Below the pieces are notes generated by a model. The model saw only the letters and a program-made list of their open reading frames with translations, searched no databases and was not told where the DNA came from. A stretch of DNA of 64,000 nucleotides, taken from NCBI RefSeq assembly GCF_002902905.1, contig NZ_CP026124.1:2604001-2668000 (forward strand). Direction: 5' to 3'. This DNA comes from Achromobacter sp. AONIH1 (GTDB lineage Bacteria; Pseudomonadota; Gammaproteobacteria; Burkholderiales; Burkholderiaceae_B). Shown here one piece after another: positions 1 to 64,000 of the stretch (position 1 is its first letter; every line of letters starts with the position of its first letter). Both the position numbers and the translations under genes were made by a program.

Positions 1-1132
1 CGATGCGCAGGACGACCGTGTCGCTGGCGGAGAGGGCGCCGCCGGAGCCGGTGTTGCCCAGGTCGTTGACGGTGGCCGTCAGCGTGACGTCGCCGTTGGC
101 GTTGGGCGCCGACAGGTAGCTGACGCGGCTGGCGGCGATGAAGGCGTTGATGTCGGCGATCGAGCCGGTCAGCACCAGCGTGCCGCTGCCGGAGCCGGTG
201 ACGGTGACGCCGTTGGCGTTGAGCGCCGCGAGCGTGCCGGCGGGCACGGCCAGGGTCAGGGTGACGACGCTGCCGCCCGCGTCCACGTCGGCGATCGAGA
301 TGCCGGTGACGGCGCCGGCCGTGTCCTCGCTGAAACCAAGCCGTACCGGCACGGCGATCGTCGGCGCGTCATTGACCGCCGCGATGTTCAGGTCGACGGT
401 CTTGGTGTCGCTCAGGCTGCCGCCCGAGCCGGTGTTGCCGTTGTCGTTGATGCTGACGGTCAGTGTGACCACGCCCGTGGCATTGGCGGCGGGCGTATAG
501 AGCACCTTGCTCGCCGCGATGAAGGCGTTCAGGTCTGCCAGCGTGCCGGTCAGCGTCATGGCGGTCGCCGTGCCGCCGATGACGATGCCCGAGCCGCTGC
601 TGGCCGACAGCGCGCCGGCCGGCACGGACAGGGTGACGGTCAGCTGGCCGGCGCCGGCGTCCACGTCGCTGAACGAGATGCCGGTGATGGCGCCGGCGAT
701 GTCCTCGGTCAGGCTGATGCCGGACGGCACGGTGATGACGGGCGCATCGTTGACCGCCGCGACGCGCAGGGTGACCGTGCCGCTGGCGGTTTCCGCGCCG
801 TCCGTGCCGGTGTTGCCGTTGTCGTTGATCGTGACGCTGAGCGTGATGTCGCCATTGGCGTTGGGCGCGGCCAGGAAGCTGACTTCCAAGGCGGCGATGA
901 AGGCATTCAGGTTGGCCACCGAGCCCGACAGGACCAGCACGCCGGTGCCCGAACCCTGCACGGTGACGCCGCCGCTGGTGAGCGCGTAAAGCCGTCCGGC
1001 GGGCACGCTCAGCGTCAGGGTGACGCTGCCGCTGCCCGCGTCCGCGTCGGACACGGAGATGCCGGTGATGAAGCCGGACGTGTCCTCGCTGAAATTCAGT
1101 GTCGACGGCAGCGTCAGCACCGGCGGGATATT
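1..1132 (-). repeat. Three tandem ~126-residue Ig/cadherin-like units in the adhesin
   Basis: Three in-register units start near 1132, 753 and 373 (reading leftwards). Each begins N-[DI]-[AP]-P, continues with SEDTxGxITGIS and DVDAG, and ends NDNGNTGxGG. The period is ~378 bases. The third unit is cut by the window edge, so more copies may follow. Confidence 0.75.
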
Positions 1133-4100
1133 GCCGTCCTGCACGTCGATGCTCTTGGCCGCGACGACGCTGCTATTGACGCCGTCCGACACCTGGAAGC
1201 TGATCGAGCGCGAGGCCACGGGCGTGCTTTCGCGGGTATTGACGAAAGTGATCGCGCGCAGCGCCGCCTGCCATTGCGCGACCGTGGCCAGGCCGCCGGC
1301 GGACGTCAGGGTGAGGATGCCGGTGGTCGGATCATAGAATCCCACGACGTTGCCCATGGTGGCTCCGTCGTTGACGAAACCCAGCACATCGCCCGCTTGC
1401 AGGTTGCCGATGGTGATCCGGGCGCTGGCCAGCGTCGTGCTGTCCGGATCGGACAAGGTCAGGCCGGCGTCGACGGCGACGGCATGCGAGCCGCCGCCCT
1501 TGCTCAGGAAGGCGGTGGCCCCGGCGGAGGGCGTCACGACGGGCGCGGGATCGAATTGCTTGACCGTGATGGAGCGCGTGACGTTGTCGCTGTCGCGCGA
1601 GCCGTCGCTGACCACGATGGAGATCGTGCGCGTGGCGGTGCTGGCGCCGGCGTCGTTGTTGGTATAGCGGATCGAGCGCAGCGCGGCTTCCCACTGCGCC
1701 ACCGTGGCCGAGCCGCTCAGCGTCAGCACGCCGGCGCTGTAGCTGCCGGAGATGCCGTTCATGGCCGTGAACAGCAGCATGTCGCTGGATTGGAGATTGC
1801 CGACGATGGCGATGACGGCCCGGCTCAGCGTGGCGCTGTCGCTGTCGCTGAGCGTGATGCCGCCGTCCACGGCCACCGGCACGGACGTGGAGCCCTTGAT
1901 GGTGAATTCCGGGTTTCCGGCGCTGGGCGTCACCACGGGCGCATAGGGCAGGGTGATGGTGGACGCCAGCGACAGGACGGCGGTGTCCACGCCGCCATTG
2001 GCGGTGCCGCCGCTGTCCGTGACGCCGGTCAGCGTCACGACGCGGGCGCCGCCGGAGGCCGAGGCCTTGGCGTCCTGGTAGGTGATGCCGTTGAGCACGC
2101 CGTTGGCCGTGGTGGCGCTGATGCCGGCCGAGCTGACCGTGATCGTCGCCGTGTTGCCGATGACGGTGACCGTCACGCTCAGGCCCAGGCCGCTGGTGGT
2201 GACGGTGGTGTTGTTCACCAGCGCGATGGTGGAGCCGTCGATCGTCAGGCGTTCGCTGGCGCCGTCCGCCAGGCCCGACACGGTGAAGGTAATGAGCCTG
2301 ATGTTCTGCCCGGCTTCGCCCGGGTCGATGCTGGCGCCGCTGAATAGCGCCACGCCCGTTCCGCCTGGCACATGGACAGGGTTGAGCGGCGTGGCCGAGA
2401 GCGTTGGCGCATCGTTCACCGCCGCTATGTCGACGCTGACGACAGCCGAGGCGCTGCCGCCGCGCCCGTCGTAAATGCCGAAGACGATGCTGCGGGTGGC
2501 CGTGTAGGGATCGCTGCTGGTGTTCTTGTAGGTCAGCGCCGACATCAGCAAGGCCACGCGCGCCTGCGTCGCGTTGGCGTTGAAGGTCACGATCAGTTTG
2601 TTTCCGTTGGCGCCGTCGCCACTGGGAGCGATCACGCCGATGGCCACACCGGACACGCTCACCACGCTACCCACGGTCACGCCATTGGACAGGCTGATGG
2701 CGCCGCTGGTGTCTATGCCCAGAACGTCCTGGTTGGCGCGGGCGTTGTTGACCATCTGCACGGTGAGATTGCCGCTGTTGAAGTTGGGCGTGTCGCTGTC
2801 GGTCACCGTGACCTGCGCGCCGGCGTCCAGCCTCACGGGGGCGCCTTTCTCGGTATAGGTCACCGCGTCGCCGCTCAGATTGCCGATGACTGGCGGACTG
2901 TTGGGCAGTATTTTCATGATCTTGCTGACGGGCGAGCTGTCGGACGTGCCGTCATTGACCACGAAGGTGATCGTCCGGTCGCCCTGGTACGGCATGGTCG
3001 AGCTATCGTGGTAAGTCACCGCCCGCAGCGCAGCCTCCCACTGGGCCACCGTGGCGAGGCTGCCTGAAGAGGTGAGCGTGAGCACGCCGGTGCTGGCGTT
3101 CCAGCTGCTGACGATGTTGCCGTACAGCGCGCTGTTGGTGTTGACGAAGGCGAGCACGTCCTCGCCGCTGCGGAAGCTGCCGCCGGTCAGGGAAACCGTG
3201 GCGTGGGACAGGCTGGTGCTGTCGGGATCGGTCAGCGTCAGGCTGGCGTCCACCTGCACCGGAAGGCCGTTGCCGTTGCTGTAGGTCGACGAACCGGCCG
3301 AGGGCGTGACCACGGGCAGCGTGCTGGGCGCGTCGGGCGTATCCAGCACGATGCTGTCCAGCGCCAGGCTGAGGGGCCGGCCGGGCTGGGCCGAGGTGAA
3401 GCGGACCGCGTCGATGTTGCCCCAGCCCTTGCCGAAGACGATGAGGCCGGCATTGAGGTCGGCGCTTATCCGGGTATAGGTCACGCTCCAGTCGCCCGAG
3501 CCATACGTGCCGCTGCGGGTCAGGTCAATCACGATCTGCTGCAGTGGCGTGGCGTTGAAGCCGCCGTCATACGCCGTCATGTACATCGACGATGCCAGGC
3601 CGGCCTGGAAATCCAGCGCGTTGAAAACCAGCGACTTCAGCTTGAAATTGTTGGCGAGGTCGATCGCGCTGAGTTCAAAGAAATTGCTGCCGGGACCGGC
3701 CCCTCCCGGGTCGTTCGAGATGGCCCGGCCGGAGAAGCCCGGGAAAGTCTGGCCGTAGATATCGGCCACATTGATCACGTCGATGATGCCGGTGCTGCTG
3801 GTCGCGTAACGCAGACCGTCGATCTCCAGGGTGTTCGTGTTGTTGCCCGCCGTGCCCGGCCAGTTTTCGAAGTCCTGGCTGGGCGGGGCTGCCAACAGGC
3901 CGTTGTAGGCGAAGGACAGCGCCGCCGTCTCCACGCTGCCGCTGACCGCTTCCAGCACCCAGTCGCCGCCGCGCGCGGCCGCGCCGGTGCGGTCATTGGA
4001 GGCGGCCACGTCGGCATGCGTCAGCTGCGCCAGCCGCGACAGCAATTCCGCGCCCCGGGCGTTGGCGCCGATGTCGCAGCCATAGAGCAGGATGTCGCCC

Positions 4101-4687
4101 TGCGCGGTCAGCGCCGCGCCGATGGCGGCCAGCTGGCTCTCGCGACCGCCGAGCGCGGCGGCGTTCAGCTCCACCGAGCCCAGGCGCATGCTGCCTTCGG
4201 CGCCGTGGCCGATGATGTGGATCGCGTCGATGCCGCTGCGGCCGCGCAGCGCGTCGGCGATCTGCTGCAAGCCATCGCGGGTCTTGTCCAGCACGATGAC
4301 TTCGGTGCCGGGCCGGACCTGCGCGACCAGCTGCTGGTAGTCCTTGACCTGGTTGTCCACGAACACGATCTCGCGACGCGGCGCTTCCGCGGCCATGGCC
4401 ACGCGGGCCAGGTCGGCGCCGGCCGGCGTGGCGTCGGCCTGCCGCGCGGCATCGGGGCGTTGCGCCTCGGCCGGCGGGGCGGCCTCCGGCCGGGCGGCAT
4501 GAGCGGCGTCGGCTGTGGCGGCCACGGCGGCGGCGTCGAACATGAAGCGTTGTTCCAGCGCCAGCGGGCGCGCGGCCGGCAGGCGCGCGGCCGCCGGCAG
4601 GCCCGCCGCATCCGGGCGCGCGCCAAGCAGCGCGCGCTTGATGGCCGGAGCGACCTTATTCCACAGGGAGCGTTGGTTCGAGGTCAT
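1..4687 (-). CDS. Giant DUF4347 repetitive adhesin, N-terminal part (runs off left edge)
   Basis: Partial large surface or secreted adhesin; about 1,562 codons lie in the window and the C terminus is beyond base 1. The start at 4687 has an AGGA-type ribosome site in the 51-base gap after the adaptor gene. Residues ~45-55 read LEQRFMFDAAA, the LEPR-XLL-like motif found near the N terminus of such giants. A DUF4347 domain follows (about residues 105-265, with IHIIGHGAEG and DILLYGCDIGA). After a non-repetitive stretch come VCBS/cadherin-like units carrying 'SRTISFxVxDG' and, nearest the left edge, ~126-residue units starting NDAP/NIPP. There is no classical signal peptide, which fits type I-like secretion through the adaptor and TolC protein encoded just upstream. 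The exact ligand cannot be inferred. Confidence 0.85.
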   Translation of the reverse strand, partial: MTSNQRSLWNKVAPAIKRALLGARPDAAGLPAAARLPAARPLALEQRFMFDAAAVAATADAAHAARPEAAPPAEAQRPDAARQADATPAGADLARVAMAAEAPRREIVFVDNQVKDYQQLVAQVRPGTEVIVLDKTRDGLQQIADALRGRSGIDAIHIIGHGAEGSMRLGSVELNAAALGGRESQLAAIGAALTAQGDILLYGCDIGANARGAELLSRLAQLTHADVAASNDRTGAAARGGDWVLEAVSGSVETAALSFAYNGLLAAPPSQDFENWPGTAGNNTNTLEIDGLRYATSSTGIIDVINVADIYGQTFPGFSGRAISNDPGGAGPGSNFFELSAIDLANNFKLKSLVFNALDFQAGLASSMYMTAYDGGFNATPLQQIVIDLTRSGTYGSGDWSVTYTRISADLNAGLIVFGKGWGNIDAVRFTSAQPGRPLSLALDSIVLDTPDAPSTLPVVTPSAGSSTYSNGNGLPVQVDASLTLTDPDSTSLSHATVSLTGGSFRSGEDVLAFVNTNSALYGNIVSSWNASTGVLTLTSSGSLATVAQWEAALRAVTYHDSSTMPYQGDRTITFVVNDGTSDSSPVSKIMKILPNSPPVIGNLSGDAVTYTEKGAPVRLDAGAQVTVTDSDTPNFNSGNLTVQMVNNARANQDVLGIDTSGAISLSNGVTVGSVVSVSGVAIGVIAPSGDGANGNKLIVTFNANATQARVALLMSALTYKNTSSDPYTATRSIVFGIYDGRGGSASAVVSVDIAAVNDAPTLSATPLNPVHVPGGTGVALFSGASIDPGEAGQNIRLITFTVSGLADGASERLTIDGSTIALVNNTTVTTSGLGLSVTVTVIGNTATITVSSAGISATTANGVLNGITYQDAKASASGGARVVTLTGVTDSGGTANGGVDTAVLSLASTITLPYAPVVTPSAGNPEFTIKGSTSVPVAVDGGITLSDSDSATLSRAVIAIVGNLQSSDMLLFTAMNGISGSYSAGVLTLSGSATVAQWEAALRSIRYTNNDAGASTATRTISIVVSDGSRDSDNVTRSITVKQFDPAPVVTPSAGATAFLSKGGGSHAVAVDAGLTLSDPDSTTLASARITIGNLQAGDVLGFVNDGATMGNVVGFYDPTTGILTLTSAGGLATVAQWQAALRAITFVNTRESTPVASRSISFQVSDGVNSSVVAAKSIDVQDGNIPPVLTLPSTLNFSEDTSGFITGISVSDADAGSGSVTLTLSVPAGRLYALTSGGVTVQGSGTGVLVLSGSVANLNAFIAALEVSFLAAPNANGDITLSVTINDNGNTGTDGAETASGTVTLRVAAVNDAPVITVPSGISLTEDIAGAITGISFSDVDAGAGQLTVTLSVPAGALSASSGSGIVIGGTATAMTLTGTLADLNAFIAASKVLYTPAANATGVVTLTVSINDNGNTGSGGSLSDTKTVDLNIAAVNDAPTIAVPVRLGFSEDTAGAVTGISIADVDAGGSVVTLTLAVPAGTLAALNANGVTVTGSGSGTLVLTGSIADINAFIAASRVSYLSAPNANGDVTLTATVNDLGNTGSGGALSASDTVVLRI
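1133..3300 (-). repeat. Second class of adhesin repeats (AQWxAALRxI...RTISFxVxDG type)
   Basis: Diverged units of roughly 130-145 residues recur here. Each carries an 'SL-ATVAQWEAALR-ITY-N' strand followed by 'T-SRTISFVVxDG'. Four or five copies are recognisable (examples near 1200-1300, 1600-1700, 2480-2560 and 2950-3060). They are less alike than the NDAP units, suggesting older duplication. Confidence 0.6.
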
Positions 4688-4738
4688 GGTATGTCCTGTC
4701 TTGCAGGGAATTCGGAGCGGGCCGGCGGCCCGGACGGG

Positions 4739-5593
4739 TCAGCGGACCGGCGGCGGTTCCATCAGCACCTGTCCGCTCATGCCGGCGATCAGGTCGTCGA
4801 AATGCCCGTCGATGCCGGCGTTCACCTTGATGGACTGGCTCACCGGGTCGACCCGGGCGGCCAGCCATTGCACCTTGGCGGGATAGGTCTTGCCGGTTTC
4901 GTCGATGCGCACCTGGAACGCCGCGCCCGGCTTGAGCCAGACCAGCCAGCGCGACGGCACGAGGAACTCCAGTTCCAGCGCCGTATCGTCGATGATGTCC
5001 AGCAGCGGCTGGCCCGGCTGCGCGTACTGCTGTTCGCGGATCTTCTGCTCGGCCACGCGGCCCGCGTAGGGCGCGGTCACGCGGCACTTGTCCAGCAGCG
5101 CCTTGCTCGCGGCCACCTCGGCGGCGGCCTTCTGCACTTCCGCCTGCGAGGTCTCCAGTTCGACCTTGCCCACCGAATTGAGCTGCGCCAGGCGCTGGTT
5201 TGCGCGCCAGGTCTTGTCGGCGGCGTTCTGGCCGGCATGGGCCTTGTTCAGCTGGGCCTGTTGCAGGCTGCAATCGAATTGCACCAGCAGCTGGTCCTTC
5301 TTGAACGCGCCGCCCTCGGTCACGGCCAGGCGCTGCACCTTGGCGCCGATCTCGGCCGCCAGCGTGGTGTATTGCCGGGGCGCGAGCTGGGCGCGAATGT
5401 CGCGCGGCTCCAGCGCGCCGCTTGGCGCGGGCGCGGGGATGGCCGGCAACGCCGATGCGGGTTGCGCCTGCGTCGGTGTCTGCATCTGCGTCTGCGCCGT
5501 TGCCGGCGCGACGTTGGCCAGTCCCAGGGCCCAGGCCAGGCCGATCAGGCGGGCCAGGCCGGTTCCGCGCCGCGCGGCGTCCTGGAGAATCAT
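4739..5593 (-). CDS. Periplasmic adaptor subunit (HlyD/RND membrane-fusion type)
   Basis: A 284-residue membrane-fusion protein that would bridge an inner-membrane exporter to the TolC-type protein encoded upstream. The N terminus has an export-type signal ending ATAQ (~residue 34). The biotinyl-lipoyl-like half-motifs (AEIGAKVQRLAVTEG and CRVTAPYAGRVAEQKI) bracket a short alpha-hairpin (~residues 100-155), and a beta-barrel follows. The ATG overlaps the TGA of the TolC gene in an ATGA quartet, so the two are translationally coupled; the longer open frame upstream of this ATG is a shadow of the TolC gene. The adhesin gene starts 51 bases downstream. No ATPase or RND pump gene lies in the window; one may lie past the left edge. 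Confidence 0.88.
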   Translation of the reverse strand: MILQDAARRGTGLARLIGLAWALGLANVAPATAQTQMQTPTQAQPASALPAIPAPAPSGALEPRDIRAQLAPRQYTTLAAEIGAKVQRLAVTEGGAFKKDQLLVQFDCSLQQAQLNKAHAGQNAADKTWRANQRLAQLNSVGKVELETSQAEVQKAAAEVAASKALLDKCRVTAPYAGRVAEQKIREQQYAQPGQPLLDIIDDTALELEFLVPSRWLVWLKPGAAFQVRIDETGKTYPAKVQWLAARVDPVSQSIKVNAGIDGHFDDLIAGMSGQVLMEPPPVR

Positions 5594-7125
5594 GGCAGTT
5601 TTCCGCTTTCCCATTGCGACAGGCCGCGAGCGACGGCGGCGGTCAGTTCGGGCAGCGGCATGGCGTCCGAACCGTCGATCGTGGGCTCCAATCCCAGCGT
5701 GGCCTGCAGGCGCGCGGCGGCGGCCTGCATGTTGGACAGAGCCTGGTAGCGGCGCAGCGACGACAGGATGGCGCCGGCCTGTTGCGAGACCTGTTCCAGA
5801 CCGGCCTGCTTCTGCGCCCGTACCTGATTGTCGACATGGCGGGCGATGCGCTGGTCCACGCCGGCGATCTCGTCGGCGCGCTGGTATTGGTTCATCGCGT
5901 TGCCGAATTGCAGGCGGGCGATGTGCAGCTGCGCCAGCACGGCCATCTGCGTGGCCAGCCGCTTCTGGTCGGCCAGCGACACGCCGTCCTTGGCCAGCTT
6001 CCATTGCTGCGGCGCGGACAGCAGGCTCAACAGGTTGAACGAGACCTGCACGCCGGCTTCGCGCCAATGGTCGTTGATCAGGTAGCTGTCGTTGCTCTTG
6101 TTCAGCGAGTAGTTGAACGACAGGCCGGGGAACATGCGCAACAGCACGCGCTTGGTCTCTTCCTGGGCGATGCGGGCGTTGTACAGGCTTTCGCGCAGGT
6201 CAGGATTCAGCATCAGCGCGCGCGCTTCCAGGTCCTCGACCGGCTGTTCCAGCCATTGCGGACGGGGGTTGAAAGCGGGCTCCACCACGCGCAGGTTCTG
6301 GGTGTCCATGCCAGGCGGCAGGCCCATCAGCGACGCCAGCTCGATGCGGGACGCCGACAGTTCTTCCTGGATGGCTTCCAGCAGGCGCACGTTCTCCAGC
6401 AGCTGGCGCTGGTAGCGCAGCGGCTCCAGCGGCGAGCGCAGCTGCTCGGCCTCGGCCTTGCGGGCGTCGGCCAGCGCTTTTTCCGCCTGGTCACGGGCCG
6501 AGCGCAGCGAGCTTTCCAGCGCCTGGCTGGCGACCACGCGCCAGTAGGCGGTGCGCACATCCTGCACCAGCGTGTAGATGGCCTTGCGGCGGCGCTCGGC
6601 GGCGATGCGCACGCGGTCGGCGTTCTGGCGCGCGGCGTAATAGCTCTGGCCGAAATCCAGCAGGCTCCAGGACAGCGTCAGGGCGCTCTGCGTGTAGTCG
6701 CGGTCGGTCGAGATGTAGGGATGCGCCAGCGAGGGCTGCCCCGTCACCGAGTCCGTGCTGCGGGTGATCAGGTCCTTGTCGCGGTAGCGGTAGCCGGCCG
6801 ACGCCACCAGCTTGGGCAGCATGTCGAAGGTGGACACATCATAGGTGCCCTGCGCCACCGCTTCCTCCATCGCCCGCAGGCGCTGGCCGGCGTTGTACTT
6901 GATGGCGCGCGCGATCGCTTCTTCCAGCGGCACCGGACCGCTGACCGGCGCCACGTCCCTGGCCAGGGTCTGGCGGTCGGCCTGCACCTGGGTCTTGATG
7001 TCATCCGCGCTCAGCGGCTGGGCGGTGAAGCTGGCGCAGCCCGACAGCAGCGCGCCGGCGCCGATCACGCCCCACAGGCGCAGCGGGGGCAGGCGCAAGG
7101 AACGGCCTTGTATGGAAATATTCAT
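5590..7125 (-). CDS. TolC-family outer membrane efflux lipoprotein
   Basis: A 511-residue outer-membrane channel subunit. The N terminus has a lipoprotein signal with lipobox LLSGC near residue 30, as in OprM-type lipoproteins. Two outer-membrane-efflux (OEP) repeats are visible, each with long alpha-helical stretches (for example RAMEEAVAQGTYD and ARIAQEETKRVLLRMFPGL) and short beta segments. It is the first gene of the TolC-adaptor-adhesin operon and overlaps the adaptor by 4 bases. The most likely role is the outer-membrane pore for export of the adhesin, although the adaptor alone could equally suit small-molecule efflux. Confidence 0.9.
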   Translation of the reverse strand: MNISIQGRSLRLPPLRLWGVIGAGALLSGCASFTAQPLSADDIKTQVQADRQTLARDVAPVSGPVPLEEAIARAIKYNAGQRLRAMEEAVAQGTYDVSTFDMLPKLVASAGYRYRDKDLITRSTDSVTGQPSLAHPYISTDRDYTQSALTLSWSLLDFGQSYYAARQNADRVRIAAERRRKAIYTLVQDVRTAYWRVVASQALESSLRSARDQAEKALADARKAEAEQLRSPLEPLRYQRQLLENVRLLEAIQEELSASRIELASLMGLPPGMDTQNLRVVEPAFNPRPQWLEQPVEDLEARALMLNPDLRESLYNARIAQEETKRVLLRMFPGLSFNYSLNKSNDSYLINDHWREAGVQVSFNLLSLLSAPQQWKLAKDGVSLADQKRLATQMAVLAQLHIARLQFGNAMNQYQRADEIAGVDQRIARHVDNQVRAQKQAGLEQVSQQAGAILSSLRRYQALSNMQAAAARLQATLGLEPTIDGSDAMPLPELTAAVARGLSQWESGKLP

Positions 7126-7506
7126 CGTCTTGTTTGTAGTTTCTTGTTACTTGTATGGTTGAGACGTGCGAAAGCCATACCCTGGCGGCAGAACATGGAG
7201 CAACAGCGGGGTTTGCCGAGAGTCCGAAGCTGGCAGGACGCGGCAGTCCTGGAACAGCCCTAAGGTGTTAACGGTTCAGCGAGAACGAATCCTAAGGCAG
7301 CAGTAACAAATTCCACAATTGGGGATTGTCGTCACCGGTCGCGATTGTTGCGAAATAGCCTGGGCCGGCGAAGTTTGCCGGACGTCATCGCGTCACGCCA
7401 CGGATTGTGTTGAGTACGCTGCGCGTCCGGTTCGCCATGTCCGCCCGAAGTTCTGCCTTCGCCTGCCGCAAGGCGCGGAACCGACTCTCGCGGGCAGCCG
7501 GCCCGC
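7126..7506. other. 381-base intergenic region upstream of the TolC operon
   Basis: This separates the start of the TolC operon from the stop of the next minus-strand gene. It is clearly more AT-rich than its neighbours around 7120-7180 and 7260-7350, as expected for a promoter region. I could not pick a convincing -35/-10 pair. Short plus-strand frames here look random. Confidence 0.4.
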
Positions 7507-8439
7507 TCACTCGTAGCGCTGGCGGGCCGCCGACCACTTCAAGGTCTGCTTCCAGACACCCTTCTGCTGGCGCAGCTGGATGTCGAAGTAGCCATCGGTC
7601 TTGCCGGGCAACAGGGACAGCGTGTTGCTCGCGTCCGACTCGATATGCTCGCGTGTGCCGTCGGGGTTCCAGTCGCCGGCCAGCATCTTGTAGAACGCCA
7701 TCGGCTGGGCGAACACCACGCGCAGCGCGCGGCCCTCGATGCGGAACAGGTACAGCGCCTCGAAATCGGCGCCGCCGCCGGAATAGCCCTCGCTCCAGCC
7801 GGCGCGCACGCCGAAGGCGGTTTCGTCCGGACGGATCTGGTAGCGCGCCAGGTCGAAGCGCTTCCAGCTTTGCGGCGCGGCCAGCATGGGCTTGCCCGCG
7901 TCCTGCATCGCCAGGTCGATGGGCGGATCGATATTGGAGTCTTCCCAGTCGGTCTCTACGGACACCGGGGTTTCGGTGCGCGCGACCAGCGCGGGCGCGC
8001 CGTCCGCCCCGGTTTCGAATACGCCGAACCACACGGACTTCTGATCGCCGTCGCTGCCGGACAAGGCCACGCATTCGTTGCGCGAATACTTGGCCGACTG
8101 CGCCGCCGCTTCGGCCGAGGCCGCCAGGCAGACCACGCCGACGTAGGCGCGCTCGCGCTGCGGCCAGGGCTTGGCGCCGGCCAGCACCAGCCGGTCGGCG
8201 GGCTGGCCGGGCGCCAGCTGCCGCAACAGGAAGTCCGCCGTGAAGCCGGCCGGCAGCGTCGTGCCGAAACCGTCCGGCGCGGGCTTGCCCGACATCTGCT
8301 GGTCGAACATCTGCCTGGCCGCGTCGGTCTGGATGACGTCGCGCACCTGATCCAGCGATTTGACCGTGGTCTGGGCATGGACGGCGGGCAGGGCGAGCGC
8401 GAAGGGGGCGGTCAGCAGGGCGGCAAGGCGCAGGCGCAT
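7507..8439 (-). CDS. Secreted protein of unknown function
   Basis: A 310-residue protein with a clear signal peptide (MRLRLAALL...ALPAVHAQ, cleavage near residue 23). I chose the ATG at 8439 because it starts this signal; the open frame continues upstream without a plausible signal. The mature part is mixed alpha/beta with two cysteines (GVVCLAASAE and RNECVALSG) that could form a disulphide, and Trp/Asp-rich segments such as VETDWEDSNIDPP. I do not recognise the family. It stands alone, divergent from the VOC gene, and is probably periplasmic. Confidence 0.75.
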   Translation of the reverse strand: MRLRLAALLTAPFALALPAVHAQTTVKSLDQVRDVIQTDAARQMFDQQMSGKPAPDGFGTTLPAGFTADFLLRQLAPGQPADRLVLAGAKPWPQRERAYVGVVCLAASAEAAAQSAKYSRNECVALSGSDGDQKSVWFGVFETGADGAPALVARTETPVSVETDWEDSNIDPPIDLAMQDAGKPMLAAPQSWKRFDLARYQIRPDETAFGVRAGWSEGYSGGGADFEALYLFRIEGRALRVVFAQPMAFYKMLAGDWNPDGTREHIESDASNTLSLLPGKTDGYFDIQLRQQKGVWKQTLKWSAARQRYE

Positions 8440-8641
8440 GATGGACGGATCCGATGAGAGGCAGGCGGGCGCGGCCCTTGCCGGACCGACGTTCGATCTC
8501 GGCCGGCGACAGGGCAAGGAAGGTGCGCGGATCGCTGATTGTAGAGGGGCGCGGCGCGCATCGCTCCGACATGATATGGCGCTATATTCGTAGCGCCGAT
8601 TTCCCTTCCAGCCCACCCTCAGCGCATTCCCGGAGCACCGC

Positions 8642-9070
8642 ATGGAGACCAACGAAATCCACCGAGGCCGCCTCATCGACCACGTTCATCTGGTGGTGCG
8701 AGACCTGCCGGCCAGCCAGCGCTTCTACCAGGCGGTGTTCGACGTGCTGGGCGTGCCCATGGGCGGCGTCAGCGACAGCTTCTTCTGGGCGGACGAACTG
8801 TTCGTGTCCACCGCCGCCAGCCCGGCCGCGCAGGGGCAACTGACCGGCCGCCATCATCTTGCCTTCCAGGCCCGCGACACCGCCATGGTGGACGCCTTTC
8901 ATCAGGCCGCGCTGGCCCACTGCGGCAAGGACAATGGCGCGCCCGGCTACCGGCCCTATCATCCCGGCTACTATGGCGCCTTCGTGCTGGACCCGGACGG
9001 CAACAATATCGAGGCGGTCTTCCATGGCGAAGCCCGCCGCAGCGCGCCCTCGGTCAAGGTGACGTTCTGA
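8642..9070 (+). CDS. VOC (glyoxalase/dioxygenase) family protein
   Basis: A 142-residue single-domain protein with two beta-alpha-beta-beta-beta modules. Visible metal-ligand candidates are His in LIDHVHLVVRDL (residues 14/16), His in GRHHLAFQA, and Glu in GNNIEAVFH, the pattern of the vicinal-oxygen-chelate superfamily. The C-terminal GAFVLDPDGNNIE motif is typical of lactoylglutathione-lyase-like members. The substrate cannot be assigned. It probably starts the plus-strand group continuing with the DUF4105 gene. Confidence 0.88.
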   Translation: METNEIHRGRLIDHVHLVVRDLPASQRFYQAVFDVLGVPMGGVSDSFFWADELFVSTAASPAAQGQLTGRHHLAFQARDTAMVDAFHQAALAHCGKDNGAPGYRPYHPGYYGAFVLDPDGNNIEAVFHGEARRSAPSVKVTF

Positions 9071-9131
9071 ACGATGGCGCCGCGCCCGCCGTGCGCGCAA
9101 CGTCCGGCCCGGCGCCTTGATCCTCCTGCCT

Positions 9132-10169
9132 ATGCTCCAAGCCCCGAACGCCGTTTACCGCCGTCCTTCCCCCTGGTTGCGCCTGCTGGCCGGCGTCTGC
9201 CTGCTGCCGCTGGCCGCCTGGGGCGCCGGCGCGCTGTGGTTCCAGTTTCCCGGCGGCGCGGCGGCGCGCGGCGTGGCCGTGGCGGCCTGGGCCGCGCTGC
9301 ATCTCTGGCTGCTGGGCCTGCTGATCGTCGGTCGTCCCTGGCGCGCCGGCCGCCGCTGGTGGGCGGGGTGGGCGCTGGCCCTCGTCGCGCTGCTGGTCTG
9401 GTGGCACACGCTGCGGCCGTCCAACGACCGCGACTGGGCCGACGATGTGAGCCGCATGCCGCAGGGCACGGTGCAGGGCGACCACGTGCGCCTGCGGGAC
9501 GTGCGCAACTTCGACTGGCGCGGCGACGCCGACTACGACGCCCGCTGGGACACCCGCGACTACGACCTGAGCCGGCTGCGCAGCGTGGACATGATCCTGT
9601 CCACCTGGGGCATGCCCGCCATCGCCCACACCCTGGTGTCCTTTGGCTTCGACGATGGCCAGCGCGTGGTGTTCTCGGTCGAGATCCGCAAGGAACGCGG
9701 CGAGCAGTTCTCGGAACTGGGCGGCTTCTTCAAGCAGTTCGAGCTGAGCGTGATCGCCGCCGACGAGCGCGACATCGTGCGGGTGCGCACCGCCATGCGC
9801 GGCGAAACGGTATCGATCTACCCCATCCGCATGCCGCCCGAGGCGATGCGCGCGCTGTTCCTGTCCTATGTGGACACGGCCAACGCGCTGCGCGCCGAGC
9901 CGCGCTTCTATCACACGGTCACCGCCAACTGCACCACCATCATCTACCAGATGGTGCGCGCCATCGTGCCCGGCCTGCCGGTCGACTACCGCCTTCTGCT
10001 GTCCGGCTACCTGCCCGAGTACCTGTACGAACACGGCGGCCTGGACACCAGCCGGCCGCTGGACGCGATCCGGCGCGATGCCGACATCACCCAGCGCGCG
10101 GCCCGGGCGGGCAACACGCCGGCGTTCTCGCAAGCCATACGCGAACCTTTCCTGTCCCCCCGACCATGA
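9132..10169 (+). CDS. Lnb/DUF4105 N-terminal-domain membrane protein
   Basis: About 345 residues. Three hydrophobic segments (roughly residues 15-35, 45-65 and 75-90) anchor it in the inner membrane, followed by a large periplasmic domain. The domain matches DUF4105, the family that includes the Lnb lipoprotein N-acyltransferase N-terminal domain. The diagnostic cysteine lies in TVTANCTTIIYQMV near residue 260. A TTG start at 9117 is possible, but ATG 9132 gives a normal N terminus. The stop overlaps the next gene's start in an ATGA quartet, coupling it to a lipoprotein hydrolase. A role in envelope lipid or lipoprotein chemistry is inferred from the family only. Confidence 0.8.
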   Translation: MLQAPNAVYRRPSPWLRLLAGVCLLPLAAWGAGALWFQFPGGAAARGVAVAAWAALHLWLLGLLIVGRPWRAGRRWWAGWALALVALLVWWHTLRPSNDRDWADDVSRMPQGTVQGDHVRLRDVRNFDWRGDADYDARWDTRDYDLSRLRSVDMILSTWGMPAIAHTLVSFGFDDGQRVVFSVEIRKERGEQFSELGGFFKQFELSVIAADERDIVRVRTAMRGETVSIYPIRMPPEAMRALFLSYVDTANALRAEPRFYHTVTANCTTIIYQMVRAIVPGLPVDYRLLLSGYLPEYLYEHGGLDTSRPLDAIRRDADITQRAARAGNTPAFSQAIREPFLSPRP

Positions 10170-12076
10170 AGCATTCCCTCGGGCTCGTCGCGCGCTGCGC
10201 CGCGCTGCTGCTGATCCTGGCGACCGCCGGCTGCGCCGGCGTCAAGGTCGCGTCCGTCAGCACGCAGGACTACATCGCCCAACGACGCGGCGACGTGCTC
10301 ACTACCGGCAAGCTCAGCGCCGCCGCCAGCGAGGCGCTGGCCGTGCTGGGCCTGGACGCCGACAAATGCCGCGCGTCCGCGCTCAACTGCACCAGCGCGC
10401 TGCGCGGCAGCGACGGCCTGGACACCGAGCGCCAGCTGTCCACGCTGTCCGAGGTCTGGCTGCTGCACGCCGTGGAGCTGGAACGCCAGCGCCCCATCGC
10501 CGCGACCGACCGCGACGAGCTGCTGGACGCCTACCTGCAAAGCGCGCGCTACGCCTACGCCTACCTGTTCCACTCGCCGCGCCCGCCGGCCGAGCGCGCC
10601 TTCGAGGACCGCCAGACCCAGGTGCGCGACTATTACAACTATGCGGTGCAGCAGTCCGTCACGCGTCTGTTCTCGCACTACCGCGACGCGCCCAAGGCCG
10701 ATGCCGCGCGCAGCGGCGAAAGCGCCCGCATCGGCGACTGGAACATCCACTTCCTGATGGACGAGGTGCGCCTGCCCGGCGGCAAGACCACGCCCTACGA
10801 GCTGATCCCGGCGTCCACGCTGACCTTCAGTGGCCTGCGCAGCATGTACCGGCGCGACGGCTTCGGCGCCGAGCTGGTCGCCGTCATGGCGCGCAGCGTC
10901 AATGACAAGGACACCTTCGAGCAGCCCTATAGCGAAACCCCGTTCCCGGCGCTGTCGGTGATCCTGTCCTTCAAGGGCCGCACGCTGACCCAGATCCTGG
11001 AGACGCACGACGCCGCCTTCACCGTCTCGGATCCGTATCGGCGCTACTACGTGTCGCTGGGCGGCATCTCGGTGCCGCTGGCCGCCAACTTCACTTCCGG
11101 CTACGGCCTGTGGCTGGCGCGCTCGGGCTTCGCCACGCAGGCGCTGCGCAACGCCATCGGCACGTCGGACGGACTGGCCGAGCCGCACATCTACCTGCTG
11201 CAACCCTACGACCCCGATCGGCGCATCATCGTCATGCTGCACGGCCTGGCCAGCAGCCCCGAGGCCTGGATCAACACGGCCAACGAAGTGTTGGGCGATG
11301 AGGTACTGCGGCGCGGCTACCAGATCTGGCAGGTCTACTACCCGACCAACGCGCCCTTGCCCTACAACAACGCAGAGATCCGCAAGGCGCTGCGGCGCAC
11401 GCTGGAACACTTCGACCCCATGGGCACGGCGCGCGCCTCGCGCGACATGGTCGTCATCGGTCACAGCATGGGCGGCATCCTGAGCCGCCTGATGGTGTCC
11501 TCGTCGGGCGATGTGCTGTGGAAGGCATTGCAGGAATACCGCTCGTTCACGCCCGAGGAAATGGCCGAGGCCGAAGCGGAATTCGGCGACATGATGCGCT
11601 TCGAGCCCTTCCATGGCATCACCCGCGCCGTCTTCATCGCCACGCCGCATCGCGGCACCGAGTTCGCCGAGCACCGGCTGGCGCGCTGGGCCTCGAACCT
11701 GATCACGCTGCCGGCCACCGTGCTGCGCAAGTTCGCCCGCATGAGCCAGCGCGCCGAAGGCGGCGAGATGCCCGGCGGCGAACCCTACTACATCCCCAAT
11801 GGCGTGGACAGCCTGAGCCCCAAGGACCCGTTCATCCGGCTGCTGCCGCAGATGCCGATCTCGCCCGCCGTGACGTTCCACAGCATCGTCGCCACCGACA
11901 AGCCGGACGCGCCGCTGGAGGAATCCACCGACGGTTTCGTTACGTATCACAGCGCGCACCTGGACGGCGCGGCGTCGGAAGCGGTGATTCCGTACACGCA
12001 CAGCGTGCAGGAAGCGCCGGAGGCGATATTGGAGATCCGGCGGGTGCTGCGCGAGCATCTGGGGGCGGCGAAGTAG
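10166..12076 (+). CDS. Alpha/beta-hydrolase lipoprotein (lipase/esterase-like)
   Basis: A 636-residue protein with a lipoprotein signal (lipobox LATAGC near residue 24). The N-terminal ~320 residues are family-specific. The C-terminal half is an alpha/beta hydrolase: the oxyanion-side motif IVMLHGLASSPEAW, the nucleophile elbow VVIGHSMGGILSRL (Ser in GHSMG), and a late His in the C-terminal region (FVTYHSAHLDG). The ATPHRGTEFA motif resembles PGAP1/lipase-like members. The start is fixed by 4-base overlap with the DUF4105 gene. It is likely anchored in the envelope; substrate unknown. Confidence 0.85.
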   Translation: MKHSLGLVARCAALLLILATAGCAGVKVASVSTQDYIAQRRGDVLTTGKLSAAASEALAVLGLDADKCRASALNCTSALRGSDGLDTERQLSTLSEVWLLHAVELERQRPIAATDRDELLDAYLQSARYAYAYLFHSPRPPAERAFEDRQTQVRDYYNYAVQQSVTRLFSHYRDAPKADAARSGESARIGDWNIHFLMDEVRLPGGKTTPYELIPASTLTFSGLRSMYRRDGFGAELVAVMARSVNDKDTFEQPYSETPFPALSVILSFKGRTLTQILETHDAAFTVSDPYRRYYVSLGGISVPLAANFTSGYGLWLARSGFATQALRNAIGTSDGLAEPHIYLLQPYDPDRRIIVMLHGLASSPEAWINTANEVLGDEVLRRGYQIWQVYYPTNAPLPYNNAEIRKALRRTLEHFDPMGTARASRDMVVIGHSMGGILSRLMVSSSGDVLWKALQEYRSFTPEEMAEAEAEFGDMMRFEPFHGITRAVFIATPHRGTEFAEHRLARWASNLITLPATVLRKFARMSQRAEGGEMPGGEPYYIPNGVDSLSPKDPFIRLLPQMPISPAVTFHSIVATDKPDAPLEESTDGFVTYHSAHLDGAASEAVIPYTHSVQEAPEAILEIRRVLREHLGAAK

Positions 12077-12243
12077 GTGGCAGAAACGAACGAGTTATTC
12101 CGCCAGAATTGATCACTATGCAACAGGGGGAAATGGGTCGGGCGTGATAGTGTTGGTTACATTTTTCGATGGGCCGCCGCTGCCGAGGCATAGTTCCACG
12201 TGGCGCTCATCCCTGTATTTCCAACATCTAGGAGCCTTTCAAC

Positions 12244-15200
12244 ATGACACCGCAAGGCAAGGCATATCTGGACTACCTGCAAGCGAGCCTGGCGGATGCA
12301 TCCAGGTTGGCTCCGGATCTCGAAAGCCTCGACATGCACAACATCTCTGTCGAAACCCTGATGAACGGGCAGGTGAGTGAGCACGTCACAAAAAAGCTGT
12401 TTGAACAAGCTCGCAAGGGCGCTGGCAATCGCTTCGACCCCGCTCGCCTCTGGCCGCTTCCCATAACGGTCGCCCCACAGGCGTTTCTGGCGCGGAGTAG
12501 GCACGGATTCCGTAGCAGTCGCACGCCGGATAGGATCTTGCCGGTATTAATTCATGCTAGGTTGCGCGAGGATGGCCAACTGATCGGTGATGAAAGGCTC
12601 GCCTCTCCCGTCGTCTTGCCTCGCAATCTGTTGGATCCCACTGATTCAGAGATCGTTTTGGGAACCCTCGACGATGCGGACGCAGCCTATGCGCGGCGCA
12701 GCGATGATCCCGGTGCCTGGCCGGCGTTGATCAAGCTGGCGGACGCGTTGATGTTCGCTGTCACGGGCGGTGGCGTGGCCGACATCAAGATCGAAGGGTA
12801 TGTCCCGCAAGACCAAGCGCATGTCTGGTTGCGCGGTTCAGGCGCGACCACCGCCGCCATTGAGACGCTGGTTGATCGCTTGAGGGCGAGCGATGCGCCG
12901 GATGTCCCCCTGCTGACCAAGTTGATCACGGCGGCGCCGGCGCAGGATCTGCTGACGACCTCCAGGCAATTGGCCTTGGGCGCCTTGCACATCGGTCAGA
13001 TGGAATGCCGTTATGGCCTGGCGTCATCGCAGAGAGAATCCTTGGCACATTTTCTTGCGTCGAGCGCGTCTGATGTCCTGGCGGTGGATGGGCCACCGGG
13101 AACCGGCAAGACGACCCTGCTGTTGAGTGTCATCGCAAATCAGTGGGTGCAGGCGGCGCTGGATCGAGAACAGCCGCCTCTGATTGTCGCCGCATCGACC
13201 AATAACCAGGCCGTGCTCAATATTCTGCGGGCTTTCGCACAAGTCACGGAGCCGGAGGGGGCCTTGGCCGGGCGCTGGTTGCCCGGACTTGCCAGCTACG
13301 GTCTGTATATGCCCGCCCAGGGCAAGCAAGGGGGCCAGGAGCAACGGGACTTTCCCGTGCATGCAATAGTCGGCATGGGCCGGGATGCGGACTACGATGT
13401 GAAAGTCCACGAATCAGAGGAAGGCTGCGCGGCGGCAGGTCGGTATTTTCTGGAAAAAGCCCAGGAGGCGTTTCCTGCCGAACCGTTGGTAAGCCTGGAC
13501 GCCGCCTGCCGAGTGATCCATCAGCAGCTGCGGCACACCGTCGAGGCCGTTCGCGCCGTAATGGCTGCGCTGCAGACGATTCGGGAGCTTGCCGGCGATT
13601 CCGCATTCGATATCTCGAGGTCCGAGGCGGTGGCGGCGCGCCTGGGTGACGCCGTGGTGGCTGGTAAAGAGGCGCTGGATGTAGCCTTACGTGACAAGCA
13701 GGACATGCATGGCTTGTACCGCTCCTGGCATCGTCACTGCGCCTCAGAGCCATGGTGGATCGCACTTTTGGCGGTGGCGGGCGCTCGCGGCATGAGGCAG
13801 CGCAGGGACCTTGCCTTCCTGGCGGAAGCAGAGGCTGAGCAGGGTTGGCCGGTGGGCACGCTCTTGCGTGGCTTGAGAGATAGGGACGCGGCTGATCATG
13901 CCTTGCTACGCCTGCTGGAGTCTCAGGAGTCATTGGTGCGCGCAGCTGACGATCAGTTGGGGCGGGCCCGGTCGAGCGAGGCATCTTTCACGCAGGCGCT
14001 CGAAGTACTGAGAAGGATCGTCCCCGCGCCGGATGAACTTACGGCAGAGAAAGTGCTGCTGACGTTGGACATGGGCTTGCGGTTTCGCGCATTCAAGCTG
14101 GCGACGCACTATTGGGAGGCGCGCTATCTGCTAGAGGTGCAGGAACAGATCGTTCGCATGGGGAAAATGGATGACAGCAAGCGGCCGGACAAGCTGATGC
14201 GGCAATACCGGAGGCTGGCCAAGCTCTTTCCATGCTTTGTCTCGACGTTTCACACGCTGCCCAAGCGCTTTGAGGCATTTAATGGAAATCCTGAAACGCT
14301 GTTCAACGCAATCGATCTGTTGATCGTGGACGAAGCGGGTCAGTCCTCGCCGGAAATCGGCGTGCCATCTTTCGGGCTGGCGAAACGAGCGCTGGTGGTG
14401 GGGGATGTCGATCAGATCAAGCCTGTATGGGCGGTGCCCAAATCACTGGACAGGATAAACGCGCAGTTGCACGGCGTCATTCCTCATATGTCCGGGCTGG
14501 AGAACTTTTACGATGAGGGTATCTCGGCGTCGGCAGGGAGTCTGATGGCCCTGGCTAAGCGGGCGACGCCATATTCCAAGCATGCCGCGCGAGGGCGCGG
14601 TATGTTTCTCAGCGAACATCGGCGTTGCTGGCCGGAAATCATCGATATTTGCAACCGGCTTGTCTACCAGGGGCTATTGCAGCCTTGCCGCGATGAAGGC
14701 ATCAGGTTGTTAACGCCTTCTGTTGGCTATGCGCATATTGCGGGTTTGCCGCAGCAGGTTGGCAGGAGCTGGAGAAACTTGCTCGAGGCATCCGTCATTG
14801 CGAAGTGGCTGGCTCAACAAAAGGACGAAATCGAAGCGGCATATCAGGCGGAAAACAAGTCCTTCAACCAGCTAGTGGCAGTCATCACGCCATTTGCAGA
14901 GCAGGCCAAAACCCTGCGCGGCGAACTGAGGAAAACGCTGGGAGAGAGCCATGGTATTACGGTGGGAACCGTGTTTTCGTTGCAAGGCGCCGAGCGGAAA
15001 GTAATTGTTTTCTCGCCTGTCTACGGAGCGGGGATCGGTGCGGGAGCGCCTATGCTGGACCGGGATCCATCGATGTTGAATGTCGCAATATCGCGCGCCC
15101 AAGACGCTTTTCTGGTATTTGGCGACATGCATCTCTTTCATCCAGATGGAGATCGTCCGTCCGCAATCGTCGGGCGCGCACTCTTCAAGGGCACGGAGAG

Positions 15201-15744
15201 CGAGATTCCCATCCCCGCTGAATGGCTGGCGGCGGGTTTCGACATGTCGCCGGCGGCCTTGATACGGGATCTGGCGGGGCACCGGCGCGCCCTGGTGGAA
15301 GCGTTCAGCGTCGCCCGCGCGCGCCTGGTGATTACTTCGCCATTCCTCTCGCTGCGTGCCATCCAGGCGGACGGTGTATTGGAAATGATCCGGAAGGCGG
15401 TGGCCAGAGGGGTGGTGGTGACGATCGTCAGCGATCCGTCCTTTGATTCCAAGAATGAAGACGTCTATCAGCGGTGCGTTGAGTGCCTGTCCGAGGCGGG
15501 AGCGCGGGTTCGGGAGAAACACGTGCATAGCAAGCTGCTGTTGGTCGATTTCGAGTGGTTGGTGGTTGGGTCATTCAACTGGCTGTCCGCCACGCGCGGT
15601 GAAGGGCAGCGCTACGCACGCTACGAATCGTCGTTGAGATATGACGGCGAGGAAGCGTTCGAGATGATCGGCCGCAGCTTGAGCGATCTGAAAGGACTTG
15701 TGGACCTATCGCGGAGTTCAAGGAGTGTGGTGGTTTCTCAATGA
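12244..15744 (+). CDS. mkoC: SF1 helicase fused to PLD nuclease, Mokosh type II-like defence protein
   Basis: A 1,166-residue single-gene system. The AGGAG ribosome site fits ATG 12244. Helicase motifs: Walker A GPPGTGKT at 283-290, Walker B DEAGQ at 696-700, and the SF1 C-terminal motifs VGTVFSLQGAERKV and LNVAISRAQ. The last ~170 residues form one phospholipase-D domain with HSKLLLVD (H1095, K1097, D1102) and the GSFNW motif at 1109-1113. A helicase of the COG1112/UPF1 type plus a C-terminal PLD nuclease in one chain is the stated architecture of Mokosh type II (MkoC), an RNA-targeting anti-phage system. G+C is visibly lower than both neighbours, suggesting transfer. Alternative: another helicase-PLD defence protein outside Mokosh. 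Confidence 0.82.
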   Translation: MTPQGKAYLDYLQASLADASRLAPDLESLDMHNISVETLMNGQVSEHVTKKLFEQARKGAGNRFDPARLWPLPITVAPQAFLARSRHGFRSSRTPDRILPVLIHARLREDGQLIGDERLASPVVLPRNLLDPTDSEIVLGTLDDADAAYARRSDDPGAWPALIKLADALMFAVTGGGVADIKIEGYVPQDQAHVWLRGSGATTAAIETLVDRLRASDAPDVPLLTKLITAAPAQDLLTTSRQLALGALHIGQMECRYGLASSQRESLAHFLASSASDVLAVDGPPGTGKTTLLLSVIANQWVQAALDREQPPLIVAASTNNQAVLNILRAFAQVTEPEGALAGRWLPGLASYGLYMPAQGKQGGQEQRDFPVHAIVGMGRDADYDVKVHESEEGCAAAGRYFLEKAQEAFPAEPLVSLDAACRVIHQQLRHTVEAVRAVMAALQTIRELAGDSAFDISRSEAVAARLGDAVVAGKEALDVALRDKQDMHGLYRSWHRHCASEPWWIALLAVAGARGMRQRRDLAFLAEAEAEQGWPVGTLLRGLRDRDAADHALLRLLESQESLVRAADDQLGRARSSEASFTQALEVLRRIVPAPDELTAEKVLLTLDMGLRFRAFKLATHYWEARYLLEVQEQIVRMGKMDDSKRPDKLMRQYRRLAKLFPCFVSTFHTLPKRFEAFNGNPETLFNAIDLLIVDEAGQSSPEIGVPSFGLAKRALVVGDVDQIKPVWAVPKSLDRINAQLHGVIPHMSGLENFYDEGISASAGSLMALAKRATPYSKHAARGRGMFLSEHRRCWPEIIDICNRLVYQGLLQPCRDEGIRLLTPSVGYAHIAGLPQQVGRSWRNLLEASVIAKWLAQQKDEIEAAYQAENKSFNQLVAVITPFAEQAKTLRGELRKTLGESHGITVGTVFSLQGAERKVIVFSPVYGAGIGAGAPMLDRDPSMLNVAISRAQDAFLVFGDMHLFHPDGDRPSAIVGRALFKGTESEIPIPAEWLAAGFDMSPAALIRDLAGHRRALVEAFSVARARLVITSPFLSLRAIQADGVLEMIRKAVARGVVVTIVSDPSFDSKNEDVYQRCVECLSEAGARVREKHVHSKLLLVDFEWLVVGSFNWLSATRGEGQRYARYESSLRYDGEEAFEMIGRSLSDLKGLVDLSRSSRSVVVSQ

Positions 15745-16068
15745 CGCGGCAGGCCAGAAATCTGCGGCCGCAGACGTCGGAAATGTGCAGTCGAGGTCCG
15801 GTGCAACATTTTTCCAATGAAACAGTACATGCGCGTATCGTGTCAGACTGCAACCGATATTCACGACAACGGTTTATGCTTTTCCGCCAACTCCAGGCTT
15901 GCGCGCCGCTCAGGGCGAGCAGAATTACCCCTATGAATGATAGTGGTGGGAAAGCAGGATCACGGAAAAATCCTGAAACGACCTGACCGCCCGCCAACCT
16001 GATTCGTCCGCCACGCGTCCGTAGAATGCCGTCTCCATCAATAACCCCCGGCTGAATAAGAGCGAACC
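15745..16068. other. Intergenic region after the helicase-PLD gene
   Basis: A 324-base stretch retaining the lower GC of the preceding gene until ~15950. It holds a perfect 14-base palindrome (TCTGCGGCCGCAGA, 15761-15774). An 81-codon frame overlaps the helicase stop, but it has no recognisable domain or supported start. The last ~50 bases carry the leader of the META-domain lipoprotein. Confidence 0.4.
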
Positions 16069-16890
16069 ATGAAAAAAACCATTCTTCTCGCTTCCGTCTG
16101 CGCCGCCTTGCTCCAGGCCTGCGCCCCGGCGTCCAACTCCACTCGCGAAGGAGCGTCCTCCATGTCCGCCACCGCCTCGTCCGCCGCCTCCCAGGCCACG
16201 CTGTCCGCCTACTACTGGCACCTGGCCTCGGCCGTCGACGCCTCGGGCAAGCCCATCGCGGCGCTGCAAAAGGGCATCGACAATCGCCTGCGTCTGTCCT
16301 TCACCGAGCAAGGCCTGAGCATCACCGGCGGCTGCAACACGCAGTTCGGCGGCTATCGCTATGACAAGGGCGTGCTGCAGGTGGCGCAGCTGGCCGCCAC
16401 CATGAAGGCCTGCGAACCCAGCCTGATGGCGCTGGACGCCGAAGTGGGCCAGCGCATCAAGGGCGACCTGCGCGCCTCGGTCGCCACCGACGCGCCCGAA
16501 CCCGTGCTGCAACTGGTCGCCCAGGACGGCGCCGTGCTCAAGTTCACCGGCGAGCCCACGCCCGAGACCCGTTACGGCAGCAAGGGCGAGACCATGTTCC
16601 TGGAAGTGGCCGCCAAGCGCGTCAAGTGCAGCCACCCGATGATCCCCAACTACCAGTGCCTGCAGGTGCGCGAGCGCCGCTACAGCGAGTCCGGTGTGCA
16701 GCAGCCCGCGACCGACAAGTGGCATCCGCTGTACCAGTCGATCGACGGCTACGAGCACCGCGACGGCGTGCGCACCGTGCTGCGCGTCAAGCAATACGAC
16801 TGGAAGAACCCGCCCGCCGACGCGCCGTCCAAGGTCTATGTGCTGGATATGGTGGTGGAGCAGGACATGTCTGGCAAGAAACCGAAGTAA
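16069..16890 (+). CDS. META and DUF4377 domain lipoprotein (HslJ-like)
   Basis: A 273-residue lipoprotein with lipobox LLQAC (Cys ~18). A META domain occupies ~45-155 (YYWHLASAVDASG, ITGGCNTQFGGY, MKACEP), as in the heat-shock lipoprotein HslJ. A DUF4377 domain follows (~185-270: CLQVRERRY, WHPLYQSIDGYEHRDGV, VLRVKQYDW, YVLDMV). This two-domain order is common in proteobacterial envelope-stress lipoproteins. It is a monocistronic unit ending in a strong hairpin at 16920. The exact function of the family is unknown. Confidence 0.9.
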   Translation: MKKTILLASVCAALLQACAPASNSTREGASSMSATASSAASQATLSAYYWHLASAVDASGKPIAALQKGIDNRLRLSFTEQGLSITGGCNTQFGGYRYDKGVLQVAQLAATMKACEPSLMALDAEVGQRIKGDLRASVATDAPEPVLQLVAQDGAVLKFTGEPTPETRYGSKGETMFLEVAAKRVKCSHPMIPNYQCLQVRERRYSESGVQQPATDKWHPLYQSIDGYEHRDGVRTVLRVKQYDWKNPPADAPSKVYVLDMVVEQDMSGKKPK

Positions 16891-16919
16891 ACTCGCCGCC
16901 GGCCGCCATGCGGCCCGTC

Positions 16920-16951
16920 AAAGGCCGGACGGAACCCCACGTCCGGCCTTT
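16920..16951 (+). terminator. Rho-independent-type hairpin after the META lipoprotein gene
   Basis: A perfect 12-bp stem (AAAGGCCGGACG, 16920-16931, with CGTCCGGCCTTT, 16940-16951) and an 8-base loop, 30 bases after the stop. The short T run is part of the stem. Confidence 0.75.
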
Positions 16952-17054
16952 GGCATTCTGGGCGGCGCGCCGTGGCTATCCACGGCCGGCGTCGGGCGGC
17001 TTGATCTTTGTCATGCCATCGGATGGCGCGCGGATGCCAGAATCCGATGACGCC

Positions 17055-17498
17055 ATGAACGCCTATCCCCTGTTCCTCATCCTGCACCTGTTGGCCGCCT
17101 TTCTCTTCGTCGGCACGGTGACATTCGAAGTCTTGTTCCTGGAACCGGTGCACAAGCGCCTGCCCGTTGACGTGCGCAAGGCGCTGGGCGGTCAGCTCGG
17201 GCCGCGCGTGCGGGTGGTGCTGCCCTGGTCGGTGGCGGTGCTGTACCTGGCGGGGCTGGCAATGGCCTGGCAGTATCGCGGCGCGCTGGCGGATCCGTTG
17301 GGCTCGCCGTTCGGCATCCTGCTGTCGCTGAAGATCGCGCTGGCGCTTAGCGTGCTGGCGCATGTGCTCACTGCGTTGACGCTGGCGCGGCGGCAGCGCC
17401 TGAGCGGGGCGCTGAGCCGGCGCATGCATGTCAGCGTGTTCTGTCACATGGTGCTGATCGTGGTGCTGGCCAAGGCGATGTTCCATGTGGCGTGGTGA
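17055..17498 (+). CDS. CopD-like small integral membrane protein
   Basis: A 147-residue protein with four predicted membrane helices (about 5-25, 53-72, 85-108 and 122-143). The first helix contains HLLAAFLFVGTVTFEV and the last HVSVFCHMVLIVV, conserved histidines as in CopD-type copper-transport membrane proteins and their short paralogues. ATG 17055 is preferred because the upstream frame is not membrane-like. No copper genes lie nearby, so the metal role is inferred from family only. Confidence 0.7.
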   Translation: MNAYPLFLILHLLAAFLFVGTVTFEVLFLEPVHKRLPVDVRKALGGQLGPRVRVVLPWSVAVLYLAGLAMAWQYRGALADPLGSPFGILLSLKIALALSVLAHVLTALTLARRQRLSGALSRRMHVSVFCHMVLIVVLAKAMFHVAW

Positions 17499-17540
17499 GC
17501 GCGGCGTGATGCCGCGCCGGGCCGCCCGATACTCGAAGCG

Positions 17541-17990
17541 TCAGACGGGCAAGACCAGCGGTTCCCGCGTGCCGTAGCCTTCCTCGCCATACACCAGCCC
17601 CGGCAACGGCGAACGGCCGCGTCCGCAGGCGTCCCACAATTCCCCGACCCACTGCATGGCCGTGTCGACGATCACGTTCTGCACGTCGAAGCCGGCTTCG
17701 TCCGAGCCGAACAGGGGCACCTCGGGCTCGATGCCGTCTTCGGTATGGCGCACGTCGAACAGGTAGCGGTGGCCTTCGATGGCCTTGTTGAGCACGAACA
17801 GGTCCGGGCCTTCCAGGCTGGCCACGACCGAGAACGTGCCTTCGCCGTCCTGGTCGGGGAACACCACGATGTGGATTTCGCGCGCCTTGGGCGGCAGGGC
17901 GGCGATCAGCGCGGTCAGCGTGGCGCGGGCCGTGGCGTCGTGGGCGCGCAGGATGCGCAGCAGTTCGGCTTCGTAGTCGGATTGGGTCAT
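17541..17990 (-). CDS. Conserved cytoplasmic hypothetical protein
   Basis: A 149-residue acidic protein with no signal peptide or membrane segment. It starts MTQSDYEAELLRILRAHD and contains a beta-rich core (EIHIVVFPDQDGEG, VVASLEGPDLFVL) and a C-terminal EEGYGTREPL motif. The layout resembles small immunity-like or DUF6389-type proteins, but I cannot confirm a family. ATG 17990 is preferred over 18029 because the extra N terminus is low-complexity and proline-rich. Confidence 0.65.
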   Translation of the reverse strand: MTQSDYEAELLRILRAHDATARATLTALIAALPPKAREIHIVVFPDQDGEGTFSVVASLEGPDLFVLNKAIEGHRYLFDVRHTEDGIEPEVPLFGSDEAGFDVQNVIVDTAMQWVGELWDACGRGRSPLPGLVYGEEGYGTREPLVLPV

Positions 17991-18110
17991 GGGTGTTTCG
18001 TTCAGGGCGGGGGGCGCGGGTTCAGGCATGCGCCGGCTGGGCGCATGGGCGGTTGGATGGTCTGTTTTAACAGAAGCCGTCCCGACGCCCTGAACGGCAA
18101 GCGCGCACTG

Positions 18111-18599
18111 CTACGGCCCTGCGCGGGGCGCCGTCTCTTTCCTGTATTCCCGCACGTACTGCCCAAAGCGCAGCATCGGCACCTCGCCCCGCAAGGTCTG
18201 GGGCAGCAGCTTGCCGCAGAAGTATGCGCTGTCCGCCACCGGCCGTTGCGGAAAGTACCGGGGCGCCAGCTGCTTGTGCGCCTGCATCCTGGCATTGTCG
18301 ATGAAGGCTTCGGCCTGTTCCGGCCCGATGGCTTCGACCAGCTGCGCGCGGATCAGCATTTGCAGTTCGGTCTGATGGCGGCCATGGTTGCGGTCCCAGT
18401 CCTGGTACAGCCCTTGCAGCATGGATTGCGTTCCGGGGGCGTCGCGCGCGCAGTGTTCGAGCGTGTTCGCGGCCAGTCCGCGCACGTCCATGAAGGCGGT
18501 ATAGAGGAATTGCAGGCGGCCCGTGCTGTCGGCCGGCGCGGGCGACGGAAGGATGGCCAGGAGGCAGGCGGCGGCGCGAAGCAATGTGCGGAGTGTCAT
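18111..18599 (-). CDS. Secreted hypothetical protein
   Basis: A 162-residue protein with a signal peptide (MTLRTLLRAAACLLAILPSP, cleavage after APADS around residue 25). The mature helical part has two cysteines (LEHCARD and AYFCGKL). No family is recognised. The frame extends upstream to 18656, but only the ATG at 18599 begins a proper signal. It is monocistronic by spacing. Confidence 0.65.
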   Translation of the reverse strand: MTLRTLLRAAACLLAILPSPAPADSTGRLQFLYTAFMDVRGLAANTLEHCARDAPGTQSMLQGLYQDWDRNHGRHQTELQMLIRAQLVEAIGPEQAEAFIDNARMQAHKQLAPRYFPQRPVADSAYFCGKLLPQTLRGEVPMLRFGQYVREYRKETAPRAGP

Positions 18600-18722
18600 G
18601 GTGGCCCTGGCAGGATCTGGAGAAAGGGCGCGCAATGAAGCGCGCTCGAAGATCATGCGGGGGCCGCGCGGCGCACGCCACCAGAGGATTCTGAAATTGA
18701 CGACGAGGGCCGCTGGCGGGCT

Positions 18723-18860
18723 TCAGGCCCGTTTGCAGAACGGGCAGTACAGCTCGTTGATGAAGTCGTCCGGCTCGATGTTGTCGCTGGGGATCAGCAC
18801 GGCCATCGCGCCATGCGCTGCGCGCGGACCACGGTGGCGGAAAGACAAAAAGTGGTTCAT
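18723..18860 (-). CDS. Possible 45-residue small protein ending in a CPFC motif
   Basis: An intact ATG-to-TGA frame in the 335-base gap between the secreted hypothetical and the fasciclin gene. The second half reads AVLIPSDNIEPDDFINELYC and then PFCKRA, with a CxxC pair near the end. An AAGG element sits about 6 bases before the ATG. The first ~18 residues are basic and less convincing, so translation may begin at the internal ATG (residue 19), giving 27 residues. The CxxC could bind zinc or be redox-active. This is prediction only. Confidence 0.35.
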   Translation of the reverse strand: MNHFLSFRHRGPRAAHGAMAVLIPSDNIEPDDFINELYCPFCKRA

Positions 18861-18934
18861 CGCACCTTACCGGGGACGGCGCGATGAACCAGTCAATCGT
18901 CCCATGCGACTGGCGCAATCCGGCCAGACGCGTG

Positions 18935-19390
18935 TCACTTGGGCATCACCACCGTATCGATGACGTGAATCACGCCGTTGTCCGCCACCACGTCCGTCTT
19001 CACGACCTTGGCGTTGTCGACGCTGACTTGTCCGCCATTCACGGCCACGGTCAACGAATCGCCTTCAACCGTCTTCACCGGGCCCGCCTTGACGTCCTTC
19101 GCCATCACCTTGCCGGGCACGACATGGTAGGTGAGCACCTTGGTCAAGGCCGCCTTGTCTTTCAGCAGCGCATCGAGTTTGTCTTTGGGGATCTTGGCGA
19201 ATGCGTCATCGGTCGGCGCGAACACGGTGAACGGCCCGGGGCCCTTCAGCGTGTCGACCAATCCCGCGGCTTGCACCGCGGTCACCAAGGTATTGAAGGA
19301 ACCTGCTGACTTCGCTGTGTCCACGATGTCGGCGGCTTGCGCGGTGCCGAGCGCGAGGGCGAACGTCAGGGTGGTCAGGACGCGTTTCAT
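18935..19390 (-). CDS. Fasciclin (FAS1) domain secreted protein
   Basis: A 151-residue protein with a signal peptide ending AQAAD (~20). The single FAS1 domain shows both family signatures: H1 ([15 protein letters not shown]) and H2 (VHVID-like [12 protein letters not shown] at the C terminus), with the YHVVPGKV turn between them. Such proteins are periplasmic or secreted adhesion or envelope factors. It is divergent from a MerR regulator across a 187-base region holding repeated CGGGTCA sites, so it may be that regulator's target. Confidence 0.9.
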
Positions 19391-19460
19391 AATCGACTCC
19401 TTTCATAGACGAGGGGGGGCTGCACGATGAGGTTGGCGCCCCGGTTGCGCGGTATCGAGT

Positions 19461-19561
19461 GGGTCATGTGAACCGCTTGAAAGTAAATTTACGCGCCGAA
19501 ATCTTCACAGTCCATAAAATGACCCGCTAAAATACAAACAAAACGGGTCAATATCGGGTCA
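19461..19561. promoter_or_regulatory. Repeated GGGTCA/TGACCC sites between fasciclin and MerR genes
   Basis: Half-sites: GGGTCA at 19461-19466, TGACCCG at 19520-19526, CGGGTCA at 19544-19550 and CGGGTCA at 19555-19561. The second and third form an inverted pair around an AT-rich spacer. Position in a divergent promoter next to a MerR gene suggests an autoregulated operator. This is inference from sequence pattern only. Confidence 0.55.
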
Positions 19562-19577
19562 TAAAGAGGGCGTCGAC

Positions 19578-20537
19578 ATGGAACATCAGGCTTCTTCGGA
19601 ACCGCAGCACGTGAGTTATCGCAGCGGCGCGGCGGCGCGGCTGGCAGGACTTTCCCCGGAAACACTGCGTGTCTGGGAGCGGCGCTACAACCTTTCCAAC
19701 ACGGAGCGCTCCGAACGTGGGCAGCGCTTGTATTCCGCAGAACAGGTCCGCAAATTGAGCCTGTTGAAACAGTTGGTGGACCAGGGCCATGCGATCGGCG
19801 TGCTTGCCCTGATGCCTGACGCCCAACTGCAAGAACTCGCCAATGCGGCATACACGCAGCCTGATGCCGTCGGACCCATTCGAATCGGGGTAATTGGCAG
19901 CAACCTTGCGAAGCGCATTGCGGGCAGCGCGCGCGACAGAGCCGATCTGGTGCTGGAATACAGCCGTTCCCAGCTTGAGCAGGCCGCGCAGGACGCGCCA
20001 AACGCCAGCGTGGAAGTCCTGGTCATCGAGCAATCAGAATTGCACGACAACGCGGTTTCGCTGATCGCCGGCATCAAGAATCGTTGGGGCGCGGTCGCTG
20101 TCGTGGTGCTCTATCGCTTCTGCGCCAGCGCCACCATTCGGGCGCTTCGCGCCCAGGACTGCCTGGTTGCGCGCGTTCCAGCCGATGTAAACGAGCTTGC
20201 GCTGCTGTGCCGCTCGGCCCTGACCGGAGAACGTCTTCCGCCACAACCGCCATCCCACCTGCCCGACATCCGTTTTGACGAAAGCGCGCTGCTGACCATC
20301 ATGGCTTCCGGCAGCGGGCTGGCATGCGAATGCCCCAAACATCTGGCGGACCTGTTGATGATGGTGGGTAGCTTCGAACGCTATAGCGCCCAATGCGCCT
20401 CGCGCAGTGCGGACGATGCCCAGTTGCACAGCGATTTGCAGCGGGCCGCGGGTCAGGCGCGCGCCATCCTGGAAGCCGCGATGGAAAAGCTCGCGACGGC
20501 CGAAGGTCTGCCCATGCCACCCACGACACGTCTTTGA
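19578..20537 (+). CDS. MerR-family transcriptional regulator with B12-binding-like C-terminal region
   Basis: A 319-residue regulator. The N-terminal ~75 residues form a MerR winged helix (YRSGAAARLAGLSPETLRVW, ERRYNL, LYSAEQVRKLSLLKQLVDQG). The C-terminal part has a Rossmann-like segment (~95-200: RIGVIGSNLAKRI, VEVLVIEQSEL, GAVAVVVLYRF) resembling the cobalamin-binding fold of CarH/LitR-type light regulators. I do not see the DxHxxG cobalamin motif, so light or B12 sensing is uncertain. It is transcribed away from the fasciclin gene and converges with the next LysR gene. Confidence 0.8.
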   Translation: MEHQASSEPQHVSYRSGAAARLAGLSPETLRVWERRYNLSNTERSERGQRLYSAEQVRKLSLLKQLVDQGHAIGVLALMPDAQLQELANAAYTQPDAVGPIRIGVIGSNLAKRIAGSARDRADLVLEYSRSQLEQAAQDAPNASVEVLVIEQSELHDNAVSLIAGIKNRWGAVAVVVLYRFCASATIRALRAQDCLVARVPADVNELALLCRSALTGERLPPQPPSHLPDIRFDESALLTIMASGSGLACECPKHLADLLMMVGSFERYSAQCASRSADDAQLHSDLQRAAGQARAILEAAMEKLATAEGLPMPPTTRL

Positions 20538-21464
20538 TCACGTCCGCGACGCGTCAAACGCCCGGCACTCCGCCTTCAACCATTCCGAGAATATCCGCGT
20601 GCGCCGTTCCTGCGGTCGTCGCGACAGCAGCACGTACCGCGCCGGCGCCGCGACGTGCTTGCCGAACACATCGACCAGCCGCCCGCTACGGACCTCGTCA
20701 TGCACCATCGCGCTGCGCCCGATCGCCACGCCCTGGTGATACAGCGCCGCGCCGATGGCCAGGCTGGCCAGGTTGAACTGCGGGCCGTCCAGATGCTTGA
20801 GCCAGCGCGGCTGGTGCGCCTGCATCCAGGTGCGCCACTCGATGAACTCCGCCGCGCCGACCCAGGGCGAGGCGTCGTGCAGAAACGCCACGCCGTCCAG
20901 CGACTTGCCGGCCTGGAACTGCGGATGCGCGGCCAGATACTCGGGCGTGGCCACCACCAGCAGGTACTCGTCCATCAGCGCGTCGGCCTGTAAATGGCCG
21001 TAGTCGTCCGGGTCGTAGCGGATGGCGATGTCGATGTCTTCCTCGTCCATCCGCTTGCGGTCCAGCGGCTGGAATTCCGCCTTCAGCCGTACCGACACGT
21101 CCGGCTGCAGGCGATGGAATTCCGTCAGGCGCGGCATCAGCCATTGCAGCGCGAACGAGGGCAGGCAATTGACCTGCAAGGCTGACGCGGGCAGGCCCAG
21201 CCGCTCGATCTCTTGCTGGATGTCGCCCAGCGCGCGGCTGACGGTGGCGTGCAGCTGCTCGCCCTTGGGCGTGAACGTCAGCCCGCGCTGCCGCCGCACG
21301 AACAGCGGATAGCCCAGCCGGTCTTCCAGCTGGCGGATCTGCTGGCTGACCGCGCTCTGCGTCAGGCTCATGGCCTCGGCCGCCCGGGTGAAGCTGAGAT
21401 GGCGGCCCGCCATGTCAAAGCAGCGCAGCGCGCCCAGCAGCGTGGAATCGAAATGGACTGGCAT
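20538..21464 (-). CDS. LysR-family regulator (GcvA/DsdC-like)
   Basis: A 308-residue LysR protein. The HTH is at ~10-68 ([31 protein letters not shown]). The periplasmic-binding-like effector domain follows (~92-300, with [14 protein letters not shown] and [13 protein letters not shown]). The IRYxxG-like segment and HTH spelling are typical of the GcvA branch. It is divergent from dsdA with a 109-base intergenic region carrying a CTAAT/ATTAG dyad, so it likely controls the D-serine dehydratase operon. Its TGA abuts the MerR stop exactly, tail to tail. Confidence 0.9.
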
Positions 21465-21487
21465 GAAGAGGGCAGAAATAAGTCAGG

Positions 21488-21503
21488 CTAATGGCAGGAT
21501 TAG
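21488..21503. promoter_or_regulatory. Putative LysR operator (CTAAT-N6-ATTAG) upstream of dsdA
   Basis: A dyad with arms CTAAT (21488-21492) and ATTAG (21499-21503) lies between the divergent LysR and dsdA genes. CTAAT is, from memory, the core described for E. coli GcvA sites, which fits the GcvA-like regulator. Not tested. Confidence 0.45.
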
Positions 21504-21573
21504 AAATCATCGCTATTCTTGCACGCCGCCGGCTTCTACGATCTGCGCCTGTTCCTTCCCATGCCCGCGCAAG

Positions 21574-22887
21574 ATGACCGTCAATCTCGATCCCCAGTTA
21601 TTAGCCCAGCTTCAATCCCGCACGCCGCTGCTGTGGCTCAACCCGGCCCGGGGCGGCCCGCTGCCCGACGACGCGCCGTCCCTGGATCGGATCGACGACG
21701 CGCAGCAGCGCCTGGCGCGCTGCGCGCCGCTGCTGGCCGGGCTGTTTCCCGAGTTGGCGAATGCGGGTGGGCAGATCGAGTCCCGCCTGATGCCCGCCCA
21801 GGCCTTGCAGCAGCAACTGGGCGGCGCTTCGGCGTCCGGCAGCTGGTATCTCAAGCGTGATGACGAACTGCCCGTGGCCGGCTCCATCAAGGCCCGTGGC
21901 GGTTTTCATGAAGTGCTGGCCCTTGCAGAGTCCATCGCGCTGGAGCACGGCCTGCTGCCCCACGCCGACGCCGACCGCCGCCTGCTGGCCACGCCACAGG
22001 CCCGCGCGCTGTTCGGCCAGTACGCCGTGACCGTGGGCAGCACCGGCAACCTGGGCATGAGCATCGGCGTCATGGCGGCCGCGCTGGGCTTTGACGCCGT
22101 GGTGCACATGTCCGCCGACGCCAAGGCATGGAAGAAAGACCGCCTGCGCCAGCGCGGCGTGCGCGTCATCGAGCACGCCGGCGACTACGCCCAGGCCGTC
22201 GCCGCCGGCCGGGCGCAGGCGCTGGCCGCGCCGCGCAGCCACTTCGTCGACGACGAGCAATCCGAGCTGCTGTTCTTCGGCTACGCCGCCGCCGCGCGCG
22301 GCCTGGCGCGGCAACTGGCCGAGGCGGGCCGCAAGGTCGACGCCGAACATCCGCTGTTCGTCTACATCCCCTGCGGCGTCGGCGGCGCGCCAGGCGGCAT
22401 CACCCATGGACTCAAGGCGCTGTACGGCGACCACGTGCATTGCTTCTTCGCCGAGCCGGTGGCCTCGCCGTGCATGCTGGTGCAGCTGGCCGCCGGCATG
22501 CAGACTCCCACGTCCGTCTACGACCTGGGCCTGGACAACCGCACCGAAGCCGACGGCCTGGCGGTCGGGCAGGCGTCCGAGCTGGTGGCGTCGCTGATGA
22601 CGCCGCAACTGGGCGGCGTCTTCACCGTGTCGGACGACGAGCTGTACCTGAACCTGCTGGCCCTGAAGGACAGCCTGGACGCCGAGATCGAACCCTCGGC
22701 CGCCGCCGCCGTCTCGGGGCCGGGCTGGCTGCAGGGCTCGGCCGCCGGCCGCGCCTATGCCCAGGGCCTGGCCATGGCCAACGCCACGCACGTCATCTGG
22801 GCCACTGGCGGATCGCTGGTGCCGCGTGATGCGTTGCGCGGCTTCCAGGAACACGCCAGGACGCTGCGTCCGCGCCGCGCGGCCTGA
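21574..22887 (+). CDS. dsdA: D-serine dehydratase (D-serine ammonia-lyase)
   Basis: A 437-residue PLP enzyme converting D-serine to pyruvate and ammonia. The PLP lysine is in [15 protein letters not shown] (K106), the phosphate-binding loop is [15 protein letters not shown], and the glycine-rich [16 protein letters not shown] motif is characteristic of DsdA. Length matches the family (~440). ATG 21574 gives the usual N terminus; the longer open frame lacks support. It heads an operon with an MFS transporter (107 bases downstream) and an M81 metallopeptidase, divergent from a LysR gene. Confidence 0.93.
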
Positions 22888-22994
22888 GCCGCCACGTTCC
22901 GATATCCCGCGGATATCAGGCAGAGCCCCAGCAGATCCCCAGCCGATCCCAGGCAGACCCCCATACCAACAACGACATTCCAAGGAGACAACCC

Positions 22995-24314
22995 GTGAGC
23001 GCCAGCGCTTCCCTACCCGCCGGCCGGGCCGCAAACCCGGACCAGCAAGCCTTTGAAAACGCGACCTACAGAAAGGTCGCGCTGCGGTTCATCCCCTTCC
23101 TGATGCTCTGCTACGTGGTCGCATACCTGGACCGCATCAACATCGGCATCGCCAAGCTCAACATGCTGGCGGACCTGCAATTCAGCGAAGCGGCCTATGG
23201 TCTGGGCGCCGGGCTGTTCTTCATCGGCTACATGGTGTTCGAGGTGCCCAGCAACCTCATCATGCACCGCGTCGGCGCGCGCCTGTGGATCGCGCGCATC
23301 ATGATTTCCTGGGGCATCCTGTCGGGCGTCATGGCCTTCGTCACCACGCCCTGGCAGTTCTACACCGTGCGCTTCCTGCTCGGCGTGGCCGAGGCCGGTT
23401 TCTATCCGGGCGTGATCCTTTATCTGACGTACTGGTTTCCGAACCGCCGCCGCGCCAAGATGACCGCCATTTTCCAGGCCGGCATCCCCGTGGCCGGGCT
23501 GATCGGCAACCCGCTGTCGGGCTGGATCATGGAACGCTTCCATCTGGTCGGCGGCCATCCGGGCTGGCAATGGCTGTTCGTGCTGGAAGCGCTGCCGACC
23601 ATTCCGCTGGCCATCGGCGTGCTGCTCATCCTGTCCAACCGCGTGCAGGACGCCACCTGGCTCACGCAGCAACAGCGCGACCTGATCACCCGCGACATCG
23701 CCGAAGACAACGCCGGCCGCGAGCACATGCCGCTGCTGCGGGCGCTGCGCGACGCGCGCATCTGGAAAATCATCGCCATGACCTTCCCGGCGATGATGGC
23801 GCTGTACACGCTGGGCTTCTACCTGCCCACGCTGATCAAGGACGCCGGCGCCGAAGGCGGCGTGCGCATCGGCCTCTTGAGCGCCATTCCGTACCTGGTC
23901 GCCATGGTGGCCATGGTGCTGGTCGGACGCAGTTCGGACCTGCGCCGCGAGCGCCGCTGGCACCTGGTCTTCATCCTGGTGCTGGGCGCCGTGGGCCTGG
24001 TCGCCAGCGTCTTCGCCGGCACCAACCTGACGCTGGCCGTGATCGCGCTGTCCGTGGCCGCCGCTGGCATCATTAGCTTCTCGCCCATCATGTGGACGCT
24101 GCCCACCGCCTTCCTGGGCGGCGCCACGGCGGCCGCGTCCATCGGCATCATCAACAGCCTGGCCAACCTGGGCGGCTTTGTCAGCCCTTACCTGATCGGC
24201 TGGATCCGCGACATCTATCACAGCACCGCGCCGGCCATCTACGTGATCGCGGGCGCGCTGCTGGTCAGCGCCCTGATCGCGCTGAGCTTCGACCCCAAGA
24301 AAGTCAATCGCTGA
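22995..24314 (+). CDS. MFS transporter, anion:cation symporter (phthalate/tartrate permease) type
   Basis: A 439-residue, 12-helix permease. It starts at GTG 22995 with a strong AAGGAGA ribosome site at 22982-22988. Helix 1 carries CYVVAYLDRINIGIAKLNM, and the helix 4 region GVAEAGFYPGVILYLTYWF is the ACS-family signature. It lies between dsdA and an M81 metallopeptidase, so it probably imports the substrate of this catabolic operon (an organic anion, amino-acid derivative or peptide). The substrate itself cannot be read from sequence. Confidence 0.92.
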   Translation: MSASASLPAGRAANPDQQAFENATYRKVALRFIPFLMLCYVVAYLDRINIGIAKLNMLADLQFSEAAYGLGAGLFFIGYMVFEVPSNLIMHRVGARLWIARIMISWGILSGVMAFVTTPWQFYTVRFLLGVAEAGFYPGVILYLTYWFPNRRRAKMTAIFQAGIPVAGLIGNPLSGWIMERFHLVGGHPGWQWLFVLEALPTIPLAIGVLLILSNRVQDATWLTQQQRDLITRDIAEDNAGREHMPLLRALRDARIWKIIAMTFPAMMALYTLGFYLPTLIKDAGAEGGVRIGLLSAIPYLVAMVAMVLVGRSSDLRRERRWHLVFILVLGAVGLVASVFAGTNLTLAVIALSVAAAGIISFSPIMWTLPTAFLGGATAAASIGIINSLANLGGFVSPYLIGWIRDIYHSTAPAIYVIAGALLVSALIALSFDPKKVNR

Positions 24315-24326
24315 AGAGCCCGCAAC

Positions 24327-25853
24327 ATGGCAAGCACACCCGCAACACCGCTGCGTCTGGCCGTCGCCGGCCTGATCCACGAGACCAACACCTACGCCGC
24401 CGAATTCGCCGGCCAGACCCCGCTGCGCGCCTTCGAGCAGTACAGCGGCCAGGACCAGATCCTGCAAGCCTTCGACAAATCCAACCACCAGGTCGGCGGC
24501 TTCATCGAAGGCGCGCGGCAGGCCGGCGCGGAACTGGTCTGCGCCTACGTCGGCCAGGCCACGCCATCCGGCACCATCGAGGCCCAGGCCTATGCCCAGA
24601 TGAAGCGCCGCATCCTCGACGGCCTGCGCGCCGCGCTGCCGGTGGACGGCGTGCTGCTGGCGCTGCACGGCGCCGGCGTCGCCGACGGCGTCGAAGACAT
24701 CGAGGGCGACCTGTGCGTGGCCGTGCGCGAACTGGTTGGCCCCGCCACGCCCATCGCCGCCGTCTACGACCTGCACGGCAACATGACCGAGGCCATGCGC
24801 GACAGCTGCGAACTGACCTTGCCTTGCAAGCTCTATCCGCACACGGATTTTCATGATCGGGGCGTGGAGGCGGTGGCGCTGCTGCGCGAGATCATCGCCG
24901 GCCGCCTGCGGCCCGTGACCGTCATGCGCCGCCTGCCCATGCTGCCCTACATCGTCACCACGCAGGAAGGCTTCATTCCCGCCGAGGTCAACGCCGTCTG
25001 CGCCGAACTGGCCCAGCGGCCCGGCGTCATCGACTGTTCATGGTTCCACGGCTTTCCCTACGCGGACATCGCCGCGCCGTGCCCCGCCGTGGTCTGCACC
25101 AGCGCCGGCGACCTTGCGCTGGCCGAGCGCTGCGCTGACGAAGTCGCGCAATGGATCTGGACGCGCCGCGAGGACTTCCGCCCGTCCTTCCCCAGCCCGG
25201 CCGAAGGCGTGGCGCAGGCCCTGGCCGCCGCGCACGGCCCGGTCGTCGTCAACGAATACGCCGACAACCCCGGCGGTGGCACGCCCGGCGACGGCACCCA
25301 CTTGCTGCGCGCCGTCCTCGACGCCCAGCCCGCGCCCGGCACCTGCTGTTTCGCGTCCATCAACGACGCCGCCGTCGTCGAACAGGCCCGGCAGGCCGGC
25401 GTGGGCGCCACCATCAGCATCTCGCTGGGCGGCAAGCAGGGGCGTTTCCAGGGTGAACCGCTGCGCGTGAATGCCTACGTCAAGGCCATCACCGACGGCC
25501 GTTTCATCAACCGCGCCGGCTCCATGTTCGAAGGCGTGCGCTTCGACCTGGGCGCGATGTGCCGCCTGGTCATCCAGGGCGTGGACGTCATCGTCGCCTC
25601 GCGCGCCGAACAGATCTATGACGAGGAACCGTTTTTTCTGCACGGCATCGACGTCAACGCGTACAAGCTCATCGCCATCAAGGGGGCCAACCACTTTCGG
25701 GCGGGTTATCGGCGGTTGGCCGCGCAGATCGTCTCGGTGGATAGCGTGGGGTTGAGTACTGCTGATATCACTTCGTTTCCGAGGGAGCGGCTGGTTGGAG
25801 AGTATTGGCCGTTGGCGGATCGCGCTGCGTTGGAGGACAGGCAAGGAGCCTGA
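24327..25853 (+). CDS. M81-family metallopeptidase (MlrC-like)
   Basis: A 508-residue cytoplasmic protein of the microcystin-degradation MlrC family. Visible zinc-ligand candidates: GLIHETNTYA (~residue 15), AVYDLHGNMT (~150) and YPHTDFHDRG (~172). A C-terminal MlrC domain follows (EYADNPGGGTPGDGTHLLRA). It lies 12 bases after the MFS gene, so it is cotranscribed. Members outside microcystin degraders probably cleave unusual amide or D-amino-acid-containing substrates; the neighbouring dsdA makes that attractive, but it is inference. Confidence 0.92.
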   Translation: MASTPATPLRLAVAGLIHETNTYAAEFAGQTPLRAFEQYSGQDQILQAFDKSNHQVGGFIEGARQAGAELVCAYVGQATPSGTIEAQAYAQMKRRILDGLRAALPVDGVLLALHGAGVADGVEDIEGDLCVAVRELVGPATPIAAVYDLHGNMTEAMRDSCELTLPCKLYPHTDFHDRGVEAVALLREIIAGRLRPVTVMRRLPMLPYIVTTQEGFIPAEVNAVCAELAQRPGVIDCSWFHGFPYADIAAPCPAVVCTSAGDLALAERCADEVAQWIWTRREDFRPSFPSPAEGVAQALAAAHGPVVVNEYADNPGGGTPGDGTHLLRAVLDAQPAPGTCCFASINDAAVVEQARQAGVGATISISLGGKQGRFQGEPLRVNAYVKAITDGRFINRAGSMFEGVRFDLGAMCRLVIQGVDVIVASRAEQIYDEEPFFLHGIDVNAYKLIAIKGANHFRAGYRRLAAQIVSVDSVGLSTADITSFPRERLVGEYWPLADRAALEDRQGA

Positions 25854-25888
25854 CGCCGAGCGGTACCGATATCCGCAGTCGATCGGCC

Positions 25889-25918
25889 ACGGCTCGACTC
25901 GTGAGCGAGTCGAGCCGT
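25889..25918. terminator. Hairpin between converging genes
   Basis: A perfect 13-bp stem (ACGGCTCGACTCG with CGAGTCGAGCCGT) and a TGAG loop, between the M81 gene and the converging minus-strand gene. No T run on either side, so it may be a bidirectional terminator or just an RNA-stabilising hairpin. Confidence 0.55.
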
Positions 25919-25932
25919 AGCGCCATCATCCA

Positions 25933-27201
25933 TCAATCCCTGAACGCGCCGGCTCCCGCAATATCCTTGGGCACCAGGCATCTGTGCTTCTTCGGGTTGC
26001 TCATATCGCAGACAAAGAACCACGCAGTCCAAGGTCCTTGAATCGCGTCCGCCGTCAGTTGGGACTTTTTCGCCGGTATGACGTCGCTGAGGCCATACCT
26101 GAGGGGATTCAGGCATTGATTGATCGGCCCGGGCGCCTCAAGGCAGAACGTGACGGCCACGGGTTTCGTGCAATCGTTCTGGATCCGCTTGTACGCGTCC
26201 GACACGCCTTTGCCGCTTTGGACGATGCGCACGCATTTGCCCGAGATGTACGGCGCATGATCATTTTCCTGTGCCGGCGTCTGCGGCCGAGCACCGGCAG
26301 GCGCCGCGGCTGTTGATATCGGCGTCTTGCCGCGCGGCGATGCGGAATCGCTGGCCGAGGGCCATCCCGCGTCACGATGGCACTGATACACCTTCAGCCG
26401 TGGCGTGATGGTGTCAGCGAAGTTCGGCGGCTCCCTGTTGATGACCAGGTCGGCGCAGGCGCCACCTGAATTCCCCTCGCACCCGAGCAATGCGCGTTGC
26501 CGTGGCGTGTCCGTCATGCCGTAGGCGGAGTACATGCGCAGTCCGTTGTTTTGAACGTTTGTGCTGGCTTCACGCTGGAGTGCCACCAGATCCTGGAAGT
26601 ACGCATCCAACTCTGCTTTCGGGAGCATTTTCTCGCGCAGGGCCGCGAACTTCAGCGTGATCGCCCCGTGAGAGGGGCTTGAAATCGTCGTTTCGACCGG
26701 GCAGTTCGCGGAGGCCGTCGATCGCTCTTTCGAACTGGCGGCGGCAGGGGTTGATGCCGTCCGTGTGGCGCTGCCGGGCGCAGCGGCAGCTTTAGGGGGA
26801 ACACTGCCGCTGCCTGGGCTGCTTGCTACCTTGCTTTCCGGCGAGGCGCCGGCGGGAGCCGCCTTGTTGCTGAGTTCCCCATCGACATAAAAGTACTCCT
26901 GGGCCTCCCCTTGGCGCTCCTGGGCCACGACCTTCCCTTGCCAGGCCCCATGCACTAGCACGCCTGTCGCCGTGGACATCACGTGTCCATTCAAGTACTT
27001 CGTGAGGGTCCCGGCGCCTTCGCCATACCCGTTCTTGCACGCGCCGCTCCATCCATACGAATAGCCTGGACTGAGCTGGGTCGCCCGCTTGATCACGCGA
27101 CAGCCGGCCGAGTCGGTATGCCAAATCCCTTCCGAATGGGCCGGCGATACCGAACACACGGCAAGAATCAGGATGGACAGGATTGCTCTGACGGTGCGCA
27201 T
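25933..27201 (-). CDS. Secreted hypothetical protein with MORN-like N-terminal segment
   Basis: A 422-residue protein with a signal peptide ending SPAHSE (~23). Residues ~25-105 show MORN-like spelling (YSYGWSGACKNGYGEGAGTL, TKYLNG, VLVHGAWQGKVVAQ). An Ala/Ser/Pro-rich low-complexity linker (~115-165) follows. The C-terminal half has several cysteines (GKCVRIVQSG, NDCTKPVAVTFCLEA, FFVCDMSNPKKHRCL), probably disulphide-bonded in the periplasm. I do not recognise the whole protein. It converges with the M81 gene. Confidence 0.75.
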   Translation of the reverse strand: MRTVRAILSILILAVCSVSPAHSEGIWHTDSAGCRVIKRATQLSPGYSYGWSGACKNGYGEGAGTLTKYLNGHVMSTATGVLVHGAWQGKVVAQERQGEAQEYFYVDGELSNKAAPAGASPESKVASSPGSGSVPPKAAAAPGSATRTASTPAAASSKERSTASANCPVETTISSPSHGAITLKFAALREKMLPKAELDAYFQDLVALQREASTNVQNNGLRMYSAYGMTDTPRQRALLGCEGNSGGACADLVINREPPNFADTITPRLKVYQCHRDAGWPSASDSASPRGKTPISTAAAPAGARPQTPAQENDHAPYISGKCVRIVQSGKGVSDAYKRIQNDCTKPVAVTFCLEAPGPINQCLNPLRYGLSDVIPAKKSQLTADAIQGPWTAWFFVCDMSNPKKHRCLVPKDIAGAGAFRD

Positions 27202-27290
27202 CGATTTCCCCGAATCATGTTTTCCAGCGGCGCGCCATGCATCTGGCTTTTATTGATCGCACGACTATACGCCCGTCAGCGCCGCCCGAG

Positions 27291-28517
27291 TCAGTCCCGC
27301 ACCAGATACGCCTCGCCGCCCGGTTTCAGATACGGCGTCAGCGCCTTGAACGGCACCTGGGCATGCGTGCCCAAGCACGCGCCCGAGGCATGCCCCACGC
27401 CCGACACCGACAGGCTCAACGCGCCCGGCGCCTGCGCGCCCAGCGCCAGATACTCCGGCCACAGGTCCGCGCAATCTTCCAGGTTCGGATGCTGGTCGGC
27501 CTTGCTGGCGTCCGGCCCCTGGTCCACCGCCTGCTTCACCAGCGTCAGCAGCGCTGCGCTCTTCTCGCCGCCGAACGTGCGCTTGCCGGGCACATAGGCG
27601 TCAAACACCCGGTTCCAGTCCAGATACTCGCCGCGCAGCAGGTCGAAGGTATAGGCATCGAAATGGTTGTACGGATGCGCGCCGCCGCAATCCAGGCTGC
27701 CCGATTCCGTCACGGTCATCAGCGCGCGCGACAGCCAGGTCACTTTCACATCCTCTTCATCAAACCCGCCCAGCGTGCCCGCCATGGGATTGGTGCTGGT
27801 GTACGCGGTCGCCTTGCAGTCCAGCGCGCCCAGGCTCTTTTGCCAATGGCGCTGCTCCAGCAGGTAGTTGATGCGCTGCATGACCTGCGGGTCGGGATGG
27901 CGGGTCAGGCGGGGATAGGGGAATTTGGTGCGCGGGTCCTGCCACATCTGATAGGCGACCGTGGCGTTGCCGATTTCCTTGCCGACGGGCTTGGCGTGGC
28001 CGGCGAGTTTCAGTGTGTCGTAGGGGGCGCGGGTGGAAGTGATGCCGGCGTTCAGGTCCACGTCGCCCAGGTTGACCTGGGTGGCGCGGGCTTGCTTGCG
28101 GTCTTGTTCGAGCTGGGCGGTGTCGTATTGGGCGACGCGTTTCAGGTCGAAATGGCGTTGCTTGCCGGTTTTGGCGTCGGTCCAGGTGCCTTTGTAGGAC
28201 GTGGGGGTGAGGGTGCCTTGCCAGGTGGCGGCGGGGGTGGAGGTGTTGGGGGAGGGGGAGGGTTCGGTCAGGGAGGCGGCGGTGCCGGTCAGGGGGATGT
28301 CTGTGCCGTGGGCGGGGTAGAAGTAGCGGCCGGTTAGGGGGCTGCTGGATGGGGTGGGGGGGGCGTCCAGTTCTAGGACGATGGTGCCGGCGCCTTGGAG
28401 GGGGCCGGTGTAGATGGTGCGGGGGGTGGCGAGGGCTTGGGTGCTGAGTAGGGATAGGGCGGCCAGGGTTAGCGTGGGGAGGAAAATTTGGCGACGATGG
28501 GGGATGAGCAGAGACAT
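27291..28517 (-). CDS. Secreted hypothetical protein with DUF3298-like C-terminal region
   Basis: About 408 residues from ATG 28517, which begins a signal-like segment (IFLPTLTLAALSLLSTQALA). A Thr/Pro/Ser-rich region (~45-110) is followed by a C-terminal domain with GAHPYNHFDAYTFDLLRGEY, similar to the DUF3298/RsiV-type beta-fold. The coding strand of the first ~250 bases is unusually C-rich. The ORF could start 30 bases upstream, but that removes the signal from the N terminus. Probably periplasmic; function unknown. Confidence 0.75.
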   Translation of the reverse strand: MSLLIPHRRQIFLPTLTLAALSLLSTQALATPRTIYTGPLQGAGTIVLELDAPPTPSSSPLTGRYFYPAHGTDIPLTGTAASLTEPSPSPNTSTPAATWQGTLTPTSYKGTWTDAKTGKQRHFDLKRVAQYDTAQLEQDRKQARATQVNLGDVDLNAGITSTRAPYDTLKLAGHAKPVGKEIGNATVAYQMWQDPRTKFPYPRLTRHPDPQVMQRINYLLEQRHWQKSLGALDCKATAYTSTNPMAGTLGGFDEEDVKVTWLSRALMTVTESGSLDCGGAHPYNHFDAYTFDLLRGEYLDWNRVFDAYVPGKRTFGGEKSAALLTLVKQAVDQGPDASKADQHPNLEDCADLWPEYLALGAQAPGALSLSVSGVGHASGACLGTHAQVPFKALTPYLKPGGEAYLVRD

Positions 28518-28691
28518 TTCTTGGATTGTCCGAGAGTCAGGCTGCAATATAGTCGAAGGCTCTTGGAGGGGCCTGTACTGGAGGCCAACGCCGCTAAGAA
28601 GTCGTTGGATGAAAAGCTCAACTTATTTATGGACAATGTCCCCTTTCGGCCAGAAGCCGCCATTCGACAGTCGCCTCATATTCCCCAAGAA

Positions 28692-28720
28692 TTGGCAGTT
28701 GTCAGCGGGCGCGTCATAAT
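28692..28720 (+). promoter_or_regulatory. Sigma70-like promoter for the HEPN/ATPase operon
   Basis: TTGGCA at 28692-28697 and CATAAT at 28715-28720 are separated by 17 bases, 75 bases before the ATG. The surrounding DNA is AT-rich relative to the chromosome. Confidence 0.55.
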
Positions 28721-28794
28721 TGCGTATGGGCTAAGCACTATAGCTATTTTCTGGTTGTCTTCGCGCCATATTCACTGCAAAACAGGGGGTCCTA

Positions 28795-29517
28795 ATGGAT
28801 GTGATAGAGTATTATCGTGCTCTTTTGAAAAACTCGGACGTCGTCATGGATACGATGGTCGGCGCAAATGGAGCAAGTGCGGCACTGATAGCGTCGCACA
28901 ATTATCTGCTTGATTACGATTCACTGAAAATGGCGATCGCGCAACGGCCAGAAGCGACGGTCCTCGAATCAGCAGTAAAAGAATATCAATTCGCTCTTTT
29001 TGCATTGACTTCCGGGCAATATAGACACGCTTTTGGTGGGCTCAGGCTTTTTTTCGAACTCATGCTCGCTACGGTGCAGTTTTCGGCGCACGAAATTGAC
29101 TATAGAATGTGGGCAAAAGACTCGAAAGATATCCACTGGAGCGCATTGAAAGATCCGCAAAGTGGCGTATTTTCGACTAATTTTGTCAAGGCGTTTAATC
29201 CGGCATTTTCGGAATGTGCCAAGCAATATTTGGCTGTTGCTGAAGCGGTATATCGTGAATGTTCGGAATTTGTGCACGGAAATGCAGGCACCCACGCGAT
29301 CCTTCCAGCTGATATTGCATTTCAAGAACAGGCTTTTTTTTCTTGGCATGACAAAGCGAAGACAATGCGATTGGCGATCATTTTTGCCTTCTCTGCTCGA
29401 TACCTGAATTACGTTACTAGAGAGGCGGCGGATCGAATGGAACCGATAATTACGGATGCTCTAGGGAATTTGCCTCCGGTTCAGGCAATGTTCTCAAAAC
29501 CAGCGACAGGTGGATAA
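28795..29517 (+). CDS. HEPN-like helical protein, possible RNase component of a defence system
   Basis: A 240-residue, largely alpha-helical protein without signal or membrane segment. Near residue 154 it reads YRECSEFVHGN; R154 and H161 fit the Rx4-6H spacing of HEPN ribonucleases, and FVHGN is typical of HEPN-like helices. The ribosome site AGGGGG lies 5 bases before the ATG. The stop is 2 bases before the ATPase gene, so they form one operon. G+C is low (near 45% by eye), unlike the chromosome. The HEPN call rests on one motif and needs structural comparison; a Swt1/AbiV-type HEPN is one option, a non-catalytic helical partner another. Confidence 0.55.
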   Translation: MDVIEYYRALLKNSDVVMDTMVGANGASAALIASHNYLLDYDSLKMAIAQRPEATVLESAVKEYQFALFALTSGQYRHAFGGLRLFFELMLATVQFSAHEIDYRMWAKDSKDIHWSALKDPQSGVFSTNFVKAFNPAFSECAKQYLAVAEAVYRECSEFVHGNAGTHAILPADIAFQEQAFFSWHDKAKTMRLAIIFAFSARYLNYVTREAADRMEPIITDALGNLPPVQAMFSKPATGG

Positions 29518-29519
29518 CC

Positions 29520-31130
29520 ATGGTAGACTTTTTCTTTCGAACTGAGGATATCCGGCCGGAAGAGGTGCTTGACTATTTTGTTGAAACCTCGAAAGACCGT
29601 CAGATCGTTGACGAGCTAAAAAATCGAAATCCTGTTGTTTTGGTAGGGAGTCGAGGCGTCGGCAAGTCATTCTTGCTTCGAGTGGCACAAAAGGAGCTCA
29701 TGGATGCGTTCGAGACGGATCGCGTGTTCCCGATCTACATCAGCTTCGTCAGAAGTTCCTTGCTGCAGTCGTCCGATCCAGACCAGTTCAAACATTGGAT
29801 GCTTGCAAGAATTTGCTCGTCGGTAATGAGAGGCTTGGCAAAAGCCGGCTTGCTCGGTGGCATGCCCAAGACAATAAGGCTGCTAGCTGGTGGAGCGGTG
29901 ACGACATCGATTGGGCGCACGAAGATTGAGGAAATTGCTGACGCGTACGAAGCCTCTTGGAAAACGCCGAAAATCCCGGTGGAAGCAGACGATCTTCCTA
30001 GCATCGATGACTTCAAGGAAGCGTTAGAAGATCTGGCCGAGGAAATCAAAATCTCTCGGTTTGCCCTTCTCTTCGATGAGGCCGCGCACATATTTTTGCC
30101 GGAACAACAGCGGCAATTCTTTACGATGTTTAGAGATCTGCGATCGCACTGCATTACTTGCAATGCTGCGGTCTATCCAGGCGTAACGACGTTCGGTGAG
30201 ACTTTTCAACCGGTTCACGACGCGACGATGCTCACCATTGATCGCGATATCCTCGCGGATGACTATGTAGAGAATATGCGGGAAATCGTCCAAAAGCAGG
30301 CGGATAGCAATCTTCTCGCCCAAATTGCGCAGTATGGAAAGAATTTTGCCACTCTGGCGTACGCTGCGAATGGTAATCCTCGTCTATTGTTGAAGACGAT
30401 CGCTCATTGTCCGAAAATGAATTCTCAACAAGTAAACGAGATAATTAGGGAGTTTTATCGAACAGATATATGGGCCGAACACTCTACACTATCCGAAAAA
30501 TATCTGGGGCACAAAGCTCTAATTGATTGGGGTAGAGAGTTTATTGAAACCCAGGTGCTTCCAGATATTAAAGCGAAGAATGATCAGTATTTGGCTTCCG
30601 ATAAAGCCACGTCGGCTTTCTTTTGGATTAATAGAGATGCACCAGAACTGGTAAAAGAGGCATTGCGAGTCCTTGCCTATACTGGAATCGTGGTGGAGCA
30701 TGCGACCGGCATCAAGGCAAGCCGGGCCGAAATTGGAAAGCGTTACGTGATTAATTTAGGGTGTCTTTTCGCACTTGAGGCATCTCCAACGAATTCGGCT
30801 TTTGAAATTGCAAAGCAATTGACTCCAAAGAGGATGACCGAATACGGGTCGAATTTTCCGTTGTATAAAAAGCTGACTGACCAAGCGGCGCTGATCACTA
30901 ACGACGGCATGGAATTGGCGCTCAATGTTCAACTGGACAGGCCCGCCACTGTACTGGATTTGACAGCATGGCAGATAGAAAAATTGGCGGAGCTCGGGCT
31001 GAATACTGTGCGCGACGTTTTGAATGCAACAGAGGAGAAGCTTAAAGAGGCAAATTACGTTGGAGACGTGCGTGCGCGTCGAATGCGCAATGCAGCGGTT
31101 GCCGCAGTACTCGAGTATCTGTCGGGCTGA
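29520..31130 (+). CDS. ORC/CDC6-like AAA ATPase with C-terminal helix-hairpin-helix
   Basis: A 536-residue P-loop ATPase. Walker A GSRGVGKS at 43-50, Walker B FALLFDEAAH at 181-190 (D186, E187), then a winged-helix-like region. The extreme C terminus (~480-536: IEKLAELGLNTVRDVL, ATEEKLKEANYVG) resembles a helix-hairpin-helix or RNA-polymerase-alpha-CTD fold that binds DNA. The N terminus (FFFRTEDIRPEEVLDYFVET) is typical of ORC/CDC6-like ATPases found in defence loci. It is translationally adjacent to the HEPN-like gene; low GC. Inferred role: nucleic-acid-sensing switch that controls its partner. Confidence 0.8.
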   Translation: MVDFFFRTEDIRPEEVLDYFVETSKDRQIVDELKNRNPVVLVGSRGVGKSFLLRVAQKELMDAFETDRVFPIYISFVRSSLLQSSDPDQFKHWMLARICSSVMRGLAKAGLLGGMPKTIRLLAGGAVTTSIGRTKIEEIADAYEASWKTPKIPVEADDLPSIDDFKEALEDLAEEIKISRFALLFDEAAHIFLPEQQRQFFTMFRDLRSHCITCNAAVYPGVTTFGETFQPVHDATMLTIDRDILADDYVENMREIVQKQADSNLLAQIAQYGKNFATLAYAANGNPRLLLKTIAHCPKMNSQQVNEIIREFYRTDIWAEHSTLSEKYLGHKALIDWGREFIETQVLPDIKAKNDQYLASDKATSAFFWINRDAPELVKEALRVLAYTGIVVEHATGIKASRAEIGKRYVINLGCLFALEASPTNSAFEIAKQLTPKRMTEYGSNFPLYKKLTDQAALITNDGMELALNVQLDRPATVLDLTAWQIEKLAELGLNTVRDVLNATEEKLKEANYVGDVRARRMRNAAVAAVLEYLSG

Positions 31131-31223
31131 TAACGAAAACAGCCGTCAAACTAAATTGTGGAGGCTAGGAGAAACTTCCTCGTCTTCGGTGCTGCGGAAC
31201 TTAAAGCAAGACGCAAGGGATGT

Positions 31224-34200
31224 ATGGGAAAGAAGTCGCGAGAGAAGCGTGAACGTCGGGAGCGCGCTGACGCGAGGAATGCGGCGACGTCGCTGCTCAA
31301 ACAGATGCAGGAGTTCCACGGTAGATCAGAGCAACAGGAGGAGGCCGACCTGCACTTCCAGCGTGACGTAGTGGCTGTAGAGGCGGTACTGCGCAAATAC
31401 GTGCGCTTAGATGCCGCTGTAGCAGTGGCCGTATCAGACCTTTGGCCGCCGAATGTGGCTAGCCCTGTCAAGCACCTGTTAGCCTGGGCAGTGCTCCTGG
31501 GTCTTCAGAGCGACTCGAACGACGCGCAGTCAATCCAGACTCACGAAGACTTCGCCCGCTTTCTGGCGGAGCTCTACGCGGCTTGGCCGGAGTTCCCGAC
31601 GCTAGAGGACTGCCCCATCGAAGCAGATTGGGGCCGAGTTCGCGTCCCCCTTGGCGATAGCTACGTGCCGATGTTCTACGGCAGCTGCGTCGAGCGGCTT
31701 CCGGATTTTGTGCAGGCATTCCGCATCACGCATGCCGGCAACCAGGCAGCACTGGCCGACATGGACTTTGCTGTCGCTCTGCACGCTGACCTGATTGGGG
31801 CAGTTCCGAGCCCGGCCGACGCTGCATTCCCGGAGCCTGATCACGGTCACGTGGAGGTGCCGCCCGAGGATTTCTGGGCTTCGTGCCGTGCGGCGCTCCT
31901 TAGTACAGGCGCTCGGGTCGCCAAATGGCGAGCCAACGCAAGCGCCAAGCTGGTCACTTCCATGGGCGCATACAAGGCGCCACTGACTTGGGCGGCGTTT
32001 GGGGACGCTGTCCTCACGGGCGGAGCCCTGCCGTGCCTGGGCGTAGCGCAAGGCGAAACGTGGGTTCCAGTCTCGTTGCGGAGTGGACCGGGGGTCATCA
32101 TCGATCACTGGGCTGAAGTTGGGGCGCTAGGCATCACCGCGCAAACTCACAAGGCAGTCGGCCGTTATATCGCCGCCCGACTGCGACATGTGATCGTCGG
32201 CCCGATGAAGCTAATGGTCAGCCGACAAGAATTCTCAGCCCTGACGGTCAGCTGCACCAACACCGGAGGCTCAAAGGTACATCTGTTCTGCACCTGCGAC
32301 CATCGGTCACTTGAGGCTGCCGGCGCCGCGGCTTCCGCGGTCTATGCAGCTCTTCGCAGCGGCGGTGTCCTGAACCTGCGAAATGACGATGGGCGGGGTC
32401 TAACTTTCGGCCGAGGTGAGCAGGGCGGCCCCGGGGCTGACGATGTGCAGATAGTTATCGTCCTGACGCAGTCTGGTACTGGTTTCAACATGCTTGAGGC
32501 GCCCAAGCGGCCCACGAGGGTCATACCCTTGGCTGACTTCGTCAGCATCTTCGATGGCCTCGAGGACATGCAGGAGCTTGAGCAGTTCTGGAGCTTTGCG
32601 GACACACAGCGGGCAACGCTGTCGCCCTTCTCCCGCGCGCTTGCTGACCTCTTCGGGACGTTCAAGGACACGCACGGGGTGCTCGTAGAGGGAGCCATCA
32701 ACCCGATGATGATTACCCTAGATCCGCATTGGGGCAGCGGGTGGCGCTTCCGTAGCCTGACCGAGTTCTGGGCGTCGGCGCCGCCGCGCTTCCCGGACGG
32801 GTCGCCTGGATGGCACGTGAAGCGCACCGCCAAGGGGGTCGTTGAACTTCGCTCGCGTCACCATGCTGCGATGGCGTACTCCACCCAGGTCGGCTCCTGC
32901 ACCGTCCAAACAACGGTGACGGTGGAGCCCGGGCTGGAGGTCGAAGACGTCAAGATGGCGGACATGTTCGCGCAGATGGTTATCGACACGCTTCATGAGT
33001 GCGCAGGCGACTTCCAATCGGAAGCGCTATTTCAACGACAACAGCTGGTCTTCGCCTGCCGCGTCGCCGATCAGGGTCGAGTTGACCGAGAGCAGTTTCC
33101 GGCGCCTCTGGAGACCTTCGAGAAAATAGTGCTGTCTGCCACCGGAAGCGTGGCGAACCCAGCACGCGTTGAACTGAGACTGCATGCAACCGCCATACAG
33201 GCTGGCCTGAACGGGGCGCGGAACGCAGCCTTCGAGACCCGCTGCCTTCAAGAGGCATTTTCCGCCTGCACAGCGTCACTCGGCATCCCTGCCCCGCAGA
33301 ATCTTGCAACCCGACTGGCGGCCCTCGCGGCGAGACCCGCACGGTACCATCTGCAGATGGTGGAGCGGACGATAGACGTGCCCGACTTTGCTGACCCAGT
33401 CATTCCAACGCCAACGGAGTACAAGCTCGCGCGCAAGGCACTGGCCGTCGTGATGAAGGAAAGTGGGCTCGAGCCTGGTCGCTACGAGCTGCACGAGGCA
33501 AAGGTTCGCATCGACGCGGCTCGAGAACGCTTTCGCCTTCACCTCGAAAAGCGGCTTGCATCCCTGGATAGGGAGATGCTGGCCATGGCCTGTGTCGAGC
33601 AGCACGACGGCTTACTTCTTGCCAGGCGCATCCGCGAGACCCGAGTGCATCAGAGCCGCGTCCACCAAGTCGACTACGACCGCTTGGAAGCTCTCTCCGA
33701 GGCTCGGAAGGAGTTCGAACACACCGCTCGCAACTACCGGTACCTGTTGGAGAAGTCAGTCAACTCCACCACGAGTGGCCAGGAGCGAATCACGCCGCAG
33801 CTCCTGCGAGAACTCATTGGATTGGTTGACTGGTACATGGTTCTTGCGGGAGCCAGCGACGTGTTGCACAACCAGGTTGACGTAGGCGGCGTAGACATCG
33901 ACGACCAGTTCGTCCCCGAGGTCTTCTACTCTGAGACTTGGCAGGAGCAAGAGGAAGAGTACGCGCACGAGTTAGCGAGAATCAGGCTAGGCGAGGGCAT
34001 CAAGAATGCCGACGCCGTGGAGGGCGCAGCCGCGGAGCTTCTGGTGAGTGAAGAGCTCCAGAAGGCATTCCGGGCTGACGTGGGGTTCGAGCTGCAGAAG
34101 CTCCTGCAGGCCCTGGCGGTGTTTACCCAGCCGGTGCGCCATGGCTTGGCGGACGACTTGGCGTTGTTCTATCTTGGAGAGCCGGACCACCTTGCTCATG

Positions 34201-35018
34201 CCATCGTGCAGGGCTTTGAGGGAATCACGCTGGCCGAGGCTGCCGCAATCGTGTCGTTCCTGACGCTTTCGGGACCCGACATCAGGCGCCTGCCCGGCAA
34301 GGCAATCGACGAGAGCGATATCCCGTTCTGGGAGCACAGCAAGCGTCTTCATCGCTATGCCATCCGGCCTCTTGCCCCTGTCGGCAAGCAGGTCGTCTGG
34401 GGAGCCGAGCATGCTAGTCGGTCTCAGCTCATATGGCTGTCAGCCGTTCGAGACGGCGTTCTCCCAGCCGACTTCCGGTGGCCAAACGTCCAGGCAGTCG
34501 TCAAGTCCATCAAGAAATCCATTGAGGATGCGCTCGAGGACCGAGCCGTGGAGATCCTCAAGCGCCACACCCCGTACGTTGAAGGCGGCGTGGATTTCTT
34601 CCGTCGGTTTCGCAAGGATGGATTCGCAGACGTCGGGGACTACGACGTCCTCGCCTACTGGCCGGCCACGAACACGGTCCTCTATGCGGAATGCAAGTAC
34701 AACCAGACGACGCACTCAATAAAGGACTCGCGGCGGCTGCGAGACCGCATGTTCGGCGTGAGCGACGTGGACAGAGATGGCCAGTACAGTCGAATTCGCG
34801 GCCGTCGAGAGTTCCTGGCCCAGAATCGAGACAGGATGTTTGCCCTCTTAAAGTGGCCCAAGCCCGCGCAAGTGCCTCCCAGAGACGTGGAGGTTTATGT
34901 CAGCCGCGAGCTTCACTATTGGATGGTGCACCCGCCGTATGAGGTTCCCACCAAGTTCATCCGAGTGGACGCCTTGGATGCCTGGGTAACCAATGGGATG
35001 AGAACAGAGAAGCACTAG
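31224..35018 (+). CDS. Large protein of unknown family with C-terminal PD-(D/E)xK-like nuclease site
   Basis: 1,264 residues from ATG 31224, which has an AAGGGA ribosome site; a GTG 66 bases upstream is less likely. The first ~20 residues are strongly basic (KKSREKRERRERADAR). The middle ~1,000 residues match nothing I recognise; some segments look coiled (around 760-860). The C terminus reads GDYDVLAYWP and, 14 residues after D1141, E1156-C-K1158, the D...ExK spacing of PD-(D/E)xK nucleases. G+C is about 60%, between the low-GC pair upstream and the chromosome. Spacing (93 bases) is compatible with an operon, but the GC step suggests separate acquisition. Followed by an IS256-family insertion. 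Confidence 0.7.
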   Translation: MGKKSREKRERRERADARNAATSLLKQMQEFHGRSEQQEEADLHFQRDVVAVEAVLRKYVRLDAAVAVAVSDLWPPNVASPVKHLLAWAVLLGLQSDSNDAQSIQTHEDFARFLAELYAAWPEFPTLEDCPIEADWGRVRVPLGDSYVPMFYGSCVERLPDFVQAFRITHAGNQAALADMDFAVALHADLIGAVPSPADAAFPEPDHGHVEVPPEDFWASCRAALLSTGARVAKWRANASAKLVTSMGAYKAPLTWAAFGDAVLTGGALPCLGVAQGETWVPVSLRSGPGVIIDHWAEVGALGITAQTHKAVGRYIAARLRHVIVGPMKLMVSRQEFSALTVSCTNTGGSKVHLFCTCDHRSLEAAGAAASAVYAALRSGGVLNLRNDDGRGLTFGRGEQGGPGADDVQIVIVLTQSGTGFNMLEAPKRPTRVIPLADFVSIFDGLEDMQELEQFWSFADTQRATLSPFSRALADLFGTFKDTHGVLVEGAINPMMITLDPHWGSGWRFRSLTEFWASAPPRFPDGSPGWHVKRTAKGVVELRSRHHAAMAYSTQVGSCTVQTTVTVEPGLEVEDVKMADMFAQMVIDTLHECAGDFQSEALFQRQQLVFACRVADQGRVDREQFPAPLETFEKIVLSATGSVANPARVELRLHATAIQAGLNGARNAAFETRCLQEAFSACTASLGIPAPQNLATRLAALAARPARYHLQMVERTIDVPDFADPVIPTPTEYKLARKALAVVMKESGLEPGRYELHEAKVRIDAARERFRLHLEKRLASLDREMLAMACVEQHDGLLLARRIRETRVHQSRVHQVDYDRLEALSEARKEFEHTARNYRYLLEKSVNSTTSGQERITPQLLRELIGLVDWYMVLAGASDVLHNQVDVGGVDIDDQFVPEVFYSETWQEQEEEYAHELARIRLGEGIKNADAVEGAAAELLVSEELQKAFRADVGFELQKLLQALAVFTQPVRHGLADDLALFYLGEPDHLAHAIVQGFEGITLAEAAAIVSFLTLSGPDIRRLPGKAIDESDIPFWEHSKRLHRYAIRPLAPVGKQVVWGAEHASRSQLIWLSAVRDGVLPADFRWPNVQAVVKSIKKSIEDALEDRAVEILKRHTPYVEGGVDFFRRFRKDGFADVGDYDVLAYWPATNTVLYAECKYNQTTHSIKDSRRLRDRMFGVSDVDRDGQYSRIRGRREFLAQNRDRMFALLKWPKPAQVPPRDVEVYVSRELHYWMVHPPYEVPTKFIRVDALDAWVTNGMRTEKH

Positions 35019-35108
35019 GCAAGGTGAATTGAGGACTTGTAGCATGTCCGCGCGCCTGAGGGCGAGAATCATGGAAGGTATCGGCTCGAGTACGCGGTAA
35101 TCTCAGCG

Positions 35109-35116
35109 GAAAGTGC
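35109..35116. repeat. Left 8-bp target-site duplication of the IS256-family element
   Basis: GAAAGTGC immediately left of the IS, identical to 36461-36468. Confidence 0.9.
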
Positions 35117-36460
35117 GGGCCTGTCATTAATTTCGTGTTCAAGGCATAACATACGTCCAAGGAGCATGTATGCCTCGCACCCCGAAGTCCAAGCTGGCGG
35201 ATCTGCCGGCTATTCCCCGTGAGTTGTTGGAGTCGTTCGGTAACGGCCCGATGACGGCCGAAGCCATCAACGCCGCCTCTCTGGCCTTCAAGAAGGCCTT
35301 GATCGAACGAGCGCTCGCAGGTGAGATGAACCATCATCTAGGCTATCCGAGCGGTGCGGCCAAGCCGGCCGATGTCGCCAACCAGCGCAATGGCAAGGGC
35401 GCCAAGACGGTGCTCACCGAGGAAGGCCCTGTGCGTATCGAGGTGCCGCGCGACCGCGACGGCAGCTTCGCGCCGCTGCTTATCCCCAAGCACGAACGGC
35501 GTTTCACAGGTTTTGACGACAAGATCGTCGCCATGTACGCCCGAGGCATGACGGTGCGCGAGATCCAGGGATTTCTGCTGGAGCAATATGCCACCGAGGT
35601 CTCACCGGAGTTCATCAGTTCAGTGACCGATGAGGTCATGGCCGAGGTCACTGCCTGGCAGTCTCGGCCTCTGGAACCGATGTACCCGGTCGTCTTCTTT
35701 GACGCGCTGCGGGTCAAGATCCGCCAGGATGCGGTCGTACGCAACAAGGCCATCTACCTGGCGCTGGGTGTGTTGCCCGATGGTTCACGCGATATTCTTG
35801 GCCTTTGGATCGAGGGCACCGAAGGCGCCAAGTTCTGGATGAAGGTCTTCAATGATCTGAAGACCCGAGGCGTGGGCGATATCCTGATCGCCGTGAACGA
35901 TGGCTTGAAGGGCATGCCCGAGGCCCTGGCCGCTGTCTTTCCCGCGACCACGCTGCAAACCTGCATCGTGCATCTGATCCGCAACAGCCTGGATTATGCG
36001 ACTTGGAAGGACCGCAAGGCGCTTGCCGCAGCCATTCGGCCGATCTATACCGCCACGAGCGCCGAGACAGCCGAGGCTGAGCTTGATGCCTTCTCCGAAG
36101 GCCCCTGGGGGCAGAAATTCCCTACGATCCGCGCCGCGTGGCGCAGCGCCTGGGATCGCGTGATTCCCTTCTTCGCATTTCCGCCAGAGGTGCGCCGAGT
36201 GATTTATACGACCAACGCCATCGAGAGCATCAATGCCCAGTTGCGCAAGATCATCAAGACGCGAGGCCATTTCCCGTCCGACGATGCGGCAACAAAGCTG
36301 ATCTGGCTGGCCTTGCGCAATATCACCGCAGATTGGGGACGGCCGGCTCGCGATTGGAAGCAGGCCATGAACCAATTCGCTATCCTCTATCAGGAACGGT
36401 TCATCAGGCCTTCTGTGTAATTCCTAAGCCCGCCTTGAACACGGAATTTCTGACACTCCC
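35117..36460 (+). mobile_element. IS256-family insertion sequence, complete (1,344 bp)
   Basis: Imperfect ~29-bp terminal inverted repeats: left 35117-35145 and right 36432-36460, sharing GGG, TGTCA, AATT and CGTGTTCAAGGC. They enclose one intact transposase gene. An exact 8-bp duplication (GAAAGTGC) flanks it, as expected for IS256-family transposition (8-9 bp). Removing the element and one repeat rejoins an intergenic sequence, so no gene was broken. Confidence 0.92.
35170..36420 (+). CDS. IS256-family transposase
   Basis: 416 residues, full length for the family. Catalytic DDE: D in PVVFFDALRVKIR (~176), D in ILIAVNDGLKGMPEAL (~240), and E in RVIYTTNAIESINAQLRK (~345). The N-terminal segment and the CIVHLIRNSL motif are typical. 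ATG 35170 is preceded by AAGGAG at 35159-35164. The frame is unbroken, so the element may be active. Confidence 0.95.
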   Translation: MPRTPKSKLADLPAIPRELLESFGNGPMTAEAINAASLAFKKALIERALAGEMNHHLGYPSGAAKPADVANQRNGKGAKTVLTEEGPVRIEVPRDRDGSFAPLLIPKHERRFTGFDDKIVAMYARGMTVREIQGFLLEQYATEVSPEFISSVTDEVMAEVTAWQSRPLEPMYPVVFFDALRVKIRQDAVVRNKAIYLALGVLPDGSRDILGLWIEGTEGAKFWMKVFNDLKTRGVGDILIAVNDGLKGMPEALAAVFPATTLQTCIVHLIRNSLDYATWKDRKALAAAIRPIYTATSAETAEAELDAFSEGPWGQKFPTIRAAWRSAWDRVIPFFAFPPEVRRVIYTTNAIESINAQLRKIIKTRGHFPSDDAATKLIWLALRNITADWGRPARDWKQAMNQFAILYQERFIRPSV

Positions 36461-36468
36461 GAAAGTGC
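36461..36468. repeat. Right 8-bp target-site duplication of the IS256-family element
   Basis: GAAAGTGC immediately right of the IS, matching 35109-35116. Confidence 0.9.
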
Positions 36469-36501
36469 TCCCTAACCCGTCGTTCGACTCGGACTCTCGG
36501 C

Positions 36502-36553
36502 GGCATTGCCCCACGTGTCGCGTACGTGAGCTTGCGCCATGTGGGGCAATGCC
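36502..36553. repeat. Long inverted repeat (13-bp perfect arms) near the island edge
   Basis: GGCATTGCCCCAC (36502-36514) and GTGGGGCAATGCC (36541-36553) form a stem extended by three more pairs (one G-T), closing a ~20-base loop. No T run follows. It could be a terminator, an RNA structure, or a remnant of a mobile element end. Confidence 0.7.
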
Positions 36554-36963
36554 ACTGAGCGCCGGTCAACTCCAACGTTTAATCGCACCGCAAATGGCCG
36601 GTATTGGCAAGGCTGACGGCCGCTTAGGGTCGAAAACTGTCATTGGATATGAATCGCTTCTGTAATTCGGTCCTGGATTCATCCCATAAGTTGAAATCCT
36701 TCAACGAAAGAAGCCCATTTCCCCATATATTCCCTCCACTACCGCACCAACGGTAGCCCGGTCTGGAAGCCGGAAATCTCACCAAGTGAACCGCCGTCCC
36801 CAAGACGGATCCCCGGCATTCACACGCCCCAGCAAACCATCTTCCAAAAGAAGGCAAGCCCAAGGCGAGGCCAAGCCAGCCCCCGCTGGCCCGGTGATTC
36901 CGATCTTCCAACCTCGTCTTGCCCAGGGGCGTGAGAACCAACCCAATCTCACCCAAGGCTCCC

Positions 36964-37296
36964 ATGACCCCTCACCCCCTAACCCAAAACCCCTGGTCCC
37001 TGGACACCGACCCCGAACACGGCCTGGTCGCGCTCTCCCATCTCCAACACCTGGACCGCACCCGCTACGCCATCGAAACCATCGCCCGCATGGTCGGCAA
37101 CAGCGCATCCGAACCCGACGCCACCGGCTCGCAACCTTTGGACGCCTGGACCGTAGCCACCCTGCTGGGCGGCGTCGAAAGCCTGTGCGACCACATCGGC
37201 ACGCTGACCGAATCCATGCTGGACCAGGCCCGCGAATCCGGTCTGGCGCTGGCGCATTGCACAGAAACACACGACGCGCCGCCGGTAATCCAATAA
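36964..37296 (+). CDS. Small cytoplasmic hypothetical protein
   Basis: A 110-residue helical protein (for example LDRTRYAIETIARMVGN and ATLLGGVESLCDHIGTLTES). ATG 36964 is preferred over 36919. No signal or membrane segment; family not recognised, though size and helical pattern resemble small DUF3077-type proteins. A terminator-like hairpin follows at 37378. Confidence 0.6.
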   Translation: MTPHPLTQNPWSLDTDPEHGLVALSHLQHLDRTRYAIETIARMVGNSASEPDATGSQPLDAWTVATLLGGVESLCDHIGTLTESMLDQARESGLALAHCTETHDAPPVIQ

Positions 37297-37377
37297 GTCC
37301 ATAACCCAACAAATCAACCGGCCAATCAACCCACAGGCCGCAACAACCGCCTCCCGTCAAGGCAACGCAGCACACCC

Positions 37378-37411
37378 CGGGCCGCCACCCCCAAGGCGGC
37401 CCGTTCCATTT
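37378..37411 (+). terminator. Rho-independent terminator after the 36964 gene
   Basis: A 9-bp GC stem (CGGGCCGCC, 37378-37386, with GGCGGCCCG, 37395-37403) and an 8-base loop, then TTCCATTT. Confidence 0.7.
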
Positions 37412-37507
37412 CCACGCCCACCCCCTAGCTTCAAAATTCCCCAACCAAACCCGCGCCATTGCTCATTACACTGGCCGCTCCCCATCCCCGCCAAACCGCG
37501 CTCGGCC

Positions 37508-39166
37508 ATGTCCCGGGCGACGCTACAGGAGACTCAGGTGCTTGGATCCCAGTTGATCATCCGTACGCTGCATCGCCTGGGCGTCAGGACCATCTTCAGC
37601 CTGTCTGGCAACCAGATCATGCCGCTGTACGACGCCTGTATCGACTCGGGCATCCGCATCGTCCACGTGCGGCACGAGGCGGCGGCGGTGTACATGGCGG
37701 ATGCCTGGGCGCAGATGACCGGCGAGCTGGGCGTGGCGATGCTGACGGCGGGGCCGGGCCTGACCAATGGGCTGGCGCCGCTGTATTCGGCGTTGCAAGC
37801 GGAAAGCCCCGTGCTGCTGATCTCCGGCGATTCGTCCGTGGCGGAAGACGGCAAGGGCGCGTTCCAGGAGCTGGACCAGGTCGCAATCACGCGTGCGATG
37901 ACGAAGCTGTCGCTGCGTCCGATGAGCGTGGCGGAACTGCATCCCGCGCTGGACCGCGCGGTGGGGCAGGCGCTGGCGCCCAGGCGTGGCCCGGTGCATC
38001 TGGCGCTGCCGTTCGATCTGTTGACGGCCGAGACAGGTTTGCAGGAACTGCCGCCGGCAGCGCTGCAGCCGATCGCGCCGTTCGCCACGGGCGCGCTGGA
38101 CCGGCTGGCCGCACTGCTGCACGCGGCGCAGCGTCCGCTGGTGCTGGCCGGCCCGGGCGCCGCGCGCTGGCATGCGCGCGCCGCCTGCCGGCAGCTGGAG
38201 GAGGCGCAGGACCTGCGCGTCATCCCCATGGAAAGTCCGCGCGGCCTGAAGGATCCTTCGCTGGGTGCGCTGGCGGCGGTCATTCCCGATGCGGATCTGA
38301 TCGTGCTGGCGGGCAAGTGCCTGGACTTCACTTTGGGCTTTGGCGGCGCGGCGGCGTTGGGCGGGCAGGCGCGGGTCGTGGTGATCGACCCGGATGCCGC
38401 GATGCTGGAACGCGCGCAGCGTTTGTTGGGCGAGCGGCTAGCGCTGGCGGTGCAGGGCGATGCCATCGCGGCCTTGTCCGCCTTGCGGGCGGCGCAGCCG
38501 TTGGCGGCGCGCGCGGCGTGGCGGGCGCGGGTAGATGAGGCGCTGCGTTATCGCGGCAAGCCGGAGCCTGCCACGTCGGCGGGCGCGGCGTTGGGACCGC
38601 GCGTCTTGTGCGAGACGGTGCAGGCGTTTCTGGCGTCCGCGCCGGATCCCGTGGTGGTCTGCGATGGCGGCGAGTTCGGGCAGTGGGCGCAGGCCTATTG
38701 CAGCGCGCCGGTGCGCATCATCAACGGCATGTCGGGGGCCATCGGCGCGGGCGTGTGCTACGCCATCGCGGCCAAGATCGCGCGGCCCGGGGCGACGGTG
38801 CTGGTCCTGATGGGGGATGGCACGGCGGGTTTTCACCTGATGGAGCTGGACACGGCGGTGCGCGAGCAGGCGCCGTTCATCGCGGTGATCGGCAATGACC
38901 TGCGCTGGAACGCGGAGCATCTGATTCAGCTGCGCAGTTATGGCCCGCAACGGTTGATCGGCTGCGAGCTGTCGCCGACGGCCAGGTATGACGAGGTGGC
39001 GTCGGCCTTGGGCGGGGCGGGTTTCGCGGCGGACGATGCGCAGAGCCTGGGCGCGGCGCTGGCGAGGGCGGCGGACAGCGGTTTGCCGGCATGCATCAAT
39101 GTCTCGATGGCGGGAGAGGCCGCGCCTGTGTTCAACGCGTCTGGTCCGTCCGCCGGCGGGCATTGA
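37508..39166 (+). CDS. Thiamine-diphosphate-dependent enzyme (acetolactate synthase-like)
   Basis: 552 residues with three domains: N-terminal pyrimidine-binding (catalytic Glu in IVHVRHEAAAVYMADAWAQ), a central domain (~190-325), and C-terminal ThDP-binding (MGDGTAGFHLMELD...VIGND, the GDGx24-27N motif). This is the large-subunit fold of acetolactate synthase, benzoylformate decarboxylase and oxalyl-CoA decarboxylase. No small regulatory subunit lies nearby, so a catabolic role is more likely than branched-chain amino-acid synthesis. It precedes a Bug receptor gene on the same strand. Confidence 0.9.
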   Translation: MSRATLQETQVLGSQLIIRTLHRLGVRTIFSLSGNQIMPLYDACIDSGIRIVHVRHEAAAVYMADAWAQMTGELGVAMLTAGPGLTNGLAPLYSALQAESPVLLISGDSSVAEDGKGAFQELDQVAITRAMTKLSLRPMSVAELHPALDRAVGQALAPRRGPVHLALPFDLLTAETGLQELPPAALQPIAPFATGALDRLAALLHAAQRPLVLAGPGAARWHARAACRQLEEAQDLRVIPMESPRGLKDPSLGALAAVIPDADLIVLAGKCLDFTLGFGGAAALGGQARVVVIDPDAAMLERAQRLLGERLALAVQGDAIAALSALRAAQPLAARAAWRARVDEALRYRGKPEPATSAGAALGPRVLCETVQAFLASAPDPVVVCDGGEFGQWAQAYCSAPVRIINGMSGAIGAGVCYAIAAKIARPGATVLVLMGDGTAGFHLMELDTAVREQAPFIAVIGNDLRWNAEHLIQLRSYGPQRLIGCELSPTARYDEVASALGGAGFAADDAQSLGAALARAADSGLPACINVSMAGEAAPVFNASGPSAGGH

Positions 39167-39397
39167 TCCGCCGTCCGTGACGCATGCCCGCATGGGGATG
39201 AACCAGCAGGCGTAAGCCGCGGGCATCACGCCGGCCGCAGTCCGGTCTCGTTTAGCAGTCCCATCGTTCAGCGCAGCGCCTGCGCACTGTCAGTCCCGCT
39301 TCACAACGCAGCCTCGCCGCGCCACGCAGTCCCACCGTTCCGTTGCCACGTCGTTTCATCGCGTAGTTTCGTTCCCCCGCTCGACAGGAGACTTCCC

Positions 39398-40399
39398 ATG
39401 ATCAGCCTCTCCGGCCTTCGGCCGGCTGCCTTTGCTCGCGCCGCGATTTGTGTATGGGGCGCCTGTACCGGGCTGGCCGCCGCCCAGGCTTATCCCGCCA
39501 AGCCGATACAGCTCATCGTTCCTTTCAGCGCGGGCGGCGACGCCGACATGGCGGCGCGCAACCTGGCCGCCGCGGCGCAGGGGCTGCTGGGGCAGCCCGT
39601 GGTCGTGGTCAACAAGGCGGGCGCCAACGGCGCGATCGGCTCGGCCGCCGTGAAGCAGGCCGCGCCCGATGGCTACACGCTGCTGCTGGGACGGATCGGG
39701 TCGCAGGTGCTGCTGCCGGCCTTGCAGCCCAAGACCACGCCTTACACGGCGGGGGATTTCACGTACATCGGGTTGCTGGAGCTGAACCCGGTGGTCTGCG
39801 TGGTGCATCCGGACAGCGGCTACGAGACGCTGGACGATCTGGCGAAGGCGGTGAAGGCCAAGCCCGGCAAACTGAACTACAGCCACTCCGGCCCGGCCAC
39901 GGTGCAGAACCTGGCGCCGCAGCTGCTGCTCAGCACGCTGGGCCTGAAGCCGGACGCGGTGGTCAGCGTGCCGTACAAGGGGGGCAACGAGGTGGCGCTG
40001 GCGGTGTTGAGCCGGGACGTGGATTTCGCGTGCAACAACCTCAGTTCCATGACGGGCCTGCTGACCGGTGGCAAGCTGCGTCCGCTGCTGACGACCACGC
40101 CCGAGCGGCTGGCGCAGTTTCCGGACATTCCCACGGCGCGCGAGCTGGGCCTGCCGCAGATGGAAGCGGTGATCGGCTGGAGCGGGCTGTTCGGGCCGCC
40201 GAAGATGGCGCCCGAGGCGGTGCGGCGATGGGCGGCGGCGCTCAAGCAGATCGCGCGGGATCCGAAGTGGATCGCGGGGAATGAAAATTTTGGCGGGATC
40301 CCGCATGTGCTGTCGCCGGAGGACACCGAGCGGTATGTGCGGGACGGGAGCGCGATCTATGAGGAGCTGGTGGCGAAGGCGGGGTTGCAGGTGAATTAG
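39398..40399 (+). CDS. Bug-family tripartite tricarboxylate transporter substrate-binding protein
   Basis: 333 residues, with a signal peptide ending AAAQA (~30). The mature start YPAKPIQLIVPFSAGGDADM is the hallmark of the Bug family, and the DGYTLLLG motif follows at ~80. These periplasmic receptors, greatly expanded in Bordetella and Achromobacter, bind carboxylates for uptake. No TctA/TctB partner lies in the window, as is usual for orphan Bug proteins. It may serve the ThDP enzyme upstream. Confidence 0.95.
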   Translation: MISLSGLRPAAFARAAICVWGACTGLAAAQAYPAKPIQLIVPFSAGGDADMAARNLAAAAQGLLGQPVVVVNKAGANGAIGSAAVKQAAPDGYTLLLGRIGSQVLLPALQPKTTPYTAGDFTYIGLLELNPVVCVVHPDSGYETLDDLAKAVKAKPGKLNYSHSGPATVQNLAPQLLLSTLGLKPDAVVSVPYKGGNEVALAVLSRDVDFACNNLSSMTGLLTGGKLRPLLTTTPERLAQFPDIPTARELGLPQMEAVIGWSGLFGPPKMAPEAVRRWAAALKQIARDPKWIAGNENFGGIPHVLSPEDTERYVRDGSAIYEELVAKAGLQVN

Positions 40400-40416
40400 C
40401 GGCGCGTGTCGATGCA

Positions 40417-40453
40417 AGGGCGTCAGGCGCTGCCTTGCGCCGCCGGACGCCCT
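40417..40453. terminator. Bidirectional hairpin between converging genes
   Basis: An outer stem AGGGCGTC/GACGCCCT and an inner stem GGCGC/GCGCC, between the Bug gene and the converging NTPase gene. Confidence 0.55.
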
Positions 40454-40460
40454 GTCCGGG

Positions 40461-42161
40461 CTAGGCGCTGTGTTCGTCCGCTGCGGGCTCGAAGTCCGGG
40501 TCGCGCATGCGGATATGGCGCAGCAGGATGTCCGACAAACGAGGCTTGCGGTTCGCCACGATGATGGCGTTGGCGGCGCTCTTGAACTTGCTCCATGCCA
40601 GTTTGTAGCGGTCGTGGTCTGCTTCCATTCCGGGCAGGCGCTCGCTGTAGAACGTCAGGAAGCGCTTCAGCTCGTCGAACGCATAGCTCTCGATGGCCTT
40701 GCGTAATTGCACGGACGAGATGTTCTGCAGGAAGGGCATGAGCGCTTCCGAGGCCGACGGCGGATCGGCCTCGATCTGCTCGACCGCGTCCATGACGGTC
40801 TGCATGGGGCGGCGTGATTCGTTGACCTCCCGGATCGCCTGCGCGATGGGGTCGGCCAACCCTTGCAGGACGCTTTCCTGCACATATTCTTTCGAAGCCT
40901 TGCGCCAATGCCGACCCCAGGCCTCGGCCATGTGCGACGCCCAGTCCTGGCCGCCGCGCCGTTCCAGGTCGCGGATGATGGTGCTGGCCATCTGCGGGGC
41001 CAGGGCTTGCCAGCCGTTCGCGCCCCAGTCGCGGACCATGCGCTGGAAGGTCTGGTCGGTGGCGTCCGGGTCGTAGAGCGCGCGGTCCACATAGTCCAGC
41101 GCGGCCATCTGGGCGGTCGCGTGCAGCGCCCGCTCATCTCGCGCCTGCATCCTGGCCGTCACGCGGGCCGCGTCGAGCGGGTGATGCCGCACGAAGTCCG
41201 ACAGCAGGGACAGCAGTTCGGTGTCGCTGATGACGCTGCATCGCACGGCCAGCAGGGCGGCGTCGCCGGGCAGCGTGTTGCCCAGCTGATCGGCGCAGAC
41301 CCGGGTCCAGTCTTCCAGGAAGGTCTCCACCTGTTTGTCAGGAAAGCGGTTCTCGTAGTGCAGGACGGCCAGGAAGACCAGGCTGCGCAGGATGTATTCG
41401 GGCAGGGGCTGTTGCGGCTCACGGCCGGGAATCGCCTTCCTGAACGCATCGGTCAGTCGCTCGATGCGCTGGATGATGCGGATGTTGGTCAGACCGGCGG
41501 CCTCGGCCGTGGCGACGATAGGCTCGCGGTCCGGGCAAGCAGGCGACAAGCCCAATCCGCAGGCATCGGCCGGCGTGGGCCGCAGGTTGATCTCCGCGTC
41601 CAGGCATTTCTCCCGCACGGCGCGCCATTCCTTGCCCTGGTTGGCGCTCAGTTCTTCCTCGTTGTAGATCAGCAGCACGGTGCAGCCCTTGCCCTTGAGC
41701 GCGTCCACATAGCCGAACAGCGTCTCCAGCGACAGCGCGGCGTCGCGGCGTTCCAGGTCGTCCACCACGATGATGCGCTCGCGCACCAGCATGCCGGTGA
41801 TGACGGATTCGGCCAGCGCGCCGGTCGCCAGCAGTGCGTCGGCGGCCTCGCCGATGAAGGGGATGTTGCGCAGCGCGTCGGTGAGTTTTTTGCCGGTTTC
41901 CTTGATGACCTTGCCGCCGGCTTCGCCGTACTTGGAGGCGTTGCTGGCGGCGTCCTGCAACAGCGCGCGGCCGATCTCGTCCGGCGATTTCAGGCCGAAG
42001 CAGGAGGCGTACAGGGCGGTCTTCGCGGCGGGCAGCGTGTCACGCAGGGAAAGCCATAGATGCGTCTTGCCCGCGCCCCAGCGTCCACTCAGGCCGAGCA
42101 CCTGGCCTTTGCCGTTTTCAAGAAACTGGGTCAGGGCGTTCCTGCTTGCGTTCAGGTCCAT
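40461..42161 (-). CDS. KAP-like P-loop NTPase
   Basis: A 566-residue ATPase from ATG 42161 (MDLNASRNALTQFL); the open frame extends upstream without a clear start. Walker A GRWGAGKT at 26-33 and Walker B VVDDLERRD at 132-140 fit KAP/STAND-type NTPases. The rest is helical with no membrane segment. It lies 128 bases after a membrane-protein gene on the same strand, forming a likely two-gene module. KAP ATPases often sit with membrane partners and appear in phage-exclusion loci, so a defence or membrane-signalling role is possible. Confidence 0.75.
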   Translation of the reverse strand: MDLNASRNALTQFLENGKGQVLGLSGRWGAGKTHLWLSLRDTLPAAKTALYASCFGLKSPDEIGRALLQDAASNASKYGEAGGKVIKETGKKLTDALRNIPFIGEAADALLATGALAESVITGMLVRERIIVVDDLERRDAALSLETLFGYVDALKGKGCTVLLIYNEEELSANQGKEWRAVREKCLDAEINLRPTPADACGLGLSPACPDREPIVATAEAAGLTNIRIIQRIERLTDAFRKAIPGREPQQPLPEYILRSLVFLAVLHYENRFPDKQVETFLEDWTRVCADQLGNTLPGDAALLAVRCSVISDTELLSLLSDFVRHHPLDAARVTARMQARDERALHATAQMAALDYVDRALYDPDATDQTFQRMVRDWGANGWQALAPQMASTIIRDLERRGGQDWASHMAEAWGRHWRKASKEYVQESVLQGLADPIAQAIREVNESRRPMQTVMDAVEQIEADPPSASEALMPFLQNISSVQLRKAIESYAFDELKRFLTFYSERLPGMEADHDRYKLAWSKFKSAANAIIVANRKPRLSDILLRHIRMRDPDFEPAADEHSA

Positions 42162-42289
42162 GCCGGGGTTCCACTTTTCTGGTGAGTTCACGGAGGATGC
42201 CTGCGTCGCCGGAAAGGTGGCTGGCGGACAGGGCGATAGCGGCCAGGAATCGTACCGCATGCATGGCCGCGCGATCTGGCCGCCTTGGG

Positions 42290-43120
42290 CTACTTGCCTC
42301 CGTCTTCCGGCTTGTTGTCCGCAGGCGCGGACTCCGGCGAGCACATGGTGGGATGCGGGGTATCCGGCTTGCCGGGCAGGCGTTGCGACAGCGGCGGGCT
42401 GATTGTTCTGGCAATGGCCGATTTGGGCACGGCGGACGCTGCGCCCGCCTGCAAGACGGCGCAGGTGTCGGTGTTGCACCAGAGTTGATGGATGACCCCT
42501 TGGTTCGGGTCAAAACCGGGAAGATGGGGAATCGTGGGCAGTGCGGCCAGTGGAACCTCCTGGCAATAATCCTGTGCGTCGCGTTTGCCTATGACTCCAA
42601 ACGGCTCAACCAGCACGATCAGGCTGCAAGCGACGAGAAGCGCGATCACGAGGATCGAACCGGGGATCGCGAGGACATAGCCAGCAAGCCCGGCCGCGAT
42701 ATAGGCAATCTGGCGTGGCAGACTGAGGTCTTTAAACGGGATCGCGGTGGCCGAGACGCGAGGCTTGGCGGCCTTCCTACGGAGTTTTTCGATCGCCAGG
42801 AGGAGGATGAGCATCACGCAGCCGATCGTCGCTGGCAAGAGCATCGACATGAGTATGTCGAGAAACCAATCGCCGGAGGTCAGCAGGATATGGGCGGCGC
42901 CATTGCCCCAGGCGCGATAGGCAAGCCACATCGCATCCGACGTGGAGATGCTCATCTGTGTGTTGTCGAGGTGAAAATACGCCAGATAGCCGGCGTGATA
43001 CGCCTTGCCCTGCAGGTAGAACATCGCCGTCAGGAAGACGGTGAATGGAATGGGAATCAGGCGAAGCCAGCTTTTCTTTCCGGAGTTTTCCGCGTTCTTG
43101 TCGGTTGTTTCGTTTTGCAT
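42290..43120 (-). CDS. Integral membrane protein, partner of the KAP-like NTPase
   Basis: 276 residues. A basic N terminus is followed by a membrane helix at ~18-36, then a pair around 85-112 (FLDILMSMLLPATIGCVMLI) and 135-168. The C-terminal ~90 residues are outside the membrane and contain CNTDTCAVLQ, possibly periplasmic. No family recognised. It precedes the NTPase gene in the same orientation with no terminator seen. Confidence 0.7.
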   Translation of the reverse strand: MQNETTDKNAENSGKKSWLRLIPIPFTVFLTAMFYLQGKAYHAGYLAYFHLDNTQMSISTSDAMWLAYRAWGNGAAHILLTSGDWFLDILMSMLLPATIGCVMLILLLAIEKLRRKAAKPRVSATAIPFKDLSLPRQIAYIAAGLAGYVLAIPGSILVIALLVACSLIVLVEPFGVIGKRDAQDYCQEVPLAALPTIPHLPGFDPNQGVIHQLWCNTDTCAVLQAGAASAVPKSAIARTISPPLSQRLPGKPDTPHPTMCSPESAPADNKPEDGGK

Positions 43121-43356
43121 GTCTTGGGATGGGCTTGAGTGTGTCTATGTCCCAGAGGGGCGGGGCGGATGCGGCAAGCGCAATGCCGCTTGAATGGTGA
43201 GCGGAGTCTTACACGATTTCGCTGATCGCCAGTAATGATCCCCTGCGCTGGGCGCGGCGTCGTCGCAACGCGCCTGTCTGATCAGCCTTGCCCGCTCTTG
43301 CGTCGGCGGATGGCTCGACCGCCATCCCGGCGCACGCGCGCGAGCGCAAAACCGCG

Positions 43357-44706
43357 TCAAGGCAACATGGGTATGCGAGGGTCTAGCGGCGTGCCGCGCC
43401 GTGCGTATTCGGCGAAGGCGACATCTCGCTTCATGGCCTCGTCCAGCGTCAGGACGAATCTCTCGCCCAGGTTGTCCCAGGGGTTGACCAGGGTCATCGA
43501 CACGGCCTTGCCGGTCATGTCGTAGCCGACGCTATCCAGCACGAACGCGTGATGGAAGTGCATGTTGCCAAACGGATCAGGCTGACCGTATGCGCAGCCC
43601 ACGAACAGGAATCTGGGGCTGCCGTCTTCCAGGCAGCATCCCCTGGCGGCGGCTCGTTCGAGGATCATCGACAAGCCCTCGGTATTTGTCGGACCATACA
43701 TGAGCGCGGTGCCGTAGCCCAGCAGGTTGCCGATCAGGGGATCGTAGTTGTCGGCTCTTTGGTTGTGCGCGTCGATGGAGTCACGGTTCGAACGCAGCGG
43801 GCTTTGTCCGTTTTGCATCAGGTTGCCCGCCAGATGCTCAAGTATCTTGACCATCAGCGAATTCGTGCTGGCTGAGCGGGGATGGTCGATGATCCGCCTC
43901 AGCCTGGACGGGGAAATGTCGACCTGCAGCCGGCCGTTCTCCAATGCCAGTGCATATCCCTTCTTCTTCAGGTTGTGTATCTCAAACCGATCAGCCAGTA
44001 CCTTTGCCAGGGTTTCCGGAGACTCGCCCCGCAGCAGCTTCTGCCTGCCCATGGGGGAATGGATATTGGCGTTGAACGTCAGTCGCAGCGCTCCGCGCTC
44101 GGTGATTTCGGCCGAGTTCAGAATGCTCTCCTGCACGATCGGACTGGACAGGGCGCCGATCATGACAACCAAGGCGTAGCAATCGCCCGTTTTTCCTTGC
44201 TTGATGGACAACGGTTCGCCGGCCGGGATGAGGCTCATGGCGTCGTCCTTGTGCTGCTGCAGGCTCAGCAGGTAGTCGTCCACCTTCATGCGCTGGCAAG
44301 CCTGGCGCAGGCGGGCGATCTCTTGCTGATCATGGATATCGCGCCGCGCGTGCAGTGCCTGGCCGTCGATGATCAAGGCGTAGTCGCAGGTTCCGTTGGG
44401 ATGTTCCGTCAGATTCAGTTCGAACATGTCCCGATACCGGGGCTGCGCCATGCCCCGCAGCAGCAGGAAGGCGCCGATGCGGGCACACTCCGCGTCAGCG
44501 ATGGGGGCGTCGCGCTGCGCAGCGACGATGGCATAGACCTTCCTGATGCTGTCCCGTTTTGCATTGCTCCGGAATACGTAGTCGATGATCCTGTCCAGCA
44601 GGTTCATCGCCGAAGCGTCTTGTTCGGACTTGGCCTGGAAAATGCGTCCGAGTCTCGACGGACTCAGGGAGTAGGCCGGATGGCGCTGGGCGACGTCGAT
44701 GCTCAA
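43357..44706 (-). CDS. Calpain-like cysteine protease domain protein, possible secreted effector
   Basis: 449 residues from a TTG start (44706), chosen because GGAG sits 9 bases upstream; no ATG fits better before residue ~33. The core matches the calpain C2 catalytic pattern: Cys in QGKTGDCYALV (C176), His in FHHAFVLD (H386), Asn in LVNPWDN (N408), in that order with H-to-N spacing of 22. No signal peptide. In bacteria, solitary calpain-like proteases without export signals are often type III or type VI effectors, and Achromobacter and Bordetella have type III systems; that link is inference. It stands alone between the membrane/NTPase pair and the agmatine deiminase gene. Confidence 0.65.
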   Translation of the reverse strand: MSIDVAQRHPAYSLSPSRLGRIFQAKSEQDASAMNLLDRIIDYVFRSNAKRDSIRKVYAIVAAQRDAPIADAECARIGAFLLLRGMAQPRYRDMFELNLTEHPNGTCDYALIIDGQALHARRDIHDQQEIARLRQACQRMKVDDYLLSLQQHKDDAMSLIPAGEPLSIKQGKTGDCYALVVMIGALSSPIVQESILNSAEITERGALRLTFNANIHSPMGRQKLLRGESPETLAKVLADRFEIHNLKKKGYALALENGRLQVDISPSRLRRIIDHPRSASTNSLMVKILEHLAGNLMQNGQSPLRSNRDSIDAHNQRADNYDPLIGNLLGYGTALMYGPTNTEGLSMILERAAARGCCLEDGSPRFLFVGCAYGQPDPFGNMHFHHAFVLDSVGYDMTGKAVSMTLVNPWDNLGERFVLTLDEAMKRDVAFAEYARRGTPLDPRIPMLP

Positions 44707-44893
44707 GGCGTGTTTCTCCGGACGTGGCAAGGTAATGGGGCGCCCGGATGTCGACGGCGTGGCGGCGGGGAATGACGGGCATCGGAACGCTGGGTGGCCG
44801 CAACCCGAAAAGGGTTCCAGCGGGGCCGGACGCTCAGCCCGGCCGTGCCCGCCGTCGTGCCGCATGTTCCGTTGGCCAGCGCGGCTCGCGCAT

Positions 44894-46015
44894 CTACGCC
44901 GCCGGCATCTGATTCGTCACGCAATGGATCCCGCCGCCGCCCGACGCGATGGCGTCGATGTTCAGCTGCACCACCTTGCGCCCCGGATACAGCCGTTCCA
45001 GCAGTTCGCGCGCATGGGCGTCGGCCTTGGCGTCGCCGAACTCGGGCGCGATGACGGCGCCGTTGATGACGAAGTAGTTGATGTAGCCGGCGGCGAAATC
45101 GGGGTGGTCGCGCAGGAAGCGGCTGCGGCGCGGGTTCTGCGGCGGCGGCAGGGTGTGGACGTCCAGCGGCTTGCCGTCGGCGTCGGTGCTGCGCTTGAGG
45201 ATGTCCAGGTGCTTGCGCGTCAGTTCGTAGTCGTAGGAATCCGGATCCATGTCCAGGTTGGCGACGACCACGCCGGGGCGGGCAAAGCGGGCATAGAAGT
45301 CGACGTGGGCGTCGGTGATGTCCCGGCCCTTGATGCCGGGCAGCCAGATGATCTTGCGAAAGCCCAGGTCGCGCGCCAGCGCTTGCTCGATCTCGGCCTT
45401 GGTCCAGCGCGGATTGCGGTTGTCGTTGAGCCAGCTGCTCTCGGTCATGATGGCCGTGCCCAGGCCGTCGGTCTCGATGCCGCCGCCTTCGCCGACCAGG
45501 TCGCTGCGCAGGTGGTCGATGTCCAGGCCGTCGCACATGGTCTTGGCCAGGCGGGAATCGGCGCCGTGGCGCTGCTTGTCGCCCCAGCCATTGAAGTTGA
45601 AATCCACGCCGGCCACGCTGCCCTGGCCGTCGGCTATGAAAACGGGGCCGATGTCGCGTATCCAGATATCGTCCAGCGGCGCTTCCTCGAAGCGGACGCG
45701 GGCCGCGCCGCAATGGTGTTCGGCCAGGCGGCGTTCTTCGGGCCGGCAGTACACGGTGACGGGCTGGAAGGCGGCGATGGCGCGGGCGATGCGGCCCAGC
45801 GCGGCCTGCACGTCAGGCGTGTAATCCTCCCAGATGGCTTGCTGGGCGCCGAAGGCGATGAAGGCGCGCGCCTGTGGCGCGTTCTCTTCGGCCATGTGCC
45901 AGCCCTTGACGGCGGCGCGGGCGGCGGGGGTGTGCAGGCCCGCGCCGAGCGCGGCGGCGGCCTGCGTCCCGATGAGCAGGGCGGATTGCTGGAGGAATCG
46001 GCGGCGGGTTGTCAC
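44894..46015 (-). CDS. Tat-exported agmatine/peptidyl-arginine deiminase family protein
   Basis: A 373-residue guanidine-group-modifying enzyme. I place the start at GTG 46015: AGGAG lies 7 bases upstream and translation then begins MTTRRRFLQQSALLIG, a perfect twin-arginine signal; a TTG at 46144 would bury it. Catalytic features: IWIRDIGPVFIA, GEGGGIETDG, DAHVDFYARF and the C-terminal nucleophile in GGGIHCVTNQ (C365). The export makes a periplasmic role, such as using external agmatine or peptidyl-arginine, likely. Confidence 0.88.
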   Translation of the reverse strand: MTTRRRFLQQSALLIGTQAAAALGAGLHTPAARAAVKGWHMAEENAPQARAFIAFGAQQAIWEDYTPDVQAALGRIARAIAAFQPVTVYCRPEERRLAEHHCGAARVRFEEAPLDDIWIRDIGPVFIADGQGSVAGVDFNFNGWGDKQRHGADSRLAKTMCDGLDIDHLRSDLVGEGGGIETDGLGTAIMTESSWLNDNRNPRWTKAEIEQALARDLGFRKIIWLPGIKGRDITDAHVDFYARFARPGVVVANLDMDPDSYDYELTRKHLDILKRSTDADGKPLDVHTLPPPQNPRRSRFLRDHPDFAAGYINYFVINGAVIAPEFGDAKADAHARELLERLYPGRKVVQLNIDAIASGGGGIHCVTNQMPAA

Positions 46016-46138
46016 GCTGGGCTCCTGGGTCCGGTACGGATCGATAAGCAGCGGTTGTGGGAGTACGGACGCGTCATCTTCGCATGACAAGGTATCCGCG
46101 CCGGCGGACGGCTCGGAGGAAGGTTGGTCTGAAATATT

Positions 46139-46158
46139 ATTCAAGTAATTAATTGAAT
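46139..46158. promoter_or_regulatory. AT-rich palindrome between divergent genes
   Basis: ATTCAA (46139-46144) and TTGAAT (46153-46158) flank an 8-base AT core. It lies in the divergent promoter region of the deiminase and N-acetyltransferase genes. Possible operator. Confidence 0.45.
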
Positions 46159-46232
46159 GTGTGGTAGATTGACGCCTTCACTACTGTCCCTGCACGCCGG
46201 CGTTCCGACTTCTGCGCCAGCCCGTTACCGCC

Positions 46233-47090
46233 ATGTTCGACTCCTTTCCGCTCGCACGCTATTTCACGCGCATCGGCTATCACGGCCCCGCCGAACCCAC
46301 GCTGGAAGTACTGCGCCAGCTGCATCTGCTGCATCCGCAGGCCATCCCGTTCGAGAACATCGATGCCTACAGCGGCCTGGGCGTCAGCCTGGATCTGGCG
46401 CGCATCGCCGACAAGATGCTGGCGCGCGGTCGCGGCGGCTATTGCTTCGAGCACAACAGGCTGTTCCAGGCCGTGCTGGAGCAACTGGGCTTTCGTGTCA
46501 CGCCGCTGATCGCGCGCGTGCGCTGGCAGGTGCCGGCGGACGTGCGCACAGGGCTCACGCACATGCTGCTGCGCGTGGATCTGGACGGGCGCAGCTGGTT
46601 CGCCGACGTGGCCTTCGGGTCCACCACGCAGACCGCGCCGCTGGAGTTCCTGCTGAACGTGCCGCAGGAAACGCCGCACGGCGTGTTCCGCATCGCGCCG
46701 GCCGGCCCGGATGAATTCAGCCTGGAATTCCAGACCGCCAAGGGCTGGAGCACGGTCTATCAGTATGGCTTGCGGCCGGCGCCGGCCGTCGATTTCGAGA
46801 TCGGCAACTGGTACACGTCCAGCCATCCGCAATCGGTGTTCCTGTCCGACCTGATCATCAGCCGCACCGCGCCCGGCCTGCGCGAGCTGCTGGTGAACGA
46901 TGTGTTGACGCTGCGCGGCAACACGGGCGCGCCGCCCGAGACGCGGCGCTACGACGATGCGCAGGCCTGGGCGGATTGCCTGCGCGAGCGTTTCGGATTG
47001 GACCTGCCGCCGGGCGAGGCGGCGGCCCTGTTCGAGCGGGCCGCCGCAAGCGGCAGGCAGGCGGCGGCCGGGGAACTGACGGCGGGCTAG
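46233..47090 (+). CDS. Arylamine N-acetyltransferase
   Basis: 285 residues, the normal length. The catalytic triad is visible: Cys in RGRGGYCFEHN (C71), His in VRTGLTHMLL (H110), Asp in WFADVAFG (D125). It transfers acetyl from acetyl-CoA to arylamines or hydrazines in the cytoplasm. Divergent from the deiminase gene; converges with an amidohydrolase gene. Confidence 0.95.
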   Translation: MFDSFPLARYFTRIGYHGPAEPTLEVLRQLHLLHPQAIPFENIDAYSGLGVSLDLARIADKMLARGRGGYCFEHNRLFQAVLEQLGFRVTPLIARVRWQVPADVRTGLTHMLLRVDLDGRSWFADVAFGSTTQTAPLEFLLNVPQETPHGVFRIAPAGPDEFSLEFQTAKGWSTVYQYGLRPAPAVDFEIGNWYTSSHPQSVFLSDLIISRTAPGLRELLVNDVLTLRGNTGAPPETRRYDDAQAWADCLRERFGLDLPPGEAAALFERAAASGRQAAAGELTAG

Positions 47091-47136
47091 CGCCCGGCAT
47101 GCCGTCAGTCCCGGACGCGCCCGGGCCCGCTCCGGT

Positions 47137-48675
47137 TCAGCGCTTCAGGTACGCCATCGCCGTGTCGTGGAAGAACAGGTCGCGATGCGCGACATAGGCG
47201 GGCCGGTTCATGATGTCGACGAACACGTCCAGGTAGCGCGCCGTGTTGTCGACCATGCTGGGCATGTGCCAGTCCGAGCCGTAGGCGACCTTGTCCAGGA
47301 AGTCGTGGGGGCGGCCGTTCTGCTGGGCCTCGGCGCGCGCGCGCTCGATGTTGGCGACCAGCAGCTCGCGTGCGGTCGGGTCGTCCAGCAGTTCGGTGAT
47401 GTAGCCCAGCTCGCAATACACGTTCGGGTAGGTCGCGCACAGGTCGGCGACGATGCGGGCGAAGTTGTCGGCGTCGCGCCACTCGGCGTCGTTGTCGGCC
47501 ATCCAGCCGGCCGAGGAGACGCCCAGGTTGCTGGCCCGGCCGCCGCCGGCATGGCCCAGGCAGAGCCGCAGATCGCGCCAGCGTTCGTGTTCGAGCAGCG
47601 CGCGCCAGTGCTTGGGGTGGGCGTTCAGGCCTTTCTTTTCCTTCGTCTGGAAGCCGATGGGCGTGCAATGCACGAACACCGGAATATCGCCGGCGATGCA
47701 GTAGTCGAAGAACGCCGCCACCCGGCTCTCCAGCACGGGGTCGGCGTTGCCGATGGGCAGGTAGCCCAGCGCCGGATAGAACTTGAAGCCCAGGAAGCCG
47801 TGCGCGATCGCGGTGTCGGCCAGTTGCCGCCAATTGTCGCGCCGGGGATCGAAGGCGGAAAAGCCGAACATCGATTGCGGGTTGTCCTGCTTGAGCTGCT
47901 CCATCTTCCGCAGCTGTTCGGGGAAGGGATAGCGCGGCGGCTTGGGCACCGGATAGGCCAGCTGCATGTCCATCATCATGTGCAGCACCTGGATGTTGCC
48001 GGCGCCGAGCTTGTCGTAGCTGGACAGCAGCTGCTTGAGCACGGCCTTCTCCGACTTCAGCATGGTCAGGAAGAACTCCAGGTAGTTCTCTACGTGGCTG
48101 CCCCAGGCGAACTTGTCCATCAGGTCCGTGGCCGCGCGCAGCGCCTTGCGAATCACGCGCCGGGCCCAACCAAGCACGTCGACGATCCGTGGCGCGGCGC
48201 CCAGTTCCTTGAATGAGGTCACGGGTTCGTGCAGCGGCAACGGGTCCGGGTCGATCCAGCCCTCGGCGGCGTAGTCGATGCTCGCCAGCTGATCAATGAT
48301 CCCCACGAGTTCCTCCGACAGCCCCGGTTCGGCAGGCGCGTCGTCCCATGGCTGGTCAAGCAGGTCCGCGGGGCTGCGCCCGGCGATCATGTCGGCCGGC
48401 ACCCGCTCCATCAGGCCGGCGCGGACGACGTCCCAGATCTGCTCCAGATAGTGCTCGTCCGCGTCCTCGGGCGTGAAGGGCAGCGGATGGTCCGCGCGCA
48501 GATCCTGGGCGTCCGCATACGAGGAACCGGCCAGTGCGTACAGCAGCTGCGCGACGTAGTCCGCGAGCTTGCTTTCGTCTTTCTTCATTGCGCTGGCGAT
48601 CACGCTTTCCAGCGGCAGATACCGGGCATTGAACAGATGGGTATGCAGATCCACGACACGGGCAGGCAGGTTCAT
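47137..48675 (-). CDS. Amidohydrolase-family (TIM-barrel) metal-dependent hydrolase
   Basis: 512 residues from ATG 48675 with a GAGGAG ribosome site; the much longer open frame is a shadow. N-terminal VVDLHTHLF (metal HxH), VFVHCTPIGFQ, LCLGHAGGG and YGSDWHMPS are the expected barrel motifs of the amidohydrolase_2 family. No signal peptide, cytoplasmic. Substrate unknown. Divergent from the next gene. Confidence 0.85.
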   Translation of the reverse strand: MNLPARVVDLHTHLFNARYLPLESVIASAMKKDESKLADYVAQLLYALAGSSYADAQDLRADHPLPFTPEDADEHYLEQIWDVVRAGLMERVPADMIAGRSPADLLDQPWDDAPAEPGLSEELVGIIDQLASIDYAAEGWIDPDPLPLHEPVTSFKELGAAPRIVDVLGWARRVIRKALRAATDLMDKFAWGSHVENYLEFFLTMLKSEKAVLKQLLSSYDKLGAGNIQVLHMMMDMQLAYPVPKPPRYPFPEQLRKMEQLKQDNPQSMFGFSAFDPRRDNWRQLADTAIAHGFLGFKFYPALGYLPIGNADPVLESRVAAFFDYCIAGDIPVFVHCTPIGFQTKEKKGLNAHPKHWRALLEHERWRDLRLCLGHAGGGRASNLGVSSAGWMADNDAEWRDADNFARIVADLCATYPNVYCELGYITELLDDPTARELLVANIERARAEAQQNGRPHDFLDKVAYGSDWHMPSMVDNTARYLDVFVDIMNRPAYVAHRDLFFHDTAMAYLKR

Positions 48676-48990
48676 GCGAGTGCTCCTCGGGATGGGGAAT
48701 GGCAGTCTAGCGCGGGCATGGCGACCCGCATGCGGACGGACGTTAGGGGCAGGGAAAATCCCGATGGGCGACGTCTTGTCGACATTCCAGCGGGGCATGA
48801 CGCCGTCCGCGCGGGAATGGCCAGCGCCGGCTTGCGCCAGGTCATGCGGGGCGCGTCCGGCGGGCGCTGCCCGACCCGCCCAACGGGCGGCGTCCGGTAA
48901 GATCGCAGGCGAGCCGGGCTTGTGCCTGCCCGTTCCTTTCCTTGCCCGGCGCCGCGCGCGCCGCCGCTCCCGTCCCGTGACTCCGCCACC
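48676..48990. other. Divergent intergenic region (315 bases)
   Basis: It separates the amidohydrolase from the plus-strand hypothetical. Both genes must have their promoters here, but I see no clear -35/-10 pair, operator dyad or small gene. Confidence 0.35.
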
Positions 48991-50064
48991 ATGACTCAAT
49001 CCGCTTTCGAACTTCCGCCCGACCTGCTCGCCTTCCTGCGCAGCCCGCCGGCCTCGGCCGCCGAGCGCGACACGCCCGATGTGTTCTTCGACCGGCCCGA
49101 GATCGGCCGCCTGTACGCCCAGGCGCAGGAACCCGGGCAGACGGAAGCGGTGCTGTCCGCCTGCGCCGCGCTGCTGCCCGAGGTGCATCCCAACCGCGCG
49201 TCGCTGCTGGCGCTGATGGGCGGCGCGCTGGTCGAGGACGGCGCCGACCCGGCCATCCTGTTTCCCGCCTGCCATGCCTTGCTGGACGTCTGGCTGCAGG
49301 AGCTGGAGCCGTACTGCGCCGAGGAGGTCGACGAGGACGACGACGAGGCCGAGCCCGAGGAAGTGCAGGCCTGGGCCGACGCGCAGGCGCGCATGAAGGC
49401 CGTGCCGCAGGAGCGCCGCTGGGAGGTCGAGACCTTGCAGCAGGCCGTTGAACTGCTGGTGCTGCCCATGATGGCGATGGTGCTGCGCGACGAGCGCAAC
49501 CACCGGGCCTTCCTGGCGGACGACGCCTTGCAGGCGCGGATCTACCGCCTGAACCGCAACGGCAGCCTGCCGTTCGAGCAGCTGCACTACCTGTGGCTGG
49601 CCGCGAACATGAGCTACGAGGACGAGCTGGTGGTGGTGCTGCCGGCGTCGGGCACGGGCTTCGTGGCGCGGGCGCACGCGGTGAACAACGGGTTCCATGC
49701 CTTCACGCTGCTGCAGAACCTGATCCGCGAACACGGCCAGGCGCTGGGCGTGCGCCAGGCCATCGTGGACCGCGCGCCGCCGTCGGAAGACAACGACAGC
49801 GACACGGCGGATTTCCTGTGGCTGCAGGCGCAGGCCTACGCGGGCGGTGAGCTGGTCAACGAGCTGGCCTGGTCCTGGGGCGAGGCGCCCTTGCGCGCCA
49901 ATGCGCAGAAGCACGGCAAGCGCGTGCTGATCGGCCTGGACAAGGGCGACGCGTGCAGCCGCAGCTGGGCCGGTTTCCTGGGCGCCTGCCATGACGCGCA
50001 GAATCCGCACGTCGCCTTCAAGCGCTACCTGACGCCGGAGGAAGTGGCGTCGTACCTGCAATGA
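48991..50064 (+). CDS. Conserved hypothetical protein with acidic linker
   Basis: A 357-residue soluble protein. A helical N-terminal half is followed by an acidic run (CAEEVDEDDDEAEPEEVQ, ~110-128), then a second helical/beta part (NRNGSLPFEQLHYLWLAAN, LVVVLPASGTGFVARAH). No signal. Family not recognised. It is followed, 37 bases on, by a SUKH-3-like gene, so the two may work together. Confidence 0.75.
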   Translation: MTQSAFELPPDLLAFLRSPPASAAERDTPDVFFDRPEIGRLYAQAQEPGQTEAVLSACAALLPEVHPNRASLLALMGGALVEDGADPAILFPACHALLDVWLQELEPYCAEEVDEDDDEAEPEEVQAWADAQARMKAVPQERRWEVETLQQAVELLVLPMMAMVLRDERNHRAFLADDALQARIYRLNRNGSLPFEQLHYLWLAANMSYEDELVVVLPASGTGFVARAHAVNNGFHAFTLLQNLIREHGQALGVRQAIVDRAPPSEDNDSDTADFLWLQAQAYAGGELVNELAWSWGEAPLRANAQKHGKRVLIGLDKGDACSRSWAGFLGACHDAQNPHVAFKRYLTPEEVASYLQ

Positions 50065-50101
50065 GCGGGCGCATGACGGCCAGGACAACGGGGGCGCGCG
50101 G

Positions 50102-50530
50102 ATGAGCGGCGTGCCCGATTCCATCGTCGCCCTGCTGCGCGAGGCCGGCTGGCAGGCGCCGCCCGACGACGGCGCGCGGGATCCGGCGGGCGAGCGCCTG
50201 CTGGCGTCGCTGGCCGGCCTGTCGCTGGGCAAGACCGGCGCGGGACGGGAAACCGCCGCCAGCGACGTGGCGTTCTATGAACGGCCCTGCGAGCCGGACG
50301 AGGACGAATCGCTGGAAGGCCTGCCCTGGCGCGGCCGCACCGGGCCGCTGCGGGCGGTGGCCGACGCGCATCACAACCACATGATCGTGCTGCTGGATGC
50401 CGCCGGCGCGGCTTATGTCTATACGGTGCCGGACGGCAAGCTCTATAGGCTGGGCGCGTCGCTGGGCGAGGCGCTGGAACGGCTGCTGCTGGGCATCGGC
50501 TACGGTCCGGCGATAGACGAGGACGACTGA
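50102..50530 (+). CDS. SUKH-3-like immunity-type protein
   Basis: A 142-residue protein with the SUKH-3 layout: IVALLREAGWQAPPDD at the N terminus, LLASLAGLSLG, the acidic-turn segment DEDESLEGLPW, and a late IVLLDAAGAAYVYTVPDGK strand pair followed by LGASLGEALERLL. SUKH proteins usually neutralise polymorphic nuclease toxins. No toxin gene is adjacent; the upstream hypothetical is the only partner candidate. Could be an orphan immunity gene. Confidence 0.65.
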   Translation: MSGVPDSIVALLREAGWQAPPDDGARDPAGERLLASLAGLSLGKTGAGRETAASDVAFYERPCEPDEDESLEGLPWRGRTGPLRAVADAHHNHMIVLLDAAGAAYVYTVPDGKLYRLGASLGEALERLLLGIGYGPAIDEDD

Positions 50531-50615
50531 CGCGGCACGGCGCGGGGCCGGACCGCTGCCGCGTCTGAATCGGCAGGCTCGGCCCCCGCCGCCGGGCGCG
50601 CCCGCGCCGACGGCC

Positions 50616-51554
50616 TCAGCCCGCGTCCTGCGCCATGTTCTCGCCCGTCGCGAACAGGTCCACCAGCGTGCGCCGCAGCCAGCGCTGGGCCGGCACGGTG
50701 TCGTTGCGCTGGTGCCAGAACAGCGTGATGGTGCGCGGCGGCGCGTGCATGGGCAGCGGCACGGCGCGCAGGTAGGGCGCATGCGGCGTCAACGCGCCCA
50801 GGTGCAGCGGCAGCACGGCGATCAGGTCGGTGTGGCGCAGCATTTCATAGGCCACGTTGTAGTGGTTGACCAGCGCGGCCACGTCGCGCGACAGGCCGCG
50901 CGCCGACAGGTACATGTCGTAGGACGGCAGCGTCTGGCCTCCCAGGCTCACGTCCACGTGGCGCGCCGACAGAAAGGCGCGCGTGCTCAGGCGCTTCATG
51001 CCGGCCAGCGGGTGATCGTGGCGCATGAAGCAGGCGTACTCCACCAGCCAGAGCGAGCGCGAGCGGATATGGCCCGGGTACTGGGCTTCGTTGACGTAGG
51101 CGCTGAGCACGCAGTCGGCGCGGTTCTCTTCCAGCTGTTCCGGGATTTCCAGCAGCGTGTTGGGCACGGCGCGCACGCGCGCCTGCGGCGCAGACTGCTC
51201 CAGCCGCCCGAACAGCGGCGGCAGCACGATGCCCGCGATGTAGTCGGACATCGACAGGCTGAACTCCATCGTGGCGCGGGCCGGGTCGAAGGCTTCGGCG
51301 TCGAGCGCGCCGCGCATGCGGTCCAGCGCCTCGCCCAGCTCGCTCCACAGCACGGCGGCGCGCTGGGTGGGAATGACGCCATTGCCGGCGCGCACGAACA
51401 GCGGGTCGTCCAGGCTGTCGCGCAGCCGCGCCAGCGCATTGCTGACGGCGGGCTGGGTCATGCAAAGTGCATTGGCCGCGCGCGTCACGCTGCCTTCGGT
51501 CATCAAGGCCTCGAAGACCTTCAGCAGGTTCAGGTCCAGCGTGCGGAAGCTCAT
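50616..51554 (-). CDS. LysR-family transcriptional regulator (NodD/PcpR-like)
   Basis: A 312-residue LysR protein with the NodD-branch start MSFRTLDLNLLKVFEALMTE and HTH SVTRAANALCMTQPAVSNAL. The effector domain runs ~90-300. Divergent from an MFS-GAF-amidohydrolase operon with a T-N11-A box between them, so it probably activates that operon. Confidence 0.92.
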   Translation of the reverse strand: MSFRTLDLNLLKVFEALMTEGSVTRAANALCMTQPAVSNALARLRDSLDDPLFVRAGNGVIPTQRAAVLWSELGEALDRMRGALDAEAFDPARATMEFSLSMSDYIAGIVLPPLFGRLEQSAPQARVRAVPNTLLEIPEQLEENRADCVLSAYVNEAQYPGHIRSRSLWLVEYACFMRHDHPLAGMKRLSTRAFLSARHVDVSLGGQTLPSYDMYLSARGLSRDVAALVNHYNVAYEMLRHTDLIAVLPLHLGALTPHAPYLRAVPLPMHAPPRTITLFWHQRNDTVPAQRWLRRTLVDLFATGENMAQDAG

Positions 51555-51591
51555 GGCAGGTCATTCACATTGGTGATGTGGGGCATCATAA

Positions 51592-51606
51592 CTATAAATT
51601 GGATAG
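51592..51606. promoter_or_regulatory. Putative LysR box (CTAT-N7-ATAG)
   Basis: CTAT (51592-51595) and ATAG (51603-51606) contain the T-N11-A pattern and lie in the divergent region between the LysR and MFS genes. Confidence 0.4.
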
Positions 51607-51686
51607 ATAGATTTGCGCATGCCTATCATGCGGTTCCTGGTCAAGAACAGTACGGCTGAAGCCGTCGATTGCAAGGGGAATTCCGC

Positions 51687-53045
51687 ATGTCCATGATCTC
51701 GGCGCGCATCGAGCGCCTGCCGTTCGCGCATTTTCACAAACACCTGCTGCTGATGGGCGGCCTGGGCTATATGTTCGATGCCATGGACGCCGCCGTGCTG
51801 GCGTTCATCCTGCCCGTGCTGCGGGTGGAATGGGGCCTGACCAGCGTGCAGATCGGGCTGCTGGGCAGCAGCACCTTCATCGGATTTTTCTTTGGCGCGC
51901 TGCTGGCCGGCACGCTGGGCGACCTGATCGGCCGGCGCGCGGTGATGATGTGGGCGCTGGCGCTGTACTGCGTGGCCTCGCTGGTCAGCGCCTGGGTCGA
52001 CAGCTGGCCGCCGTTCTTCGCGGCGCGGGTGATCGCCGGCATGGGCACGGGTGCGGAAAGCGCCATCATCGCGCCCTATCTGGCGGAGTTCGTGGCGCGG
52101 CGCTTTCGCGGCAGCTTCACCGGCGCGCTGGCGGGCTTCTTCTCGTTCGGCTTCGTGGCCGCCGCGCTGCTGGGCTATTTCATCGTGCCGGCGCATGCCA
52201 GCGGCTGGCGCATCGTGCTGGTGATCACGGCGCTGCCGGTGGTGATGCTGCTGTGGTGGCGCCGCGCGCTGCCCGAATCGCCGCGCTGGCTGGAGAGCCG
52301 TGGCCGGACCGCCGAGGCCGAGGCCGTGCTGGACCGCATCGAAGCCGATTTCCGACGGCGCGGCGCCACGCTGGCCGAGCCCCGGCCCGAGCCCGAGGCG
52401 CCGCCGCGCGGCGCGGCCAGCCTCGGGTCCAATTTCGCGCTGCTGCTGCAGGGCCGGCAGACGCGCATCACGCTGATGACCTGGATCATGTGGCTGTCGA
52501 TCACCTTCAGCTACTACTCGTTCTTCGTGTGGATCCCGGGCCTGCTGGTCGAGAGCGGCATGAGCATGACCAAGAGCTTCGGCTATTCGCTGGCGATCTA
52601 CTGCGCGCAGGTGCCGGGCTATTTCAGCGCGGCCTGGTTCAACGAGAAGATCGGCCGCCAGGCCACCATCGCCAGCTACATGCTGCTGGGCGGCGCGGGC
52701 GCGCTGGGGCTGGCGCTGGCCAAGACGGACGGCCAGATCATGCTGGCCGGCATCATCATGTCCTTCTTCATGAACGGCACCTACGCCGGCGTCTATGCCT
52801 ACACCGCCGAGGTCTTTCCGACGGCGGTGCGCACCACCGGCGCGGGGCTGGCCTCGGCCATCGGCCGGCTGGGCGCCATCGCCTCGCCCGTGCTGGTGGG
52901 CTATCTGTATCCCAAGTTTGGCTTCCTGGGCGTGTTCGGCACCACCACGGTGACGCTGGTGCTGGGCGCGCTGGTGGTGCTGGTGATGGGTGTGCCCACG
53001 CGCGGCCGCTCGCTGGAAGCCATCGCGGCGGGAGAGGTGAAATGA
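51687..53045 (+). CDS. MFS transporter, aromatic acid/sugar-porter type
   Basis: 452 residues, 12 helices. An AAGGGGAA ribosome site precedes ATG 51687. Motifs: GYMFDAMDAAVLAFILPVL in helix 1, GDLIGRRAVMMW (the D-x-x-GRR loop), PESPRWL after helix 6, and VFPTAVRTTGAGLASAIGRL in helix 10, all typical of the AAHS/sugar-porter group. It heads a LysR-controlled operon and overlaps the GAF gene by 4 bases (ATGA). Likely imports the substrate hydrolysed by the amidohydrolase encoded two genes on. Confidence 0.92.
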   Translation: MSMISARIERLPFAHFHKHLLLMGGLGYMFDAMDAAVLAFILPVLRVEWGLTSVQIGLLGSSTFIGFFFGALLAGTLGDLIGRRAVMMWALALYCVASLVSAWVDSWPPFFAARVIAGMGTGAESAIIAPYLAEFVARRFRGSFTGALAGFFSFGFVAAALLGYFIVPAHASGWRIVLVITALPVVMLLWWRRALPESPRWLESRGRTAEAEAVLDRIEADFRRRGATLAEPRPEPEAPPRGAASLGSNFALLLQGRQTRITLMTWIMWLSITFSYYSFFVWIPGLLVESGMSMTKSFGYSLAIYCAQVPGYFSAAWFNEKIGRQATIASYMLLGGAGALGLALAKTDGQIMLAGIIMSFFMNGTYAGVYAYTAEVFPTAVRTTGAGLASAIGRLGAIASPVLVGYLYPKFGFLGVFGTTTVTLVLGALVVLVMGVPTRGRSLEAIAAGEVK

Positions 53046-53548
53046 GCGGCGCGCGTCCCTTCCGTCCCGCCGTGGCGGTGCCGGCCTTGAATGCCGTGGC
53101 CCGCGCCCATGAGGCGCCCTCCCAGCCGCAGGCCGTGTTCGCCGCCGTGGACCACGCGCTGGCCGGCGAGATCGGCCACCGGCTGTTCACCATCCTGTCC
53201 TACGACCCGGACAGCGGCGTGGCCACGCGGCTGTATTCGAACCTGCCCGACGCCTACCCCGCGGGCGGCAGCAAGACCGTGATGCCAGGGCCGTGGACCG
53301 ACACGGTGCTGGCGCGCGGCGAGTGCTACATCGGCTACACGCCGGACGACCTGCGCAGCGTCTTCGCCGATCACGAATTGATCGCCTCGCTGGACTGCCA
53401 GAGCGTGCTGAACGTGCCGATCCGCTGGCGCGGCCGCACCTGGGGATCGCTCAACCTGCTGCACGCCGAGCGTTGGTACGGTCCGGACGACGCCATCGCC
53501 TGCCGGCCCTATGCGCAGCTGGTGCTGCCGGCGCTGTGCTGCGCCTGA
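53042..53548 (+). CDS. Stand-alone GAF-domain protein
   Basis: A 168-residue protein coupled to the MFS gene by an ATGA overlap. One GAF fold covers nearly the whole length: LFTILSYDPDSGVATRLYSN, then SVLNVPIRWRGRTWGSLNLLH near residue 125. There is no output domain, so it is either a small-molecule binding partner or an enzyme-like GAF. Related proteins sit in amidase and hydantoinase operons. Precise role unknown. Confidence 0.8.
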   Translation: MSGARPFRPAVAVPALNAVARAHEAPSQPQAVFAAVDHALAGEIGHRLFTILSYDPDSGVATRLYSNLPDAYPAGGSKTVMPGPWTDTVLARGECYIGYTPDDLRSVFADHELIASLDCQSVLNVPIRWRGRTWGSLNLLHAERWYGPDDAIACRPYAQLVLPALCCA

Positions 53549-53572
53549 GCGCGGCGCCTTCATATGTCCATA

Positions 53573-53594
53573 GGCCGGGCTGATACGCCCGGCC
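53573..53594 (+). terminator. Hairpin between the GAF and amidohydrolase genes
   Basis: An 8-bp stem GGCCGGGC/GCCCGGCC with a TGATAC loop, then CTTCACTT. It may attenuate or terminate before the downstream gene. Confidence 0.45.
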
Positions 53595-53620
53595 CTTCAC
53601 TTGCCAATATCGGGAGCATC

Positions 53621-54868
53621 ATGGAAAGCACATTGTTCAAGAACGCCGCGTTGCTGGATCCGGCCCGGCCCGAGCTGCTGGAGGACCACGACGTGCTGGT
53701 CGAGAACGGCCTGGTCAAGGAAGTCTCGGACCGACCGCTGTCGGCCGCGTCGGCGCGCGTCATCGACCTGAAGGGCAAGACGCTGATGCCGGGCCTGATC
53801 GATCTGCACGTGCATGTGATCGCGGTGCAGCTGAACCTGCCGCAGCAGATGGCCATGCCCAATGTGCTGGTGGCGTTCCGCTCGGCGCCGATCCTGCGCG
53901 ACATGCTGCGCCGGGGCTACACCACCGTGCGCGACGCCGGCGGCGCCGGCCATGCCTTCAAGGTGGCGGTGGAGCAGGGGCTGGTGCAGGGGCCGCGCCT
54001 GTTCGTGTCGGGCCGGGCGCTGAGCCAGACCGGCGGCCACGGCGACGGCCGTCCGCGCAGCGATTTCATGCCGGGCGATTCGCCGTGTCCCTGCTGCGTG
54101 CGGGTGGGCGCGCTGGCGCGCGTGGCCGACGGCGTGGACGAGGTGCGCCGCGCGGTGCGCCAGGAATTGCAGATGGGCGCGGACCAGATCAAGATCATGG
54201 CGTCCGGCGGCGTGGCCTCGCCTACCGATCCGGTCGGCGCCTGGGGCTATTCCGAGGACGAGATCCGCGCCATCGTCGCCGAGGCGCGCGCCCGCCAGAC
54301 CTATGTGCTGGCCCACGCCTACACCGCCGAGGCGATCTCGCGCGCGGTGCGCTGCGGCGTGCGCACCATCGAACACGGCAACCTGGTCGACGCCGAGGCG
54401 GCGCGGCTGATGGCCGGGCAGGGCGCCTATGTGGTGCCTACGCTGATCACCTACGAGGCCCTGGCCAACGAAGGCGCGGACCTGGGCCTGCCGGCCGACA
54501 GCGTGGCCAAGGTGGCGCAGGTGCGCAACGCCGGCCTGCATTCGCTGGAGATCTATCGCGACGCGGGCGTGCCGATGGGCTTCGGCACCGACCTGCTGGG
54601 CCCGTCGCACCGCCTGCAAAGCGAGGAATTCCGCCTGCGCGCCGAGGTGTTGGGCGCGCCGGCGGTGATCGCCAGCGCCACGCAGGTGGGCGCGCGGGTG
54701 CTGGGCATGGAAGGCAAGCTGGGCGTCATCGCGCCGGGCGCCTGCGCCGACATGCTGGTGGTGGACGGCAATCCGCTGCGCGACGTGTCCTGCCTGCTGG
54801 GGCAGGGCGAGCACATCCCGCTGGTGATGCAGAACGGCAAGGTGCAGTTCGACGAGCTGGCCGCCTGA
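53621..54868 (+). CDS. Amidohydrolase (imidazolonepropionase/Xaa-Pro dipeptidase-like)
   Basis: 415 residues from ATG 53621 (ribosome site GGGAG). Metal ligands: LIDLHVHVIAV (HxH), IKIMASGGVASP (lysine region), LAHAYT, IEHGNLVD, and FGTDLLGP (Asp). C-terminal GAPGAC-like IAPGACADMLVVDGNPLRD is the standard end of this family. Cytoplasmic hydrolase of cyclic amides or dipeptides; third gene of the MFS-GAF operon. Confidence 0.92.
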   Translation: MESTLFKNAALLDPARPELLEDHDVLVENGLVKEVSDRPLSAASARVIDLKGKTLMPGLIDLHVHVIAVQLNLPQQMAMPNVLVAFRSAPILRDMLRRGYTTVRDAGGAGHAFKVAVEQGLVQGPRLFVSGRALSQTGGHGDGRPRSDFMPGDSPCPCCVRVGALARVADGVDEVRRAVRQELQMGADQIKIMASGGVASPTDPVGAWGYSEDEIRAIVAEARARQTYVLAHAYTAEAISRAVRCGVRTIEHGNLVDAEAARLMAGQGAYVVPTLITYEALANEGADLGLPADSVAKVAQVRNAGLHSLEIYRDAGVPMGFGTDLLGPSHRLQSEEFRLRAEVLGAPAVIASATQVGARVLGMEGKLGVIAPGACADMLVVDGNPLRDVSCLLGQGEHIPLVMQNGKVQFDELAA

Positions 54869-54936
54869 GCGGACGGCGGGGGCGGGCGGCCTGGTGTGCC
54901 GTTCCTTCTGCGCGGGCGTTTCCGAGGGACAGCACG

Positions 54937-56043
54937 CTAGGGCTTGCCGCCCGCGTCGGCGGGCCTGACCGCCGCCCGCCACAGGTCCAGGAAATGGCGC
55001 TTCTTGAGCGCGTCCTGGTACACCAGCAGGCCCACGCCCAGGCCCAGCGGCCGCACGCCGGCGGCCGGCACCACCGAATCGCCCACCGGGCGCATGCCGG
55101 AAGCCTGCGCGATCATGTGCTGGCCGCGCGGCGACAGCAGGTAGTCGAGGAACATCGCGCCCAGGTCCGGGCGCGGCGCCTGGCGCGGGATCAGCGCGGC
55201 GCGCGACAGCATCAGCGTGTAGTCGCGCGGGTAGATGACGGCCAGCGGCGCGCCGCGTTCGATGCGGTGGCGGGTATAGGACTCCAGCACGTTGTAGGCC
55301 AGCGTGGCGTCGCCGCGCTCCAGCATGTCCAGCGCGTCGTCCGACGAGGCGTACAGCGCCGCGTCGTTCTGGCCCAGCGCCGCCAGCAGCGCCGGCGCCA
55401 TGCTGTCCAGGCGCGTGTCCTGGGTGGCGGCCAGGTAGCCGATGGCGCTGGCGCCGACGTCATAGGTCGACACGGCGCCGGCCAGCGGCCGGTCGGGCGC
55501 CTGCAGCAGCGACAGCAGCGCGCGGCGGGTGCGCGGCGCGCGCGCCGCGTCCAGCCTGCGCGTGTCGTAGACCATGACGATGGGATCGGTGCCGGTGCTG
55601 AAGACTTCGTCGCGCCAGTTGGCCCAGGCGGGCAGGGCGCGGGTCTCGGGCGAGTCATGGGGCAGCGCGTAGCCGTCGTTGGCCAGCTTGGTCTGCAGGT
55701 CCATGGCGCTGCTGATGACCAGGTCCGGGCCGGATTTTTCGCTTGCCGCGTCGCGACGCCGCGTGATGATCTGGTTGTACAGCGCCTGGGTGGGCAGTTC
55801 GGTGTATTCCAGGCGCAGGGCCGGATGGATGCGGTGGAAGTCCTCCAGCACGCCACGGAACACGGGCAGGCTGTTGGATGCATGCACCACCAGCACGTTG
55901 GCGGATCCGTCCGGGCCCAGCGCGAGCGTGTTGGGCGGTTCGGCCTGGGCCCGCGCCGGCGGGGCCAGGGTCAGGGCCAGCGGCAGCAGCAGCGGCAGGA
56001 TCAGCGCGCGCGCCAGCCGGCGCGGGAGGGTGTCAGCTTTCAT
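54937..56043 (-). CDS. Periplasmic solute-binding protein coupled to a TctDE-type sensor
   Basis: 368 residues, with a signal peptide ending PARAQA (~34). Type 2 periplasmic-binding fold of the ABC (iron/thiamine-like) receptors: VLVVHASNSLPVF near the N terminus, IVMVYDTRRLDAA mid-protein, IYPRDYTLMLSRAALIP, and LDYLLSPRGQHMI near the end. No permease or ATPase gene is present. Its start overlaps the histidine kinase stop by 11 bases, so it probably presents ligand to the sensor rather than serving a transporter. Confidence 0.88.
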   Translation of the reverse strand: MKADTLPRRLARALILPLLLPLALTLAPPARAQAEPPNTLALGPDGSANVLVVHASNSLPVFRGVLEDFHRIHPALRLEYTELPTQALYNQIITRRRDAASEKSGPDLVISSAMDLQTKLANDGYALPHDSPETRALPAWANWRDEVFSTGTDPIVMVYDTRRLDAARAPRTRRALLSLLQAPDRPLAGAVSTYDVGASAIGYLAATQDTRLDSMAPALLAALGQNDAALYASSDDALDMLERGDATLAYNVLESYTRHRIERGAPLAVIYPRDYTLMLSRAALIPRQAPRPDLGAMFLDYLLSPRGQHMIAQASGMRPVGDSVVPAAGVRPLGLGVGLLVYQDALKKRHFLDLWRAAVRPADAGGKP

Positions 56044-57496
56044 GGGGCAGCGCCGGCAGCAGGATGACGGCGTCCAGCCCGCCGCCCACGCGGTTGCTCA
56101 GTCGCAGCTCGCCGTGGTGGCTGTCGACCGCGCGGCGCACGATGGACAGGCCCAGGCCGGCGCCGGCCGAGCGCGGATTGGGGCCGCGCACGAAGCGCTC
56201 GAAGGCGGCATGGGCCAGGGCCGGCGGGATGCCCGGTCCCTGGTCGGACACGGTGACGCGCCAGCGCGCGCCGTCGCGTTCCAGCCGCACGTCGATATGG
56301 CCGCCGGGCGCGGCGCCGTGGCGCAGCGCGTTGTCGATCAGGTTCTTGAAGGCCTCGCGCAGCATCAGGCTGTCGCCCAGGGCCGGCGCGGGCGCGCCGT
56401 CGATGGGCAGGGCCAGGCGCACGTCGGGCGCGGGCTCGGCCTGCGGCACCGAGTCGTACACGGCCTGGTCCAGCAGCTCGGCCAGGTCCAGCGGCTGGAA
56501 CTGCCGCACATTGCTGCGGTGGATCACGCTGGCGTCGCTGAGCAGCTGGTTGACCAGCCGCGACAGTTTCTCGGCGTTTCGCAGCACGGCCAGCAGGCTG
56601 CGGCGCTGTTCGGCGGGGTCTTCCTCGTCCAGCGCCACTTCCATCTGCGCGTGCAGCGCGGCCAGCGGCGTGCGCAGCTGATGCGCGGCCTCGGCGATGA
56701 ACAGGCGCAGCGTGTCCAGGTTTTCCGCCAGCCGCGCCATGAAGCCGTCCAGCGTATGCACCAGCGTGTCCAGCTCTTCCGGCACGGGCGCCTTGATGGG
56801 TTGCAGGTCGGACGCGCCGCGTGCGGCCAGCTCGCGCTCGATGCGGCGGATCGGCGCCAGCGAACGGCGCAGGCCCCACCAGGCCAGCGCCAGCGCGGCG
56901 GCGGTGAAGCCCAGCAGCGCCAGCGTGCCGCGCCACAGCACCCGCGCGGCCAGCGCATCGCGCGCCTCGCTCGTCTGGCCGACCAGGACGCGTGCGCTGC
57001 GCGTGCCGGCGGGACCGGCGATCTTGCGCTCCATCCAGGCGAAGCGCACCGGCTGGCCCTGGTAGCGCGCCTCGAACAGCCGCGATGAGGCCGCGTCGTC
57101 GGACGCGCCATCCACGGGCGGGGCGGGCAGGTCGGGATAGCCGGACACCAGCGCGCCGTCGCCGGCCCGCACCTGGTAGAACACGCGGTCGCGCGGCGCC
57201 TGCTCCAGCAGGGCCAGCGCGGCATAGGGCATGTCCATGCGCCATTCGTCGTCGACCAGCTGCAGGCTGTCGGCGATGGACAGCGCCGAGGCGCGCAGCA
57301 GCTGGTCGTAGGCGGTGTCGGCGGTCTGCTGCGCATAGCCGCGCACCATCAGGTAGAGCCCGCCCACGCCGGCGACGAATAGCGCCAGCAGCATGGCCAG
57401 CAGCCGGCGGCGGATCGAGATGCGGCCGGCGCCGGCATCGGGCCGCGGCGCGCCGGCAGCCTTAGCCGCCGGCTGGCGCGTCGGGCTTGCCGTCAT
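56033..57496 (-). CDS. tctE: Sensor histidine kinase, TctE-like
   Basis: 487 residues. Two membrane helices (~32-52 and ~195-215) flank a periplasmic 2CSK_N-type sensor domain (YDQLLRASALSIADSLQ, MPYAALALLEQAPRDRVFYQ). A HAMP-like linker follows. H-box: AEAAHQLRTPLAALHAQMEV (phospho-His). N-, G1- and G2-box: NLIDNALRHGA, VSDQGPGIP, GAGLGLSIV. Overlaps the response regulator (35 bases) and the solute-binding protein gene (11 bases). Family members sense tri- or dicarboxylates. Confidence 0.92.
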   Translation of the reverse strand: MTASPTRQPAAKAAGAPRPDAGAGRISIRRRLLAMLLALFVAGVGGLYLMVRGYAQQTADTAYDQLLRASALSIADSLQLVDDEWRMDMPYAALALLEQAPRDRVFYQVRAGDGALVSGYPDLPAPPVDGASDDAASSRLFEARYQGQPVRFAWMERKIAGPAGTRSARVLVGQTSEARDALAARVLWRGTLALLGFTAAALALAWWGLRRSLAPIRRIERELAARGASDLQPIKAPVPEELDTLVHTLDGFMARLAENLDTLRLFIAEAAHQLRTPLAALHAQMEVALDEEDPAEQRRSLLAVLRNAEKLSRLVNQLLSDASVIHRSNVRQFQPLDLAELLDQAVYDSVPQAEPAPDVRLALPIDGAPAPALGDSLMLREAFKNLIDNALRHGAAPGGHIDVRLERDGARWRVTVSDQGPGIPPALAHAAFERFVRGPNPRSAGAGLGLSIVRRAVDSHHGELRLSNRVGGGLDAVILLPALPHES

Positions 57497-58160
57497 CGCT
57501 GCACGTCAGGATGTAGCCGGTGCCGCGCCGGGTCTCGATGCGCAGCGGCGAGCCTTCGAGCTTGCGCCGCAGCCGGGCGATGTAGACCTCGATGGCGTTG
57601 GGCGCCGCGTCGTCGTCGAAGGCGAACAGCTTGTTGGCGATCTCGTCCTTGCTGACGGCGCGGTTCATGCCGGCCAGCAGGATCTCCAGCAGGCTGTATT
57701 CGCGCTTGGGCAGCTCGATGCGCTGGCCGGCCAGCGTGAGCAGGCGCGCGGCGCTGTCGATGACCAGATCGCCGAAACGCTGCACGCCGGCGGCCTGCGC
57801 GCTGGGCCGGCGCAACAGGGCGCGGCAGCGCGCCTCCAGTTCGCGGAAGTCGAAGGGCTTGGCCAGGTAGTCGTCGGCGCCGGTGTCGAGCGCGTGGACG
57901 CGGTCCTCGATGTCGATGCGGGCGGTCAGCGCCAGCACCGGGATCTTGCTGCCCCGGTCGCGCAGGCGATGCAGGATGTCGAAGCCCGACATGCGCGGCA
58001 GGCCGATATCCAGGATCACCAGGTCGAAGCTTTCGTATTGCAGCACGCCGTCGGCGCTCAGGCCGTCGTTCTGCCAGTCGACCGCATGGCCGAGCCGGCG
58101 CAGCCGGCGCACGATGGCGTCGGCCAGGTCTTCGTCGTCTTCGATCACCAGGATGCGCAT
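57462..58160 (-). CDS. tctD: OmpR-family response regulator, TctD-like
   Basis: 232 residues. Receiver with phospho-acceptor in FDLVILDIGLPRMSG (D51) and the conserved Lys in DDYLAKPFDFRELEARCRAL. The winged-helix DNA-binding domain follows (~130-225: LPKREYSLLEILL, APNAIEVYIARLRRKLEG). First gene of the minus-strand TctD-TctE-binding protein operon, divergent from a CitMHS transporter gene it probably controls. Confidence 0.93.
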   Translation of the reverse strand: MRILVIEDDEDLADAIVRRLRRLGHAVDWQNDGLSADGVLQYESFDLVILDIGLPRMSGFDILHRLRDRGSKIPVLALTARIDIEDRVHALDTGADDYLAKPFDFRELEARCRALLRRPSAQAAGVQRFGDLVIDSAARLLTLAGQRIELPKREYSLLEILLAGMNRAVSKDEIANKLFAFDDDAAPNAIEVYIARLRRKLEGSPLRIETRRGTGYILTCSDDGKPDAPAGG

Positions 58161-58202
58161 GCGGCCAATTTTCGCATAGTGGATGCCCCCACGCTGCGCG
58201 CT

Positions 58203-58246
58203 CCAAGGGCGCTTGCTGCCCCCCCGAGGGGGGCGCCCTTCCTTGG
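58203..58246. repeat. GC-rich intergenic hairpin repeat (Bordetella/Achromobacter type)
   Basis: Nested inverted repeats (CCAAGG/CCTTGG, GGGCGC/GCGCCC and GCCCCCC/GGGGGGC) in the divergent tctD-citMHS region. Extragenic repeats of this spelling are, from memory, dispersed in Bordetella and Achromobacter genomes. Confidence 0.55.
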
Positions 58247-58398
58247 GGCGGCCCGGCGCAGGGGCGGGCCGCTCCCTCCGCCGGGCGTGCCTCGCAAAAA
58301 CGACAGGTTCCAGACAGCTTTAATTCCTAGCCTTGCGGTCCTGCCCGTCTCCCCTTGCCGGGGCGGCTACGAATAACAACGATCCGTGGAGATACCCC

Positions 58399-59739
58399 AT
58401 GCTTCTGACCCTGCTTGGCTTCGGCATGGTGATCACGTTCATGACGCTGATCATGACCAAGCGACTGTCGCCCCTGGTGGCGCTGATCCTGGTGCCCATC
58501 CTGTTCGCGTTGATGGGGGGCTTCGGCGCCGGCATCGACAAGATGATGCTGGACGGCATCCGCAAGATCGCGCCCACGGGCGTGATGCTGATGTTCGCCA
58601 TCCTGTACTTCGGCGTGATGATCGACGCCGGCCTGTTCGATCCCATCGTCGGCCGCATCCTGCGCGCGGTGAAGGGCGATCCGCTGAAGATCGTGGTGGG
58701 CACCACCGTGCTGGCGCTGGTGATCTCGCTGGACGGCGACGGCTCGACCACCTACATGATCGTGGTGGCGTCGATGTTGCCGCTGTACCGCCGCCTGAAG
58801 ATGAATCCGCTGTCCATGACCTGTCTGGCCATGCTGGCCAGCGGCATCATGAACCTGACGCCCTGGGGCGGGCCGACCGCGCGCGCCGCCAGCGCGTTGC
58901 ATGTGGACGTGGGCGACATCTTCGTGCCGCTGGTGCCGGTGATGGGCGTGGCCATCGTGGCGCTGCTGGCGCTGGCCTTCGCGCTGGGCCTGAAGGAGCG
59001 CCGCCGCCTGGGCGTGCTGTCGCTGCCGGACGGCGCCACGCTGCACGCGGGCTACGACGAGGACGGCCCCAAGAACCTGCCCGAGATCGAGGTCGACCAG
59101 GACCTGCGCCGCCCGCGCCTGCTGTGGGTCAACGCCGGCCTGACGCTGGCGCTGATGGTCAGCCTGGTCATGGGCGTGCTGCCGCTGCCGGTGCTGTTCA
59201 TGATCGCCTTCGCCATCGCGCTGATCATCAACTACCCGGACCTGGCCGAGCAGCGCCGCCGCGTGGCGCAGCACGCGGGCAACGTGCTGTCGGTGGTGTC
59301 GCTGATCTTCGCCGCCGGCATCTTCACTGGCATCCTGTCGGGCACGGGCATGGTCGAGGCCATGTCGCGCAGCCTGCTGGCCGTGCTCCCTGACGCCATG
59401 GGTCCGTACCTGGCCGGCATCACCGCGCTGGTGAGCCTGCCCTTCACCTTCTTCATGTCCAACGACGCGTTCTATTTCGGCGTGCTGCCGATCCTGAGCG
59501 AGGCGGCGCAGGGATACGGCATCAGCGCCGTGGAAATGGCGCGCGCCTCGCTGATCGGCCAGCCGGTGCACCTGCTGAGCCCGCTGGTGCCGTCCACCTA
59601 TCTGCTGGTCGGTCTGGCCGGCGTGGAATTCGGCGACCACCAGCGCTACGCGCTCAAGTGGGCCACGATGATCTGCCTGGTGATGCTGGCGGCGGCGCTG
59701 GCGTTCGGCTTGTTTCCCCTGGTCGGCAGCGTCGGCTGA
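58399..59739 (+). CDS. CitMHS-family citrate/carboxylate transporter
   Basis: 446 residues with ~12 membrane helices. GGAG-type ribosome site before ATG 58399. Signature ISLDGDGSTTYMIVVASMLP and MLASGIMNLTPWGGPTARAA match CitMHS (metal-citrate:proton symporters such as CitM and CitH). Likely imports citrate or a related acid, controlled by the divergent TctDE system. The SDR gene follows 29 bases downstream, in one operon. Confidence 0.93.
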   Translation: MLLTLLGFGMVITFMTLIMTKRLSPLVALILVPILFALMGGFGAGIDKMMLDGIRKIAPTGVMLMFAILYFGVMIDAGLFDPIVGRILRAVKGDPLKIVVGTTVLALVISLDGDGSTTYMIVVASMLPLYRRLKMNPLSMTCLAMLASGIMNLTPWGGPTARAASALHVDVGDIFVPLVPVMGVAIVALLALAFALGLKERRRLGVLSLPDGATLHAGYDEDGPKNLPEIEVDQDLRRPRLLWVNAGLTLALMVSLVMGVLPLPVLFMIAFAIALIINYPDLAEQRRRVAQHAGNVLSVVSLIFAAGIFTGILSGTGMVEAMSRSLLAVLPDAMGPYLAGITALVSLPFTFFMSNDAFYFGVLPILSEAAQGYGISAVEMARASLIGQPVHLLSPLVPSTYLLVGLAGVEFGDHQRYALKWATMICLVMLAAALAFGLFPLVGSVG

Positions 59740-59768
59740 GCCGGCGCGCCCTTGAAATAGGAGTTTCC

Positions 59769-60509
59769 ATGGCTTTGCGCATTGCTTACGTCACCAGCGG
59801 CATGGGCCATACCGGCACCGCCATCTGTCAGGCGCTGCATCGCGCCGGCCACCGCGTGGTGGCCGGCTGCGGGCCGAAGTCGTCCCGCAAGGATCACTGG
59901 CTGAAGGCGCAGAAGGCGCTGGGCTATGACTTCACCGCGTCCGAGGGCGACGCCACCGACTGGGAATCGACCCGCGCGGCCTTCGCGCGCGTGCGCGGCG
60001 AGGTCGGCGAGATCGACGTGCTGGTCAACAACGCCGGCGCCATGCTGGACATGCGGCTGCGGCAGATGGGCTATGCCGAGTGGTCGGCGGTGCTGCGCAG
60101 CAACCTGGACACGCTGTTCAATACCACCAAGCAGGTGGTCGACGGCATGGCCGACCGGGGCTGGGGCCGCATCATCAACATCGGTTCGGTGGCGGCCGAG
60201 AAGGGCCAGATCGGGCAGGTCAACTACGCCACGGCCAAGGGCGCGGCCATCGGCTTCACGCGCTCGCTGGCGCAGGAAGTCGCGGCGCGCGGCGTGACGG
60301 TCAACCTGGTGTCGCCCGGCTTCATCGCCGACGACACGGTCAAGGCCTTTCCGCCGGCGCTGCTGGATCGCATCGTGGAAAGCGTGCCGGTCGGCCGCCT
60401 GGGCACGCCGCAGGACCTGGCGGGGCTGTGCGCCTGGCTGGCCTCGGACGAGGCGGCCTTCGTGACGGGGGCGAACTACGCCATCAACGGCGGCGTGTAC
60501 ATGAGCTGA
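59769..60509 (+). CDS. SDR oxidoreductase, acetoacetyl-CoA reductase-like
   Basis: 246 residues. AGGAG ribosome site. N-terminal cofactor motif SGMGHTGTAICQAL is a variant of the PhbB GMGGIG start; NNAGAMLD and the catalytic Ser-Tyr-Lys (NIGSVAAEKG, NYATAKGAAIG) are intact, and the C-terminal FVTGANYAINGGVYM is standard. Resembles 3-oxoacyl-ACP/acetoacetyl-CoA reductases. Cotranscription with a CitMHS transporter suggests a catabolic or hydroxyacid role rather than polyhydroxyalkanoate synthesis. Confidence 0.88.
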   Translation: MALRIAYVTSGMGHTGTAICQALHRAGHRVVAGCGPKSSRKDHWLKAQKALGYDFTASEGDATDWESTRAAFARVRGEVGEIDVLVNNAGAMLDMRLRQMGYAEWSAVLRSNLDTLFNTTKQVVDGMADRGWGRIINIGSVAAEKGQIGQVNYATAKGAAIGFTRSLAQEVAARGVTVNLVSPGFIADDTVKAFPPALLDRIVESVPVGRLGTPQDLAGLCAWLASDEAAFVTGANYAINGGVYMS

Positions 60510-60538
60510 GGCAGGGTCGCTTGCCGCGCCCGCCGGTC

Positions 60539-60958
60539 CTAGCTGTTCAGGACCGGGCTGCCGTGGCGCCGCAGGAAGTCCGGGATGGACGAGGGCGTGC
60601 GCTTGCTGCCCTCCAGCCATTCCACGCGCCACTCGGTCAGACGTTCGCCGGTGTGGTGCTCGTAGCGGCCGGGCTCCGGCTCGTTGATGCATTCGTCCTG
60701 GCGCACCAGCACCAGCGGTTGCTCGGCTCCGGCCGTCTCGCGCGAGTAGGCGCTGGCTTCCTCGAAGGTGGCGAAGGCGCAGTAATAGTCGTCGCCGTCG
60801 TAGAGGTCCTCGCCGCCGTCGTGCGGGTGCACCCAGACGCGGTATTCCAGCACGGCGTCGTAGAAATAGCCGCCGCCGGACTTGGTCTGGGCGGGATATT
60901 CGCCGATCAGGTCGGCATCGACGGCGATGGGGAAGGCGGAGCGGAGAGAGGCGGGCAT
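60539..60958 (-). CDS. Small conserved hypothetical protein
   Basis: A 139-residue soluble, acidic protein rich in aromatic residues (GGGYFYDAVLEYRVWVHPHD, DLYDGDDYYCAFATFEEA), ending FLRRHGSPVLNS. No signal peptide. I recall similar proteins in proteobacteria without a known function. Converges with the SDR gene. Confidence 0.7.
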   Translation of the reverse strand: MPASLRSAFPIAVDADLIGEYPAQTKSGGGYFYDAVLEYRVWVHPHDGGEDLYDGDDYYCAFATFEEASAYSRETAGAEQPLVLVRQDECINEPEPGRYEHHTGERLTEWRVEWLEGSKRTPSSIPDFLRRHGSPVLNS

Positions 60959-61105
60959 GGCAGAGGATTCCGGGCGCTGCAGGCGCTATGGGGGGATTGT
61001 AGGAAGCCTGACGGCCCGGGGCGCCCGCCGCGCCCCAGGTTTCCATTTCAGACGGTCACAAAGCCAAGCGGATCAAGGGTAAACCCTTAATAACCAAAAA
61101 CCGCT

Positions 61106-61879
61106 TCAGCCCCGGTGCACCGAGACCCCGCCATCGACCAGCAGCGCCGTGCCGGTGGTGAAGCTGGACGCGTCCGACGCCAGGTACAGCGCCGAGCGCG
61201 CGATCTCGGCGGGCGTGGCCAGGCGCTTGAGCGCGTGCAGGTTCTCGACGTAGGCGCGGGCCTCGGGCGAGGCCATGGCGTCGCGCCCCATCGGCGTGTC
61301 GGTGCCGCCGGGCAGCAGCGCGTTCGCGCGGATGCCGCGCGCGCCATATTCCGAGGCGATGACCTGGGTCAGGCCGATCAGGCCGGCCTTGCTGGCCGCA
61401 TAGGCGCCCATGCCGGGAAACCCCGCCGTGTAGCCGACGAAGGTGGACGTGAAGATCAGCGAGCCGCCGCCGCGCGCCAGCATGGCGGGAATCTGGTGGC
61501 GCGCGCCGAGGTAGGCGCTGGTCAGGTTGGCCTGCAGCACGTCCTGCCATTCCTGCGGTTCGATCTCGTGCAGCGGCCGCGACGGGCCCATGGCTCCCGC
61601 GTTGTTGAAGGCGATGTCCAGCCCGCCGAAGCGTTCCACGGCCGCCGTGACGGCGTCGCGCGCCAGTGCCTCGTCGCGCACGTCGCCGGCCACGGCCAGC
61701 GCCCGACCGCCTGCGGCCTCGATGGCGGCGGCCAGCCTGTCCAGCTCGGCCGCGCGGCGCGCCACCAGCACCACGCTGGCGCCCTCGCGCGCATAGAGTT
61801 TCGCCGTTTCCAGTCCGATGCCGGAACTGGCGCCGGTGACGATGGCGACCTTGCCGGCCAGTTGTCCTGATGCTTGCAT
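61106..61879 (-). CDS. SDR-family oxidoreductase
   Basis: 257 residues, classical SDR. TGASSGIGLETAKL at the N terminus (TGxxxGxG), NNAGAMGPSRPL, catalytic Ser in SLIFTSTFVG, Tyr-Lys in YAASKAGLIGL, and a C-terminal GTALLVDGGVSVHRG. Start ATG 61879 gives the usual length. Monocistronic; substrate not predictable. Confidence 0.92.
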   Translation of the reverse strand: MQASGQLAGKVAIVTGASSGIGLETAKLYAREGASVVLVARRAAELDRLAAAIEAAGGRALAVAGDVRDEALARDAVTAAVERFGGLDIAFNNAGAMGPSRPLHEIEPQEWQDVLQANLTSAYLGARHQIPAMLARGGGSLIFTSTFVGYTAGFPGMGAYAASKAGLIGLTQVIASEYGARGIRANALLPGGTDTPMGRDAMASPEARAYVENLHALKRLATPAEIARSALYLASDASSFTTGTALLVDGGVSVHRG

Positions 61880-61971
61880 GCCCGATCTCCTGTGGTTGCG
61901 GGGTCAGGCCGTCAAGGTAGGCGAGGCGTCGGGGCGCGGCTATCCGTTTATTGCCGCGCCCCGGCCTTTTG

Positions 61972-64000
61972 CTACAGGCCCAAGGCCTTGCGCTCGTCGG
62001 CGCTCAGCCTGGCCAGCTGCGTGGCGTCCAGCGGACCGTCGCCCACCACCTGCACGGCGCCGTCGCGCCGGTACGTCGCCTGGCGCTCGGGCGAGGGGGC
62101 CGCGGCCCCCGGGCTGGATGCCGCGCCCGCCGTCGGCTCGTCGCCAAAGCCCAGGATCTGCACGCTGATGATCGAGGGCTGGTTCTGGCGCGCCTGGTTC
62201 TGCGCGCGCTGCGCCGAGTCCTGGGCGGCGCCGACGGCCGAGCTGGCGGCGGCGCTGGCCGACGACAGCGCACCGGTGTTGACCGAGGCGGCCACCGGCA
62301 CGCCGACGCTCTCGCCCTGCGCCTTGATGTTGGCGGCGTTGAGCACCTGCTGGGCATGGATGTTGATGTTGCCCGACACGCGGATGCCGGCCTCGCCCGC
62401 GTCGATGGTACCCAGCGGCGCGTACAGGTCCACGTCGCCGGCCGGCACTTCCGCGATCGGCGCCAGCGTGGCGATGCCGGCGCCGGTGGCGGGCGCCGAC
62501 GGCGACAGCGCCACGTTGCCGATGCTGTCGTAGCGGCGGGTCGGCGGGGTGTAGACCACGGTGGTCTTGGAGCCGCGACCGGCGTTGATGTCGCCCTGCG
62601 CCGACCAGGCCAGGATGCTGCCGCCGAAGGTCGTCATGACGCGGCTCTGGCCCAGCAGGATGCTGTCGCGCGCATAGAACTGGATGTCGCCGCTGCCCTG
62701 GGTCAGTACGCCTGCCGTGGCCGGCGGGACCGCGCCTTCCACGCCGTAGACCTGCGCGCCGCCGGGCGTCAGCACCTGGATGTCGCCGCCGGCGCGCGTC
62801 TGCACTCCCGCGCCGCCATACATGGTGATGCCGCCGGCATAGTCGGCGCCGGCATCGCGCGCCGGGAACAGTGCGGCGATGGCCTGGCGGCCGCGCAGGA
62901 AGCTGCCCAGGCGCGGGCTGGACTTGGCGTTGTACTCGCGGCCGCCGGCGCGCAGCTCGGCGAAGTAGACCTGGCGCGCGAACACGCGCTGCTGCTCGGG
63001 CGGCAGCGCGTCGAAGTAGGCGCGCGCGTCGCTGGTAGTGCCGGCGAAGCCGTAGACCTGCGTCAGCCACAGCAGCAGTTCGTGTTCGTAGGTCTTGAAC
63101 GGCAGGCCCTGGTCGGTCAACGGCCGCGACGGATCGGCGACGCGGGACGGGTCCAGGTAGCGGCGCAGGAAGCCGGCGTAGTCGGCGCCCTGCGCGCCCA
63201 GGCCGGCCTGCATGGCGATGCCGGCGCCCGGGCGGGTGTCGCCCGGCACCACCGGCCCCAAGCTCAGCACGGCGGCCTGGTCCAGCATCTGGATGTTGCG
63301 GCCGGCGCTGATTTCCAGCGTGCCGGGCCCGGCCACGGTGAAGCTGCCGGCGATGATGTCGCGGCCGGCGCGCACCAGCGAGACGTCGCTCGCCTGGTCG
63401 TGGATGAACAGGTTGTTGGTGTAGCTGTAGCTGAACGGGAAGGGGCTCGACTCCAGCGGTCCCAGGGGGCTGCCGCTGCCGACGATGTCGCGTCCGGCCA
63501 GCATGCGCACGGCGCCCGCGCCCAGGTGCCACTGCCTGCCGGTCAGGTTTTCCGGCGGGCCGAAGCGCAGCAGGCGGCCGCTGCTGACGCCGACCAGGTC
63601 GCCGTCCATCGCGTAGAAGCGCGACGCCGCCCAGGGGCCGGCCGCCGCCGCCGCCGGCGAGCCGAAGGCGAACAGCACGCGCTCGCCGTAGGAGCCGTCC
63701 TGCGACAGCGTATTGGGGCCCCAGATGGCGGAGTTGAAATTGCCGTTCTTCACCATGCCGACGAAGGCGGGGCGGTAGGGCGAGGCCAGCGTGTCCAGCG
63801 ATGCGCCGCTGCGCATGAGCGGCGCGTTGCCGCCGTAGATCGAATCGCCCGCCAGCAGGTCCAGGCGGCCGGCGGGGCCGGGCGCCAGCAGCACGGGGGT
63901 CTTGTAGTAGATGCTGCCGTTGGCGGCCACGGCCGACAACTGCGACGGGTAGGTCACGACGCTGTCGTTCAGCGGCGTCACCGGCATGATGGGCGTCAGG
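61972..64000 (-). CDS. Filamentous-haemagglutinin-family exoprotein, C-terminal part (DUF3739), runs off right edge
   Basis: Only the last ~676 residues lie in the window; the N terminus is beyond 64000, so the apparent Met near 63987 is probably internal. It has beta-helix repeats (SLVRAGRDIIAGSFTVAGPG, TLEISAGRNIQML, GSGDIQFYARDSILL) typical of TpsA exoproteins, and the C-terminal DUF3739 pattern (NNLFIHDQASDVSL, YFDALPPEQQRVFARQVYFA). An Ala/Gln/Ser-rich tail ends LSADERKALGL. Such proteins are exported by TpsB partners and act in adhesion. No TpsB gene lies in the window. Confidence 0.85.
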   Translation of the reverse strand, partial: LTPIMPVTPLNDSVVTYPSQLSAVAANGSIYYKTPVLLAPGPAGRLDLLAGDSIYGGNAPLMRSGASLDTLASPYRPAFVGMVKNGNFNSAIWGPNTLSQDGSYGERVLFAFGSPAAAAAGPWAASRFYAMDGDLVGVSSGRLLRFGPPENLTGRQWHLGAGAVRMLAGRDIVGSGSPLGPLESSPFPFSYSYTNNLFIHDQASDVSLVRAGRDIIAGSFTVAGPGTLEISAGRNIQMLDQAAVLSLGPVVPGDTRPGAGIAMQAGLGAQGADYAGFLRRYLDPSRVADPSRPLTDQGLPFKTYEHELLLWLTQVYGFAGTTSDARAYFDALPPEQQRVFARQVYFAELRAGGREYNAKSSPRLGSFLRGRQAIAALFPARDAGADYAGGITMYGGAGVQTRAGGDIQVLTPGGAQVYGVEGAVPPATAGVLTQGSGDIQFYARDSILLGQSRVMTTFGGSILAWSAQGDINAGRGSKTTVVYTPPTRRYDSIGNVALSPSAPATGAGIATLAPIAEVPAGDVDLYAPLGTIDAGEAGIRVSGNINIHAQQVLNAANIKAQGESVGVPVAASVNTGALSSASAAASSAVGAAQDSAQRAQNQARQNQPSIISVQILGFGDEPTAGAASSPGAAAPSPERQATYRRDGAVQVVGDGPLDATQLARLSADERKALGL

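Follow-up and report, generated by a model that had tools for sequence, protein, structure and literature searches.

The window, i.e. the whole stretch of DNA analysed here, is 64,000 nucleotides long and is part of the single-contig 6.65 Mb genome of Achromobacter sp. AONIH1 (NZ_CP026124.1, positions 2,604,001 to 2,668,000). It contains three successive genes on the plus strand, as stated in the preliminary description. The first gene (28795..29517, +) codes for P1, a HEPN-like protein of 240 aa which carries the motif R154-x6-H161 and is a predicted RNase effector. The second (29520..31130, +) codes for P2, an ORC/CDC6-like AAA+ ATPase of 536 aa with a C-terminal helix-hairpin-helix, recognised by the model PF24389 and by its Walker motifs and predicted to be a DNA sensor or switch. 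The third codes for the giant protein P3, which has a PD-(D/E)xK-like site close to its C-terminus, is remotely Upx-like and is treated below as a separate unit. Its open reading frame starts at 31158 (GTG) or 31224 (ATG) and ends at 35018. The ATG is most likely the start codon, since most aligned homologues begin there (MGKKSREKRERR) and the residue numbering used earlier fits this start; the gene is then 31224..35018 (+) and P3 has 1264 aa. P1 and P2 are 2 bp apart, and 93 bases separate P2 from the ATG of P3. A stretch upstream of P1 (28647..28794, +) is common to the window and its closest relative (L002), the DNA similarity to which begins at 28647. Within this stretch a consensus scan places a promoter-like site, TTGGCA-17-CATAAT, at 28692-28720, which is weak evidence because the scan finds 5 such sites compared to 3.0 in shuffled sequences.

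The GC content falls to 47-48.5% at 29-31 kb, compared to 66.1% for the window overall. It is 46% in P1, 49% in P2 and 61.5% in P3, with GC3 values of 44%, 52% and 72%, respectively, and P3 is therefore not of the same composition as P1 and P2. An IS256-family element (35122..36455, +; transposase 35170-36420, NCBIfam IS256 E 4e-117) which belongs to neither unit sits about 100 bp past P3; its end repeats are alike in 21 of 24 bases and it is present in a single copy in the genome. The earlier picture of an anomalous-GC island beside an IS holds for the GC dip and the transposase, not for a single island of three genes, as P3 differs in both composition and partners. When ten same-genus pieces of 20 kb were compared in search of an empty site, the similarity of the left flank stopped at 28233-28483, and no counterpart of the right flank turned up in these pieces.

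Elsewhere in the window a gene at 12244-15744 (+), located in a GC dip of 56-63%, codes for a protein of 1166 aa which matches Mokosh MkoC (E 7e-300); as predicted from this match it is a second defence locus of the window. About 5 kb beyond the IS256-family element a gene at 40461-42479 (-) codes for a KAP-type NTPase (PF07693, E 1e-7), which matches the candidate defence model PDC-S49 with E 2e-18.

The HEPN-type motif noted earlier in P1 is indeed present. R154 and H161 do not vary in any of 69 homologues, the rows being chosen among the matches listed (120 of 170), and they are also kept in a cyanobacterial homologue (Planktothrix) with 27% identity. When equal numbers of invariant R and H were placed randomly the HEPN spacing arose by chance in 6% (A1) to 12% (A3) of the trials, and the motif seems to exceed chance only partly. 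No family match for P1 was found in Pfam, PADLOC, NCBIfam or PHROGs. With the Pfam models at E<=1 none of the 69 members matched a HEPN model, only scattered weak matches being seen, and there was no HEPN profile match for the Planktothrix homologue. By a crude propensity estimate P1 is 46% helix and 28% strand, so that an all-helical fold is not favoured. DUF5677 and DUF6988 were tried as bridging families and rejected; each was matched in 1 of 21 genomes and no alignment was formed. The motif, its conservation and the analogy with the partners of other ATPases of this kind (see below) lead us to regard P1 as quite probably a HEPN protein.

P2 matches PF24389 (ORC/CDC6-like AAA+) with E 1e-16 and 61 bits, where the cut-off is 27, and it also weakly matches the AAA, DnaA and STAND models of Pfam, each under its cut-off. 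The Walker A/B motifs are intact, as had been proposed: all 20 relatives in the alignment retain G43-x-R45-G46-x-G48-K49 and D186. The proposed C-terminal helix-hairpin-helix was recovered as a match to HHH_5 (E 0.004, below the Pfam cut-off). A homologue on a Planktothrix plasmid is 42% identical to P2, and three more plasmid relatives, from Rhizobium, Cupriavidus and Limimaricola, show 24-29% identity. The latter three align along P2, with an insertion that precedes the tail; the insertion in Cupriavidus matches zinc-ribbon models below cut-off. The gene after each of the three ATPases codes for a protein of 274-349 aa that has the motif RHxxVH (RHCAVH, RHAVVH or RHCCVH). These partner proteins are homologous to one another; one of them matches HEPN_RiboL-PSP (E 0.0012, below cut-off) and the other two match nothing. 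A profile comparison between P1 and these partners gave no alignment. Two of the three ATPases are located directly after a methyltransferase gene, and the third (Limimaricola) is found near a ParD/RelE pair.

The cut-off of PF24389 is exceeded in 10 of 369 genomes, G000 included. A general link between PF24389 ATPases and HEPN proteins is unsupported: by eye, the ATPase has another kind of partner in six of the remaining nine. The neighbour of the ATPase in G369 carries RNHVQH. It should be noted that a count of R-x4-6-H motifs near these ATPases decides nothing because such strings are frequent in open reading frames, those of other partners included. Six loci (L075, L076, L077, L078, L079 and L080) have strong PF24389 ATPases, each beside a partner of about 300-360 aa of another kind, and methylase genes are seen by eye near some of them; this arrangement is perhaps another undescribed ORC/CDC6-centred system.

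The site D1141-x14-E1156-x-K1158 reported earlier for P3 was confirmed, all three residues being invariant in 52 of 52 homologues (rows chosen among the matches listed, 120 of 289). In 25 aligned homologues E1156-x-K1158 is the sole invariant [E/D]-x-K, and invariant D residues are located 15 and 17 positions before it. We take this nuclease-like motif to exceed chance. Of the PADLOC models only Upx is matched by the 25 P3 members, 14 of which match at E<=0.1, the best with E 1.5e-4; this similarity is weak but specific. Residues 908-1158 of P3 are colinear with positions 930-1177 of Upx, i.e. its C-terminal third, and the similarity ends at the nuclease-like site. The homologue in G284 matches the PADLOC model at E 2.2e-4, and for the homologue in G086 there was no PADLOC match. 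In a search of 369 genomes the NCBIfam Upx model matched a single protein, the G284 homologue (E 1.2e-6, 25.6 bits, cut-off 1900); no protein was above the cut-off, and P3 of the window and the G086 homologue were unmatched at E<=0.001. Scored directly against the NCBIfam model, P3 of the window reaches 11.3 bits. That P3 is Upx proper was rejected, the scores of 11.3 and 25.6 bits being far below 1900. The P3 profile also matches PDB 9wuf chain A ('Restriction endonuclease', 1272 aa) with E 0.0086 through GDxD...ECK. The length of this entry and the coordinates of its match, 927-1178 compared to 930-1177 in PADLOC Upx, suggest that 9wuf may be Upx or a near relative. P3 is most likely an Upx-like single-gene nuclease. 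The earlier statement that the set matches no named system does not wholly hold for P3, which is probably a distant relation of Upx, a named single-gene system.

The P3 homologue in G086 is a stand-alone gene between housekeeping-type genes (by eye). In G479 the homologue adjoins a NACHT protein with Avs1b-like similarity, which makes one locus in three with a defence neighbour, in a hand-picked set without a background rate. In G284 (L015 12308-16481) three genes follow the homologue. The products of two of them, 225 and 360 aa, have no Pfam or PADLOC match; the third, 777 aa, ends in a SEC-C motif and has PDC-S12 and E2-type C-terminal matches. P3 had no match among phages nor viral contigs, and its G284 homologue had none among plasmids; a weak match to P3 on the Lactococcus plasmid pFI430 has 20.5% identity over 18%.

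Nine loci with P1-P2 were fetched: six from a scan of a genome collection with P2, two from a scan of viral contigs and one, Planktothrix, from a plasmid search; one of them (L007), whose contig starts within P1, is counted. P1 and P2 are adjacent in all nine, and P3 is found in none. P3 homologues are found in three further loci (G086, G284 and G479), none of which has P1 or P2 within the 18-19.5 kb around the homologue. All three genes together were thus seen in 0 of 12 other loci bearing P1-P2 or P3. DNA similarity to all eight near relatives ends at 31128-31166, and the stop codon of P2 is at 31130. In six of the eight the similarity begins at the start codon of P1 or at most 148 bases upstream; the other two are L007, which is cut by the end of its contig, and L017, which has diverged. 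Among the matches listed (120 per protein) contigs of equal size were shared 43 times between P1 and P2, never between P1 and P3 and once between P2 and P3, and this single shared value is 4353 bases, too short for both genes. P3 homologues were found in 2 of 368 other genomes of the class sample and in 2 of 378 others of the order sample, G284 being in both, and in none of 60 relatives. The search of the class sample with P2 gave G000 as the sole match.

The preliminary description had combined the three genes into one cassette, a sensor ATPase with two nuclease-like effectors. On co-occurrence and on the DNA boundary at the P2 stop this cassette was rejected. Co-occurrence had been set beforehand as the refuting test, and in the loci compared outside the window it was found for the pair P1-P2 and not for the three genes. 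As judged from the sequences compared, the three genes probably do not make up a single system; the parts had been correctly read and the grouping was wrong.

P1-P2 relatives are listed from many Proteobacteria and from a cyanobacterial plasmid. Known defence genes adjoin the pair in four of eight near loci, a hand-picked scan without a background rate. These genes are RdrA and RdrB in L004 (E 9e-20 and 2e-24), a methylase and an endonuclease of type II in L006 and L016, the latter locus also having Vsr, and an AbiJ_NTD3 protein in L003 (E 3e-26), for which PADLOC gives nothing. For L002, L005, L007 and L017 the neighbourhoods were inspected only by eye. Inspection by eye also places the pair amid prophage-type genes in L006, L016 and L017. 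The DNA block common to the eight near relatives, like the unit in the window, has no modification gene, and this block has no transposase or partition gene. At blastn sensitivity no sequence similar to the P1-P2 DNA was found in 5,426 E. coli genomes, and P2 had no match among phages. In Planktothrix the pair is part of a same-strand run. At L086 4463-13889 it is accompanied by genes for a DUF4007 protein, a protein of 1170 aa, a PAPS reductase and a DEAD-box helicase, and the run also includes genes for an ATP-binding protein, a DUF2779 protein and a phospholipase D family protein. According to passages in PMC12839542, DUF4007, PAPS reductase and BrxC-type ATPase are equated with SspB, SspD and SspC. 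The 1170-aa protein, for which the Pfam scan gave nothing over cut-off, might at a guess be SspC-like. The putative HEPN-ATPase pair of this plasmid is built into a phosphorothioation-type cluster.

The reading which we favour, with confidence somewhat on the better side of even, is that the locus combines two mobile defence units, adjacent and independent of each other: a sensor ATPase with a HEPN RNase (P1-P2), and a stand-alone nuclease remotely related to Upx (P3). A defence role is likely for both. What was observed is the pairing of the genes, the limits of the units, the conserved motifs, the family matches and the defence neighbours; the following scheme is inferred. P2 would use its ORC/CDC6-like AAA+ domain and helix-hairpin-helix tail to sense DNA that is foreign or abnormal, and by assembling in an ATP-dependent manner it would license P1. 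P1, if folded as a HEPN RNase, would then cleave host or phage RNA, by which the infection would be stopped. P3, a giant nuclease of an undescribed family with a presumed PD-(D/E)xK fold at its C-terminal site, would probably recognise and cut foreign DNA there. For P1-P2 a sensor or switch with an RNase effector is the most parsimonious interpretation. Passages of PMC10853773, PMC8195603 and PMC12839542 describe the ORC/CDC6 and STAND ATPases of many conflict systems as scanners bound to DNA or as NTP switches, and parts of PMC3710099 describe HEPN domains as RNase effectors, some of them fused to AAA+ ATPases.

We regard P1-P2 as a good candidate for a two-gene system as yet unnamed. No pair of stand-alone HEPN and ORC/CDC6 genes was found in the abstracts and text passages of the published literature searched. 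A bolder version, which we put forward tentatively and would not expect to hold in full, is that P1-P2 founds an undescribed and widespread two-gene anti-phage class. In this class an ORC/CDC6-HhH ATPase would read DNA and turn on a separate HEPN RNase, and N6-methylase and phosphorothioation systems would have adopted the pair as a plug-in effector. P3 would in that case represent a second family of giant nucleases besides Upx. If this is true P1-P2, which spans 2.5 kb, would be among the smallest ways of joining a DNA-binding ATPase to an RNase effector. P3 would widen the Upx kind, and remote families sharing only the nuclease-bearing third could help to separate the sensing part from the cutting part.

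Several other explanations have to be weighed. The single cassette, with the ATPase as sensor for two effectors, the HEPN-like protein and the PD-(D/E)xK protein, could appeal to the common strand, to the start of P3 93 bases past P2 and to the gap between them, for which no terminator-like site is listed. The 12 other loci, the end of the shared block at the P2 stop in 8 of 8 and the composition of P3, unlike that of P1 and P2, leave it with hardly any probability. An antitoxin is usually a small protein. It is unlikely that P1-P2 is a toxin-antitoxin or addiction pair, with P1 as a free toxin restrained by P2 and defence as a secondary effect. The tight two-gene operon, the HEPN-type motif, the prophage-like and plasmid contexts and the ParD/RelE pair adjoining the Limimaricola ATPase would all suit such a pair. 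An ATPase of 536 aa with a DNA-binding-type tail does not resemble the usual antitoxin, however, and the association with methylase and with DUF4007 and PAPS reductase genes fits DNA sensing.

The same associations could also mean that P2 serves a restriction-like system as its DNA-scanning motor, P1 being recruited as a DNA-acting nuclease or adaptor and the self-marking by methylation or phosphorothioation being provided from elsewhere. Two of the three plasmid relatives come directly after a methyltransferase gene, and the Planktothrix pair shares its run with the genes equated with SspB and SspD (in the passages of PMC12839542). Yet the unit and the block common to the near relatives are without a modification gene, i.e. 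the pair is autonomous there, and we find this motor quite improbable. Finally P1 may be no HEPN protein at all, and the pair may serve maintenance or transposition of mobile DNA. Such a role would agree with the missing family match, the chance of 6-12% for the motif spacing and the mixed propensity estimate, and ORC/CDC6-type ATPases serve transposases too, as stated in parts of PMC10853773. It is nevertheless very unlikely given that the motif is retained in the 27%-identical cyanobacterial homologue, that relatives of P2 have HEPN-type partners, that half of the near loci have defence neighbours and that the shared DNA block is without transposase or partition gene. The two side-by-side defence units remain the preferred reading.

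Among known systems, DS-41 protein 1 (NCBIfam NF053860) weakly matches P2 over residues 14-107 (E 3e-5), with 23 bits compared to a cut-off of 370 and no match to P1. By its name this model would be the DS-41 which is named in passages of PMC13092281, a paper whose systems were found in E. coli. SspC, BrxC/BrxD and the HerA-linked ATPases of the ORC/CDC6 clade resemble P2 in clade and in the proposed role as DNA-bound scanner or switch (parts of PMC10853773 and PMC12839542), and the DUF4007 and PAPS reductase genes beside the Planktothrix homologue of P1-P2 add to this likeness. As described in passages of the same two papers, such conflict ATPases pair with endonucleases, HerA/FtsK, KAP or TIR, and a stand-alone HEPN gene is not among the partners described.

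HEPN domains fused to DUF499 ATPases (passages of PMC3710099 and PMC12839542) likewise combine a HEPN-type motif with an AAA+/STAND/ORC-CDC6-type ATPase in a defence setting. In contrast to these fusions P1 and P2 are separate genes, in a unit without helicase or methylase; P2 is of the PF24389 type with a helix-hairpin-helix tail, and P1 is in none of the listed HEPN families. For P3 the closest known system is Upx (NCBIfam NF042954, PADLOC PDLC02221), a single-gene anti-phage protein. The two differ in that the best score is 25.6 bits compared to a cut-off of 1900, that 11 of 25 P3 members have no match at E<=0.1 and that the first two thirds have no detectable similarity. They are alike in length (models of 1240 and 1271 positions, P3 1264 aa), in the colinear C-terminal third and in being encoded by a stand-alone gene, as seen by eye in G086.
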